NCBI GenBank assembly: GCA_964023275.1
Contig: OZ029929.1
Span: 3,723,844-3,787,843 of the forward strand
DNA length: 64,000 bases
From: Norana najaformis
Taxonomy: Eukaryota > Annelida > Clitellata > Crassiclitellata > Hormogastridae
Reading direction: 5' to 3'
The position numbers and the translations under genes are program-made. The notes beneath the pieces are model-generated. The model had not been told where the DNA came from and ran no database searches. It worked only from the letters and a program-made list of their open reading frames with translations. This document shows, piece by piece, positions 1 to 64,000 of this stretch; the first letter of the stretch is position 1, and each line of letters starts with the position of its first letter.

Positions 1-39
1 TGACTGAAGATTCAAGATAGTAAACAGGCATTGAGTTTC

Positions 40-760
40 AAATTTAATACAAGCCAGAGCACTTGATGCCAGTAAACGATTTGAGCTTAAAATAAATGTG
101 CAGAAAACCAAAACAATGACTATTGGGAAACAACACATGGGGCCAAGGGTGAAAATAGATAACGAAGAGCTGGAACAGGTTACAGAGTTCATGTACTTGG
201 GAGGATTAATAACAGAAGATGGACAACGTGCAAAAGATATAAAACGGAGGATTGGTCTGGCATCAGCAGTGTTCGGTAGATTGAGCAAAATGTGGAAAAC
301 ACACAGTATATCAACAAAGACCAAGATAAAACTGTACGAAGCACTTGTCATCCCGGTGTTGCTATATGGATCAGAGTGCTGGTGCATACGAAAGAAGGAT
401 GAAAGGAGGCTGCTAGTGGCGGATATGAGCTGACTAAGCAGAATACTAGGTAGAAGCAGAAGAGATAGGATTCACAACGAGGTGACCCGAGAAGAGCTAG
501 GACAGAGGAAGACATTGGTGGACAGGATAGAGAAAGAAGACTGACTTGGTTTGGGCATGTAACGAGGATGGACAATGGAAGATTACCAGCCAGGGCACTC
601 TATGGCCATGTGGAGGGAACACGGAGTTGAGGAAGACAGTTCAAGAAATGGATGGACAATGTGAGGGAAGATCTAGAAATCAAGGGATTGGATATGAGAA
701 CCGCCATCCACTCAATTAGGGATAGAGTAAAGTGGAGACATCTTGTTTAGACCTCATTGT
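40..760 (+). mobile_element. RTE-type LINE, 3' coding fragment (decayed)
   Basis: The plus strand reads as the C-terminal part of an endonuclease/reverse transcriptase polyprotein. It covers the end of the RT palm (KINVQKTKTMTIG), the conserved block with YLGGLITEDG and the LYGSECWC motif, and the tail region that in intact copies carries GRSRR and W-R-S-F near the stop. It is the same family as the complete element at 7850-11215, and nearly every block can be matched to residues about 820-1050 of that protein. The first 111 codons from 98 are open; after about 433 the frame is broken several times. The RT core and the endonuclease are absent, so this is a 5'-truncated, inactive copy. Confidence 0.85.
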
Positions 761-1363
761 CGACATATGCCTGATGGAAGAGAGAATAAGTTTTATCTTT
801 ATTGGCCCCGTGAAAGTGTTTATGCACCAGACCAAATTCGTGATATCATAGCTATAGCAAAATGGTCTGATGTCATAATAGTTGCTCATGGGCGACACTG
901 GGTTGGGTCGGTGCGAGGGTGGTCCCAGAGACACAGGGTCACAGCAGTTCTTTCATCCATGTCGATGATGTCATAAAGGTCCTGGACCAAGTAACTATCC
1001 ACTCTTTCAGGGCCTTCTAGTAGCAAGCCCTTGAGGAGACTGTCAGTCTGGTCCAGGTCTGTGTGTTAAAGACCGCCTCACTACACTCGGTGCATAGAGG
1101 CATGTGCGGATATGTCCCAGGTGGCAGGAGAGGATGATACGGCTCATCAGTAGCAGGCATTTATCAACAGCTTCTTGGAGAAGGAATGTCAGAATAGGGT
1201 CTAGTGTGCACATTGCTCTGAAATATGTTCAGCTTATTCTGTTTCGCAAATAATTCAAGTTTTCCATGCATCCCACTATGAGGCATGAAAAACTGGGGTA
1301 TATCATCATTAATAAAGAACATGTTAACTCCTGTGACTGTTTCTGTTTTTATCTGTATTGTAG
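761..1363 (+). other. Intergenic or intronic stretch, nothing recognised
   Basis: Beyond the end of the LINE fragment I see no coding pattern, repeat or RNA gene up to the candidate splice acceptor at 1363. Short open frames here have no recognisable protein features. Confidence 0.4.
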
Positions 1364-1456
1364 GCTCATCTAATTGATTTCTATAAGAATGATCCTGATT
1401 ACAAATTTGTTAGAGAAAAGTCTTGGAGTTCATCAGCTTACCTAAACAACTTGGAA
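1364..1456 (+). CDS. Candidate internal exon of an unidentified host gene
   Basis: A strong acceptor (a long T-rich tract ending in TATTGTAG) precedes 93 open bases, followed by a GTATGT donor at 1457. The 31-codon translation starts AHLIDFYKNDPDYK and ends SAYLNNLE; it has a plausible globular composition and a mix unlike the surrounding AT-rich noise. I do not recognise the family. The exon is phase 0 at both ends if read this way. It may belong to the same plus-strand gene as the possible last exon at 6543-6614, with LINE and repeat material in the intron between, but nothing links them directly. It could be a chance match of splice signals. Confidence 0.35.
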
Positions 1457-2053
1457 GTATGTGATGTTGTTTCTTATTTGGTATTACTGAGTTTAGCAAT
1501 TTTCAGTTAAGGCTTTCCGTATTAGTAGCCTTTGTTTTATTTACTATTTGCATTATGTAAAACCTATTATTGAATATTAAGTAAGGTCAGATTTGTAGTA
1601 AGCAATAATTTAAAAGCTAAATTACTACTTTAAGATTTTCTTCAGAGTACTGCAGTCTTTAAAAACATTACTGAGCCTACAGTGTTCCCTGCAGTGTTCT
1701 GCTAACAATTTTCAGATATGTGATATCACCTAACTTGTACTGTTTTTTATATTACAATCATTGATGGAGTGATATCATGGCTAATTGGATGATACAATGT
1801 TGAAACTCTATAAACCCTAAGGCTGTGCTTTGAAAACAGTAGGTTAAATGCTGCAACAATTTAGCCTGCAGTAATAGTACCTGTGTAGTCGCATTTTAAA
1901 TAAATTGCCTTTTTTCAATAATTAGGATCAATTACTCATGCAATAGGTAGTTTTTGTTTCACATCTCTTTCTACTTGTACTTGTTCTGTCACATGGATAT
2001 GCTTGAAAAAACACTTTAGTTTTATATCTTTTCCTCAGTTGATCAATTGATAG
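1457..2053 (+). other. AT-rich non-coding stretch
   Basis: No coding pattern or repeat was recognised; it would be intron if the exon at 1364-1456 is real. Confidence 0.4.
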
Positions 2054-2450
2054 CTAGTGGTTAAAGATGCTGTGTGGTAGGCTATTCCAGACGGATGGTC
2101 CAGCAACTGTGAAACTCCAAGAAATGTACTGTCTAGTCCTTTTTGCTGAAATTAAAAGGTTGAGTGAGTTGCCGGGTGCAAGAACACCAGTTGTAAGAAG
2201 AAGAAATAGATGAAGATAATTCAGTGAGATAGTCGTAATCGTATTATAATCGTAATTCCAAGATAAATAACTGACAAATATAGGAAGGCTGGGAAGATTG
2301 AAGTGTGCTGTAGGTAAGTGATAGGACTTTGTACTCAATTTGTTCAGGTTTTTTAAGCCTATGTAGTGATTTAAGAACAGGAGTTATGTGATGGTGTTTG
2401 GGGTTTTTTGGTGACAGCACGAGCAAGAGCAGTCTGAGGGCAAGTGGCAA
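2054..2450 (-). mobile_element. CR1/L2-type LINE, 3' end relic
   Basis: On the minus strand two overlapping frames give the typical C-terminal blocks of CR1/L2 elements: HHITPVLKSLHRLK (compare the usual H-I-x-P-V-L-x-x-L-H-W-L-P) and then TVAGPSVWNSLP (compare the usual F-S-V-A-G-P-x-L-W-N-S-L-P). The reading frame is shifted between the two. Only the last ~130 residues of the protein are represented, so it is a heavily 5'-truncated dead copy. It belongs to the same broad group as the longer copy at 26765-28230. Confidence 0.75.
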
Positions 2451-2899
2451 AGGAAGTTGTAGACGATCTTGTAGCTGATGGGAGCCATTGGAGAGTTGAT
2501 GCAGAGTTGATGGTCTCTCACTCCAGTTTCGTGCATACGACTCCCAGCCTCAAACACATATTTGTCATGCAGTACAACTTACAGAGTTATTTCTTGTACT
2601 GGGACTCTGTTTTGGTAATTCTTGACCAAAACAGTTAATCAGTTTGGAAGATAGGATATCGCTATGGGACCTGACCCTGCACTTCAGTCAGTTCTCTGAA
2701 CTGTGTGTTGTGACAAGCATATTTGAAGTCAGTGTCAAATGTGGCGACTCCTATTCTGCCTGGGTAACCTGATCCGGACTGTGGTGTATTGGTTATTCTC
2801 ATGGTCTGATTTAACCTCTTTTATCTGGTCACATTTAGGTGTGGTTCTCTTAGTCCTCACCTAGAAACACTTAGCCGCTGCATCTTCTGCCATCTGAAT
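2451..2899. other. Nothing recognised
   Basis: No convincing coding or structural feature was seen between the LINE relic and the tandem array. Confidence 0.35.
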
Positions 2900-3760
2900 T
2901 TCACCAGAGTAATTTTTTCATTTTATCCCTGAGTTTTGCACGACCTCTTATCTTCCCACTATCGGAAATCAGTCCTTCTCATGACCTTGCAACAGGGTGG
3001 GACCATACCCTGAAATTGGATCCTTTTGACCCGGTTTCTGATTGCACAGCAAAAGCTAGAGTTGTGACTTTCCCCGCAGCGCACTGACCAGTTTCATTGG
3101 ACAGACTTGTTTCCTTCACAGCAACTGACTATAGCATTGGGGTAAATTCTATGGCATTACCCCTTTCTTTCATACAGACCTGTGTATTCGCTTCACACTA
3201 CAGAGACTCAGGCCGATGACACGCTTCATAGTAAACTAACTCTTGGTGTTGTGAATGTGTCATTTTCCAAGTTTGGAAACTTCTAGTTATCCTCTTGCTA
3301 CACTGGGTGCAGATCGAATCAATGCTGATCTTCGAATCAGGCGAGGGAAGGTTGAGGTGTGATTTATCTGGGAGCACACAGACCACTTTCTAGAATGGCA
3401 CCAGCGGGGTAAGCTTTTGTAAAGTCACCCCCTTGTTTCACACAAACCTGTTTAACGTGTCCTTCCCCGAGATTCTCTCAACCTCTCTGACTCTCGGGAA
3501 CACACCGACCAATATTTCAAATGGCACCAGTGGGTTAAGTTTCCATGGCATTACCCCTTGTTTTTCATAGCCAAATTTATTTCCTTTTTAATTTATCACA
3601 CCTGGAACTTTCCCGAGTTCCACACAACATCTTTATCTTCTCACTATCAGGACTTGACTGTCTCGTGTTCTTGCAACATGGTGGGCCCAAACCCTGTCGG
3701 ATCAGTGGAGCCAGCTGCGTAACTGTTTCGGCTGTGACTCAGGAGCACACTGATTAGCCT
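2900..3760. repeat. Diverged tandem array, about three irregular units
   Basis: The same block order recurs. One recurring block is a G-rich piece followed by a run like ATGGCATTACCCC and then a T-rich run (near 3143, 3408 and 3536). Another is a piece like ACACACCGACCA followed by a short run ending in ATGGCACC (near 3375 and 3505). A third, longer block includes TATCTTC, CACTATC and CTTGCAACA (near 2950 and 3635). Units are of unequal length and clearly diverged. There is no coding potential. It could be an old satellite or the internal repeats of an unrecognised element. Confidence 0.5.
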
Positions 3761-4656
3761 TTTGCCCAGATGAATGTATGTTTTGTAATTTGCCCCAAGT
3801 ACAGGCTTTGACTTGCTATGTCACCCAGCACATGAATGTACTGTATATATCACTGATCAAATAATATCAAGTTGTCGTCTCTTGTCTACATGCAGAGTAC
3901 ATGCGCTGCTGGTCTAGGCCTGGAGCAATGCATGGTGTGGAACCCCCCAGTCATTCAGTCGTGGGGAAGCCCTTAATGCTAATGACTTAATGCTAAGATC
4001 AATTTTGATCGAGCATTGGCAATTATTAGACAGTGGGAAGCAATGTTGGAATGAAGTAATGACTTAATTATATTAAATTGAAGTAAAACATAAATGGTAA
4101 AAATACTAGAAAAAAGTTAAAGCAAAAGGAACAACTTAAATATCAAAGTACTATATAACTCCTGCGATGCTTAACTAAAATTCATTATTATGCATAAAAC
4201 CTACATTTATGACCTTATGGCTGGACTGATTTGCTCTGCTCTGAATTTTTTAACATCACTTGTTCTGAATTACTCAGATCTGCTTTTAAAATGCATTAAA
4301 ATTTCTTGTTCTGTTTTCCCAGGTTTTCTCCTAATAAAATCAAACTACTTCTTTTGAACTGTCTTTTGAACTTGTTCGTAAAAGGAACTAAATTTGATTT
4401 CTCTTGATGGATCAGATTTTCTCTAGTCTTTGAGTTTCTCAGATTAGGTCGTAAAGGAAATAAAACTCAATTAATTAGACAGTGTCTAAAATGCTCCAAT
4501 ATCAGTTAATCTAAACAGATCAGATTTGCTTATAAAAACCCTTGCTATGAAGTGCATTGAAGCTTGTGTGCTTGGAAACAATCCTTACTATAAAAACAAG
4601 TCACTTGCACGAACCTGCTTTGATTTTTGTCCTAAGCAGAACTAAAATTAGTTGTT
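3761..4656. other. Non-coding; weak diverged repeats
   Basis: Most of this stretch is AT-rich and unremarkable. From about 4250 onward, phrases such as TTGTTCTGAATT, CTCAGATC/CTCAGATT and AATGCATT recur at irregular spacing (4257-4300, 4395-4450, 4515-4560, 4648-4690). This suggests another decayed tandem array just before the SINE. Confidence 0.35.
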
Positions 4657-4850
4657 CTGAATTCTCAGATTTTTCTTCGGTAATGCATTTGGTCATTGAT
4701 CATGTGGTTGTAGGTTCGACCTTGTGTAAGGACCCAGGGCATGTTGTTTGCACAAACCGTGCCTCTGTCTCCAAGCAGTATAATTTGATACCAGCATGAG
4801 CTGGGAAGTAAACGGCAAGTTCTGCAATGCACTGGCCCAGTGTCCATGAT
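4657..4850 (+). mobile_element. tRNA-derived SINE with V/Nin-DC-like central block
   Basis: A B-box-like sequence (GTAGGTTCGACCTT) lies at about 4709-4722, with the degraded tRNA head upstream. It is followed by a block that includes GTGCCTCTGTCTCC and GATACCAGCATGAGCTGGGA. The latter resembles, from memory, the conserved central domain shared by V-type/Nin-DC SINEs of many animals. The 3' boundary is uncertain, and no poly-A or LINE-like tail was recognised with confidence. Confidence 0.55.
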
Positions 4851-5224
4851 GTTGGGATTCTTCCATTTCTGGCTCAAAGACCAAGAAAAGGAGATGAGCG
4901 CCCCCCTTGTGGGATATGGGATACTTAATTTTTTTTGCTGGCAATGTCATGCTAAGTGAGACTGATAGGCTAGGTGAAATATTTGGGTCAGTGTTGATAT
5001 CCAGTAGGACAATCCTGGGCCCCAGGGAAACAGCCTGTTGGAAACACGAATTGGAAAAGATATGGTTTTTGTCATGATCTGAAAGCCAAGCGAACTTCCT
5101 AATGTGTACATATTCTTGTATTTGGATGTTTATTAGAGGCACTTTTAGGAACCTCTAAACAGCTGTATGGATACACAAGTGTCAGAAATAAGTTCAGAAT
5201 TAAGGCCAGCAACCCTAAATGTTA

Positions 5225-6430
5225 ACACACTGTAACACATTTGTACAGCTATCAGTTTGGCTTTTTTGCTGATCTGTAATTAATCGCCAACATGCGGTGG
5301 ATAATGGAGAGACAAAAGGAGTATGGACAAAAATTATACATATGCTTCATTGACTATAGTAAGGCATTCGATTGCATTGATCATGAGTTGATGTGGAAAA
5401 CCTTAATAGAAATGGGAATACCAAGGCACTTGATACAACTTCTCAAGGGATTGTACGAAGAACAGATTGTGGTAATAAGAACTGAATTTGGAGATACTGA
5501 AAGAATCAAAATAAAGAAAGGAGTGAGGCAGGGATGCATTCTGTCCCCATTCCTATTTAACCTATATGCAGAAAGGATAATGAGGATGGCGGAAATGGAT
5601 GGAGCAAAAGAGGGAGTAAAGATAGCGGGAAGAACACTGAATAATCTGAGATACGCAGATGACACAACACTATTAGCAGGTAAAAAAACAGATCTGGTAG
5701 AACTGATAAGAAGGCTGAAGAGAGAGAGCGAGAAAGCAGGACTATACTTCAATATAAAGAAAACGAAGATCATGACAACAGCTGAGGAGGGCAGTTTTAT
5801 GGTGGATGGAGAGGAATTAGAGACGGTAACAAGCTTTACATTCTTGGGATCAGTAGTAGAAAGAGAAGGAAAGTGCGATATGGAAATAAACCGAAGGGTG
5901 GCGATTGGAAAAGCCGCAATGAATGGACTAGAAAGAATATGGAAAGACAAACATGTGAGCACAGACACGAAAAAAAGATTGGTGAGTGCCTTGATTATAC
6001 CAACAGTAACATACGGCAGTGAGACGTGGACAATGACCAAGAAAATAGAGAAAAAAATCAATGCTTGTGAAATGTGGATATGGAGGAAGATGCTGAGAAC
6101 ATCACGGACGGAGAAAAGGACTAATGAATGGATACGCAGGGCGATTGGAATTGAGCAAGATGAGACGTTACAACAAACAGTGCTAAAATCAAAGCTGAGG
6201 TTCTTTGGACATGTTATGAGATCAGATGGATTGGAAAAAGAAATGATGCTGGCTTGTGGAGAGGGAAAGAGAAAACAAGGGAGACCAAGGAAAAAATGGA
6301 TGGACAAGATACACGAAGCAACTGGAATGAACTTGGCACAACTAAGGGACGCGACATTGGAAAGAAAGAAATGGAGAAGATTGATCATGACGGTCGCTAG
6401 AGCTCAAAGAGCTGACAGCACAAGGTGACA
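5225..6430 (+). mobile_element. RTE/BovB-like LINE, 5'-truncated, long open frame
   Basis: An open frame of 378 codons (5292-6428) carries the second half of an RTE-clade reverse transcriptase. It includes CFIDYSKAFDCIDH (the first catalytic Asp block), KKGVRQGCILSPFLFN, the active-site block LRYADDTTLLAG, and then the C-terminal RTE blocks YGSETWTM and GRPRKKWMD. The frame ends in RADSTR, as in BovB-type elements. The endonuclease and the first RT blocks are missing. A few codons upstream of the first Met (from about 5225) still look like the family but contain a stop. This is a different RTE lineage from the element at 7850-11215. It is a truncated, non-autonomous copy, but the coding part is well kept, which suggests a fairly recent insertion. 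Confidence 0.9.
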
Positions 6431-6542
6431 AGGTGAATTACTGTGCTGATGATTTGATAGGTTGGGCATACAAAGTTTTAATTATAATATTCATAAAAAT
6501 ATCCTCTGAAACATAGTTGATTATGTTTTTACTTTTTTGTAG

Positions 6543-6614
6543 AGTGTTCTTGCAAGACATTGTCCTAATGGTCTTCTGGACAAACACCTTTCAGAAATAC
6601 TGAAAACGACTTGA
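6543..6614 (+). CDS. Possible terminal exon of a host gene
   Basis: A good acceptor (T-rich run ending in TTTTTTGTAG) is followed by an open frame of 23 codons starting SVLARHCPNGLLDK and ending KTT at a TGA stop at 6612-6614. I do not recognise the protein. It could be the last exon of the plus-strand gene hinted at by 1364-1456, but the support is only the splice acceptor and a sensible short translation. Confidence 0.2.
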   Translation, partial: SVLARHCPNGLLDKHLSEILKTT

Positions 6615-7790
6615 AAATCATGATGAAACAAGTAGAGGCTGTAGGACAATATGAATTTTGTGTCATATTTATTAACTTTAGTGAAGTCAGAATATGAGGA
6701 ACTGTCTAAATTCACAAAAACATCATAATAAAAATCTAGATAAGTGGAGTATTTACAGGGGGCATTGTGCCATGCCTCGTAGATGGATATTGAAAATTCT
6801 GTTGGGACAAAACCTACCCCTTTATTACCTCTTTGATTACTTAATTCTGTTTACATTTATGCAATGCAATTCAGTGTAAACTTTAAACATTATGAATTGC
6901 CAGAATTAGTTTTCCCATTGGAAGGCATTTTTGGATGATCCAGCATTCATATGATGAGTCAGCAGGTTTTGGAAAACTCAGGATTGCATAAATAATAAGC
7001 ATCTATTGTGTGATTGCATGCATACACCATGCATACTGATGAATCAGTGGGTTGAGCTCGCTGCCTTGCTGAGGCATCAGTGCGGGTGACTGTGATCGTT
7101 GGGCAGTGCTGGAGTTGTTGTGATATCAGCCAGCTTGCATTTTATCACGTGGGTACTCACACTGGAAAACGTAGTGTTTAAGCAGTATTTGACAGTCTGT
7201 TGTGTACACACTTGATTGTTTGAACTACAAATGTCATTGAATATTGCTGATGATAGCAGTTTGTAGATTCATGCTTTTAGAAGTTATATTGTTGGCCCCA
7301 GAAAACCTTTAGTGATTTAACTGTTGATTTAATTAATTATACAAAGGAAATTATAAAAAACTTGGTGTCTTTTCTCAAGTTAATGTTAAGCTAAAGAAAA
7401 TCCAGTAAGTCCATAATTTGAGGTTCAGTTCGCAAGTTCAGAAGGTTGCTGACATGCACTAGTGGCAGCGGTGGTATTACATGTACATATATCTCCAGCA
7501 CACAGAGACTGGCAAGCAAAGGATCAACAGAAGCATCGGACATTGTATTGATGATTTCAAACAACAATGCAAGAGGGTGATTGAAGGACTGAGGTTCGGA
7601 ATTGGCACGCATCTATGGTGGTTTCTGGCAGTCAGTTTTTTTTAAAGAATACAAGTTTGGTCAGAGATTGTTGATTTGTTTTGGAGTCATCGGAAGATCC
7701 TGTCGTTGAGAACAAGGCAGGCGTTCTTGAAGGAAGTCAACATCAAGTTGTGCAGCCAGAGAAGAGGAGATCTGCATGGAAGAACAGAAG
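6615..7790. other. Nothing recognised
   Basis: No coding pattern, RNA gene or repeat family was recognised between the possible exon and the tail of the full-length LINE. Confidence 0.4.
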
Positions 7791-7843
7791 ACAAGTTACA
7801 TTTATGCAAGTTACATTTGTGCAAGTTACAAGTTACATATATA
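7791..7843 (-). repeat. Short tandem tail of the full-length LINE
   Basis: The motif CAAGTTACATTT recurs about every 15 bases, with variation, just beyond the 3' end of the minus-strand LINE. It is either the element's own repeated 3' tail or the target site. Confidence 0.5.
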
Positions 7844-7849
7844 CACACA

Positions 7850-10800
7850 CTGTTCTTCTTCTGTCTTCTCTTCCGCCATTCATGGCGATGAGGCCTTTAT
7901 GAAACTTCTCCAAACTTCTCTATTCCTGATTGTTTCTCTAACTCCAATCAAGCTTGTGCCTCTTTCTCTCAGATCTTCCTTGATATTATCTATCCAGGTC
8001 TTTCGTTGTCTTCCTCTGCTTCTCTTTCCTTCTATGTGTCCGTGTAATGCAGCATTTGGTAGTCTTCGCTGCGTCATTCTGAATACGTGCCCAAACCATC
8101 TGAGTCTTCTCTTTGCGATTTTTTCTACTATTGTTTCATCAGCTCCTAGTTCTTCTTGTGTTTTTTCATTTCTGATCTTTTCTCTTCTGCTTCTGCCTAT
8201 TATTCTTCTTAGCCAGCCCATCTCTGCCACCAATAGTCTCCGTTCGTCTTCTTTTCTCAAGCACCAGCACTCTGATCCGTATAGTAATATCGGTTCTACT
8301 AAGGTATGATAGAGCTTCGTCTTTGTTCTGATGGATATGTTTTTTGTCTTCCACATTTTTCCCAGTTTTCCGAATGCTGCGCACGCCAGTCCAATTCTTC
8401 GTTTGATGTCTTCTTCACATTTTCCGTCTTCTGTTATTAGTCCTCCAAGATAGACGAATCTGGTAACTTGCTCTAATATTCCTTTTTCTATTCTTATCTG
8501 TAGATCCTCGTGGTGCTTTCCAATTACCATTGTTTTTGTTTTTTCCACATTGATTTTAAGGCCCATTCTCTTGCTGTTGTTATCTACCCTGTCTGTTATA
8601 TCCTGTAGTTTCTCTTGTGTGTCAGCTATTAGGTCTATGTCATCTGCGAAGCGGAGGTTGCTTAGTGGTCGTCCATTTAGGTTTATCCCGTGGTCTTCTT
8701 CTTTCTTGGCAAGTCTCATCACTATTTCCAGTAACATATTGAACAGATCCGATGACATTCCACATCCTTGTCTTACCCCTACTTTTATCGTGAACCATTC
8801 CGTTAGTTCTCCCTCTACTCTTACTGCGCTTTTCGATTTGCCGTATATATCCTCTATCAACATCACCAACTCCTCTGGTACTCCACAGTGTCTCAGTACT
8901 TTCCATAGACCTTCTTGCCACACGCTGTCAAACGCCTGCTTGTAGTCAATAAAGTTGTTATACAGTGTTCTGTTCATTTCGACGTACTTTTCTGACAGTT
9001 GTCTGATTACAAATATCTGGTCCATTGTTCCTCGTTCTTTCCTGAATCCTGCTTGTTCCTCGCTCATCGCTGCTTCTGCATACCTCTTTAATCTTCTTTG
9101 TAATACTCCAGTGTAGACCTTTCCCGGTATGCTCAAAAGGCTGATTGCTCTGTAGTTGCTGCATTCTGTCTGGTCTCCTTTTTTGTATATTGGTACTATT
9201 ATAGCTTTGCACCAGTCCTTGGGGCATTCCTTGTCGTGATAAATTTTATTGCACAGTTTATGTAGCATCTCTACCGAACAACTCCCTCCTGCCTGGATCA
9301 TTTCTGCTGTGATGTTGTCCTCGCCTGGTGCTTTTTTCTTTTTTAGCCTATTAACTGTTGTTTCTACCTCCGCCTTCAGTATGTCCAGCATTTGTTCTTG
9401 GCTGTTGTTTTCTGGTAGCTCTTCAAGCACTGTTCTGTCCACTGGGTTCTCACTGTTATATAACTCTTCATAATGTTGTTTCCATCTCTGCTTGATCTCT
9501 GCTTTGTCTTCCAGCAGCCTTCCTTCCTTGTTTTTTACTGTGGCCAGTTTTACGTTGGGTGATCCGCATATTTCCCTTGCTACTTGAAATAGCTTTCCCG
9601 TGTTTAGTGCTCCTGGTGTGCTCTCCAGTTCTTGACATTTTTCGATGATCCATTCTTCTTTACATCTTTTCGCCTTTTTTCTGATTTCTTTCGTAATTTC
9701 TTTATACCTTTCCATGTTTGTCTCGCTGTGTGTTTTTGTCTTTCTCATGTCTCTTCTTTTGTCGCTCAATTCTAGTACTGCTCTGGTGATCCATGGTTTT
9801 TTCTTTTTCCTTTTTTCATGTCCCAGTACTTGCTGTGCCGTCTCAGTATATATGCTCTTTATTTCTGTCCACGTCTCTTCCACTGTGTTCATGCCTCTTC
9901 CCTTGCTCTGTCTCCATCTGTTCTCCAGTTGTGATCTGAATTGGTTTCTGGTTACATCATCCTTCAGTTTCTCCATGTCGTATCTTCTGTTTGTTCCTCC
10001 TCTGTCCATTTTTCTTAGTTTTATTCTGATTTCTGCTAGTACTAGTCTATGATCGGATGCAATGTCTGGTCCTGCAAATGTGCGACATTTTGTCACTGCA
10101 CTTTTCCATCTGTTGTTTACCATGATGAAATCTATCATGTTTTTTGTCTTGTGATCTGGTGACTCCCAGGTCCATTTTCTGCTATCCTTCTTCTGAAAGA
10201 ACACTGTGTTCATTATTCGCAGGTCGTTGTTTAGGCAAAAGTTTAACAATCTCTCTCCTCTCTCGTTTTCTTCTCCATATCCGTGCTTTCCTAGCGCTCC
10301 TCTCCATGTTTTCCAATCTCTCCCCACCTTGGCATTGAAGTCTCCCATTACGATAATTACGTCTTGACTCGATATTCCCTGCATCGTTTGTTGTAGCGTC
10401 TCATAAAATTCGTTTATTTCTTGGTCTGTCGCACTGCTTGTTGGTGCATACGCTTGCACTATTGTGGTCTTGCCGCATTTTGTACGAAATCTTGCCTTCA
10501 TTATTCTTGGTCCGATCGTTCTGTACCCAATGAGGGCTTTTGATGCCTCTTCTCTCAGGACCAGCGCCACTCCCTGTTGGTGTCCTCCATCTTTCCTTCC
10601 TGAGTATATTATCTTGTATCCTTCTTTGTTGATTTCACCCTCTCCCGGCCATCTCACCTCTGCCAGTCCCATCACGCTCCACCTGATTCTTTTCAGTTGG
10701 TGTAGAAGCACATCTAGCTGTCCTGCTGCATACAGAGTCCTGACGTTCCAGGTTCCAATGCATACTTCCTCTTTTCCATTGAACAGGTGCTCCTCGCGCC

Positions 10801-11215
10801 TAGTACAGGGTTTTCTCAGGTTTACGACCTGGGTGGCCCTGTGTTCTCCACCCCTGCCGGACGCGGATCCTCCCTTCATTTGAACGGAGGCTCCGTTAAC
10901 GTCGTTGCCCACTTTTCTGTTTGGTTTCATTTTCATAAGGTTTCTTGGTCTCTTTGCCGAGTGATGACCAGTTCTCTCTCGGTAGGGTAAGGAAGCCGGT
11001 GGGCCTTTTTTGGCCTCTTTCGCCCAAAGATGTCCTTCCAACACCTGCCGCCTGCGTTAGCCAGCACTCTTCGGGGTTCCTGGTGAGCCTGTCCACCTCG
11101 CGTAACGCCCTAGGAGGTTCTTCGGCCAATGGCCTTCTCCTCTGATGGCATAGCCTCACCAGGCTATCCCCTACTTGGCTGTTCACCCCCCACCGCGGTG
11201 AGGTGCAGGTCGGTC
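7850..11215 (-). mobile_element. Apparently complete RTE-type LINE
   Basis: This is a whole non-LTR retrotransposon in minus orientation. It has a G-rich 5' leader of about 170 bases (11045-11215), one long ORF, a short 3' UTR and a short tandem tail at 7791-7843. No stop or shift interrupts the ORF, and frames for the N-terminal extension, endonuclease and RT are continuous. It is therefore the youngest-looking element in the window. Its family is also represented by the decayed fragment at 40-760. Target-site duplications could not be identified with confidence, because both flanks are low-complexity (CAAGTTACATTT repeats on one side, TTAAATATGTATTTTA repeats on the other). Confidence 0.85.
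7880..11044 (-). CDS. LINE polyprotein: AP endonuclease-reverse transcriptase, 1054 aa
   Basis: The ORF encodes the protein that nicks target DNA and copies the element's RNA into it. Residues ~95-342 form an exonuclease-endonuclease-phosphatase domain: GTWNVRTL with Asn100, Glu129 in LAEVRW, the QAYAPTS block at ~197, GDFNAKVG with Asp235/Asn237, and SDHRLV at ~330. Residues ~550-900 form the reverse transcriptase: KAPGEDNITAEM at ~571, FIDYKQAFDSV with Asp700, KVGVRQGC at ~754, and the active-site LRFADDIDLIAD with the Asp pair at ~801-802. The C-terminal region has LYGSECWC (~921) and ends with a W-R-S-F motif near the stop. The position usually reading L-S-P after GVRQGC is M-S-S here. 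The chosen start is the first Met of the frame. The first ~90 residues are basic and of unknown role, so a later Met is possible. Confidence 0.9.
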   Translation of the reverse strand: MLEGHLWAKEAKKGPPASLPYRERTGHHSAKRPRNLMKMKPNRKVGNDVNGASVQMKGGSASGRGGEHRATQVVNLRKPCTRREEHLFNGKEEVCIGTWNVRTLYAAGQLDVLLHQLKRIRWSVMGLAEVRWPGEGEINKEGYKIIYSGRKDGGHQQGVALVLREEASKALIGYRTIGPRIMKARFRTKCGKTTIVQAYAPTSSATDQEINEFYETLQQTMQGISSQDVIIVMGDFNAKVGRDWKTWRGALGKHGYGEENERGERLLNFCLNNDLRIMNTVFFQKKDSRKWTWESPDHKTKNMIDFIMVNNRWKSAVTKCRTFAGPDIASDHRLVLAEIRIKLRKMDRGGTNRRYDMEKLKDDVTRNQFRSQLENRWRQSKGRGMNTVEETWTEIKSIYTETAQQVLGHEKRKKKKPWITRAVLELSDKRRDMRKTKTHSETNMERYKEITKEIRKKAKRCKEEWIIEKCQELESTPGALNTGKLFQVAREICGSPNVKLATVKNKEGRLLEDKAEIKQRWKQHYEELYNSENPVDRTVLEELPENNSQEQMLDILKAEVETTVNRLKKKKAPGEDNITAEMIQAGGSCSVEMLHKLCNKIYHDKECPKDWCKAIIVPIYKKGDQTECSNYRAISLLSIPGKVYTGVLQRRLKRYAEAAMSEEQAGFRKERGTMDQIFVIRQLSEKYVEMNRTLYNNFIDYKQAFDSVWQEGLWKVLRHCGVPEELVMLIEDIYGKSKSAVRVEGELTEWFTIKVGVRQGCGMSSDLFNMLLEIVMRLAKKEEDHGINLNGRPLSNLRFADDIDLIADTQEKLQDITDRVDNNSKRMGLKINVEKTKTMVIGKHHEDLQIRIEKGILEQVTRFVYLGGLITEDGKCEEDIKRRIGLACAAFGKLGKMWKTKNISIRTKTKLYHTLVEPILLYGSECWCLRKEDERRLLVAEMGWLRRIIGRSRREKIRNEKTQEELGADETIVEKIAKRRLRWFGHVFRMTQRRLPNAALHGHIEGKRSRGRQRKTWIDNIKEDLRERGTSLIGVRETIRNREVWRSFIKASSP

Positions 11216-11216
11216 A

Positions 11217-11262
11217 TTAAATATGTATTTTACATTAAATATGTATTTTATATTAAATATGT
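11217..11262 (+). repeat. Short tandem repeat beside the LINE 5' end
   Basis: Two and a half copies of an 18-19-base AT-rich unit (ATTAAATATGTATTTTA) abut the 5' end of the minus-strand LINE. Confidence 0.7.
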
Positions 11263-11444
11263 TGTAATTACTTGTGCTGAAGTATTGTTTTTGCATGTAG
11301 TAGATGAAGAATTGTTTTAATGCTTGTGTTGCAAAAATCTTGTTGTCAACAGATTACTTAAGTAAGTAAGATGGAATGTTTGTCTGCAGAAAAACGGGCA
11401 CAGATTGAGATACAGGGCACAGAGTGGCTTAGGCAGGCACTGAA

Positions 11445-11990
11445 TTGATGCAGTATGGCAGGAAGGCTGAACAGATAAAAGAACTGAGTAGAAACACATT
11501 ATTAGAAGCATTAGCAAATGAGGGCTTGAAAGGAGAAGCAGGTGCAATAGCAGAACTTAAGAGCGAGATAGAGGAGAAACCTCCAAGCCTGTTAACTATT
11601 GAAGCACTGCTGCAGATATTGGAGATGGAAAGGAAAAAAGATGAAAACAAGAGCTAGAAAGGCAAGGAAGATTTGAATTTGAGGTCATGCAATGACAGCT
11701 AGCACTAGCCAAAGCAACTGAATATAGTAAGATAAATCAAGCAACAGACCTAGAGAGAACAAGGCAAACTGAACCAAACTGAACTGCAGAAGCAAAGGCA
11801 GCAACTTGAAGCCCAAAGTCAACAAGCACAAGCCACAAAGGAAGCAAAACAAGTAGAGTTAGAGATGGCGATGCAGTGGCAGCAGTTTGAGTTTTTAAAA
11901 AACTAAGTTATCAGAAGCCAAGTACAAGAAAGAGGAAATGAAAGAGAGCTTAGAGAGGTGATAATACAACTACAGGAGCAGAAAAAGCAA
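11445..11990 (+). other. Lys/Glu/Gln-rich coding-like relic
   Basis: The plus strand shows a stretch with coding composition. It includes an open 70-codon piece starting at 11445 (blocks such as NTLLEALANEGLKGEAGA and LLQILEMERKKDENK), followed by highly Glu/Lys/Gln-rich sequence up to about 11990. It would form coiled coil. I cannot assign a family. It may be a fossil of a retroelement structural gene or of a host coiled-coil gene. It ends next to the LINE 3' end at 12021. Confidence 0.35.
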
Positions 11991-12020
11991 ATGGAGATGA
12001 TGGAAATTTTAATTGTAATT

Positions 12021-12205
12021 AGTAACTTCTAATGCGCCGGTGACTAATGCACAAGGCATCAACCAATGGCGCACCAAAGCCAAGCCACAATCAGGTCAGT
12101 ATCCAGAAGGTCAGTCCACAAGACGGAGAGGTAGGCAGCCTATGGTGGATAAGCAGTTTGAAAACAAAGTAAGTTATAAGCTGAGAATGAAATGACAGAA
12201 GAAAT
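12021..12205 (-). mobile_element. L2-like LINE, 3' end fragment (family A)
   Basis: This is the reverse complement of the shared 3' end of a CR1/L2-like family: on the plus strand it reads TAACTTCTAATGCGCCGG, then AAGGCATCAACCAATGGCGC and a piece with AGCCAAGCCACAATCAGG. The same order of blocks occurs at 22010-22165 (opposite strand), 22196-22440, 33205-33440 and 43627-43960. Only the very end of the ORF and the 3' UTR are present. Confidence 0.8.
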
Positions 12206-12454
12206 GCAGTTGGAGCAACAAGAGGATAAGAATACAGCCCAGAGATATGAGGAGGAAAGGATAAGTAGGCTGAATGGGCATGTCACAAAATGTGCTATAG
12301 TTTGAGACTATACCTGTTGGAAATGCACCTGGCTGGCGGGAAAGTAGGATCGGCTGTTGGACACGGTGAATAAGAAGGACGGCTGTACCGAGAATTGAGG
12401 AGTCGCTGGGTTCAGTCAGTCCCTGAATGATGGAATGAGTCGGTTCCTGTGAGT
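12206..12454. other. Nothing recognised
   Basis: Non-coding stretch between the LINE fragment and the minisatellite; no feature identified. Confidence 0.3.
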
Positions 12455-12705
12455 AATCTATACAGATTATCTGACTGAGGTGACCCTTTTCTTTTAAGAA
12501 ATTTTAACAAATGAGCTTACTGAAGTCGTGCCTAGATTTATGTTCACTTGAAGAGATTTAGCCAATTTATCTGCCTGAGGCTGAGTCTTTTCTGACTCTG
12601 AAGAATTTCGGACAAATGATCCTCCTGAGCCTTCCGCATCTGTGAAAGCATTCAAATGAATCATCTAACTGAGATTATTCCTATCTTCATCTGCAAAGAA
12701 TGTCC
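12455..12705 (+). repeat. Diverged ~48-bp minisatellite, about five units
   Basis: A phrase like ATCTGACTGAG recurs near 12470, 12514, 12570, 12618 and 12664. Each time it is followed at a similar distance by an A/T-rich phrase such as GAAGAATTTCGGACAAATG. Unit length varies from about 44 to 57 bases. Units are well diverged from one another. Confidence 0.6.
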
Positions 12706-13518
12706 TATTGAAGCTGAGTTCAGCGAGTTATTACAAGAAACGAGGGACAGAAGCAGATGGTACAGAATCGTCCGTGGTGAGGCCAACTCTCGGCTCGAGG
12801 ACGGTTAAAGACAAAACAAAACAAGACACCTCAGATTTTAAAATGTTGCACTCACTCATTGGATGCTATAAACTGTTGTTCCCTGGTCTGTTTCAGTTGC
12901 TGGCTGAAGACTCTGGAATTCTTTCTGTCCGCTCTGTTCATCCTGTGATGTTAAAATCAGGGAATGCACATCTCTTTCATACTGCTTATCCTCCGTACCC
13001 TACCTTTCGGTCTCGGAGGCCTCACGGATGTCGATTGGTTCTGTCCGATGGATAATACCCTGTGCTTTTAGAATGAGGTTCTGCTTTGAAGCAATTGTCG
13101 ATTGATGCCTTATGCATTATGATGATGGCAGTAAGGAAGTTTCTAGATTAGGTTGTTCATAACGTTGACCCAATCTTTTATCACCTATATCACTACTAGA
13201 TCACTCATTTGCTTGCTTTTCATCACATCCATGCTCTGCCTGCCTAGCTTGCCATCTAAACTCATGTCTGCTCTATTTCATTATAGCTGCAGGATCTGCT
13301 CTTCCCTTCTTGGCCAAATCCTATCTCAGCTTCACACTCACCACCGCATCACTGTGGTACAATCATCTCACCTCTACCACTTCTGTGTTTTCCCTTCTCA
13401 CTCTCCGAATGCCTGTTAGAGTTGTCTAGTCAGAAACACTATTAGCCCAGTCTCGGCTAAAGTTTTCAAGTGTTGTGGGGTTATGCACCTCATCTGTATG
13501 AATACAGAGCAAGTAGGC
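12706..13518. other. Nothing recognised
   Basis: Several short open frames exist (longest about 115 codons from 12708), but none shows recognisable domains. I see no RNA gene. Confidence 0.35.
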
Positions 13519-13548
13519 TACATCATCATCTTCATCATCATCATCATC
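13519..13548. repeat. (ATC)n microsatellite
   Basis: About nine tandem CAT/ATC trinucleotides with two interruptions. Confidence 0.95.
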
Positions 13549-13683
13549 GTAAACCATGAGCTCAACACCTGTAGGTGTCTGATGCCATTCTCACTATGTT
13601 CCTCCACTGTTGTCTTTCCAGTGTGGCGTGGCTCAGCTCCTGAAGTGATGCCTATTTGATTATGTTGTCTACTCATTATGGGG

Positions 13684-14970
13684 TCATCCTCTCTTGTTTG
13701 GGCCGTCCATCATTCCAAACACTGATGTCTTGATCTTCCTATCGTTACTCATTCTGCTTATGTGACCAAATAATCCCAGTTTCCCCTGAATTATCTTCTG
13801 CATCAAGTTCTCCTTGAGATGTATCCATCTGTATAGCTCTGCATTGCTCAATTTTTGTGTCCATCTTATTTTCATAATCTTCATATAGCATTTTCTCTCG
13901 AAGGCCAGTATCCTTCTTTCCATGTTTTTCGTTATTACCCAAGCCTCCCATCCATATGACATGCCGCTGAAAGCATGTTTTCAGAACACTCAGTTTTGTC
14001 TCCAGCTTTATGGATTTGCTTTTACAGATCTTATCCATAGCTTTTAGTGTTGCTGTCGCCTTTGCAATTCTGAATAGTGCTTCTTTCCTACTGTCCAAGT
14101 CGTATGTCATATTACGTCCAAGATATGTGAACTTTTCAACATTTTTCAATTGAATGCCATCCACGACCATCTTCTTCGTTAAATTCTTTTTGCCAAATAC
14201 CATTGTTTTTGTTTTATCAAAATTCATGGTAAAGCCGTATCTCTTTCCTTCTTCGTTCAGCGTTTGTACTATGTGCTTCAAGCATTGTTCAATCAGGTCA
14301 ATATTGTCAACAAAGCAGAGATTATTGATCCTTATGCTGCCGACTGATACTCCATCATTTTCATTGATCTTGTCCAGTGCTCTTTCTAGGTGTGTGATGA
14401 AAACACTTGGTGATATTGGATCACCCTGTCTTGTACCTCTGCTATTGTCAAACCAAACTCCAGTTTCGCCACACACTCTGATCGCTGCCTTTGCATTGCT
14501 GTTGATTTCCTTCAGTAGGAGAGTCAGTTTGTTATCTATGCCATACAATTCCAAGACCGCCCATGTTACACTGTGGTTGATGCTATCGAAAGCTTTTTTG
14601 AAGTCTACGAAGCAGTTATAGCTTTTCTGGTTCTTTCTTCGGGCGTTTTCTCCTATTGCTTCCGGCATGCATCCTTCTTTCCATACTGCACTGCAAAGCT
14701 TGTATATCTCCTGTACCATTTTTTATCATCTCGCCTGTTATGTCATTGTTGCCGGGACTTTTGTTGTTTTTCAATCATTGCATAGCTCATCACCTCTGCC
14801 TCCAAGATATTTCCAATATCTTCACCTGGTGGAGATATTTCTTTCAGTTCTGTAATTACTTGTTTTGTGATATCTTGATCCATTTGCACTTTGTACAGTT
14901 TGCTACAGTAATCTGTCCATGGAATGGAAGAAGTCAATTCTACTTGTTCTTCACAGGAAAGGAAATGCAC
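13684..14970 (-). mobile_element. RTE-type LINE relic (reverse transcriptase part)
   Basis: On the minus strand a 324-codon open frame (14719-13745) encodes much of a reverse transcriptase: CFVDFKKAFDSIN (Asp block), RGTRQGDPISP, and an altered active-site block reading LCFVDNIDLI, where the family has FADD. This is followed by the FTYLGRNM block. The C-terminal part (13962-13684) lies in another frame and starts GWEAWVITKNMERR. Upstream (14970-14743) an N-terminal fragment with ISPPGEDIG is in a third frame. Loss of the second active-site Asp and several shifts show that the copy is dead. Confidence 0.85.
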
Positions 14971-15359
14971 TAGAAATGCAATGATTATATAACTATCACA
15001 CTATTCATCAGCATTACCTCAGGTAAACTAGTCAAACTTTAACACTTTCAGGCCTACAAGAGCTATTGCTATTATATATTCACACTTAGCAGTCACACTG
15101 CGTTACAGATACACACAATAACACAGATTTTGTTAAATCTCTTGTTGAGACTAAATACTTTATTCAGAAAAGGAAAATTCAAAATTTATTTGTGATATAG
15201 CTAGCGAAATGTAACATGTCAAATTATGACGATAGCATAGAATGCAAAATTTCCTACTAAAAATACGCGACTCCAATCAAACATTATATATGATCAGCAC
15301 GAGGTGTTGAAATTGGAAAGAACTTTTAAAAGTAAAGGTTTCATTTATTTTATTTTTAT
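14971..15359. other. AT-rich stretch, nothing recognised
   Basis: No coding or structural feature was recognised between the two LINE relics. Confidence 0.4.
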
Positions 15360-17110
15360 TTATACGGAACACTTATATAGCACCCCTTCAAGAAAACTAC
15401 TCAGAAGCGCTCCCAGACCAACCTCGGCGAAAGAGAACAGTCTTAAGAGAAGAATAGAAGACAGAAGTAAAGACCCGGGGTAGAAGACGGAGAGTAACAG
15501 GAAGTCCATTCCAGAGGGTTGGGCCAGCAACGGAGAAAGCACGACGCTGCATGGTCGAGGTGCGAGCGCGAGGCACTAACAGATTACCACTAGCAGCGGA
15601 GCGAAGAGAAGCACGTCCCAAATTGGACCGGACAGGTAGGCAAAGCTCCCTCAAGTAAGAGGGGGCAATGCCCAACAAGGAGTTCCAAACAAAGACGATA
15701 ACCCTATACTGGATGCGCTGACTCATAGGAAGCCAGTGCAACTCATCCCGCATAAAATCAGAGACGTGACCAAGCCTAGAGATACCACCAATAAACCGTG
15801 CAGCCGCCCGCAAAACACGCTCCAGGCACAAAAGCCGTACATCAGGGAGTCCTACATATAGAGAAGAGCAGCTAGTCAAATGCATGAACCAGAGTCTTAG
15901 ATGAGGTGACTGAGAGAGAACGTGAGACAACACGAAGTTGCCGTAGCTGGTAGTAGCAACTACGTCAAAGGCGATGTACCTGAGCCTTAAAAGAGAGCTC
16001 CTGATCCGCCCCTTCTTCCTCTTATCTGCCTCTGCTCTCCAGCCCCAAACATCACCCACCGTAGCTGCCACGCTGTCTCTCTGCCTGACTCTTGGATCTT
16101 AACCCGGAACCGAACCCTTTTGCCTATCGATTTTGTTTTGACTAAGCGCCTGTGAATAAGCTGGTCCCCGCGGCGCGGCTTTCGTTGGGCGCTGTAGAAA
16201 TCTTGGGATTACGATTACGATCCAACTCAATGCCAAGGTCATAAACAGTGACTGAGAAGGTGATGTGAGGAAACTCTAAATGAAGTACAGGTAGATTGAT
16301 TTTAGCCAATTGCTGCTAGTGCCCAACCAAATATATTGAGTCTTGGAAGGATTCAATCTCAATCGATTTGAAGACATCCAAGCCACAAGGGAGTCAGAAG
16401 CACAACACATAGCCCGAACAGCAGCTGCGGCATCAGAAGCAGAACAATGAACATAGGCCTGCACATCGTCGGCATAGGACTGGCTTGAAGCCGAGCACGC
16501 GGCTAGCAAAGAGCTAAGGTCAGCAGTAAACAGTACATAAAGCAAGTGACCCAAAACTGACCCCTGAGGCAATCCAAACAAGGAAGAAACCCAAGGTGAA
16601 CGGGATGGGCCATAAACCACACAGATAGAAAAGAGGCCAACCAATCGAGAAAGTTGCCAAATAAACCAAAAGAAATAGCCAGACGTTCCAAAAGTATAGC
16701 ATGATCGACCGAATCAAATGCAACATCGAATAATGCAAGTAAAGTAACTTGAGAACGATATATGGCACCATATATATCAGACAGAAGTCGAGTTAATAGT
16801 GTCTCAGTAGAGTGAAATCTACGAAAGCCAGATAGAGAAACAGGTAGTAGATTATTAGTTTCGAGATAGGTAACTAACTGACTGGATACAATTTTCTCAA
16901 TGATCTTGGACAAAAAAGTAACATTAGATATTGGTCGAAAGTTAGACATGTCCGAGACGTCGAGGCCATCACGCTTGAGAACCGGAATGACGATGGACTT
17001 CTTCTGAGACGGAGGTAGAAGACCCTCTCCCAATGAGCGATTGCAGAAGAGGGTCAGGAAGGGAAGAAGAACGTCGATATAATGCTGAATGAGGAACGGC
17101 GGCAGAGTCT
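15360..17110 (-). mobile_element. CR1/L2-type LINE, interrupted by a nested insertion
   Basis: This minus-strand element has lost its endonuclease. The RT part lies at 17033-16276: KKSIVIPVLKR, NFRPISNVTFLSKIIEKI, the LLALFDVAFDSVDHA block and the active-site block QSYADDVQAYVHC. The C-terminal part lies at 16050-15397: LRAAARFIGGISRLGH, ELHWLPMSQRI and FSVAGPTLWNGLP. The 3' end at 15410-15360 has the SxxGCGCT...TATATAG signature also seen at 50150 and 63230. Frames shift several times. A short plus-strand element (about 16080-16222) is inserted between the RT and C-terminal parts. Sequence resemblance places it with the copy at 49417-50200. Confidence 0.85.
16080..16222 (+). mobile_element. 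Nested 3' fragment of another LINE family (family B)
   Basis: The last ~75 bases (GTGAATAAGCTGGTCCCC to the GATTACGATTACGATC tail) are nearly identical to 47222-47300. The tail of GATTAC repeats is typical of CR1/L2 3' ends. It lies in opposite orientation inside the minus-strand LINE, directly between coding blocks that are continuous in other copies. Confidence 0.7.
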
Positions 17111-17570
17111 AGTGACATGGTGACATGTATTGTATAAAAATGTCATTTCTTGAAAATGTCATTTCTTGAAAATCTTCTTCCTTATCTTTTTTCCTTGGAC
17201 TGACAGATTGATGTTTCCACTTGGAGGTTCACCAACTGAAGGTTGTTTACAGACTAGTTCAAAGTGCCCTGTATCACAGTTCTTGTCAGTTTTACGATCA
17301 AGTACCACTAAATACAAAAGAAAAACAGTTGAGCAAAATATTTATAGTTTCTATCATTAAACACAAAAGCCGATAAAACTGTGTAGGCCTACTTTATAAA
17401 ATGTTGGCGGCTTTTACTGTGCTAATCAGAAATACGTGAGACATTCATGTCGTTTGACATTCCTTCCAAGCGTGTTTGCAGATGTGGCATAGCATTGTCT
17501 TCATTCTAGTTTTTACAGGCGGCAACCTGAGCCAATGAGTTTTCTGCACCGATTTCACTGCATCGTTAGC
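17111..17570. other. Nothing recognised
   Basis: Non-coding stretch between the LINE and the tandem duplication. Confidence 0.35.
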
Positions 17571-17797
17571 TTCACAGAACACAAGAAGCTCGGTTGCACT
17601 GGTGAACGTGAGCTGCCGGACGGTGTCGTAGAATTCAAAAATAAATGTTGAGAATATTTATGAATCTGAAGTGAGTTTATAATTGTAGTTTACAATTTTC
17701 ACAGAACACGAGAAGGTTGGTCGTGTTGGTGGACACGAGCTGCTGGATGATGAAATAAATAAATGGATGATGAAATAAATGCTGAGAATATTGATGA
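17571..17797. repeat. Diverged tandem duplication, ~127-bp period
   Basis: The blocks TTCACAGAACAC, GTTG(C/T)...GGTG(A/G)AC, GAGCTGC(C/T)GGA and AAATG(T/C)TGAGAATATT occur in the same order from 17571 and again from 17699. The second unit contains an extra small duplication of TAAATGGATGATGAAA. Confidence 0.7.
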
Positions 17798-18384
17798 AAA
17801 GTGCTCAAAGCTCACGGGACCGACGCTCCCAGCGTCTTATGCATTTAAAGGATGCTGTCAACTGTCAGTGCTCGGAACAAGAGAAACAAAAACTATGTTC
17901 TGACTTTGCTTCATTTTTTGCTAACAAATTGACAATCTGAAGTGTAAAATGCTTATCTAAGATGGAATGATTTGTTGCTTGGCTCTGATTTCTCTGATAC
18001 TGTCTTTAATGACATTCCACCTGTCACATACTTTGAAGTCCTGTCTCTTCTTAATCACACTATCTCCACATCCTCTCCAATGAACTTCGTACGTATAAAT
18101 CACTCACTGTCTCTTGTTCTGTTGTTTTCTCCCATCTGATTGCACACTTAACCAATGTGTCTTTTGCTGAGGGCCATTTTCCATCGTGTTTTGAATCTGC
18201 CTTCATTGATATGAGGTGCTGACAGGCGATCTTCTGTCAGTCACTTTATTTTAGCCTACAGTTCTTCAGTTCCCACTCGATGTAACGAGTTAAGCCAGTG
18301 GCCATTAAGCCGATACAGTTTATGCTTATAAATGATAAATATATAATATGCATATATCCCTATATATAAAAGCTATCTACTATC
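17798..18384. other. Nothing recognised
   Basis: No supported feature. A C-terminal exon of the TTLL gene might be expected at lower coordinates than 19344, but I did not find one here. Confidence 0.35.
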
Positions 18385-18526
18385 ATTAAATATTCATATA
18401 GTTTTTTAAATTGAAGGAACTTGCCTTGTGCTCACCTTTATATATGTAAAAGTCAGCATTATATATATTATATATATATAAGCACAAGGCGCGTTCCTTC
18501 ACTTAAAAAATATATGAATATTTAAT
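18385..18526. repeat. Foldback / MITE-like inverted repeat
   Basis: Two arms of about 47 bases (18385-18432 and 18481-18526) are near-perfect reverse complements. The outer ends are ATTAAATATTCATATA and the inner ends contain GCCTTGTGCT. A few mismatches and one or two single-base gaps separate them. The loop (18433-18480) is AT-rich with TATA runs. The size and layout suit a small non-autonomous foldback element or a MITE, but no clear target-site duplication was seen. Confidence 0.75.
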
Positions 18527-19343
18527 AGCCCAACAACCGTTCAATCAGTCAATAAGATCAATAAACCATTGTACTTCTCGCCTATCATAGACGAAATCCT
18601 ACTTGCTTAAGCCAGCATTGTTATTAAACTAACATAATATTTTCTGTTTAAATAAACTTCCTCATTGGTGTGCAAACTTGAACTCAATTCTTTCTGTCTT
18701 GGTAGGTGTAAGGATGATGACGAGTGACGACAATCGTTTCGTCGATAGATAGTCGTTACACTCGGTTGTAAATATGCTAATTCGAGACATCGGGCAAGTA
18801 CAGCAAGGCATGATTCTGCTTTTACACTTTTTTATATCGCTTTTCATAGGACGACACGGGTCAGCTGTAGACCTAATAACAAAAATCATGGCCTTGTTTC
18901 TTAAGGCTTAGGAACTCATAGAAATTCGCGTGTACCTTCACAGGCAATTTTGGTTAAGAATAGGCTAGGTTTCTCTCTCGGTCTCTGTATCTGTCTCTCC
19001 CTGTCTCTCCGCCAAATTCAAGTCGCAGTCAAGTCATAGGCCTACACAGAAACAACCTGAGTCGTATAAATAACTATATCGCCTAGGGTTGGCCAAAGCG
19101 CAAACACGACAATCTATCGACATGACGCTGTTTTGGAGCTCCTCACTTAAATAAAAATGCACAATATTTTTCCCACTGTGGTATAGTTCACATTTAAATC
19201 TTGATAACAAATTTTACCTATAAATCCGACGGCCATCTCAGTTGAATGAGACAATGTTAATTAAATGATGGAGTATTTGTTAAAATCAGCGTTTAGATCT
19301 CTGCACAATAAGGATTCGTGATCTGATGCAAACCGATTACTAC
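18527..19343. other. Nothing recognised (downstream of last TTLL exon found)
   Basis: The next TTLL3-type exon, expected to begin in phase 1 and to encode a block like V-V-x-D-R-R-L, was searched for on the minus strand and not found. Confidence 0.35.
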
Positions 19344-19491
19344 CTTTAAGTGTATCTTCAAGAACATTGTCAACTAGTTGCATTGTGGCACGTGTGTTGC
19401 GTGCCATACTTGGACTGGAGTTGATCTCAATCAGCCAAGGCTGCATGTCCTCCGTTAGCATAAAATCCGCTCCATATAATTCAAACGCACT
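19344..19491 (-). CDS. TTLL3: TTLL3-like exon 13 (last one found)
   Basis: The acceptor TTCTAG ends at 19492. The 148-nt exon starts in phase 0 with [19 protein letters not shown] and holds the metal-binding [12 protein letters not shown] block. It ends ...VLEDTLK plus one base before a GTAGTA donor (19343-19338). It fits exon 12 exactly (K joined to SAFELYG). Confidence 0.93.
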
Positions 19492-22400
19492 CTAGAATGC
19501 AACATACATGAAAATGTTTCATATAAGATATGGTTTCATTACACTAGATTCTTAAGGCCCAACTAATTAGTTTCCAAGCCAACAGGGAACAATTTCTAGT
19601 CATGTGGCAGAATGGGGCCAGTGCATCGCACGACTGTCTGCTAATGCCGAAGGTAAGCTACATGACTCTTGACAAGATGCACGTGTGCGCAAATGGTGCA
19701 GAGGACTCGAACCGGCACTTGTTAGATCAAACGAAACTGCGCAACCGATTGGGCCACCATGTGACATACAGTGTGTATGTATATGCGTAGGCTATATGTA
19801 TCTGTGTATTGCTCTGTCGTCGCTGGTGCGCAATGAAAGGGTCCGCTGAAGGATACAAAATCTGGTAATTTCCCAAAAGGCCGTTACAAGCAGTTACGGT
19901 ATAAAGGATCCCTGAATTGACATCCATCTTGCTTTAAGGCCTTGGAAACAAAACTTTGTGAATGAATTCGAAATATAAATCTGTGAAATAAGTGACTGTT
20001 AGTGTTGATTCTTTGTTAGAAGACACGAGGGAGTGTGTCAGAATAAAAAACACTGAACTTTGAGTATCTGAATTTTGCGAATTCACGCCTATTCTAACGC
20101 TGATGCTGATCACACAATTTTGGAAAATGAAGGAACGGCTTCTAAAATGTCCATGCAGCGTTCCAGTCACTCTTCTGTTTCAGCAAAATTGGATGTTCAG
20201 AGGAGTCTCTTTGTTAAATGGAAGCGATTCAGAAGAGGGTGGAAAACTACAAAATAGTGTTCCATCTCAATAAGCAATCAAATGTTGGGGCCACCAGCAA
20301 AACCTATTATGTTCGTCTTCAACAAACGTAAACATGAACCAATACAAATTACTAAAATGTACGTTACAGCTCTCGGATTCCTGACCAGACATGTAACTAT
20401 AGTGTCTTGGAAGACAGTATAATCAGAAACAGACCGGTGATTGGAATATAAGGTGGGGCTGTTACTAAACGTCTCCTTCAAGAACCAATGATATAAGCAC
20501 CTCTTTGTCAAGAACCAAGCGTCACATTGAAGAAATGTGTACATGTATACATCTGGCAAATAACATGCTCTGGTGAAAGAAATGTGTCATGCGTGGAGAC
20601 AGCGATGCATCGGTTAAAAGCCAAGAGATCATCTTACTTTTCTGCATTCAATGTGCTCCTGGGTACAGAGAAGTGCACACAAAATGGCTTGCTTCATGCC
20701 GGGAACAATCTGATCTGTCCAGACTCGTCCATATGCGTTACGTCTGTACAATATGACGACAAAACAAACATTTTACAGGAAATTGAAACTATTATAGTAA
20801 TATAAAGTACATAGTGTAATTCCGAATTCTTTTGTACTAAACTCTTCCATAATTTATTTTAAGGTTATTTTGATAGATTTCTAAAAGACGGCATTAATTT
20901 AATAATTAGGGACTGACCTGAGGTAGTCCTGAAATTCGTCGCTTGTCCACATGTTGTCTTCGGGGAGTAGTTTGGATCGAGTGGAAGCTGGAACAAAATG
21001 CTTCTGCACCGAATTGTTTGAAAGGTGTACTGATCTACAAAAAAGCATAATGTTGTAATGGCACACTGTCCTGGAGGGCAATGGATGGACAAGCAAATGT
21101 TCTTGTTTGCCAAAGTCGAGACGCTGAAGTTATTCTACCGTCGACTCTTTTTCTCAGAAGCCGAACACATTGGAATTGATGGACGTTCCAGAACTTCCAG
21201 TTCATCCATTCCAATCATGGTCTGCTGACCTAAAACATTCCATTCCTCCATTCCTGCTCATGAAAGTGGTCACAGTTTGAGGCTGGAAGTTATTGGACAT
21301 TGAGCCTTCTGTCAGAGCCTGCTCGACAGTCTTTCGGCTATCTGCAGAGGCCGACCTTTCCTACTCAAAGCTGTTCAACTAGTACGAATCTACTCTCGGC
21401 TCTACCATCAACCGCCTGCTCCGTTACGTTTTGTTCGCGTCAAATCCGCCCACGTTTCTTCAACACAGTGTCACCTGGATCACTTCGAAATGGTGAATCG
21501 CGGCGAACTGATATCTTATTCTATCTTCGTCTATAGCCTATGCACTTTACCCTATTCCAGTCTTCTTCCTCCACGAATTCGGTGATGAGCTTGCAACTTG
21601 CAACTCTTTGCTAGCTTCAGGTGAATGAATTATCTCAGCAGGTCAAAAGCGCGCAATTGTAAAACCTTAGCAGAAGAAATCAGAACTGGATACATCAACT
21701 ACCGGCTTATTTTGAACCACAAAACTTATTTGAGAATATTGCTGTTCTGCAGATGGTATTCTGCCTAGAAGCAGTCAACCTCATGCCAAAGTTGCAGTCC
21801 GATTTCGGAAAGGGATATTCTGCGGAGACGCTCTTGCGAAGGCATGTCTCGAACATATGTAACGCCACTGTTAGCCAGTAACCGATTGGCTAGAGCACTC
21901 GGCTTGTAACGCGGTGAGTTCAGGTTGGCGCCTACTCTGAGGCGGTTACTGTGTAGGGACCTCGAGCAAGTCCTTCACTCAAAATTGCACAGCGCCATCG
22001 ATATAAATTAAAACTTACCTGTTTCAAATTGCTTATCCACCATATGCTGCCTCTCTGTCGTGCGGACTGACCTTCTGGATATCGACCTGATTGTGGCTTG
22101 GTTTTGTTGTGCCATCGGTTGATGCCTTGCGCATTAGACACCGATGCATTAGAAGTTGCTAATTATTATTATAAATGTGACTGTAATTAGTACTGTAACT
22201 TCTAATGCGTCGGTGTTTAATGCACAAGGTATAAACCGATGGCGCATCAAAGCCAAGCCGCAATCAGATCAATATCTAGAAGGTCAGTCCAGGTAGGCAG
22301 CCATGGTGGATAAGTAACTTGAGAAAGGTAAGTTTTAAGTTAAGAAATAAATGATAAAAGCGGCTGAACGGAACGAACAGACAGAAGGAGGGCATTCCAT

Positions 22401-25296
22401 AGGTTTTAAAACTGTCTTAGGTATGACCAGAGAAAGACAACATGACGACCTTGTAGAATAATGGAAATACGGACTTTAATAATACGGACTTTAATAACAG
22501 GGGTTAGCTACTCACAATTTGACATATTTGTTATGGCTCTAGCCAGGGATTTCTGAACGTTTCTGCATGTATGACTTTCTGATACCAACAAGAAATGACT
22601 GGAGACCAAAGTGTTAGACAACATGGGGACATAGCGTCTAATTCTGTGTATGTCACAAATATACATATATGACGACTTACAAATACCGTTCGTGAGAGAC
22701 ATATATGTAGTAGAATCAAAAGCAACACCCAAGTCACGAACAGCATCGATCAACTCAACAAGCGAGTAACCAGCTTAAGAATTGAAGCCAGTCCTTTAAG
22801 CCTTCTTAAGCTGCTGTGCAAGTGTATATTCTTTATTAGAAAACCAGCAGCTAATTGCACATTGGTGTACATGTTACATGAGGAAAAAAATCATAAATCG
22901 CACATGTGTATAGTTCCATTAAATTATATAACGTCCTAGTCATAAAAGTTTTGAGCGTTAGATTGTTAGCAGGGAGAATATGACCCGTGTGCTCGTGGCC
23001 GCAAGGAGTACTTTTGGTTCTATACAGATGGAGAACATGGTCCGTATTAAACAGTACGGCCCAGAAGAGCCATGTGTCAGCTGAGCTACATGGATCCTCA
23101 AGCATGGGGAAATCCCTTGGTAAATATTGGAGACGTATTAACTTCCTTAATACAGCCCGGAGCTGATTCCTCGCCCCTTCACCAATAAATTTTCACCATA
23201 CGGGAGAGGCACATAGCATCCTAGTAAGCATAGTGGCTCGAACGACATCGCAGAGCTGCTGGTCAAATAAGCCATGTGCCGATAGTATTCGCTAGGCGTA
23301 CATGGACTGCCCACGGCCTTCTCAGCTCCTATTTAAATGGCCGTGGACTGCCTAGCCTGCCCACAAACACGGACAACATGGTTATCAAAGCCGAGTGTGC
23401 AAGAGAAGGTCACACCCAAGATAGTCATCTCTGTGACTCTTCAAGCCCGGCAACTTAGCAGGCAAAGAAGAGGAGTGAGTGCATGTTCTAGGCCGGTGGA
23501 CAGTCATTTCGCAAGTTTTCTTGTGATTTAGTTTTAAATTACCCTAATGACCCTAATCAAAATAAGACTATACAAGGCCATAGTCCTATCTACCCTGCTA
23601 TACAGCTCCGAGACTTGGCCGATGACAGTTGCAAACCTGAAGAGAATGGAGGCAGCACATCATCGCTGGCAGCGAAAGATCTTGGGAGTCACGTGGAGAG
23701 ACATGGTGAGGAATGAGGAGATCAGGAGAAGAACGGGAATGGAGAGAATTGAAGAGATGATGAAGAGAGCAAGACTGCGATGGTTGGGACACCTGCACCG
23801 CATGGATGAGGACAGAATCACAAAGCAGGCAATGGACTGGGCCCCAGGCGGGTGGAGAAGGAAGAGAGGAAGACCAGAAAAGAGCTGGAAGAACACGATC
23901 ACAAAAGACCTCACAGACGGAGGACTGACGTGGGAGGAGGCTGCCAGAGCTGCTCAGGACAGAGAAGGATGGAGAACCTGTATCGCCCAATGTGCGCCAG
24001 CACGTGGAGGGACTAAGGTCTAAGGTAAGGAATGACCCTAAGTGGCCCCAACCCGTGGCCCCAAACCACCAGTTTGCATCTACTGCCGATGTACACGACT
24101 TCAAATTATGGCACCATGCTTAATTAAGATTTCATTGCAGTGCATCATAATAAAGTTAAAATAAATATACTTAGACCACGACACTCTACACAAGGACTTA
24201 GTTTGACAGATAACAACACAACAGGGAATTTAAATACACAAAGAATTCATTTTACCCATTATATGCGTACTTTTAAAATTATTATTTCTGCATTTTTAAA
24301 CGCCACTATTTAATGAATAAGCATCAATAGATGGTTCTAAGCAATTGTGAGTGAAGGACTTACTTAAGGTCCCCACACAGTAGCCATCTCATGAGAGTCT
24401 CGAACCCATACTCCCCACGTTACAAGCCCTGTGCCGTATCCAATAGGCTGTTGTGCCCCACATCTGCCTGTCTACCTTTCGATATACCGGTAAGCCTCAT
24501 TCCTTCAGTCAATCCCAACAGTGCTTCGATTAAATATACAAGCATCAAACTTATCTATATTAATTATTTCTCCTGCATAATAACTAGCACACGCCCCATT
24601 TCGAAAGCCTGTTTCATACTTAGGCTGACAGAAAATGAGAATGGTTTGATAACTGTAGTCGAGGCTGATAATGCAACCATCACTCGAGGTGGACTTTATT
24701 TGTTGCTTGTATGTCCGTCTAGTCATAAACGCCAGTCGACCTGTTGATTTGAAATTAGTGTGGGGCCTATATGCTTGGAATGACAAGATCTGATACTGGA
24801 CCCATTCTGGCGGTGATAGGGTTATTATTGCAGTATTGGTTTGGAAAATGTTACTGTTTACATTGCGATTCATTCTTAAACTGTGAAATTTTTACATTAA
24901 TTATACAATCAACCACACGGGAAATCTTTTTTCAAGTTAAAATGAATGTAGGTAGCACACTTTTCTAACATTTTCAGCTCTGTGCGATAGACATGTTGCA
25001 GCACCTGTGAAAAATGCTATACAAATATCGCGAATGTCTAGTGAATAAAATAGTTTGCATAAAGCAAAAATAATTATGATGAGATGAATGTTAACTTACA
25101 TGTGCAAATCACTGAGAGAGAATTCCTGAGAACAGAATCTGAGATAGCAGTCCGAATAGAACCAGAAGGTCAACGGGTTCCAGTCGGTCACCAGAAACCA
25201 CTGACGAATGTCAAACTTCGTCTTATAAATCAACAGAGGTTTTTCTGAAAATATGACAGCTGCTAACTAGAAATCAACAGATCTAAAACGGCCAAC

Positions 25297-25329
<33 letters not shown>

Positions 25330-28279
25330 GGTGGTAGTAGTGGTAGTAGTATTAGTACTATTTGCACAAACTGCAAATGGTTCAAATTATCTGGCCACAG
25401 CCATAACTAAAACTCCTAAGCAACAACAAATTACACCAATATTGCATTCATTACACTGGCTGTCCATCCAGCAAAGAATTCAGTTTAAAATATGTTTTAT
25501 GGCTAGCTTTCATGGCATTGCATTCAAGTCAGCCGACTTATCTCCGCTTTTTACCAGCAAAATTGCACGCTATCGACGGATACTCTTTGATGTGCCTCGC
25601 ACCAGAACAGTGTTAGGTTCTCGAGTGTTCTCGGTGATTCTCGGTGACTGGTCGCAAGCTTTGGAGTTCACTGCTCAGTTCTGTGTCTTCTGTTTGTTGT
25701 CTAATGTCAGTCAGAACTTCACCTAAAAGTCATCTGTTTCAGCTTGCTTACCCACTGCAACCTGACTTCTGGTTTTTCTGATTTACCAGATTTCTACCGA
25801 GCGTCTCTAACGGATTATGATTTGACTAAGAGTTCACTTAAGGCAACCATCGATTGATGATCTATTCATTAAGATAACGGCGCTGTAGACGTCATTAGAT
25901 TATGTATCTCAGTGATTCCTACGTGTATAGTTCATTAGATGTTTCATTATAAAGTTTCATTAGCTGAAGTACAAGGGTATTTACCAATGTATTTTTGTAT
26001 CACAATGGAACAATCGCTGCAGTCGAAAGCGGCGCTGTGTATATCTTCGTAATTATCAAGACACTGAATTCCTGCAAAAGTAAATTCGAACAAAACAGAC
26101 AAGAATGTTAAGACAGAAAACGGATTTGAAATACATGTAAACAATCTATAAATAACGCTGAAACAATTTCATATCTTTATATGATGGTGTACCTACATTT
26201 CATCAAGTGACACTAGATCACTACTTGTTAAATAAGGCTACCATATTGTATTGAAATGCGGCCAAGACGACATCAGCTGAATATAAGTGTAGATTTTACT
26301 ATTTAGCTTGTTGGAACTAGGCATAAAATTTTGTTAACTTGTTCGAACTATATTTTTAATATGTAAGGCCAGACTATCATAAATAGTGGAATGTTATCAT
26401 TTGTTTTTGGTTATGTGTTAGTATTAGTTTTGCTCTAAATGTCTTAAATGACATATTTTAGTTGATGTATCTAAGCTGATCATTCGCCATATGCACATTT
26501 GTATTAGCTATATAGGCGGCTTCATTAAGCGGGACCTTGTCCTTTTGGACCTGCCTTTTGATGCCCATGGAGATTTTGGACGCTGTTCATAAGAACATCT
26601 TTGTTTATTTGTTTGAACGTTTTCAATAAATGAACATCGACTAACTAATTTCCTCACGATTGTAAAAAAACTAGAGAAGGTGAAGTAAAAAGGAGACGGA
26701 GAGAGAGATAGGTCCTACATGAAGGATAGACAGAGGTCTAATTTAATCTAATATAATCTAAAAACTTCTATAGCGCCACTGTAATAATGCTCGAGGCATC
26801 AGTCGATGGTCACTGCTAAACAAAATCATTGTCCAAGCCAAAGTCCATGGTGAGTCCGGGTCGAAAAGCCAGAGTGGAGTCCAGAAGTCACAGAGACAGC
26901 TTACGGAGGAAATGAGTTCAGAAAAAGATGAGTTTTTAGTCGAGATCTGAAGGCCGAAACAGACTTTGCCGAGCGAAAATTTGCTGGAAGAGAGTTCCAG
27001 AGTCTAGGGCCAGCGACAAAGAAGGCACGCATGCCAAGAGCTGTTCTTGTCCACGGAATAGTCAGATTTAGACAGCTAGAAGACCTGGTCGAGTGGAGGT
27101 AAGTCTTGGGAGTCAGTACAGAGTGAAGATAGTGAGGTTGGTTGAAATGTAGAGTTTTGTATACAGTTAGTCTAGTCTCGAACATTACGCGCTTTCATAT
27201 GGGCAACCAGTGCAACGATTTTAGGATTGGTGATATGTGGTCATATTTAAGAGTTTTAGTGATAGTTCTTGCCAATGTATTTTGAACTCTTTGAAGCTTC
27301 ATCAAATTAGCTTTAGAAATGCCAACAAGAAGCGAGTTGCAGTAGTCGAGACGGCTGGAGACATGGGCATTAGCCAAACAAACCAAGGCAGAGAAGGGAA
27401 TGTGGCGCCTAATCCTACGGATATCACGAATGTGGTAGTGGGCAGACCTACATATAGAATTAATATGTTCATTGAAAGACAGATTGGAGTCAAATACAAC
27501 ACCCAAACTGCGAGATGAACTGTTGCGTTTTACGACAGAGATGCCTAGATGGACAAATTCAAAGAGCTAAATTTAGTCAGTTGATGTGAGGTTCCAAAAA
27601 GGAGACTGAGTTTTGGATGGGTTGAGGAGCAGTCCATTTTCTGCCATCCATGACTGACCTTAGTTTAAAACGTCAGATAATAGAGTGAGAGAGCTGGAAG
27701 AAGAGGAATTATCAAAGGAAATGTAGAGTTGAGTATCATCAGCAGAAAGCTGGTGCTTCAGACCATTTTGACTAAGTAAAACGCCTAGTGGAGTAGTGTA
27801 CAAGGAGAAAAGCACGGGGCCAAGAACAGAACCTTGAGGGACACCACAGGTGAGTGGTATCTGGTCCGACATTGCACCACTGATGTAGACAGATTGAGTA
27901 CGAAAGGCGAGATATGATTTGAACCAGTTAAGAGCCAGATCTGATATACCAAACCAGTGCTCAAGGCGATGAAGTAATATAGCATGATCGGCAGACAGGT
28001 CAAGAAGAGCAAGTGCAGTTAATGCAGGTCCACTAATTGGAGAGTGGCCTATATGGCTTGACAGGTGGAGGTAAAAGATGAAAGGTTAACGAAGCAAGTT
28101 ATAAGAGAAGGAAGTCTGAGAGAAGGCGATTTGCTAAAGTGATGGTCAAGCTGGCAGCATCCGAAGAGCCTGAAGATTAGTCAAAACTTGCTCCTCAGGT
28201 GGAGCACCCATTGTCGTTGAACGAAGCGAATTGCGGATGCTAGAGCTGTTTTGCAGGGATCGCCGTAAAGCGTTCTTCT

Positions 28280-28352
<73 letters not shown>

Positions 28353-31300
28353 TATTATTATTATTGTTACTTATTATTATTTATTATTATTATTACTTAA
28401 TATTATTTATTATTATTATAAATTATTGTTATCATCATCATCATCATCATCATCATCATTAATTTCTGGGGAGCAACAAGGGTAATTCCACAATAACTTG
28501 AAGATTTGTTGAAAGTCAGAACCATTTTTGATCATTCAAAAATTGTACCCTGTTTTATTTAAGGGAGAAATTGAAGAAACTTTATATATACTTCAACATT
28601 GTATTTTTACATTTCGAACGGAAAGAGCGCAAAACTCAAATCAGCTGGATTTAAAATAACGGACGGAGTGTGTACTTGCCAAGATGGCTGCTTGTGTGTC
28701 TAGCGCGTTATTTTTGATCAATTATTTGGTCACATGCGAATATTGTTCGATAATTTTGTTTTTGCGAACTCTTAATGTAAAATAGCATACAGTATGTGTT
28801 CTTGGAGTTATTTATTTCCTCCGCCGTCATTTTTGAGAGTTTTGAAAGGTTCAGGCAAGTCTCATGCATCGCCATTCGACTCTTCCCCTCTGAGAGGATT
28901 CACGTTACTAGCTGAACAGTGTCGAGCTCCAGTTGGAAAGATCAAGAGAGCCATTGGATTCGTGTTGACCAGTCTCTCCAATACCACTTGGGCAGCTGCT
29001 GAAGAATGTCGTCCTTCACATACCTGGCGGCTGAGGGATATCCTGACCCACATCATCTATCATCTGCTTAGCCTTCGGGTTCATATGTTACGAGCCTCTT
29101 AGCCTGTCAACGCTCCTCATCTTCGACGCTACGTAGTCCAGGAACTCTGAACATGATGTCTATTATCGACTCTGTATGGTCTCTGCGTGTTTGTGGAAGC
29201 CTGCCAGCAGTTACCCTTCTATTTACCTGGGCACTGTACGTTTCTTGATGAACTTCTGTTCTTATTTTCTTTAAAGTTACTTAGGCTAGCGTAGGCAGCG
29301 TTTTTGTGAATAACACGCTATCGTAAGTGTCTAGACGCATGCATACATACATACATACATACATACATACATACTGTGATATGCTGAAGAGCTACCTGGA
29401 AACAAGGTCAAGCATTAGCACTGCAAAGACTTCGAAAGACAGATACTCTGCCCATCAAATACGAATCAGAGGTGACCAATTTGTCTCAAACCTCTTCCTC
29501 GAGATTTTGCTCCGGGTTTAATTATCCAGACATTATGGCATCCATCCAAATCAAACTGTGGACATTTCCTCTTCATATTCCACATCAAGTCTTTGCATAA
29601 ATGGACCAAAACAGCATTCGCTTCCTCTAGTTGTTCTTTATCGCTACAGAAGATCACAAAGCAAAACCACTTGAACTTATTAAAGTATATAAATTAGACA
29701 CTAACCTATTATTTCAGAACGAGTGTTGACAGCAACACACAGTCGCTGTCATTTGTACTGTATTGACGTTAACACTCGTCTAGTTTTGTTTACATTTACC
29801 AAGAATGAAGGTGACTCAGTAGATCCTGCACTACCTCGATTCGAACAGCAGCTTGTAGCTATGGGTCTTACAAGCAGGAAAGGTCACACCACTGAGACGG
29901 CGATTTTGGACATTTGCTTGCTATATTGTGAGCGAATCATTTGACACACTTTTGACCACACGCATATCTTGCTTACCCGACTCATCACCTCCTACGGAAT
30001 CGTCAGTCCAAATCTGAAATGGCTTAGTTCAGTCTTTGATGGTCAAATGAAGGCGGTGACGATGATGAAGATGACCGAGGCATCTCTATATAGGCACTCG
30101 TTCCCTTCGAGGTTTCACATGGCTCCGTCCAGTTGTGATTGCATTTGTATTCGCGAATTTGTATTGCGCCTCTTCAAGAGAATTTGTTCAGAGTCCTTGG
30201 TCCCTCCTGTGCTTTTTGCACACAGCCAATCTGACTCGGCTCAGCATCGCTCTCGGAGCCATGCAATCTGGCAACCACAGTACTTCAAATGAGTATTCGT
30301 TTCCCAGTCTTATCGTTATTCAACCAAGTCATCTGATATCCAGTAGGCCGATAAAATTCGTCGCACAGACGTTAGTAAAAATTTGTACATAATTTTATTT
30401 AAATCGTTTTACAGGCCTACTAAAACACGTTTTTAAAATGCTATAACCTTTTAAAAGAATATGAAAACAACAGTTTCCGACGACACATGACACATTACTT
30501 GTTATTAATTTCCTGTTAATATTCCAGTTATAAGGCTACTGGCGAATACTGTGAACAACGGACGTAGGCCCCTTATATGATCATATGATTTTGTAATTTA
30601 CTAACAAAAAGTCTCAAACGTTCATCCAAGTCTTTACATGTTTTTGCCTTCGATGTCCTTCTCCGGCCAAGATTTTTCGATAATTAGGGACCTATTTGAC
30701 TGAGGTTCTGTTCCTTCCATAATTTTACAAGTTTTTTCAAATGTGATTGAACTAATTTAATTAGAGCAGGGTCAGTGTCGGTTTTTAAAATCGGTACAGG
30801 CTTCTCTGTATTTTGATTTCGGCTTTTCTAGATATCATGATATCGGTATCGTTTTTATGTTCTTTATCCTTTAAGTTGATAGTCCGATTTAGCCGCTGTG
30901 CAGCATACACATCCAGCATTACCCTGCCCAGGGTTACGGGTGAAGACCTCAATGGCCAAGGAAGCGGATGACCTCCGTGGAGACAACGGTCCAGGGGGGA
31001 ATGCACGGCAAGTCAGTACGCCGATGGTTGGCTCCACATGTTTCTGGACGATCCGACCATCTGACTGCCTTGCGTTTACCTGGCGAGTTACCAAGGGAAT
31101 TATACGCCGAAGTTTTCCACAATGATTAGTCTCACATCCGGATACATACCGCATCGCTCGTCGTGCAGGTTACCAAGAAGTGCGCATCATGGTGTTCCTC
31201 AGCCGGCCAGCAGGCTGTCAAGCAGGCTACGGTGCAGGAACCAGCTGGGCAAATTGCCCCTCGCCGACCGCTCCTGTTGGTAAGTGGAACGTCCGATCGC

Positions 31301-34300
31301 TGGCGGGTCCTTGGTACATGAACTCGCACATACCAAAGCCAGCATTATGGGACTGCAAGAGGTCTGGTAGGCTATTTCAACGCAGTTCCCAACACCAACA
31401 GAGATGGTTGTGAACACATCTTAGGGCCGTTCGGAAGCGGTACGGCCATTGACAATACTGAGACTTCCGTTTGGAAGCTGGACCCAGGATCGGAGATTCG
31501 TGGTTCAAGTGGAAAGACATCCACCGATTGTCCCGGTAATCCAACGATGGCCATACCAGAAAAGAACTTGGCTACATCTTAGTCAACACAAGATGGAGAC
31601 TACTTCAGAATTGCAGAGTCTATCGAAGCAAGGAATTTGACACTGATCACATGGCAGTAGTAATCAGGATAGAGAGATTAAATGAGTGGACGTAATGAAA
31701 GATGCGCGCCAAATCCTCGATATATTATCAATAAACTGAGAGATCCTTCAACCGAGTGACCATTTGCTGGTGATGTTGACAATATGATCGCGAAGTTGGC
31801 ACCTACCGACGACAGCTGTTGGACCTTCCTCAAAAACTTTACAGATGCTGCCAGGAAACATCTAGGCACAATTACGAGAATTACAATTACAAGATTGGAT
31901 CAGCTCTGACTATTGGGAGCTGGTCCAGAAAAAACGCCAGACCAGGCTGGACGCGAAACCAGATGAATACAGACGCCTAAAGAAGGAGTGCAGAACCTCC
32001 TTGAGACATGACCGTCAACAATGGGCGGATGATTTGGCAACCGAGGCTCTAGCTGCCCGTGTCTAGCCCCATCAAAAACAGCGACGGGCAATTGCCTAAA
32101 CTGCTTCAAATAATTTCTATGACTGGGCTAATTGCATACAACACTCTACATTTCAGCCATCCTCGCTATCTTCACTCTGTAGTCACTCTCAAGACTTTTA
32201 TCTGCTCGACCAAGTCTTCTGATCGTCCAATCTGGCTACGCTATGGACAAAGACAGCTCTCGCAGGTGCGCCTTTCCTATTGCTGACCCTAGACTCTGGA
32301 ACTCTCTTTCGGCAAATGTTCACTCTGCAAAGTCTGTTTTGACCATCGGATCTCGACTAAAAGCCCATGTCTTCCTGGACTCATTTCACCGTAGGTAAGT
32401 CTTCGTAGATCCCCTTCTTGGCTTTTCGACCAGATTCACCTTCCAATTTGTCTTGCACAAGTTGCTTAGCAGGGACCATCGACTGATGCCTTGAGCGTAA
32501 TTACAGTGATGCGGTATGTAGAAGTTCTCATATTATTATAATTTCTGGAGCCCTCAAGATGAAAACTAGTTACCGGTTGTGGAGATAGGACAACGGAAGG
32601 CTATTATGGCTAAAACAGATGAGTGATTTCATCCAAAAAAAAACGCTTCATTGATAAAGAGAGAACGAAAACTATATTTATGCACAGATTACTCTTTAAA
32701 ATTTCAATAGAAACTTTTTATTATATGCTACAAAACCGTTGGCTTATGAGGCTGCACCGGAACCTCAGTCCCTTCACCCAAATGCGTCTCACGTAAACGA
32801 ACCTCACATCCTAAATTTCTACCTCAAATGCCTCCCGGAGTGGGCCTGTGTGCATGCCTAGGTGTTTATATATAATGTTGCTAAACTATGTTATCTTTTT
32901 GAGAGTCACAACAGCTTACTTAACAAATGCGTAATGCCACGAGAAGAACTGCAGCCAATCGGATTCTTTCAACTCGTACTTCTAGAAAACATATGACAAA
33001 CGTTCAACATTTCAACGACTCAATATATTATGCTGCTTGGCATTTCAGTTCACTTAAAGAAAACTAGTGTCTCATCATATTACTCTATACATGCAGCTAA
33101 ATATTTATATAGCGCATTTCAGGGTTTTCCAAAGTTCCTGTCAAACAAAACCAACTCTAGTTTTTATGTCATTACAAGAACATTAATTATTAACTAATTA
33201 ATTTATTAATAACTTCTATCGCACCATTATCCAGTGCACAAGGCATCACCCAATGACGCAACAAAACCAAGCCGCAATCAGGCCAACATCCAGATCAGTC
33301 CACTAAGACAGAGGCAGCCTACAGTGCAGAAACAATTTGAAAAAGGTAAGTCTTAACTGAGAACGATATGACACCAATGACTAAGCAGAAGGAACAATTA
33401 CAGAAAGATAGTTCCACCAATGTCTTTTCATTGGTGGAACTGTCTTACTGACTTCTGCGATGCATAGACGAAATTGTTGACCTGTTTCAGAAATGACAGA
33501 ATCAAGCCAAGGCTGCGGTATGCGCTCTACTACTCTCTCAGTTTAAAATGAATCTGCCCATTAAGGAACTGAGGTAAGGTAGACTTTAAACCGGAACTGC
33601 TTAGCAATTCATTAGCTGTTTGTGCTGGAGTTAACCGTAACGGAGATGCTAAAATAAATAAATTTAAATTTATTTAAATAAATTTTATGCCAAGAGGGAA
33701 ATATAACAATTTTGAGGCACAGCAAATAAAAATGGTGTGACCTAAAGAGAAAAGAACAATTCTTCAGTACATGAGCGACTTTTGAATGCAGATAATTGAT
33801 TTAAAATATGCCAGCAATGTTAGTGTGGACCTAAAGACCGTAAAATTAAGAGAATTTGGAAAGGGTTAGTTGTGCCTATCTATGTAATGAAGTACAGAAA
33901 GAGCAGGTCGACCAATGGCACGTGCACTAACAGCATGTAAATCAATACAAATATGAAATAAATAATTAAAACTTTTCTTACAGCCGAGAAAAGAACAAAG
34001 AAGCCCAAAAATAAAAATTTAAAAGACCAAAATCGATATTGTAACTGTTAAAAATGACAATTTATGTCAAATGCAACATGAAATTTAAAATCGACATGTC
34101 CTGTAGATTGCTTCCCTGCTTATAAAACATATGCTGGAACATTTCAGGAATATATGAGAACATTTCGTATATAGTAATATTCTCTTGGGTTTTTAATAAA
34201 TTCCTAGTCTATTCAGGTTCAACTGAATACAACCATCGTATTCTAACTTGCACATGAGCAGGTCTTTATAAGATACAATGTGCACTAGAGCGTCGCTAGC

Positions 34301-36000
34301 AAGCGTTTAAACATCCCAGTATCAGTCATCGCCTGTAGAATTCAGGATTAATCACGATCACCATATGATCATCCATCCTCCTAAAAAGGCGCTACGAGTT
34401 ACCGAAGTAGTTCTTTCAGACGATCATAGTGGTTCTGTACGCTTCAGCAACAAATCAACCAACCTTTGGTTTTTGTACAAGCATTATTAAATAAAACAAT
34501 GATGAAGACGCAATCTATTCTTGAATAGCCTACCTCTTGCAGTATATCAATGTCCTCATTGTCTTTTGTTTTAAGGAAATTCCTGCAATGCTGAATCGCA
34601 AACCATAATGCTTTTAGTGGAACATGAGATGCCTGCTTGCAGCTTTTAAACTTTGTACGAAGTGGTGGGTTATCGGAAGAGAGAGTAGAACCAGTTGAAC
34701 AACCACCAGATGATGCACGACAATCAGCAAGCGAGGAATGCTGCTTTTCTGAAGAATCCTTATTTAGCTGACCGTCAGAGCAATCATTTGCAATCATGTT
34801 TTCACACGAACCACTAGCCGTCTGTTGTTCACAGCCGACTGTCTGTACAAAATAGCATTAATTGTATGGCATCAATCGAAAGAAACAGATTACAGTTAGA
34901 ACAGAACTATGGCAATATTTCTGCTGAAAAGCTTTGTACTTTCTTGAAGAGCACTTGCGGTCTCTGGCGGAACCTGGCAGTGAATTGACCTATGATTCTA
35001 AATCTATTGGCCGCAAAACAAGTAATTTCAATTCTCTGCCAGTAATTCAGAGGCTGTCTGCTAGCAGTGGTTAATCGTTCTCTGCAACTCCGTTGACTAT
35101 ATCTGAACTGTAAGTAATACTACTGAAAAAACTGCACAAATCTGTTATAATAAGACGACGTTGATAGAGATGACAATCACAGGAAGACAATCTATGCATT
35201 GGTTGCTTTTTGAAATTCTATTGTAAATGAGTTAGGGTAGTCAAGCCTGCTGGAAACTAGCGCATTAGCTAGTGGGATTAAGACAGTAACAGCCAAAAGA
35301 GATCTGATTCTATAAATATCCCGTATGTGAAATTGAGCTGATTTGCATACGGGGTCAACATAATAGAAAATGACATAGTGGCCACAGCATCCAAAACCAT
35401 GTTAATGCATGGCTGACCAGAAAATAACTTTAGAACACGGGGACGGGCACATGAGTAATCCGAAGTGCAAGAATTCGAAAGTTGACTGTGCACGAAATAG
35501 ATTGGGAGGTCGAAATTTCCAAGTAAAGTGGAAGAATTTGTGTTGTCTTTACTTACTTTTTAAATATTTAGCGGCCAAATTAAACTGAACTAAGCAGTTT
35601 CGAATGATGGTGGTATACACTGAAATTAAACAAATTCAAAGAAGTAGGCTAACTTGTTTATCTTCCGCAGAAGGCAATACTGCTATCGTTGATGTTAAGC
35701 TGTGTTCCAGTTTAATATCAAAGTCTTCGTTTGCCTTCATTGCTTCTTCGAGAGCCATTCTGGTCGTTATGCCTGCAGAGTATGCCTTGCATTTGGCACC
35801 ATACCTTCTACGGTCAGAAAGTAATCCTCCGCAAAGACTACTATTACCACCGGAGACTTCAATACCAAACTTAAGCAGAAAATGTTTTATGAATCCACAG
35901 CATGACGTGACTCTGTAGTCATCTGCAACATGTAAGAAACTATTTGAGCCACAAAACTCCCGAATAGCTTCACTGACCCCATAATCACTGCAGACATAAG

Positions 36001-36068
<68 letters not shown>

Positions 36069-38206
36069 AATAATCATTAACCATAATATCCCTTCAACAG
36101 GGGCAAGATAGAGCGCTTGCCTCTCCTGAAATTCACAACTGAACATTAAATGGGTTACCCGACACAACGGCGCAGGACTAATAAGTAAGTAATTCATCTG
36201 TGAGAGCAGAACATTTTATATAGCATACCTTTATTTAGTTCTGGTACTCAAGACATGTATCTAAAATAAGTTGTCTGGTAATCCTTGGCCTTTCTCTGCA
36301 TGTTTTCGCAAAGCCCGTGAAAGCGTTATTTGAGCGTTTCTTTGTGCTGTTTGAATGGGAGTCCCTCTGACGAGTTCCTATTGAAGTGATGTTATGTGGA
36401 GCACGGGACTCTATTGGATAGAACACTTGGCTTGTAAAAGTTCACTTTATTTTAACTCTTGGCTGCAAAAACTCTAGAGGAGTAAAGACTGTTGCTTCAC
36501 GCGAAGGTGTCTCTAAAGATCGACGTCGTTTTCGTCCTTTTCCGGCGTCAATCCATTTGTAACTTGTGTCATGATGACATGGCAACCAGGCACAACATTC
36601 AATTTGTTTCTCAAACTTGAACGAAGTCTGCTCTTCCAGAGAATATCCTTCAAACTGTGACCCCATTTTGCTGACAACACTTTATTGAGTTATTCCGTAC
36701 TAATTCTATGTGTCATAAATACCGTTAAGGATAATGAAGCATTTATTATTAAATAAAAGTCTCTAACTCAATGAATACAGAAGAAATTATTAGAACGAGT
36801 CCTGGAATGACTTTCCGGACTTACCTAAGAAAAGTTCTTTGTCTTCTGAATCTTGGAGATTATAGCATCGCGGATAGAACGTGTCCGGATCAGCAAGAGT
36901 GAACCAAGAAACGTTCCGAAGATTCTGACACAGTCCTGCCTGTCAACAAGATGCAAAACAGTGCCCACGTCGTTATTATTGTATGTCTGCATGTATCAAA
37001 ACTTTTCTATGGCGCCCTCTAGTTGCTTTTCGAAAACGCTGGCCACCAGGATGCTCATTCGTCAGTAAACGGGTCGGTAGTCGGTAGATGGCTGAAAAAT
37101 GAAGACGTTGTCGGCAAAAGACGGTCGTTGCCAAAGGGACAGTTTTGGCTAAATGACTCAGTAAGACAGTGGCGGCCAGATTCACTTCCTTAATGCGTGA
37201 GCAATGACAACACGGTCGAGTTGCTCAGGTAATCGGGGCTGTATACCATCGTGAGCAGTGTTCGCACACCACGCTTTTGATAGGTGCTGCAGCACATTTG
37301 AGAGATACTGTATTTCATCGAGAAGGGCCACGTCATCGGCGAAGTCCAGACGGGAAAACATCTCTTGTCCCATGCGTGCACCCGCTTGTCCCTCGGCAAC
37401 CGTCTGCTTCAAGATCTGATCCACTGGTGGCAAAAACAGGTATGGGGCAAGGGAAATCTGAAAAAACATTCGATATCAATTGATATGACACCATTTGGCA
37501 GCCTGTCGAAAGAAACTGTGACTGTTAGCTATTTAGGCAAAGCAAGATTTGGAATCCTGTTTACAACTACCTTAGTTGTGAAAGTACTTGATCGTCCGAA
37601 GTGGTTCACAATTTGACAGTTGCGCGCAGCATGTGACCTGACGTCTACTGCTTTGACGGCGAAGACCAGAGAAGGAATGCAGTTACGAACAACCTGCGAC
37701 TGAAACAAATCAACCGAAAACTGAATCTACAGGACGGCAATAACTTTGGAGTAGCGATAAGTACCAGTGCAACCATTTGACGGACGAGTTTGACCCGGGA
37801 TTCGGACTCAGACTCGTTGGTTCGGAACTTTTCGGTCCTTGTTTCAGTTATGAGGCACAAATGGAATAATACGAATCACTGCTTCATCGCCTGCAATTAA
37901 GCTCAACTTTACTTAAATTCGGTTTTTTCTGAGCTAGTACATATCTCGGATTAATTGATGTTTTAGAAATAATTTGAATTGACAGGAACTGGGAGGACGT
38001 ATAAAGGCAGCTACCGAAGAAAGAGAATTTTCTTCGTTATACCACAAATTATGCCATGCAGTTCTTCAGCAGGCAATTATTCGTGCTAAAGGCCTATACT
38101 TACCATAATTGTAAAGACACTGTCTTCTTCTGTTGGGGGAACAACATTCTCGCTGGCATCAGGTTTCTCATCTAAACGAATCACACGAATACAATACAAC
38201 AACAGC

Positions 38207-38265
<59 letters not shown>

Positions 38266-39673
38266 GGATGCACTGGAGAAGCGATGCGCACAACTATCAC
38301 TAGGGATTGACCGTATGGCTCTAGGCATGATGCCATAATTCTTCTTCGCAACTCACTAAGCTCTTGCACCCTGCTCCACACACTCCGCTGCACACCATGC
38401 ATGGACAACCCGGCTCTTGACACATTCGACCAACTGCTGCGCAAAGGCCTCACCAACATGCTCAACTTGGCTCTGAATGATCAGAGCTGGGATCAGGCAT
38501 CTTTATCTGTTCGAGACGGAGGTCTTGGTATACGTCGCGCGTCCTCACTGGCACTTCCCGCCTTCTTGGCTTCAGCCGCAGGCACCATGTCGTTACAGGA
38601 TTCCATTCTTACCTCTTGCGACCTGCCCCGTATGGCCCTTTGGAACAAGCACGGACCCACTGGTCAGCCGAATTAAATGCCCCCAATCCCGAGGCCCCAA
38701 TATCCCACAAACAGGCAACTTGGGACCGCCCACTTATCCAAAAGAATCTGGCAACCCTCAGAGCCTCAACAACATCCGAGTACCACGAAGCCAGATTTAA
38801 GGCAGTTTCTTCACCACACTTTGGCGACTGGATTTTTGGCGCTGCCCGTAAGTGCCTGCGGCTTGAGGCTAGACGATGAGGCTGTACACATCGCAACAGG
38901 CCTAAGACTTTGGATAGACTTGTGCGCCCCTCACGTTTGCCCCTGCGGGTTTCTGGTCACTGCGGACGGCTCGCACGGTCTAGCATGCCCTTTACGCCCA
39001 GGGAGAACAGCAAGACACGCCTGTATCAATGACATCGTGTGGCGCGCCCTCGTGAAGGCTGGCTTTCCATCAACTAAAGAACCGGCAGGATTGGTTAGGT
39101 CCGACGGCCGACGACCTGATGGAGCAACCCTCATTCCTTGGGAAGGGGGTAAATGCTTGACCTGGGACGCCACAGTAATCGATACTCTGGCAGTCTCTTA
39201 TCGATCCAGAACAGCCGTGGTCGCAGGTGCTGCTGCTGAGATCGCAGCAGAACGAAAGATCTCAAAATACAGTGATATTCTGGGTCAAGGAGCCACACCG
39301 CCTGTCGAAGGTCAGCCGGCGGGTCGAGGTCGAGGAGACGTCGACGCTCGGGTCAGTGAAGCGCACGACGCAGGCGCTTTCGAAGCAGACGACGACGAAG
39401 AGGAGGGAGTTGGTGGTGCTGGATGTTCGTCCGATCCACACCGGAAGTTCTTGCGCCCCATCGAAGAAACGCCCACAGAACGCTCTACACTTACGCGACC
39501 GCTAACTCAGGGTTGCTTCTTCAGCACGGCGCTCAAAGACAAGATCACGAGATTCGGAGGTGCAGCTAGTCGACCTGTTTCCAGTGTGCCAGCCTGGACG
39601 CCACAGCAGCTCTAGTTGTTCCAGCAACAATAGATTTGTACCATAATTGAAGTGACGTAATAATAGTATTAGT

Positions 39674-39719
<46 letters not shown>

Positions 39720-40051
39720 TGTCTCACATGGGATGTGACAGTTTCTGACACATTTGCAGCGTCACATCTAGGATTTACTTCAACCGGACCAAGTGAAGCT
39801 GCAAACCGGGCAGTCTCAGCCAAAAGGCTAAAATACGCCACTATAGCCCAAACCCACTCTTTTGTGGCGGTCGCACTGGAGACCAGCTGCGCATGGAGTA
39901 TGGAAGGATTGGATTTTGTGTGGGAGTTAGGACGAAGGATGACAATGGCAACCCACGATCCACTGGAGACCAGCTACCTGCTTCAAAGACTCTCAGTAGC
40001 TGTCCAGCGTGGGAACGCCATATGCTTCTACGGAACTCTACTATGAACTTG

Positions 40052-40087
<36 letters not shown>

Positions 40088-43000
40088 AATATTAATAATA
40101 ATAATAATAATAATAATAATGACAACAACAACAACAACAATAATGTTATATAATACAACTCTGATTGGAATGCGGCAGAAAGTCAGAAAATGAAAGACGC
40201 CTATTTTCAGTGTTCAGGCTGGCGAAAGTGACTTTCAAATGACTATGGGTTGAAATAGGTGAAGAGAAGCGAGCAAGTTTCAGATGTGAACTAGAATAAT
40301 CCAACGCCGAAAGTAAATGAGTGGGAGATTAAACAAGGCTGGGACAGCTTGTACAAGTAAATAGGACGTTCGGTGCGTATGTAAACTCTTGGCCAAGAAC
40401 GACCGACATTTGAGAAGAATTAAACCGTGGGAACAGATTTGCTCTGGTCGTGAATCCCTAGAGTTGACGTAACCAACTGAGGCTCAGGCAGTATGACGAC
40501 TGGTGATGATCATAATGGAAATAATATACCTGAATATATTGATGATGATGATGATGATGCTGACGACAATTATAATGATTTATTTTAGCATTAGCGTTAC
40601 CTAAACGCCAGCAATTTTAGGATGAAAAGTTCTCTACCTTTGTCCTTTCTGTGTGAGACTGGAAGCTTCTCCACCCAACCTCTCTTTCGTAGTGCACTTC
40701 TCAGAGTCGGATAAGGACCCATGATAGTAAAAACCTTCTTTGACTAAAAAGAGAATACGTGAAAAACACGCGGGTGTTGAAAATAAGTTTCTTCTGTTGT
40801 ATTTTAGTGCCGTTTCTCATGCACAGCACATCATCGGCAAGTCAGAATTCGACGCGATTCTTCTTGCCGCTCGTGTCTGCCATTCACTGGGCCTAAAATG
40901 ACATGGTGACAATTCACATGTGTATATCAGGGGATGTCAAGAAAGTGGAAGACTCCAGGGCAGTTGGAGTACGAACATGCCCTGGTCGCAAACAGTTTTG
41001 ATGCTTTACAAAGATGACGGAAGCCAACAGCACATGGGGACAAATTATAGCTTGATTGTGATGCATTTTAGTAACAGATCTTGGAAATGTGTTTTTTTTC
41101 AGAGAGGTCCGGGCAAAGCCACGGCTGCCAACCACTTTTGAACATTTGAGGCAAATCTGAGCAGGTGAGCAGATCTAAATAATTTTGACTTCTTTTAGCA
41201 CCGCAAATGTGCAGTTCAATAAACTGGAAGTTAAGAACTGTATATCCAATGTAATGTTGAATGTGATAAAAATTCTTTCTCGTTCTCATTTGCTAAAGTA
41301 ATGCTTTCAAGTTTAACACAAACTGTTCAATAGTTAAACTCCGAGCGTACTTAGTAAACGCATAGGCTACTGCTCAACTAAACTGTACTATATGCAGTTC
41401 ATGTGTTGTTTTTCTCAAGTCTTCTCCTTCAGTGCTCTGCCCTCCGACAGGTACAGGAATCAAACGACGCCATTCCTCTCTGTTCTGTGCCATTTTAAAC
41501 ATCTTTGTAGCTCCGTCTTCTCCCTTTATCCCTCATCCAGACCAGCAGTGCTCATAGTTCTTGGCATTTCTGCGGCTTTCTTTCCCTCAATTCTTCCTTC
41601 AAGCAGTGCTCCAGCAGAGAACGCTTTCATATCTGACCACTGAACACTGAACTGAAGAGAACCACAGAGAAGACTTAAGAGCAATGGTGGGAGGAACAAT
41701 GCACGGCATTAGCGGATCTTCAGCGACAGAGGAGATACCACCAAGTACAGCATCAGCAGAAAACGTTTGTAACTTATGTTTTTATCGTATGATGCTTTTA
41801 TTTTTCTGCTGTTGAATCAATAATGCCTTCCCGATCATAATCATTGTCATCGTCATCGTCATCATCATCACTGTGTGTTTCTGACGCCAGCCGTTTGGCA
41901 GTGACGAGTGCGAATAAATGATCTTTACTCTTTTCGGTCATTTGTCGTAGCAAGTGCTGTTCTCATATGTAGTTCGAGTCCTTTGATGTCCTCGTTTATA
42001 CTGTCTATCCAGTGTAGTCTTGTCTTCCTTTACGTCTCTATCCTTTGCATCTTGCATGTCATGCATTGTGTGGGATTCGGTCAGTTGGCAGTCTTTTCGC
42101 ATGACCAAACCACTTCAGTCTTTGCTGAACGTCATTATCTAATGGAGTTGTATGCACATTCAAGAATTGTCGTATTTCATCATTTTTTATTTTTCTAATC
42201 GTAAGATTTTGGAATTTTCCATGTCCAGCTCATTTCTGTAGTCAGGATTCTGTGTTTCATCTTTCTCGTCTGTCCATTCTAGTTCCATATCTGTATTCTG
42301 TACTCGTCTCCACGCGTGTAACTCCGGCCTTTACACGCTTATGTGTCATGCAGCTTACAATCTCTTGTAAGAATTGATAGTTGACACCATCTTCAGAGTT
42401 TCTGGAGCGCGTGGCATCGGGAATGAGCAACAACGACGACAGGCGATGCGGTCGCCACTCGGGAAACACGGTTGCTAAGACCGTCCAGCATTTCCTCGCT
42501 GATGGAAGGACACGCAGCGTCGAGATATCTCTGAACCAGCAGATCTTTGCAGGTCTGACATTTGTCGACAGTGTAGAATCTGTCTGTGAGTGATGGTCGA
42601 AATGACTGCAATCTCTCTTCGCCCTTCCTTCACCGAATTCAAGACTTTTCGGTTGTAGACGGCATACGTAGGCATGAAGCTCGGCACTGTCCGGGTGAGA
42701 ATCTGGTGGACCAATTTGCCGATTACACTATGATCGGATGCGCTTAAACACCCCTTAAACACACGAAATCTTTCGTAGAATCTAGAAATATCTTCGAAAC
42801 TCACATTCGGTCGCAGTTAATACAAAATACAAAAACTGTCAAGCACTTATAGCGCAAGACCAACTATTATGCGAACATAACGACGATAGACAAATCTACA
42901 CGTATAGCCAAACTGACGCTGATCCGCAGTTTTCGACATCTTAGACCTTCATATCTACACAACGACATGACACGAGTCGCCAGTTTACTATCTAAGATGC

Positions 43001-43520
43001 GAGAGTAGAAATTGACAAATACAATTCGCCTGAGGTTGCATTCATTCTGAGCGCTGAATATGATAGATCCTGTAACACGGAAGCATGCTGGTGATCGCGC
43101 CAACATCGAGGGGGCTCATACGGCCTGGAACGGTCTTCTTTCTGGTTGAGATTCAATGTGTGAGTCTATCGTTCGATTCAAGGCTTTTCTATGTTGCTCT
43201 ACTTTCCCGCAAATCATATGGTGCACAACATAGGCCTATTCTGTAAGTTGCGGCTGAAATTTCTTTGCCATTGAACCGAGCTACATAAACTGTCTTCTAC
43301 ACATTATATTGAATAACATTGCGAACTCTCCTCTTTACATTACATCTATTCATTCGAGATGACCAGTGCCTGGACGTGATTAGTGTGTCGCTTGCCTTGA
43401 TCGCTTTCTCCGCATCAGCGCGAGCCTTTAGCTCTGCTTCCTCTGACAGCTGAATGGGAGTTCCTTCGGGAAGAACACCGGATTTTGATCTTCTGGGTGG
43501 AATGGGATTCAGTGCACACG
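19344..43520 (-). CDS. TTLL3: TTLL3/TTLL8-like tubulin monoglycylase gene, 13 exons found (partial)
   Basis: The gene encodes a tubulin tyrosine ligase-like enzyme of the ATP-grasp type. TTLL3/8 members add the first glycine to glutamates in tubulin tails and act at cilia and flagella. I read thirteen exons (about 1.94 kb of coding sequence, ~646 codons). Their translations follow vertebrate TTLL3 in order: KKVFTIMG and RGWVEK at the N-terminus, [21 protein letters not shown], a long variable insert, [72 protein letters not shown], and [10 protein letters not shown] then [13 protein letters not shown]. Key ATP-grasp residues (Lys of [10 protein letters not shown], Arg of DIRQW, Glu/Asn of IEINSS) are present. 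One linker exon between 34534 and 29643 and the 3' end after 19344 were not located; the start codon is uncertain. Introns are rich in LINE and SINE relics. TTLL8 is an alternative name. Confidence 0.92.
19560..19766 (-). mobile_element. tRNA-derived SINE
   Basis: On the minus strand a tRNA-like head has an A-box-like TGGCCCAATCGG (about 19756-19745) and a perfect B box GGTTCGAGTCC (19713-19703), at the spacing of a tRNA. The body continues to about 19560 with blocks CACTGGCCCC and TTCCCTGTTGGCTTGG. It lies in intron 12 of the TTLL gene, in the same orientation. The head does not fold into a complete tRNA by eye, so it is not a functional tRNA gene. Confidence 0.7.
20638..20743 (-). CDS. TTLL3: TTLL3-like exon 12
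   Basis: This is a 106-nt exon with acceptor ATTGTACAG (ending 20744) and donor GTAAGA (20637-20632). It starts in phase 2 (one base completing an Arg codon) and reads [20 protein letters not shown], ending in EHIECRK. The blocks W-x-x-x-I-V-P-G-M-K and C-R-K match TTLL3. Confidence 0.93.
20918..21034 (-). CDS. TTLL3: TTLL3-like exon 11
   Basis: This is a 117-nt exon with acceptor TTTTTTGTAG (ending 21035) and donor GTCAGT (20917-20912), phase 2 in and 2 out. It reads [13 protein letters not shown] and [17 protein letters not shown], blocks diagnostic of the TTLL3/8 catalytic domain. Confidence 0.94.
21036..21879. other. Intron 10 sequence, nothing further recognised
   Basis: Part of the intron between exons 11 and 10 of the TTLL gene. 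No other element was recognised before the SINE at 21880. Confidence 0.5.
21880..21996 (+). mobile_element. tRNA-derived SINE (family C)
   Basis: The head reads GATTGGCTAGAGCACTCGG then CTTGTAACGCGGTGAG, with a degenerate B box. The body has GGCGGTTACTGTGTAGGGAC and AAGTCCTTCACTCAAAATTG. The same head and body blocks occur in reverse orientation at 24345-24455, and part of the head occurs at 36400-36440. It directly abuts the LINE 3' end at 22010. Confidence 0.7.
22010..22345. repeat. Tail-to-tail LINE 3' ends forming a palindrome
   Basis: A plus-oriented copy of the family A LINE 3' end (22010-22165) faces a minus-oriented copy (from 22196), with about 30 AT-rich bases between. On the left the end reads GGTTGATGCCTTGCGCATTA...CATTAGAAGTT. 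On the right, TAACTTCTAATGCGTCGGTG starts the mirrored copy. The arms pair over roughly 150 bases with moderate divergence. The layout arises from two insertions or from a fold-back rearrangement. Confidence 0.85.
22196..22760 (-). mobile_element. L2-like LINE (family A), internally deleted
   Basis: Beyond the 3' end at 22196-22440, the minus strand carries RT-adjacent coding at 22753-22508: [14 protein letters not shown] and [19 protein letters not shown], then [11 protein letters not shown]. These match residues just after the RT in the copy at 26765-28230. The usual stretch between them (H-W-L-P and W-N-S-L-P blocks) is missing. The copy is dead and lies in TTLL intron 10. Confidence 0.75.
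22770..23546. other. Nothing recognised (TTLL intron 10)
   Basis: No supported feature was seen. Confidence 0.35.
23547..24030 (+). mobile_element. LINE reverse transcriptase C-terminal fragment
   Basis: A 158-codon open frame carries the conserved C-terminal block of a widespread invertebrate LINE group. It has [34 protein letters not shown], and ends [14 protein letters not shown]. The RT core is absent, so it is a 5'-truncated copy. It lies antisense in TTLL intron 10. The open frame over its whole length suggests modest age. Confidence 0.85.
24345..24455 (-). mobile_element. tRNA-derived SINE (family C), reverse copy
   Basis: On the minus strand the head reads CCTATTGGATACGGCACAGG then GCTTGTAACGTGGGGAG. 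A B box GGGTTCGAGACTC lies at 24407-24395. The body has GGCTACTGTGTGGGGACC and AAGTCCTTCACTCACAATTG, as in the copy at 21880-21996. Confidence 0.75.
24456..25099. other. Nothing recognised (TTLL intron 10)
   Basis: A long open frame exists on the minus strand (24873-24505, 122 codons), but it shows no domain and its composition does not look like coding sequence. Confidence 0.35.
25100..25244 (-). CDS. TTLL3: TTLL3-like exon 10
   Basis: This is a 145-nt exon with acceptor ATTTTCAG (ending 25245) and donor GTAAGT (25099-25094), phase 1 in and 2 out. It reads [20 protein letters not shown], then [16 protein letters not shown]. This is among the most conserved blocks of TTLL3/8; the Arg in DIRQW is an ATP-grasp residue. 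Confidence 0.95.
25298..25353. repeat. (GTA/GTG)n microsatellite
   Basis: Imperfect run of GTA and GTG trinucleotides at the start of intron 9, bordering the LINE fragment. Confidence 0.95.
25370..25895 (+). mobile_element. L2-like LINE 3' end in TTLL intron 9
   Basis: The plus strand encodes [20 protein letters not shown], then [16 protein letters not shown] and [18 protein letters not shown]. This is followed by a 3' UTR with ACCATCGATTGATG and GGCGCTGTAGACG. The same 3' UTR in reverse is at 47300-47640. It is antisense to the host gene and fills most of the 740-base intron. The coding part has shifts. Confidence 0.8.
25985..26071 (-). CDS. TTLL3: TTLL3-like exon 9
   Basis: This is an 87-nt exon with acceptor CTTTTGCAG (ending 26072) and donor GTAAAT (25984-25979), phase 1 to 1. 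It reads [12 protein letters not shown] and ends CSIVIQKYI, joining exon 8 (SRGRG) and exon 10 (E-KPLLIY). Confidence 0.92.
26080..26764. other. Nothing recognised (TTLL intron 8)
   Basis: AT-rich intron sequence without recognised elements. Confidence 0.4.
26765..28230 (-). mobile_element. L2-like LINE (family A), longest copy
   Basis: The minus strand encodes, in several frames, the second half of a CR1/L2-type RT and the C-terminal region. RT blocks are [38 protein letters not shown] and an active-site block [14 protein letters not shown] (Tyr or Phe replaced by Ser before ADD). Then come [48 protein letters not shown] and [16 protein letters not shown], and the frame ends [15 protein letters not shown]. 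The 3' UTR shows GCCTCGAGCATTATTAC and a GGCGCTATAG signature. It has no endonuclease and several shifts. It sits in TTLL intron 8 in the same orientation as the gene. Confidence 0.9.
28272..28460. repeat. Compound microsatellite (TTC)n(TTA)n(ATC)n
   Basis: About 190 bases of trinucleotide repeats: TTC, then TTA with interruptions, then ATC. Confidence 0.97.
28461..29341. other. Nothing recognised (TTLL intron 8)
   Basis: An open frame at 28794-29102 (plus) has no recognisable domain. No element was identified. Confidence 0.35.
29342..29374. repeat. (CATA)n microsatellite
   Basis: Eight perfect tetranucleotide copies. Confidence 0.97.
29492..29643 (-). CDS. TTLL3: TTLL3-like exon 8
   Basis: This is a 152-nt exon with acceptor ATCTTCTGTAG (ending 29644) and donor GTTTGA (29491-29486, weak). 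It starts in phase 2 and ends in phase 1. It reads [15 protein letters not shown], then [20 protein letters not shown] and SRGRG, the nucleotide-binding signature of the family. Confidence 0.94.
29660..30889. other. Nothing recognised (TTLL intron 7)
   Basis: Open frames around 29969-30392 on the plus strand show no recognisable domain. The missing TTLL linker exon was looked for here without success. Confidence 0.35.
30890..32060 (+). mobile_element. LINE relic, 5' half with endonuclease remnants
   Basis: The plus strand shows decayed endonuclease and linker coding: KWNVRSL near 31280 (the catalytic Asn block), a piece reading MGLQEV in degraded form near 31350, [13 protein letters not shown] near 31640, and a linker reading [20 protein letters not shown] near 31960, then [11 protein letters not shown]. 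The linker is typical of the LINE group whose C-terminus is at 23547-24030. Many frames are broken. It ends at about 32060 where an L2-like fragment begins. Confidence 0.75.
32090..32545 (+). mobile_element. L2-like LINE 3' end
   Basis: The plus strand encodes [20 protein letters not shown] and then, in another frame, [17 protein letters not shown] and [12 protein letters not shown]. These blocks match the C-terminus of the copy at 26765-28230. The 3' UTR has ACCATCGACTGATGCCTTGA. It lies antisense in TTLL intron 7. Confidence 0.8.
32546..33204. other. Nothing recognised (TTLL intron 7)
   Basis: No supported feature was seen. Confidence 0.35.
33205..33440 (-). mobile_element. L2-like LINE 3' end (family A)
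   Basis: Plus-strand order AATAACTTCTATCGCACC, AAGGCATCACCCAATGACGC and AAGCCGCAATCAGGCC matches the reverse complement of the family A 3' end. It is a short, diverged fragment. Confidence 0.8.
33441..34396. other. AT-rich intron sequence, nothing recognised
   Basis: No coding or repeat signal beyond ordinary AT-rich sequence. Confidence 0.4.
34403..34434 (-). CDS. Speculative 32-nt micro-exon of the TTLL gene
   Basis: Between a TACAG acceptor (ending 34435) and a GTAACT donor (34402-34397) lie 32 bases, phase 0 in and phase 2 out. That is exactly the phase change needed to join exon 7 to exon 8. The translation [11 protein letters not shown] is plausible but does not resemble the conserved linker of other TTLL3 proteins, and the acceptor lacks a good pyrimidine tract. 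It may be chance. Confidence 0.12.
34534..34842 (-). CDS. TTLL3: TTLL3-like exon 7
   Basis: This is a 309-nt exon, phase 0 at both ends, with acceptor ATTTTGTACAG (ending 34843) and donor GTAGGC (34533-34528). The first two thirds are Ser-rich and variable (for example [17 protein letters not shown]). The last part, [17 protein letters not shown] then EDIDILQE, matches the helix before the catalytic domain in TTLL3. Confidence 0.85.
34861..35645. other. Intron 6, nothing recognised
   Basis: No repeat family was recognised in this intron. Confidence 0.4.
35654..35987 (-). CDS. TTLL3: TTLL3-like exon 6
   Basis: This is a 334-nt exon with acceptor TTATGTCTGCAG (ending 35988) and donor GTTAGC (35653-35648), phase 2 in and 0 out. 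It contains [17 protein letters not shown], which corresponds to the E-D-F-x-L-T-A block of TTLL3, inside a longer segment (ending [15 protein letters not shown]) that has no counterpart in the vertebrate protein I remember. A second AG (TATACAG, ending 36001) lies 13 bases upstream; using it would break the frame. Confidence 0.8.
36004..36066. repeat. (AT)n microsatellite at a splice acceptor
   Basis: About 31 uninterrupted AT dinucleotides. On the gene's strand the array ends 15 bases before the acceptor AG of TTLL exon 6, covering the place of the pyrimidine tract and branch point. Confidence 0.97.
36400..36440 (+). mobile_element. SINE head fragment (family C)
   Basis: The sequence TCTATTGGATAGAACACTTG then GCTTGTAAAAG matches the heads at 21880 and 24455 (reverse). 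Only the 5' part remains. Confidence 0.5.
36827..36939 (-). CDS. TTLL3: TTLL3-like exon 5
   Basis: This is a 113-nt exon with acceptor TTGTTGACAG (ending 36940) and donor GTAAGT (36826-36821), phase 0 in and 2 out. It reads [20 protein letters not shown], then [17 protein letters not shown], matching the GLCLNLRN and FFPRCY blocks of TTLL3. Confidence 0.94.
36990..37470 (-). mobile_element. LINE reverse transcriptase relic
   Basis: The minus strand (37469-37182) encodes [19 protein letters not shown], then [19 protein letters not shown], the active-site FADD block of a non-LTR RT. It is followed by degraded C-terminal sequence to about 36990. It lies in the short intron between TTLL exons 4 and 5. 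Confidence 0.75.
37571..37699 (-). CDS. TTLL3: TTLL3-like exon 4
   Basis: This is a 129-nt exon, phase 0 to 0, with acceptor TTGTTTCAG (ending 37700) and donor GTAGTT (37570-37565). It reads [15 protein letters not shown] and ends [12 protein letters not shown], matching the S-R-M-V-R-N-E-I-P and N-H-Y-A-R-x-x-x-F-T-T-K blocks of TTLL3. Confidence 0.94.
38104..38171 (-). CDS. TTLL3: TTLL3-like exon 3
   Basis: This is a 68-nt exon with acceptor ATTCGTTTAG (ending 38172) and donor GTAAGT (38103-38098), phase 1 in and 0 out, which fits both neighbours. The translation [20 protein letters not shown] is acidic, like the variable acidic segment at this place in TTLL3. Evidence is mainly splice phase and position. 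Confidence 0.75.
38207..38264. repeat. (TAA)n microsatellite
   Basis: About nineteen perfect copies, abutting the 5' limit of the LINE copy at 38265. Confidence 0.97.
38265..39615 (+). mobile_element. LINE 3' coding end, copy 1 (antisense in TTLL intron 2)
   Basis: The plus strand carries the C-terminal half of a LINE polyprotein common in aquatic invertebrates. Blocks are [17 protein letters not shown] (38335 on), [20 protein letters not shown] (38505 on), then a shift, and from 38677 a 312-codon frame with a zinc-ribbon-like [32 protein letters not shown] and [12 protein letters not shown]. The last ~100 residues of that frame (from about 39290) are charged and do not match the family, which suggests a shift or replacement near 39290. 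The RT core is missing. Confidence 0.85.
39675..39719. repeat. (AAT)n microsatellite
   Basis: Fifteen or so copies, separating two fragments of the same LINE family. Confidence 0.97.
39717..40046 (+). mobile_element. LINE 3' coding end, copy 2
   Basis: A 109-codon open frame begins within the block [18 protein letters not shown], equivalent to [12 protein letters not shown] of copy 1. It runs to the true family C-terminus: [20 protein letters not shown] and [17 protein letters not shown]. It is truncated exactly at the microsatellite boundary and is followed by further trinucleotide repeats. Confidence 0.85.
40054..40142. repeat. Compound microsatellite (GAT)n(AAT)n(CAA)n
   Basis: Trinucleotide runs directly after the LINE stop region; possibly the element's tail. 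Confidence 0.96.
40143..40637. other. Nothing recognised (TTLL intron 2)
   Basis: Contains a short (GAT)n run near 40542-40558 and otherwise no recognised element. Confidence 0.4.
40638..40743 (-). CDS. TTLL3: TTLL3-like exon 2
   Basis: This is a 106-nt exon with acceptor CTCTTTTTAG (ending 40744) and donor GTAGAG (40637-40632), phase 0 in and 1 out. It reads [20 protein letters not shown], then [15 protein letters not shown]. The KKxFTI and RGWVEK blocks are the N-terminal signature of TTLL3/8. Confidence 0.95.
40750..41889. other. Nothing recognised (TTLL intron 1)
   Basis: Small ATC repeats near 41847-41870; no other supported feature. Confidence 0.4.
41890..42330 (-). mobile_element. 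RTE-type LINE C-terminal relic
   Basis: The minus strand reads, with shifts, [12 protein letters not shown], then [31 protein letters not shown] and [12 protein letters not shown], the degraded end of an RTE-type polyprotein. It is old and truncated. Confidence 0.7.
42393..42804 (-). other. Unassigned coding-like frames
   Basis: Two overlapping minus-strand frames are open for 109 and 72 codons. One includes [20 protein letters not shown], the other [15 protein letters not shown]. Composition looks coding, but I do not recognise a family and no splice sites stand out. It lies in TTLL intron 1 next to an RTE relic and could be part of another old transposon. Confidence 0.3.
43396..43520 (-). 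CDS. TTLL3: TTLL3-like exon 1 (first found), GC donor
   Basis: This is a 125-nt exon. It ends [10 protein letters not shown] followed by GCAAGC (43395-43390), a GC-type donor in the usual AG|GCAAG context; no GT donor in the right phase is available. Joined to exon 2 it gives EKAIK-SKKVFTI, as in TTLL3. An acceptor TGTGTTTAG ends at 43521 (phase 1). Alternatively translation may start at an in-frame ATG at 43536, upstream of that AG, making this the first coding exon. Confidence 0.85.
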
Positions 43521-43626
43521 CTAAACACATACACAACCAAAAATGGCAACAATGTCAATAGCCAATTTCAGATGATACAGGTACAATAAGCGTTCAGCAG
43601 ATAGTTGAGTTTTTTATTCTTATTAT

Positions 43627-43960
43627 TTAACGACTTCTGTTGCGCCGATGTCTAATGCACGAGGCATCAACCGATGGCGCACCAAAACTAAGCCGCACCC
43701 GTGACAATATCCCAAAGTGCCTGAAATAGGCCACTAGTAGAGGCAGCCTATGATGGATAAGCAATTTCAAAAAGGTAAGTTTTAAGTTGAGAACGAAATG
43801 ACACAAGCGACTGAGCAGAACGAACAGACACAAGAAGACAGTTCTAAAATCTAGGTCCAGCAAACAAAAAGTTTCTTCACCGAGACAGTTTTAGTCTTCA
43901 ATATCACCAGAGAAAGGCAGTCAGATGACCTAGTTAACAACGATGAGTCTGGGAAATGAG
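43627..43960 (-). mobile_element. L2-like LINE 3' end (family A)
   Basis: Plus-strand order: CGACTTCTGTTGCGCCGATG, AGGCATCAACCGATGGCGCA, AGGCAGCCTATGATGGATAA. On the minus strand the end of the ORF reads FRSQLKTYLFEIAYPS and stop. It lies just upstream of the first TTLL exon found. Confidence 0.85.
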
Positions 43961-44646
43961 GACTGATTTCAAATATTTAATAAACTATATACAGTATGTT
44001 CCAAGTTGAAACAAATACTTTGCTTAACAGGAAGGCAGTGTATTTTTTGCCGACGCGATTTTATCGCGTGGACGCTTGCACTGGAATACTTCAGCCTGTG
44101 TTGTGATCAGTCAGCGGGTTTGTGAAAAAAACCACGATTGCGCAACAACGTGAGACCGGTCCAAACCAGTCTGGACTGGTCGCTGTCTTGGCGGGATAGG
44201 GCCTATATAACCGGACGCAAGTGCATTTATTAAAAGAGAGCGAAATCTTGTAATATTGGTGTGTCATGTGCTAAATTGAAAATGTGAGTCACAAATGTTG
44301 TTGATAGATTCGTGATTTTAGAAACTGTTATGATTCAAGTACTGTTGTGATTAAGTTGTTCGTTAATTTTAAGTTCGTAAATCAAAGACTCGAACGTCAC
44401 GCAAATAGACACGAAGAAAAACTCAACAATTAATAAATATATCAGAATCAGAAGACAAGAACGAACTTCCGAATATAAAAATGTTAAGGCCAGTGTCGAT
44501 AATTTAACTGTTAGAAGCGACTAAATTTATGTAGAAATGTATTAGCCTATAGAGAACCTCAGTTATTAACTCCAAATGGTCCTACAAAAACCTTGCGTGC
44601 TAATCGTTGTACTGCATTTTATGTATGTCTGTAGTTGAGTATATAT
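43961..44646. other. Nothing coding; a TATA-like motif
   Basis: A sequence GGGCCTATATAACCGG lies near 44204, just after a short inverted repeat (ACCAGTC/GACTGGT near 44168-44183). It could be a core promoter on the plus strand, but no gene follows it. Confidence 0.25.
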
Positions 44647-45057
44647 TGTTAGAGTCGGCCCACATAGAAGACCCGGATGCAAGGAGTGACTGAAGGATGG
44701 GCCGTCTCTTTGGGGGGCGTAACCCCAGAATCCTTATAAAAGGGGAAGTTCCTTTCAGTTGACTGAGCTTGGCTAGTTAAGATAGGCCGAGTCCTTCGTG
44801 GCTCTGTTTCTGTTAGTCGCCAAGACTCCGTTTTACGAGCTGATGTAAAGGTCCTCCGTCTGTTGGAGGAACCTAAGAGGTTTTGTGTTCAAGTTGTTGC
44901 TGATGTGAAGACTTCGACTTGTGGCTTCAAAACAGCCGTCGACGTTCTGTCTGATGTCAAGTATTTTGTTTGTGCTATAACCTCTTGCAAGTGTAAATAT
45001 ACATTTTATCTCAACCCAAGCGAGTTTATTTCCTTTTCTTAGGACTAGCACGTAACA
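44647..45057 (+). mobile_element. Candidate solo LTR
   Basis: A 411-base segment begins TGTTAGAGTC and ends CACGTAACA, giving the short inverted ends TGTTA/TAACA of retroelement LTRs. It contains a TATAAAAGG box at 44735. No internal region or partner copy is in the window, and no clear target-site duplication was seen in the AT-rich flanks. The family is probably Ty3/Gypsy-like, but this rests only on the terminal motif. Confidence 0.45.
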
Positions 45058-46244
45058 AAATATAATTATATATATATATACACCGTTCAAGAACCTCTCA
45101 AAGGAGCAGAAACGTGGTTATCCAGTAGATTTGAAAATGTGTTAAAGTTTTCATGTGCTGTGTTCACTAGACCAGGTCATACCCAAATGCTCTAGGTGTA
45201 TCATCGTACAGTGGATCTAATAATAAAGACGTATAAACTATCAATTGCAATGGTTCTTATTAGATACCGTACGCTCTTGGTTTTCACTATCAGTAGGTCT
45301 TACCAGAGAGTCTTAGGCTATCGACTGTCTTCGAAGAGGCAGAGAGTTGCAGTGGTCTGTTATGGAGGGGACCACCCGACAGTTGCTTCGCTGGCTGGAG
45401 AACAGTCAGCTTACTGACAGCTGTTGCATTATCTGCAACAAAAGAACAATGCTTTTTCAATGCCTTTAAGCTGAGGTTTTGTCTGAGCCAGTTGTAAAGT
45501 TTGGCAAGTATTGGCGCTAAATAACTTTGTTGCGTCTGTTATATGATTCTTAAACTGAGAAGTTATTAACGTTAATATTTGCTGTTTTTCTAACGTTTAC
45601 GTGGGTCGGCTAAATAGCGTAAATGTATAAGTGAGTGCTGGCAATAGCAGTCAAGAGTCTGTCTAATACGGTGTTGCTTGCCATTCAAGCAGGTTATAGG
45701 ACTATATGCTATATCTCTATTATCGTCAAACGTGAGCGACCGTGCTGCAGAAACACATAGGGATAAGTGTACATCCACACTTAGGTGTCCTACACGTGTC
45801 ATCTGAAGTAATTAATCAGCTAAACCCGTTCGGATAGGCTGTCGGTTTCGGAGATGTTCTCGTTGTCCGGATTTATACGAATCTGTCGGACAGAACAGAC
45901 TCGGGAACGTAGAGGACCTGTGGGTGCCTTGCGCTCAACAGTTAACTTGAAATGCTTGGTAAGTTAGCGCCACCATGTGCTTCGGGCGTTCAACAGACTC
46001 AGTGTAATTCTTCATCTATGGCGCAGTACGGAACAGACTCTGCATAAGCGTCAACTGTCAACAGCGAATAGGAATTCGTTGGTTGGGCTATAGGTCTACG
46101 TGCCTGCGCAAGACTGTAAGTGAAGGCATTTTCCAGCAATACAAACTCCATTCGTATATATATAAGACGTTGTTGTTCTCTTAGAACTATAGCAGAGACA
46201 GGGTGAAACAGACTCTGGAACAGATTGCCATGCAATCTGCGACG
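45058..46244. other. Nothing recognised
   Basis: A short (TA)n run at 45061-45080; otherwise no supported feature. Confidence 0.4.
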
Positions 46245-46395
46245 TGAGCTTCTTATCCTTTATCTGCCTCTGTTTCGCCAGCGACTGAAGGCCATTCTAT
46301 TTGATCGTGGTCTTGTGTGGTCAGGTCAGGAGCAACTCTGAATAGGTGTCCTGAAAAGCGCTATATAAATGTGCAATTACGATTACCATATTAAT
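46245..46395 (+). mobile_element. CR1/L2-type LINE 3' end
   Basis: Remnants of the C-terminus (FASD, RPFYLIVVL in a shifted frame) are followed by the family 3' end AGGAGCAACTCTGAATAG, AAAGCGCTATATAAATGTGC and a short ATTACGATTACC tail. Confidence 0.7.
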
Positions 46396-47221
46396 TTAAT
46401 CGAACATTCTGTTACATCATTAGCAATTGCACAGCTTCCATCAGTTGAAAATAATAGGTATAACGACAACACACAATCCCTTTTTCTACAATAGTTCCGT
46501 AAAAGTGTTTAAATCAGTTTTCTTGTACTCAACCATTTGATAATTTGTCTGGAAGTGTTTTTGTCCAGGCACTCGAAACAGTTGCTGAACGATGCCTCAA
46601 CCACTGAATGGTCTGGTATTTAACAAGTTCTGCCGACTTTGATCGGTCATCCATATCTTTCATGAAATCACTATGTGTCAGAGCTGAAATGATAATTAAT
46701 AGATCATATTTAAAAATAGACGGTTATTCCGTTCCATTTAATGGAACTAAAGAAGTTATCACACTATATTTGAACGTGTGCTGAATTGGTTATGCAACGG
46801 CGAGCCAGGGTCTAAATAATAACATAATAACATAATAATAATAAATAGTAACATCGACCGTCCACTACGGCCGGTTGGCAGAGTATCGACCGAACGGTCT
46901 GCTACGAACGAATGCTTTAAATTAATGCTATTACAAAAAACTAACGTCGCTCTAAAAATCGCATTAATGTTAAAATGAAACGCATCAGCTAATACTAATA
47001 AGACACTAATACAGTGAATTAGATTGACTTCATTGGCTTCATTTAGCAACGGTCATCCACCGCTTTGTGTATTTTGCTGCATCTGTGGGGCTGGGAGTTT
47101 CACCCCATTCCACTGCAGGCCAGATAAGGCCAGGCAGAGCACAACAACTGACGGATTAGCATCCAAATAGTATTCACTGAAAGTTTTATCTAATCAATCT
47201 AATTCTACAGCGCTGTTATCA
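46396..47221. other. Nothing recognised
   Basis: A minor (ATAA)n-like run at 46817-46846; no other feature. Confidence 0.4.
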
Positions 47222-47300
47222 CTGTGAATAAGCTGGTTCCCGCGTCTTAGCTTTCGTTGGGCGCTGTAGAAATCTCGAGATTACGATTGCGATTACGATC
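47222..47300 (+). mobile_element. Nested 3' fragment of LINE family B
   Basis: GTGAATAAGCTGGTTCCCGC to GATTACGATTGCGATTACG matches 16148-16222 closely. It is inserted inside the reverse-oriented 3' UTR of another LINE. Confidence 0.8.
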
Positions 47301-47640
47301 AGTCGATGGTTGTATCAAGTGAACTCGTAGTGAAAATTATAATCCGTTAGTGAAGCTCGCTAGAAATCTGGTAAATCAGAGAAACCAGAAGTGAAGCTAC
47401 GGCGGGTAGGCAGCTGAAACACGCTTGGTTCTGAATGACGTTAGAGAACCGACAGACGGCCCAGAACTGCCAGGCAGTGATTTCCAAAGTTTTGGTCCAG
47501 CCACTGAGAACGATCGAGAGCTCAACACTGTTCTGGCCCGAGGCACATCAAGTGGATGGTGGATACCATGGACCACGTAGCATCGAAGTAGAGGAGAAGT
47601 GACGGGCACGCAGCACACGAACCCCAACACCAGGCAGCCC
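47301..47640 (-). mobile_element. L2-like LINE 3' end
   Basis: The minus strand encodes LDVPRARTVLSSRSFSVAGP, then KLWKSLPGS, and a 3' UTR matching that of the copy at 25370-25895 (TAATCCGTTAG and GAAGTGAAGC blocks). The family B fragment at 47222-47300 interrupts its 3' UTR. Confidence 0.8.
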
Positions 47641-47999
47641 CTTGCGCATGATGGAAGACGCTGCGCCCGGACATCCTTCAGCCAACAGGTTCACGGAGCA
47701 TGACACCAGGTGTATGGAGAGAGTGTTCAATTGCCTACATGTAGAATAATTCTGTATGCCTATAAACTTTCCGATTTTCTGCATAATATACTGGAATTAG
47801 CCTTGCACAGTACAATTCACCTTAATAATGTATCCTAAATTTACTGCTGGTGTTCCAAAAGACGAAGACCCAGTTTATTCCGACATGTGTTTGTGAACAG
47901 TCTTCATGTGTTTTTGATTGCTTTACGTCTATGTCCGTTGCTTTCCAATATCGACAGGACTGTGAGCGGGGCGAATGTCTACTGAAGTGTATCAATGTC
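47641..47999. other. Nothing recognised
   Basis: No supported feature before the tandem repeat. Confidence 0.35.
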
Positions 48000-48206
48000 T
48001 ACAGTGCCAGCGTGTCTAGTTCTTCATGACTATGTCTATGGGCCAATGCCTACAAGTGCCAGCGTGTCTAGTTCTTCAGGACTATGTCTATGGGCCAATG
48101 CCTACAAGTGCCAGCGTGTCTAGTTCTTCAGGACTATGTCTATGGGCCAATGCCTACAAGTGCCAGCGTGTCTAGTTCTTCAGGACTATGTCTATGGGCC
48201 AATGCC
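48000..48206. repeat. 52-bp tandem repeat, four copies
   Basis: Units at 48000-48050 (51 bases, one base shorter), 48051-48102, 48103-48154 and 48155-48206. Each contains GTGCCAGCGTGTCTAGTTCT and CTATGTCTATGGGCCAATGC. The last three are identical by eye and the first differs at two places, so the array is recent. No coding frame is implied. Confidence 0.97.
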
Positions 48207-48779
48207 TGTGGGCATATGAGTTATCTGGAAGAGGCGTAACATAGTTGCATTATACGGTTACGACGAATCTGTGAAGGCCACTGTTTATGGATCTGAGGCG
48301 TGTGAGCCTAGGAATAGACAAAGAGCACGAGACGAAATTCAAGACAAGCGACATAGAGTTAACCTCGTTCTCTTGGACGTCGTCCTCTTCCTCCTCCTGT
48401 TCCTCCTCCTCCTCGTGAAGCTCCTGTGTTGCTATCAGAATAGGCTGGAAGTGAAAGACGACAGTTGATTGACGAACCATCGATCCGAAGAAAGCGCAGA
48501 CGTGAATTGCTTTCACTGCCAACAATGACCGACCGATCGACCGATCGACTGAGCAAAGACTGCCGACGATTGTTATAGAAATGAATAAACAACGATTAGC
48601 ATAATCAATACAGCCGACTGCTGTAGTAGCAGCCAACGATCATCATGCGCAGCAACAGCTACAGCTGCAAATGCACGTCCTGAGTAGGCCATGTGGGGGT
48701 CCTATGAACCTGGGCCCGGTCGAAAGGAATGGAGGAAAGAAAATCTGTAAGCCTGAAAAAAACAAAATAAAAGAAGTAG
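48207..48779. other. Nothing coding recognised
   Basis: Small low-complexity features: a CTC-rich run at 48388-48420 and GATCGACC repeats at 48531-48548. Confidence 0.4.
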
Positions 48780-48900
48780 TGAATGAATACTGACAGGAAG
48801 AAAGGAATGAAGAAAGAAAAGAAGGAAAGAAAGAATCAAGGAAAGAAAGAAGCAAGGAAAGAAAGAAGCAAGGAAAGAAAGAAGCAAGGAAGAAAACGTG
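48780..48900. repeat. Purine-rich repeat with 16-bp units
   Basis: About 120 bases almost wholly of A and G, including three or four copies of AAGGAAAGAAAGAAGC at 48838-48892. Confidence 0.9.
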
Positions 48901-49416
48901 AAGGACTTGAGAAGAAGAGAACAAACGGGAGATAGGTCTATAAAGAAAAATAAAATATTAGGCAAGAGAAGAAAGGAGAGTTGAGAGACGCACACTCAAT
49001 AAGTAGTAAAAAGGTATTAATGTCATATATGTATAATAAATGAAGTGGACTTTTTCTAAGTACATATCAAAGCCACTTAAAATTAGGCCTAATATTACTA
49101 TTGTTACAAATACTAATGAAGAATGATAGCAATTACTATTTCAGCCGATTATTGCGGAATAATGTATACAGGCCTAATGCTGACAATTGACAGGTATTAT
49201 TATTTGATATAATATAATAATGTATTAATATGTAATACTATTATTGAATGTGATTATTATATCAAACTATGTTGCAAGATGATACAAATAAAAAATTATT
49301 ATGAATATATTAATAGTTGTAATTGCAATTACATTTGCATAATATTATTACTGTTATCATTATTTGTGAATGTAACATTACGCTGCTTAGTAAGCAAATT
49401 TTAAGCGTGTGTTCGT

Positions 49417-50200
49417 ATGGCAAAGATAGATTCATTATCCTTACGCCAGAGGTTTCCGGACATTCAATTCTGTTCCAAAGTCCGTGATCTTGGGGTTGTT
49501 CTGGACCGGGAACTCCCCTTGACCGATCATGTTAACAGTGTCTCCCGCTCATGCTTCTACCACCTTCGTCAGCTTCGTACCATCCGCCGCTCCCTCTCCT
49601 TTCATGCCGTTACTACTCTAATTGATGCCCTTATCTGCACCAGGGTGGACTTTGGTAACGCTATCTTTGCAGGACTCTCACTTGCCAATATTTCCAAGCT
49701 TCAATCTGTTCTCAATGCTTCTGCCCGTCTTATTGGAGGCGTCCCCAGGTATGGCCATATAACTTCCTTTATAGGGGACACTCTACACTGGCTTCCCATT
49801 CAGCAGCGTATCCAGTTCAAGATCCTAACGCTTATGCGTAATTGTCTTGTTGGCTCTGCCCCATCATATCTTAAGGACTTCTGCATTTCGGTCTCCTTGG
49901 TTCCAGGCCGTAGCACTCTCCGGTCGGCCTCCCTTGGACTTCTGACTGTTCCTTGTATGCGCACTGCTACAGCGCAGTCTAGAAGCTTTGCCTATGTTGG
50001 ACCCAATAGCTGGAATCGCCTTTCCCGAGAGCTCCGGCTAGTATTCCTCAGTTTGTCTCTTCCGCAGTTTCGCAAGCGCCTGAAGTCTGTATTATTTGTC
50101 AGTGGTCTCACTGGTTCGGGTCGGGAGCGCTTCTGATGAGTCTATTCTTGAAGTGGCGCTTTATAAATGTCAGATTACAATTACAATTACAATTACAACT
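49417..50200 (+). mobile_element. CR1/L2-type LINE C-terminal part with tail
   Basis: A 239-codon open frame encodes the region after the RT: KVRDLGVVLDRELPLTDHV, LTNASARLIGG-like block (LQSVLNASARLIGGVPRYGH), [16 protein letters not shown] and the end block RSFAYVGPNSWNRLS. It ends GSGRERF. The 3' UTR is very short, with GTGGCGCTTTATAAATG, and a tail of ATTACA repeats (50164-50196). The RT itself is absent. The intact frame and fresh tail suggest a recent, 5'-truncated insertion. It is the sister family of the dead copy at 15360-17110. Confidence 0.9.
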
Positions 50201-50349
50201 TAACCATCCCTTTTATTGGCCTTTCTTTCCCCCGAAAACCTCATGGCTTGGTCATATATTACTGTTGACTTTAAACTTGGAGATTCCAAAAGCAAAAATA
50301 TTGACCATCCTGAAATGGTAAAGCAGTTGACGCTAAAATTGTTGCATAA

Positions 50350-51160
50350 TTATCATTATTGTATGAAAATGTTCATAAAACCTCTAAACAGGTTGGGTCT
50401 AAGGTGAATGAAATAGTTGGTGCTGCATTCAGTATTCCCAGATTAAAGATAGAAAGGAAAATCAGGATTTGTAAATCCAGTGTTTATTCAGCTGAAATGA
50501 CTGCCATTCTGGAGGCATTTAGCAGTGTTCTTACTTCTCTTAAAACTGGCTAATCCCAGTCTAGACCTACACTCCTTAGTGAATCATTAAATATCTTAAA
50601 ATATTAGACTTAGTACCGTTACCCTAATTTGGATACCCAGTCATGTTGGTATCGATGGAAATGAATCAGCTGACCTCCTAGCCTAAGAAGCACTTAATTA
50701 AATAATACATAAAGTCTATTAGTTACCTGGAGCTAAAAGAAGTGTATGCACTGATTGAACTGTATATTTTGAATAAATGACAATTGGAATATAGTAAAAA
50801 TCCTAAAGGAAATTTTTTTAAATCATTGTATCCATTGGTGGATAATTCTGTAAAATATACCGATCATAATAAGCGTAAAGAGATCTAATTGACTAGTCTT
50901 AGATTAGGTCTGTTAATCTGAATGCCAGACTATTTAAAATGAAAATTCTTCCAACTGGTCTTTGCACCGCTTGTAATGTAAAGGAGGATATTTTTAATCT
51001 GATATTAAACTGATAAAAAGAGAGCATTTCAAGAAAGCTTCGAGATAATTATGTAGCAAACCAGTTGGATTTTACTGTTAAACACATTTTTTGCCATCCC
51101 AACTTGCAAACTGAAAAATATGGGCAGTGGTGGTCGCATCCTGTAAATATATATATATAG
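50350..51160 (+). mobile_element. LINE relic with RNase H domain
   Basis: In shifting frames the plus strand reads VGAAFSIPRLKIERKIRICK, SSVYSAEMTAILEAFSSVL, and then TLIWIPSHVGIDGNESADLL at about 50620-50685. These are the successive blocks of a retroelement RNase H (including the H-V-G-I-x-G-N-x-x-A-D block). The later sequence includes GLCTACNVKEDIFNLI near 50950. This domain marks I/Jockey-type LINEs. It has several frame changes. Confidence 0.8.
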
Positions 51161-51418
51161 GCCTGAGTGCAGTGTATCTTAAATAATTCGAAAATGCATT
51201 ATCTAGACTTCTGAGCTGTATATCGGTTTGGTTGATTTCTGTTGTTTAAAATATATGCAATAAGTGTAGACTGATTTTTTGTTTGCACTTCGTTTTTAAA
51301 TATTAAAATTTGGCTGACTGTTCTATTGATACAAAATTGTAATCATTGTGTGTCTATTTGGATTAGAACATACACTGAAGCAGAGTCTCGTGACTAACAG
51401 ACGGGGTGGGTTATAAAA
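51161..51418. other. Nothing recognised
   Basis: AT-rich sequence upstream of the ankyrin/Mab-21 relic. Confidence 0.3.
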
Positions 51419-51439
51419 TTGGTGGGAGGGTTGGGCGGG

Positions 51440-54412
51440 GTTCTGTTGCGCGACGCTGATTTCGGTGATTGGCTGACGAAACTGATTCTTATGTCTGTAA
51501 ATGCACTCAATAACCGGTATAAATGGGCGCAAACAAACACGCTTCTAGAGCTAATGAGAGAATCAGAAGGACCCACTGCACTCGAACTGGCAGCGCTTTA
51601 CGTCCAATCGAAAATGGTTGAGATATTGCTCGATACAAACCAAGGCGTATATTCAGAGGAACATCTTACAGACAGGTTTCATTGCATTATATCCTAAATT
51701 GAGTGATGCTCTTTATGATACTATCAAATGCAAAAATGCTGCAAAAATCGCAGAAGTTCTTGCAAATTCGGACAGATTCAATGTAAACTATCCGGGCAGG
51801 CTATTAAATACTCCACGGTGTTCAAAATATGCTCTAAATGGTTTCGCGATCACCTTTTTAGAAAGTCAAGAAAGCCACATTTCCAGATTCAAACCATTGA
51901 CGATATAACAAAATTGCTGTAACTGTAATTTGAAATTTGTATAGCGCCTGTTCAAGATAAACTCCTCAGAGGCGCTCTCTGCGCTAACGATGTTAAATGT
52001 CATTAAGAACGGAACATTCGTCCACGAGTAAACATTGGTCAGAAAACTAGAAGAGTCACCAGTGGCACTTAATAACTGGTATAAATGCTGCTGGAGAAAG
52101 GCGCAGATTTCAACATAAAAAAATTCTCATGGCAAAACGGTTTGATCATTGCTTCCCAAAATGGCTGTCATCACGCCGTTCAAATCTTGCTCGACTGGGA
52201 GCAGAAATCGAGAATGAAACACGATATGGACGCAAGAGATCATTATGGAGCAACTGCTTTGATTAAAGCGGCTGGAGGGCATCATGTCGAATTAGTGCAG
52301 CTGCTGCTGAACAATAAAGCGTCCGTGAATCCATTTAGGAACTGGTTAGATCTGCATTTCTTCTGCAAGGGGCTTCAAACGGAGAAATATCGAATCAACA
52401 ATTTTCTTCAGATTAACGATTGGAGGGATGCCTATGAATCGCAATCCATTGGACACAAAAAATTACTCGATGTAAAGAACAAGTGGTTAAATTGTTGTTA
52501 AGCGTTGCCCAAACAAATGTGAATGCCATGAACTTCACAGGACACATACCACTTGATTTGGCAGTGAAGTCTTTCAACCGAAAGAATTTGGGAACTTTCA
52601 AGGAACCGCGGCGCTATTCGAAAACTACGAGATCAAGTACCCTTGAGTCAACTCGTCATCTCTCCTGTTCGCAAAGCAGAACAGGAGCATGAGATTCGAC
52701 TTTTAAAAAGAGAATTTCAGGCATTTAGCTACTGTAATAGATGACAAGGGAAGAACTTCTCTTCACTACATTGCTAAGGAATATCGCGAGGTAGCAAGGG
52801 TGCTACTAGAATTGGGCTGTAGCGTAAATGCAACTGACATTTACGGCAAAACCCCTTTACATTACGAAGAAAACAATGAACATTGTAATTTGCTTCTTAA
52901 TTGTGGAGCTGAAGAAAATATAAAAGACATACACGGATATACTTCTGGAGAACTTAAGGAACTACGAGACCGGGTGACAAGCAACGAAAAGTACGAAGTG
53001 GAATTGCCAATCAGAATGAGCACGCTTGGCACATTCAGGAAGCTAAACGCTAATCATTTGACAGAATTAACGAAGCAAAAACTGGCTGACACGATTAAAA
53101 TTTACTCCCAATCATCTTCAGGTCAAGATTCGTCGGAAGAATTCGTTTGGAGGATGTAGGTCCACAACGAATTTCTTCGCCTTTACAGACGCGTAAGCCA
53201 ACTTCAAACACCACTACAACATTTCATGGACCGTTTGGCTCAGCATAAAGGAAAAGGAGTGGCGATTTGTGTGTCAGCCGATTTTATTCGGAAGCGCCGA
53301 CGAAGAAACAAAAGCTGACGTTTCAGCAGACTTCGACTATGACTTGAAACTGACTCAATTTAGCCAACTTTGCGAAATATTTCCTCGTCCGTTGAGTCTT
53401 GAAGGCTACTTTCAACTGAAACGAAAGTCAAAAGACGATGCCAAGAGTAGGAATGACGAGGTCTTTGACTGGTTCTTCCACTCAGATCAGTGTCTGCTGA
53501 CTCATGAAGTCAATTCTAGATTCCAGATTATTCTCGAAGAAGTCTTAAACGACCCTAATTTCTGGAAACATGACGATCTGTTCAAGTGGATTGTAACAGG
53601 TGAAGACGAAAAGAAATATGAAAGGCCAGCTTCATCCCACTGACGATGGTGACTCTCTCTTTGTCAGCATATCAATTGACGTCGTTGCTTGTGTTCATGT
53701 GTCTGGTTTGTAGCCAAGAGACCTGCTGCCAGTAGGTATCGGTCCTGCGGTGAAAACAGACGTTTGTACACTGGTCTTTGATCGGCCACGCTTTGATCGT
53801 TCCAACCCAAATATCGCTCAATTCCTCTCTTCCGAAACATTTGCTAGAATTCATTTGCATCGGTTTGAAGTCGAATCATCAAAGAAAGTTCGCCTTTAAT
53901 AAAGGCAGCGTACATACTTTGCAAAAAGATACTTTCCGATCAATTCAAAACTTCTTATCAACTGAAGACTTCTCTATTGCATGGAGGCTCTCAATGGCAG
54001 AAATGGAAGTGAAACACGAAACGAAGACAAATTTACGCGAACGGAACTCGCCTTCTGGATCGAGAGGATCCTGTTTTGCTTCACGGAGTTTTCTCGACAT
54101 GACGTTTATCTCTGTTACCTAATGCCATCATTCAGACAGGAATTGCATCAACTGTTAGGTGACTGTTGTTCTTTGCAGTCCATCGAAGAGGATGAGGTTA
54201 AAACTCCTTCAGACATTAAGTTGCCCTTCTACTACTCTGCAGTATATGACATTTATCTGGCCCTTTGTCGAGATGACGTCTCAACAGATATACCTATAAT
54301 CCAAGGGAATGACGACTACGCCTGGTTGTATGCGAATTATGACCCAATATGGAAACACTTTTATATGGAAGAATTTATTAGAAAGCTATCTTCACGTAGT
54401 TTCAGGCAATGA
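51440..54412 (+). pseudogene. Ankyrin repeat - Mab-21/cGAS-like nucleotidyltransferase, broken gene
   Basis: Ankyrin-type repeats are read at 51500-52960 (for example EGPTALELAALYVQSKMVEI, YGATALIKAAGGHHVELVQ, NAMNFTGHIPLDLAV, KGRTSLHYIAKEYREVARVL, IYGKTPLHY). A Mab-21/cGAS-like domain follows. It has FGSADEETK then SADFDYDLKL (53290-53352; the G-S and D-x-D catalytic blocks), FSQLCEI, SISIDVVACVHV (about 53660-53700; the third catalytic Asp), and AWRLSMAEMEV near 53985. Such enzymes make nucleotide second messengers in animal innate immunity (cGAS, cGLRs); many relatives have no known activity. At least seven changes of frame and some stops, with no splice sites at the joins, argue for a pseudogene. 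A LINE 3' end is inserted at about 51914-52075. The absence of introns over ~3 kb suggests either a retrocopy or an intronless parent. Function in life is inference. Confidence 0.78.
51914..52075 (-). mobile_element. CR1/L2 LINE 3' end inserted in the pseudogene
   Basis: Plus-strand TGTAATTTGAAATTTGTATA, GCGCCTGTTC and AACTCCTCAGAGGCGCTC are the reverse complement of the 3' end at 63115-63260. Ankyrin-like coding ends just before it and resumes just after it. Confidence 0.7.
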
Positions 54413-57400
54413 ATGTTATCCTGTGGTGACATGTGATGTCAGTAGCAAAGTGACGAATTTGGATATGTGTTTCTCTGTTTCATCTTTTGGAGCGTTGTTG
54501 GTTCTTACCTTGGCTTTTTTGAAGTTTCTGGCAACTTCTCGATGAAATTTTATAGGCAGTCGATCTAATCAGAGCTCATCAAATTGTGATTTTAATTCTT
54601 TTCATACATCTATATAGTGCAGCTTTAAAAGAAACAATTTACAGGCGCTGTTTATAGCCCACTCGTATTAGAATCATCACTGCCATGATGTCGGACAAAT
54701 TTCCGAAAATTGGGGAGAGCGTTGGTGTAAAGCAAGACGCGAGTTTTTATTGTAGCATCCCTTATGGATGTAGGATTAGCAGGAAACTGTTCGAATTCGA
54801 TGCTTCTATGCACGCAAACCTTTTAGTATTCGGGTAAACGAGAAGAATATTATTGCCATGCAAATTGGCTAAACGACTTATGTAGTAAGAAATATAATAT
54901 GGCTTCATAACAATAAATATTCCGAGCCAAATTTCTTAACAATTCGTGTAATTCGGAACCGTATGCTGTCTAAAATGGAGGCTGACACTTAAACAGATGT
55001 AGCCTAACACAAAGCATCTGATGCGTAGAAAATGAAAGCAGAGACCAAGTGAGCATCAAAGGCCTTATAAGGGCGCATTTTCGCAGCTAGGCGCCGACTT
55101 CTAGGCTATGCATGCCCGAGACAAGTCTTAGCGTACTGCTTAACCTTTATTTTTGGATAACATCGATGCACAGCATCTGCTGGATCCGAGTCGACTGCGG
55201 GAAAAAAACAGCGCAAGAAATGACGTCATCATCAGTAGCGTTTCCGTTTCTACGACTCTGTCTGCCGCTTTTATCTTGGGCTCGTATTCATGCAGTGTGT
55301 AGCCCAAAGTTCAGCGGATCCGCCTCTATCGTCCGGGTTCATGTAATCGGTTAATAACGTATTTTTACAGGAATAAAAATTAGTATCTGCTACTAGCAGG
55401 CAGCGTTTCTTAGCTAACAGATTTCTCCATTTCTTTTCTGATAGGATCCCCGTAATCTGGTGCACTTATTCAAACACTGATTAAAACATTGCTGGTCTCC
55501 ACCTGTTTTAAGCTCACTCAAACAGCAACTGTATTTGTAATTCATATTCTCGTTCTCTTGCCTTCTAACAATCAGTGTGCTTTTGACTTAATTCCAACCG
55601 CTCTCTGAAGTTCTCGACTCGTTTATTTTTCACATGTTAACTTCTCCCTTAATGAAGACCGCTTTCCTTCTCGCAACCCTTTGATCTACCAATCGTAAGT
55701 TAAGAAGAAATGCATTTCTTTAGTTACAATTTAATTTCTACCCTGAAGTTTGTCTCTAAGGCCCTTTAATATGCTGTTGTTCAGCGGCTCAACTGTCATC
55801 TGGCATCAATTACCGTCAATCAAAACATACTTCTCCTTGAACATTGGTTTTGGCTTTCGGGCCTCTCTCTGAGCTGGACTGCGACTGACCTTTCCCCTTG
55901 CACTCAGACAATTCACATTACTGCAGTAATGCACTCGGCACCGCCTGTGGAAGGAAATTGTTGTCTATGCACGTAGACTACTCACAGTAATGGATCCATG
56001 ATGTTTTTACTTCGGATGTGCACTCAAAATCTAGCAATACCTTAATGTGCTAAAAAAACACCGATTTATTTTGTATCCTTTAACAAAAGCAGATAAATTC
56101 AACAACAAAAAACGTAATTTTTAGGCTTTTTCATATAAATAACTGATCAAATTTGTTTAACGAATGAATTTATTACTCGTTAATTGGAAGTAAAAGGTCT
56201 ACGTTTTCTCGTCTTATAAAAAAGTAACTGTTTGCACATAGGAGCAGGTTTCACCTTGGCAGCAACGCCATGTCGATATATCAATATTTTAAAGCCAGCT
56301 GTCCGTGATTAAACTCGGCTTAGTCCCTTTTACTTGTCGTAAGCCTTAACTCAGTCAGCATCAGCCGTTCACATACGGTCTTAATATTGTTTTAACTCCT
56401 GGCCTACTTATGTAGACGAAAGCCTATATGTATTTATAATTACTGACGTGCAGTCGAAATTAGGTAAAAACGGAACTTCTTACTGGCATATAAAACTGTT
56501 CCATCTAATTTTTATCGTGCGCGCACTGACCTAGCGCGTGGGCGGTAACATATTGGACCTGCGCTCTGGTCCGTGCAGTTTAACATCTATTAGGCCTAAA
56601 CTAAAAGGCTGTAAAAAAACTAAGCACAGGTTAAACTTAAGTTTGCCTATTATTTGTTTAAATTATACGATTGCTAACAAGGTTTCACAAGATCCACCCT
56701 GATTTCTTGCTGTTACCCTATAACAAGCTGCACAGCTGATTTCTTGGACAACCTGAAAATGTATCTTTTATCTACATTCCTACGTTTTTAACTGAATCGA
56801 CAAACATTTTGTCCCTTCGTTTACCAATGGTGACATCGCCTTGAGCGTTGGCTTTCTCGCACGTATTGCAAACAACGTCGTCAAAATTGTGACGCTACGT
56901 AAAAACTTCCTTTAACGTAATGGTTTGCTTTGTATTCAACGACGACACTCATTCATTGTCCATATAGTCTATTCATTTAGCCACTCTGTCTTAACTCGTT
57001 CGCAAATTCTAGTTCTAGCCAAAAAGCCGCCATCGGATTATTTCCATTTGCCATTTTATTTAATCGCAAGCGCTCGAATGTTGAGAGTGAAAACTTGTAG
57101 ACCTATCCCGTCAAGTACACGTACTCTATAAGGTTTATATAGGCCTACGAACTATATTTTATGCTGTTGTTTTTAGGAGCAATAAATAAAATGAAGTGAA
57201 ATTAAATTTATTTTGACCTGCATACTGAAACTAAAGTCGCTAAAAGTCTTTCTATATTACACTTGTAATAATTTCAACACTGTGGAACTTAGTCGACGGC
57301 GGACCATTCAGTATATTTATACACCCGTGCAAAACGCTAAGTTATGAGAAGGAACGTTTCTTCTTAAGCTAGAGAATAGCATATACATGTGACTACGTTT

Positions 57401-59265
57401 ATTTAAGTTCAAGAGCAATTAATTAAAGCGTGAACCATTGTGACAAGATACATAATTCTTCATGCAACAAACAAGATATAGGTCTATATATTGCGATTAG
57501 TGTGACAAAATCTTTAGATAAGTATGAACAGTTGCCATCAGTATATCTTTCCTCTAACTTCATTTGCTTCAACAACGTCAACAAAGTCTAGTATTTCCGT
57601 ACAAGTTAAATGTTTTCCTGCCTCCTGTACATTTAATCTTAATGATTAACACTTACAAATCATGCACATTTAATCTTAACGATTAACACTTACAAATCAT
57701 GCACAACATTTACCAGATGACAAGTTAATAAGAAATATGCGATTATTAGATATAACAAGTTGATCTCCAGATCTGGATCAGGAGTAATTGATCGGCTCCA
57801 TGGTGCTTCACTTAAATGCACTACCAGGCTACAAGCATCATATTGCAACACTAGGCGGCGAGCTTCTTCCATTCTAAATACATAGGCCCACATCTTCTGG
57901 CTGGACACAGCACCCAGGCCAACGGAGTGATTGGTATCTCAACTTAGGCAAGGTAAACAATCGTTCTTGTACCACATGTCCCTTTCAGCCATCCTTAAAG
58001 GCGTGGTCCTAGGCTTGGAGAACACGGCACGAACTGGTACATCTTCTCTTGACTTTGGTTGCATTGTCACATGACTCAAGAACAAGATGAAGAACAAGTT
58101 TACATGACGCATCCAGGTAGGAACCTCAGTCGTAGAGGTTAAAGAGAAACGCATTAGAGATTGGCCATTATGCCACCAAAGCACTGATCATGTTACTCCA
58201 TTTGCAGAATTATAAAATAATATGCTTCACTCTCACATAACCATTCTCACATTTAATTTTTTCAACAACTTGCCTTCTATTTAAATTTTAATGTCCAACT
58301 CTGCCTTCCTAACACACAATTTGCCTTTCAGGTATATAGAGCGTGACAGCGATATATGCACATACATATATATACATATATATAATATATGTGTATGTTA
58401 TGTATATATGAATGTTTTTGCTAATAAACGTGTTTTTCCATTTACTCAGCTTTACTGACGTGCTCGAATTTATGACTTACGACTGGCCCACTCATAGGCT
58501 ATGCATCTTGGATCTATTTAAAATGCTGGGTCTCCATAATTAATATATCCATTTGTATATATATAGCACCGATAATAACCGAGGTATACGCAATTCTCCA
58601 AACAGCGGAGGGACTGCATGACCAGGATTTGTGCACGCCAATGCATAAGCTTATATCAGCAAATCACCTTATATTCACTTCTTTGTGTCTTAGATATTTG
58701 AGAAACTTGTACAGTTGTTAACACCAACTGTATTGTTCTGCTGCGAAGGTACGACCTCAAATCAGAACGATTTCAAGCCAGAAGCCATAAATATAGGCCT
58801 ACATGCAAACGCGTTTAATTAAATGCTTTTCTAAATCGTTGCCTTTTAGGGGTAGCTACCTGTGCCCTAATAGAATTTAAATAGAGCAAATAATAAAGAT
58901 TCCATACACATTAATTTAAAATCAAGTTTATGCCAGTCATGTTTAACTTATAACATTTTCTTCTACCTTCTGCAATATATCAACATACTCTCTATAATAA
59001 CAGGAAATCGGTCAGCTAAAACGTTATATGAATAAGAAGTTTATAGCAATACGAAGAGTTAATGTCTAGCGTGGGCTTATTCATTTCAACAAATAAGCTG
59101 ATACTCTCTTGAAAGCTTCTAAAAATGCAATCTTCTAACGATTGAAATAGATTTATAGATATTCAAAGTAGATTTATATCCCGTCCTTATCCCTTCAATG
59201 TGCGTGGCACAACCTTCTAACCAAAGCCCTCTTAAACTCAGTGTTGAAGATATTCAACGACGAAT
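54413..59265. other. Long stretch without recognised genes
   Basis: The minus strand at 58184-57939 and 57908-57690 has adjacent open frames of 81 and 72 codons (including SQKMWAYVFRMEEARRL and HNGQSLMRFSLTST) that look mildly coding, but I recognise no family. AT repeats lie at 58365-58408. No tRNA, rRNA or other element was recognised. The palindrome TAGGCCTA occurs at 56591, 57140 and 58794. Confidence 0.4.
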
Positions 59266-59269
59266 CAAT

Positions 59270-60487
59270 TCAGAGCAACTGATCTTCATTTCGGACATCG
59301 AGAGTTGAACGGCTCTCGATGGCTTCCAGTGATAGGGTGATGTTCTCGTTTTCTTCAAGGTTTCTGTAGCAGATTATTCTTTGGCAACACTTACCACGCA
59401 TCAAAGACCTCAGTTCCTGTCGCATATGGGTAATGATAGTAAAACATAACACTGGTACGACAATAAGGTGAGCACGCGCAATAAATTCCAATAGGAAAGA
59501 TAGCTTCCGTGAAATGATAAAGATAATGATTTCATGATATTGAAAATCTTGGAGTAGTTTATAACAGACCGTCGGAAACTGGGAGATGAAGACGGAGGCA
59601 GCGATAAACACCGACGCTCTTGTGAAGTCTTCATGGTTGGACGAGGAAGAGAAGACTTCGACTCTTGTGAAATCGTCATCGCCGGCCGGTATAGAGGCGA
59701 TTGCAGCGATTTGCTTCCGTCGTGCGCAGAGAATCATCATCGAAAGAACCGGTATAACGACGGCAATGGGAAAGTAGAAAAGTAGGCACTTGAAGACAAA
59801 CTCCCATTGACTGAATGTGCCAACCCACTCATCCGTTTCACTACAAAACCTGAAAGTACGATCGTAGTACGTCGACGTATTGTACGCGAAATACAGAAGA
59901 CGCCATAGATTCATCACAACAAAGACGCCAGAAAACACACCGACAACAACCTTTGATCCGCGAACTGTGCAGTAATTTGAGGCAAGAGTGTTGAATCTGG
60001 CTCCCTGCGCCAGTTGAAACCTCAAGTAAACATCAAGGAGCAGACCGACCAGGAACATGCCCGTGGAAATCTCTAAATGTAGCAGAAAATTCCAAAATTT
60101 GCAAAATATGTCAGAGGTGTGCTGGATGTGGTAGTAATGTCCAAAAATCGAAATCCACTCAGGAATGTCGACGGCTGTTACTATAAGGAGCTTTCCAGCA
60201 AGGATTGCCAACAGGTGAATGTATCCTTCGTGTTGAATCCAGAGTCGACGTCTTATCAGAAGAGTAATGGCCAATATGTTGACGAATCCACCGATAATAA
60301 TGCAAATCATGCGGACAGACTCCTCCATGATTTGCTTGTTGCTTACGCTTTCCCTCGGTGCTTCCAGAAAGTCCCAAAGAGAGAGGTGTTTGTGTTTATT
60401 CATTTCGTCAACATTTGTTATGTCAACTGCCGTTTTATCATTCACATTGCTCATGATTAAGGATGAATAAGTCAGTAAACTTCTCAC
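59270..60487 (-). CDS. Orphan rhodopsin-like (class A) GPCR, 405 aa, single exon
   Basis: This is an uninterrupted receptor gene. Seven hydrophobic segments are seen at residues ~58-79 (TM1, with GGFVNILAI carrying the conserved Asn70), ~89-110 (TM2), ~127-151 (TM3), ~179-203 (TM4), ~229-254 (TM5), ~291-312 (TM6) and ~333-352 (TM7). Cys129 at the top of TM3 and Cys215 in the second outer loop fit the usual disulphide. The DRY motif is replaced by DVYLRF (Asp152), and the NPxxY motif of TM7 is not recognisable (VPVLCFTIITH), so it is a divergent receptor. Loop 3 is Ser-rich, and the tail has a Cys pair (KCCQR) that could be palmitoylated. N-glycosylation is possible at Asn203 (NTS), near the outer end of TM4. 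The ligand is unknown; peptide-type receptors are one possibility. Met1, Met12 or Met29 could be the start. It would act in the plasma membrane through G proteins. Confidence 0.85.
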   Translation of the reverse strand: MRSLLTYSSLIMSNVNDKTAVDITNVDEMNKHKHLSLWDFLEAPRESVSNKQIMEESVRMICIIIGGFVNILAITLLIRRRLWIQHEGYIHLLAILAGKLLIVTAVDIPEWISIFGHYYHIQHTSDIFCKFWNFLLHLEISTGMFLVGLLLDVYLRFQLAQGARFNTLASNYCTVRGSKVVVGVFSGVFVVMNLWRLLYFAYNTSTYYDRTFRFCSETDEWVGTFSQWEFVFKCLLFYFPIAVVIPVLSMMILCARRKQIAAIASIPAGDDDFTRVEVFSSSSNHEDFTRASVFIAASVFISQFPTVCYKLLQDFQYHEIIIFIISRKLSFLLEFIARAHLIVVPVLCFTIITHMRQELRSLMRGKCCQRIICYRNLEENENITLSLEAIESRSTLDVRNEDQLL

Positions 60488-62513
60488 TTGCAGAAAGCAG
60501 TTTAGCTACTTGCTTAACCAGCTTCTAGAAGACTAGACAGACACAGGCTCTACTGTGAATTATTTCCGCATCAGAACTTTAATCACACTTTTGTATCTGC
60601 GTCGGTGCACCTGCTCACCTTAGTAAACGCCGACGCAAAATAAAAACATCTTAAGCATTAAACTTTTGCGGTGACTTGTGAAACTGATATCCACTCAACT
60701 ACCGCAGTGCGCCATTCATGTTTCTATAACAAAGAATATCAACTTGTCGAATATTTTGTAAAGATATTTGTGGGCCAAATGCAGACTTTTCCAAGAGGAA
60801 ACTGAAGGGAAAATGTGGCAATAGACTTCAATAGTTATCCGTGAATTTAATGTCCCAGGTCGATAACCTTTGTCCAGGCATATCTTAGTGTCATAGAAGG
60901 CCTTCCTGGTTATTGAAGCGCATGATTGGAGGCCTATGTGTGCTTGTATATATGCGTGCATGGATATATGCATAATATTAGTGAGATCTCCAATCAAGCC
61001 ACATTTGGTATGGATAGTACTGTAATATCAGATTCCCCCACGAACCCGTAAATGGAACGATAGAATGACGCCATTTTGGTCCATGCTCTAAAAAGCCGTC
61101 TGCTTAAAACCATTGATATTTCAGATAACATCGTGGCGTGTAAAATATAATACTGTAACCTCGCGCAATGTTAATTCACGCCTCATGACTGTGGTATATA
61201 TTTGGGTATAACGACGCGTAGTTACATAAATGCGTTTGCATCTTTTAGGAAAGTTATCGGTGCATATTTAAACAAATGTTACATAGTCTAATTATAGTAA
61301 AAACTTACGTTGTGGTAATAAATCAGCAAATATTATTGTTAAAACTTCACAGTTTACGAAAGAGTCTTAGCGGGAATGCAATATAAATGGTACATGCAAA
61401 ATAGCAAATATGTAGCGCCAACAGTTTCCATTCTTAAACTGTGAAGTTTAAAAAAATGCGCTGTAATTTTGAAATCTGGAGTAATGTGCCAGGAGATGCT
61501 ACATTTGACCGTGGTTACTCTAATTCCATATATTTCGATGGCAACTGAAGCCCGTAACATTGGATGCCCTAACTGTTAAATATTGAAGAACTACTTCCGC
61601 GAAAAGCATCTTACCCATTGCCACGCCTCATTGCTCTATTCGTTGTACAGGCGCCTAATAAACGAGCTATTATCTAACCTTAATCCAAGATGACTAAGAT
61701 AGTAAACATCAAAGTTAGCTTACTAGAACATGAATAGAGAGACGAACGAACATTCGACGGCCGACTATACCAGTCCGCAACATGTAAGAAGGATAAAGTT
61801 GACTTAGCACTGGGCCTCCAACGATAGATTAATTTATGCATTGCCTTTGAGCCAGAACGTTGACAGTGTTACCATTTGGGAATCTCTTAAAGGCAATTTA
61901 TATTAATATAAGACACAGACTTTGTTAGATTGTTTATAGACATAGATGTCTTGCAATAACCGCCAATAGCCAATAACCGGACAGTAATCTGGACCTGTGA
62001 TATAGGTGACCAAGTACATGTTTAACTGACATCCCATTATCAGACATTTAGGGCTTATACTCAATAGTGTCTACTATTAGCTGACATTATTTTAAAAAGT
62101 GAAGTTCATGAGCGGTGCCAAGTTTCTATTTTTAAATTATCCTTGGTGCGCTTGCACTGACAGTCTTTTTCTCGAACTCTGTGCTTCTGTTGTTCAATAG
62201 TTAATGCGTCAACTTTTTCCAGCTTCTTCCGGATTTCCTTTCCCACAGTATGAATTGATATTTGTATAAATTATTGTTTCCTTGATTCGTCCAGTCCACT
62301 ACTCTGGATTTTCAAGCGTAGATCCAAGTCCCTCACACAACATCGATCACAGACTCAAAGTCCTCCAATATCTTCTGTTGTAATGTTTACATTTTGAATG
62401 ACCAGAACCAGCTTTACAATGGTGGCAGACCGACCGGTTAGCGCTGGGGTCAAGCACTTTCGCAGCCATCTGGCGATTAAACAGTCCCAGAGATCAGCTA
62501 ATATGAGTACATA
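60488..62513. other. Upstream of the GPCR; nothing else recognised
   Basis: The first few hundred bases should hold the receptor's 5' UTR and promoter, but no clear TATA box or initiator was picked out. The rest shows no coding or repeat signal. Confidence 0.4.
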
Positions 62514-62650
62514 TTATACCAAGGTTCCTGCAGATGCACAAGATGTATGACTCCCAGCCGAAGCCGGTTCCAGTTCCACTGTTCGGTTACAGAGGCAATC
62601 GTGCGTGAACAACTTGCCGTCGGTCATGCAGAGTTCGCTCAGCAGACTCG
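62514..62650 (-). repeat. Possible SINE core remnant
   Basis: On the minus strand ATTGCCTCTGTAACCGAACA, then GAACCGGCTTCGGCTGGGAG resembles the central block of the SINE at 4657-4850 (GTGCCTCTGTCTCC...GATACCAGCATGAGCTGGGA). There is no clear tRNA head. Confidence 0.3.
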
Positions 62651-62781
62651 TACTCTCAATCGTTAGATAACGAGTCGAGGGCGTTACTGATAGGACTACC
62701 GCGTCACACGTGATCAATAAATCGGCTAATATCCTAACTTCATTCAAGACAGCATATGATCAATTCCTTAAGTCAGTCCCT

Positions 62782-62839
62782 ACAAATGATCAAAACCAAA
62801 AGCAAGACACACGCCTTGCTTTTGTTTTTGATCATTTGT
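62782..62839. repeat. Near-perfect hairpin, 25-bp arms
   Basis: Arms at 62782-62806 and 62815-62839 pair with one mismatch around an 8-base loop (ACACACGC). The right arm includes TTGATCATTTG, and a direct repeat of TTTTGATCATTTG follows at 62843-62855. It may be a foldback remnant, a small RNA precursor or chance. Confidence 0.85.
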
Positions 62840-63114
62840 CCATTTTGATCATTTGGTCATTGGAAAATTAGCGTAGTGGCATGGGTTCGATTGACAGTCA
62901 GCTGTAACTAGCCATCACATAGTGCTGTAGTCTTGTTTGCTAAATCTATAGAGCCTGTGTACTCTGTTTGCTTTGCTTATGACAGCAACATCGAGATGTC
63001 TTTAACAGGCGTTATATAAATGCCCAGATATATACATAGGCCTCTAATACAATAAAACTGTAATTTGATAATGCTTCCTTGGAACCGTCTCTCTCTCGAT
63101 CTCCTACTTGAGCT

Positions 63115-63260
63115 CCTCTCTCTTCCCCTCTCAGGGTTTCGCAGGCGCCTGAAGACTGTACTGTTCAACAGTGATTTTACTTGTTCGAGTCGGGAGCGCC
63201 TCTGTTGAGTTTATTTTGTAAGAGGCGCTTTATAAATCTTAAATTGCAAATACATTTTAA
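63115..63260 (+). mobile_element. CR1/L2-type LINE 3' end
   Basis: The end of the ORF reads FRRRLKTVLFNSDFTCSSRE and is followed by the 3' end AGAGGCGCTTTATAAATC. It is the same family as 49417-50200. Only the last ~30 residues remain. Confidence 0.8.
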
Positions 63261-64000
63261 AAGTTCAGAAATGCAAACTGTAGCAACTGAAAACATTAAG
63301 AACCATAAACAGACTGAAAGAAATTTTGATCGAAAGATAGTTTCTGTAAGAGATCCAGATGGACGGACGAACAACTGTAAATGAACGCCGGCCAAATACA
63401 AGACGTCACCAGGATACTTGGAATAACATACGTTCCGGAAGATGCTGACAAAAGAGAGGAACGGCTTTTAACAAAGCTACAGGGACCTGTGAACATATTA
63501 TATCAGCTCCCGACCCGAACATCTTATCAGCTACCAGCGATGATAAGTATAATGGTAAATGATTTGCATGTGTTTTGTATATGAGTAGTGTTAGCTTTGT
63601 TCATAGAAAGTGCCATCTTGCAGCGGATACGTTTAGATACAGAAAACTAGTGTGGAAAACGAAGAGCGTGTGTGATAGGGCCCTATGTCTCTGTAAGAGA
63701 GTCTAAGACACCAATGGCGGATCTAGCGGTGGGGGCCGTGACCCCCGTCGTTTGCTGTGTTGGGACGGAAGACCCAAACTAGGACCAGAATATAACGTGA
63801 AAACCTCAATATAGTCCATCGAAAATACTACAAATTACGAATTTTGCGATTCCATTCATCTCAGAAAATACACCTGGTTGTAGATGCTGTCTCTCAGTTT
63901 CAATATTGTATTTCCTGTATTGCAAACATGTATACTGGAGCCCGTTACTCCATTCTTGAGCCCTGCTTATGGACACCTGAATCTATCATCTAGATCTTTG
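63261..64000. other. Nothing recognised
   Basis: Short open frames on both strands between 63177 and 63584 have no recognisable domain. Confidence 0.35.

Follow-up and report, generated by a model that had tools for sequence, protein, structure and literature searches.

Nucleotidyltransferases of the cGAS-like receptor (cGLR) type are defined in PMC9980059 by the motif h[QT]GS, X8-20 [DE]h[DE]h, X50-90 h[DE]h, although a Methods passage of the same paper requires just G[S/G]. As far as the available text of this source goes, 87% of cGLRs carry no added domain, some contain ankyrin (ANK) or TPR modules, and numbers per genome can be large: more than 200 cGLRs were reported in some bivalves, while the coral S. 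pistillata has 42 cGLRs together with 7 STINGs, three of these cGLRs being fused to domains that include ANK and death domains (PMC9980059). ANK-fused cGAS-like receptors and their large expansions are already known from that work. The fusion of ANK with Mab-21 is not described in the available passages of PMC6321704 or PMC9334734. An initial annotation of the locus presented below regarded ankyrin fusion to a Mab-21/cGAS-like nucleotidyltransferase (NTase) as an unusual architecture; the fusion proved real but it is not new, as ANK-fused cGLRs had been published (PMC9980059).

The locus lies in a window of 64,000 nucleotides (the whole stretch of DNA that was analysed, C17:3723844-3787843) from a genome of 608,420,607 bases in 17 contigs. 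Six-frame reading of the plus strand between 51.4 and 54.4 kb reveals a chain of open pieces, with the frame changing from piece to piece. Eight pieces were submitted to Pfam. Ank_2 was recognized in 52085-52498 (E 1.1e-10) and Ank in 52707-53156 (E 1.4e-9), both above the cut-off, and two further pieces gave sub-threshold ANK matches. The piece 53197-53640 reached 17.2 bits against Mab-21 (E 0.0054), under the cut-off of 24.1, and the assignment of an NTase from the window alone is tentative. Of the catalytic blocks, GS is found at 53290-53295, DFD at 53329-53337 and the third Asp at 53678-53680, the last in a frame that differs from that of GS and DFD. The previously noted succession of ankyrin repeats and G-S, D-x-D and third-Asp blocks is thus entirely present in the window DNA. 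The interval 51440-54412, given at first, covers most of the decayed copy; DNA search of the genome itself and blastn against the copies of the array described below place the true span of homology at 51524-54656 on the plus strand, with about 51921-52080 being an inserted repeat (Table 1).

Table 1. Parts of the decayed ANK-NTase copy, in window coordinates
Feature	Position	Strand	Basis
Whole decayed copy: 5'-truncated ANK-NTase gene and ~245 bp of former 3' flank	51524..54656	+	own-genome DNA search, blastn
ANK region, first surviving coding stretch	51524..51920	+	blastn/tblastn to L010, L015, L022
Insertion: interspersed repeat of ~150 bp, imperfect ~12-bp flanking duplication	51921..52080	.	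genome copies, array alignments
Rest of ankyrin repeats and linker, several frames	52081..53156	+	Pfam ANK; tblastn to open copies
Mab-21/cGAS-type NTase, first half, with G-S and D-F-D (tentative from the window alone)	53197..53640	+	25 genomic copies 67-78% identical; Mab-21 17.2 bits alone
NTase second half (with third Asp) and C-terminal part, stop codon at end	53641..54412	+	tblastn to open copies; hhalign of the open-copy profile with Mab-21 proteins
Former 3' flank, homologous to array-copy flanks	54413..54656	+	blastn vs array copies

Several other features were seen in the window, where Rfam and tRNA scans found nothing. On the minus strand, 7883-11056 holds an open frame of 1058 aa from a non-LTR retrotransposon with endonuclease and reverse transcriptase, which is perhaps young because this frame is open. 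Pieces of reverse transcriptase are located at 5280-6425 (+) and 16506-17108 (-). A single 411-aa frame at 59273-60505 (-) looks by eye like a seven-helix receptor and has no Pfam match at E <= 0.01, and a tandem repeat at 48003-48207 with 52-bp spacing consists of copies that are 99-100% identical in register.

A genome search with the NTase piece (55 candidates scored) gave 45 matches, of which one is the window copy itself and 44 lie elsewhere; open frames of at least 900 aa, as listed, hold 33 of the 44. Twenty-five form an array on the minus strand of C17 (9.67-10.27 Mb; 67-78% identity, E 3e-54 to 7e-66), about 6 Mb from the window on the same chromosome. Further copies, at 38-45% identity, were found on C11 (ten, at 16.75-17.05 Mb), elsewhere on C17 (eight) and on C5 (one). 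In 19 of the 25 array copies an open frame of at least 880 aa is present inside the fetched 3.4 kb, and six (L013, L014, L016, L021, L027, and L033) are broken. Together with four copies fetched from C11, the 19 make up the 23 open frames analysed; ANK was detected in every one at E <= 1e-5, and alignment locates the NTase domain in all 23. For three array genes the full frame was determined (1510, 1759, and 1592 aa); each is a single long frame with many ANK repeats at the N-terminus and the NTase last. Several ANK repeats above the Pfam cut-off occur in two window pieces, in the 23 open frames and in the three full N-termini. Since both parts stand in a single open frame in 19/25 array copies and 4/4 C11 copies, ANK and NTase are one gene. 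Among the remoter copies, three of three exceed the ANK cut-off (L044 and L045 on C17, L046 on C5); Mab-21 scores slightly under its cut-off in L044 (21.9 bits) and L045 (22.7 bits), both scanned as cut stretches, and is not listed for L046, whose frame stops within the NTase. The prediction that related genes exist elsewhere in this genome was borne out by the 44 other matches, most of them with long open frames, and the proposed search for intact paralogues with Mab-21 and ankyrin yielded 23 frames carrying both. A single genome therefore offers a clustered family whose copies range from nearly identical to well diverged.

The identity of the NTase was established mainly from the open copies. 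PF03281 is matched at E <= 1 by every one of the 23 NTase domains and at E <= 3e-5 by 16, the other seven not reaching the latter value; when whole frames were scanned, 22/23 matched at E <= 1 and 11/23 at E <= 1e-5. The curated cut-off of 24.1 bits was passed by L010 (33.2-34.9) and L035 (50.2), and Mab-21_C (PF20266) was matched in none of the 23 NTase domains at E <= 1. A single NTase piece searched against solved structures returned only four ETV6 fusion constructs (E 0.017-0.057), taken as chance matches, so that a family profile was needed. The best solved structures for this profile were cyclic GMP-AMP synthase 7lz3 (E 0.002) and cGLR1 8gjy (E 0.0024), a weak match in both cases, which is what the suggested comparison of the catalytic region with cGAS/cGLR structures gave; MB21D2, at E 0.82, ranked after chance-level matches to U1A. 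When the family was aligned by hhalign with six Mab-21 proteins encoded in this genome, a probability of 96.3 (E 2e-9) was obtained over the third-Asp strand and the C-terminal part. The initial annotation would have been undermined by a region 53270-54000 devoid of Mab-21 similarity; the similarity is there, weak in the window copy by itself and upheld through its open relatives.

The catalytic residues are well conserved in the 23 frames: GS, the first acid and the third Asp are found in all, and the second acid in 21, with N in its place in L023 and L024. The residue preceding GS is V, I or M in 23/23, which departs from the h[QT]GS of the cGLR motif. The distance from GS to [DE]h[DE]h corresponds to X = 11 in 23/23 (both acids in 21/23) and falls within the cGLR X8-20, whereas the distance from DxD to the third Asp is 121-144 in 23/23, outside the X50-90 that precedes h[DE]h. 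Because of these two departures, the family is classified by its sequences as ANK-fused Mab-21 (PF03281) proteins, outside the strict cGLR definition of PMC9980059; by analogy, its proteins probably work like cGLRs. It is also worth stressing that the published motif, used literally in a search, would miss these genes owing to their atypical spacing.

The window copy was described at the outset as broken in many places, and the comparison with L018, its nearest copy, agrees: over 2576 aligned bases (82% identity) there are nine frameshifting indels and five in-phase stops. Frameshifts and stops amount to 13 and 4 against L028, 11 and 5 against L010, and 9 and 4 against L022, and the lesions include multi-base deletions as well as the insertion of the ~150-bp repeat. 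Being broken, the window copy cannot make an ANK-NTase protein. Nothing in the window corresponds to the first 460-760 aa of the three fully read array genes: in the DNA upstream of 51524, tblastn found just two chance-level hits (E 0.30 and 0.80), neither of them to ANK repeats. Beyond 54656, no array copy matches the window by blastn, while among 16 array copies tested, 14 continue to resemble each other for another 358-452 bp (262 bp for L015, 119 bp for L031); the window copy is thus truncated at both ends.

The same count of frameshifts and stops, made for ten array copies, gave none of either in L017 and L025; L022 and L031 had no frameshifts and one stop each, taken to be their own gene ends, past which the slice extends. 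Only stops were found in L014 (one) and L027 (two), two frameshifts and two stops in L013, and two frameshifts and no stops in L016. In L021 (9 frameshifts, 14 stops) and L033 (12 and 13), decay equals that of the window copy. Decayed copies are therefore present in the array too, and the window pseudogene is an ordinary one. A test of decay by codon position was rejected: at columns where the other copies do not vary, private changes at positions 1, 2, and 3 numbered 14/309, 18/379, and 16/244 in the window copy and, much alike, 16/334, 21/417, and 17/269 in the open copy L031, so that the test does not discriminate. In the tree, the window copy is placed beside L018-L020 with a support of just 0.187.

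The repeat inserted in the window copy has at least 12 other genomic copies on 10 contigs, at 93-97% identity, and both flanks of the insertion align to the same 12-13 bp in many array copies. Most of the copies found are ~97% identical to the inserted repeat, as against a branch of ~0.13 for the window copy, and by this comparison of sequences the repeat probably postdates the divergence between the window copy and its relatives. It was also observed that window positions 51918-51980 resemble the 3' flanks of L014, L022, L023, L025, and L032 on the same strand (48-60 bp, 75-81%), a hint of related repeats in the window insertion and the array 3' flanks.

How strongly the open copies are constrained was assessed from dN/dS. 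When the 19 open array copies are compared in every pairing, the median is 0.90 for ANK (170 pairs) and 0.73 for NTase (171 pairs); over eight disjoint pairs, the values are 0.81 (95% 0.69-0.95) and 0.65 (0.56-0.76), respectively. In 200 simulations, unconstrained change of 0.13 substitutions per site introduced on average 14 stops into 904 codons and never fewer than 6, and at 0.05 per site 6.1 on average, with zero stops in 1 of 200 simulations. As the frames stay open against these simulated stops while dN/dS is high, the pattern is that of functional genes, in which open frames are kept and residues are under weak or diversifying constraint. We make no claim of positive selection, because the means over the eight disjoint pairs are below 1; stretches with dN/dS up to 1.54 were seen over all pairs, but these pairs are non-independent. 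Capture by a virus or bacterium gained no support in the sequences scanned: the family alignment gave 26 pattern stretches in viral contigs and 18 in prokaryote genomes, none of which was confirmed.

The ANK-NTase family is accompanied by other Mab-21 genes and by STING-like exons. With 150 of 247 candidates scored, the genome contains no fewer than 150 PF03281 matches. Three other Mab-21 genes that were scanned (L005-L007) contain Mab-21 and Mab-21_C and no ANK in the frames given. Big clusters of Mab-21 genes are situated on C1 (0.9-2.6 Mb), C2 (36.3-37.7, 47.1-47.6, and 50.6-51.0 Mb) and C8 (8.3-13.0 Mb), the clustered genes being often single frames of ~700 or 950 aa that match chiefly the second half of PF03281. 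Twelve exon matches to STING_LBD were located at C3:48.636-48.746 Mb and C17:6.050 Mb (together L042 and L043), ten of them in one stretch of C3. These STING-like genes may serve just the other, larger Mab-21 families of this genome.

The homology, truncation and lesions of the window copy, the open frames with ANK and NTase, the conserved residues, the clustering and the STING-like exons are all observed. The window thus contains a dead, truncated duplicate of an ANK-NTase gene, and we hold it likely that the proteins of the open copies work like cGAS-like receptors and feed STING. Nucleotide synthesis and STING signalling by the open copies are proposed by analogy, and, more tentatively, the ANK part may be a sensor or a scaffold. 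Enzymatic activity and an immune role, treated as inference in the initial annotation, keep that standing here. In the proposed mechanism, the long and variable N-terminal ankyrin solenoid would bind a trigger or position the protein on it, and this contact would free the C-terminal NTase. The NTase would then make a cyclic dinucleotide, or a similar nucleotide, by means of its GS loop and metal-binding acids, and the product would activate STING. Tandem duplication and fast amino-acid change may have spread the recognition surface across many copies, with dead copies such as that of the window as by-products of array turnover. A bolder version, which we regard as improbable, makes the array an NLR-like set of cGAS-like receptors that sense proteins. 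Recognition of pathogen or damaged-self proteins would fall to the ankyrin solenoid and not to the NTase, the many duplicated, fast-changing copies would feed one nucleotide-STING pathway, and the lengthened stretch between DxD and the third Asp would be the means of control of the active site by ANK.

The reading of the window copy as a broken DNA-level duplicate has to be weighed against three others. One is that the animal has a whole gene here, its apparent breaks being errors of assembly or sequencing. An error-prone assembly could produce frameshifts, and direct support for this was not found; multi-base deletions, a ~150-bp repeat insertion with flanking duplication and the missing N-terminal part argue against it, as do L017 and L025, which are free of lesions in the same comparison, and such an error is very improbable. 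Chance joining of two separate genes in the window would account for ANK and NTase standing in different frames there, and was named at the beginning as an outcome to be checked; the relatives refute it, as both parts stand in their open frames, and we give it practically no credence. A processed retrocopy of an array gene agrees with the 5' truncation and with the end of 3' homology ~245 bp past the stop codon, and intron loss is no criterion, since each of the three fully read array genes consists of a single long coding frame. However, no run of A follows 54656, and of 16 array copies scanned for AATAAA or ATTAAA between 400 bp upstream and 60 bp downstream of the position corresponding to 54656, only L025 (66 bp upstream) and L022 (205 bp upstream) have either one; retroposition therefore seems rather unlikely.

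The remaining alternative concerns the open copies and not the window. It assumes that the ANK-NTase family does not signal through nucleotides and that the fold is kept for a structural or developmental role as in Mab21L1/2, the acids being retained for another reason. The residue before GS and the spacing of 121-144 outside the published cGLR motif fit this assumption, as does the lack of the second acid in L023 and L024, and for Mab21L proteins a developmental role and an unknown enzymatic activity are stated in the available text of PMC9980059. The acid triad is nevertheless kept in 21 of 23 frames, and for a large, clustered, fast-changing family a developmental gene would be a poorer match than a repertoire of receptors. 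We consider a non-signalling family unlikely, if still worth keeping in mind, and retain the receptor interpretation.

Placed among known systems, the clustered family behind the pseudogene is moderately interesting, and an ANK-fused cGAS-like array could conveniently serve as a natural panel with which to investigate what is sensed by the ankyrin part of receptors like these. With the ankyrin-containing cGLRs, as presented in the available text of PMC9980059, it shares a Mab-21/cGAS-type NTase with GS and acid triad, the ANK fusion, and a big expansion in one genome along with several STING-like genes. It differs from them in having V/I/M in place of Q/T before GS, in a spacing of 121-144 instead of 50-90, and in the array genes, whose open frames measure 959-1759 aa when not broken. 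Set against the Pfam models, the family matches PF03281 throughout at the permissive threshold and its C-terminal part aligns with Mab-21 proteins, but the PF03281 matches are modest (34.9 bits for L010) and PF20266 is matched by no member of the 23. The solved structure closest by profile is that of cGAS (7lz3); the alignment with it takes in the E/D-F-D and S-[IV]-D stretches, and the profile score is weak. The N-terminus of cGAS is a disordered basic tail, whereas the proteins of this family have an N-terminal part built of ankyrin repeats.
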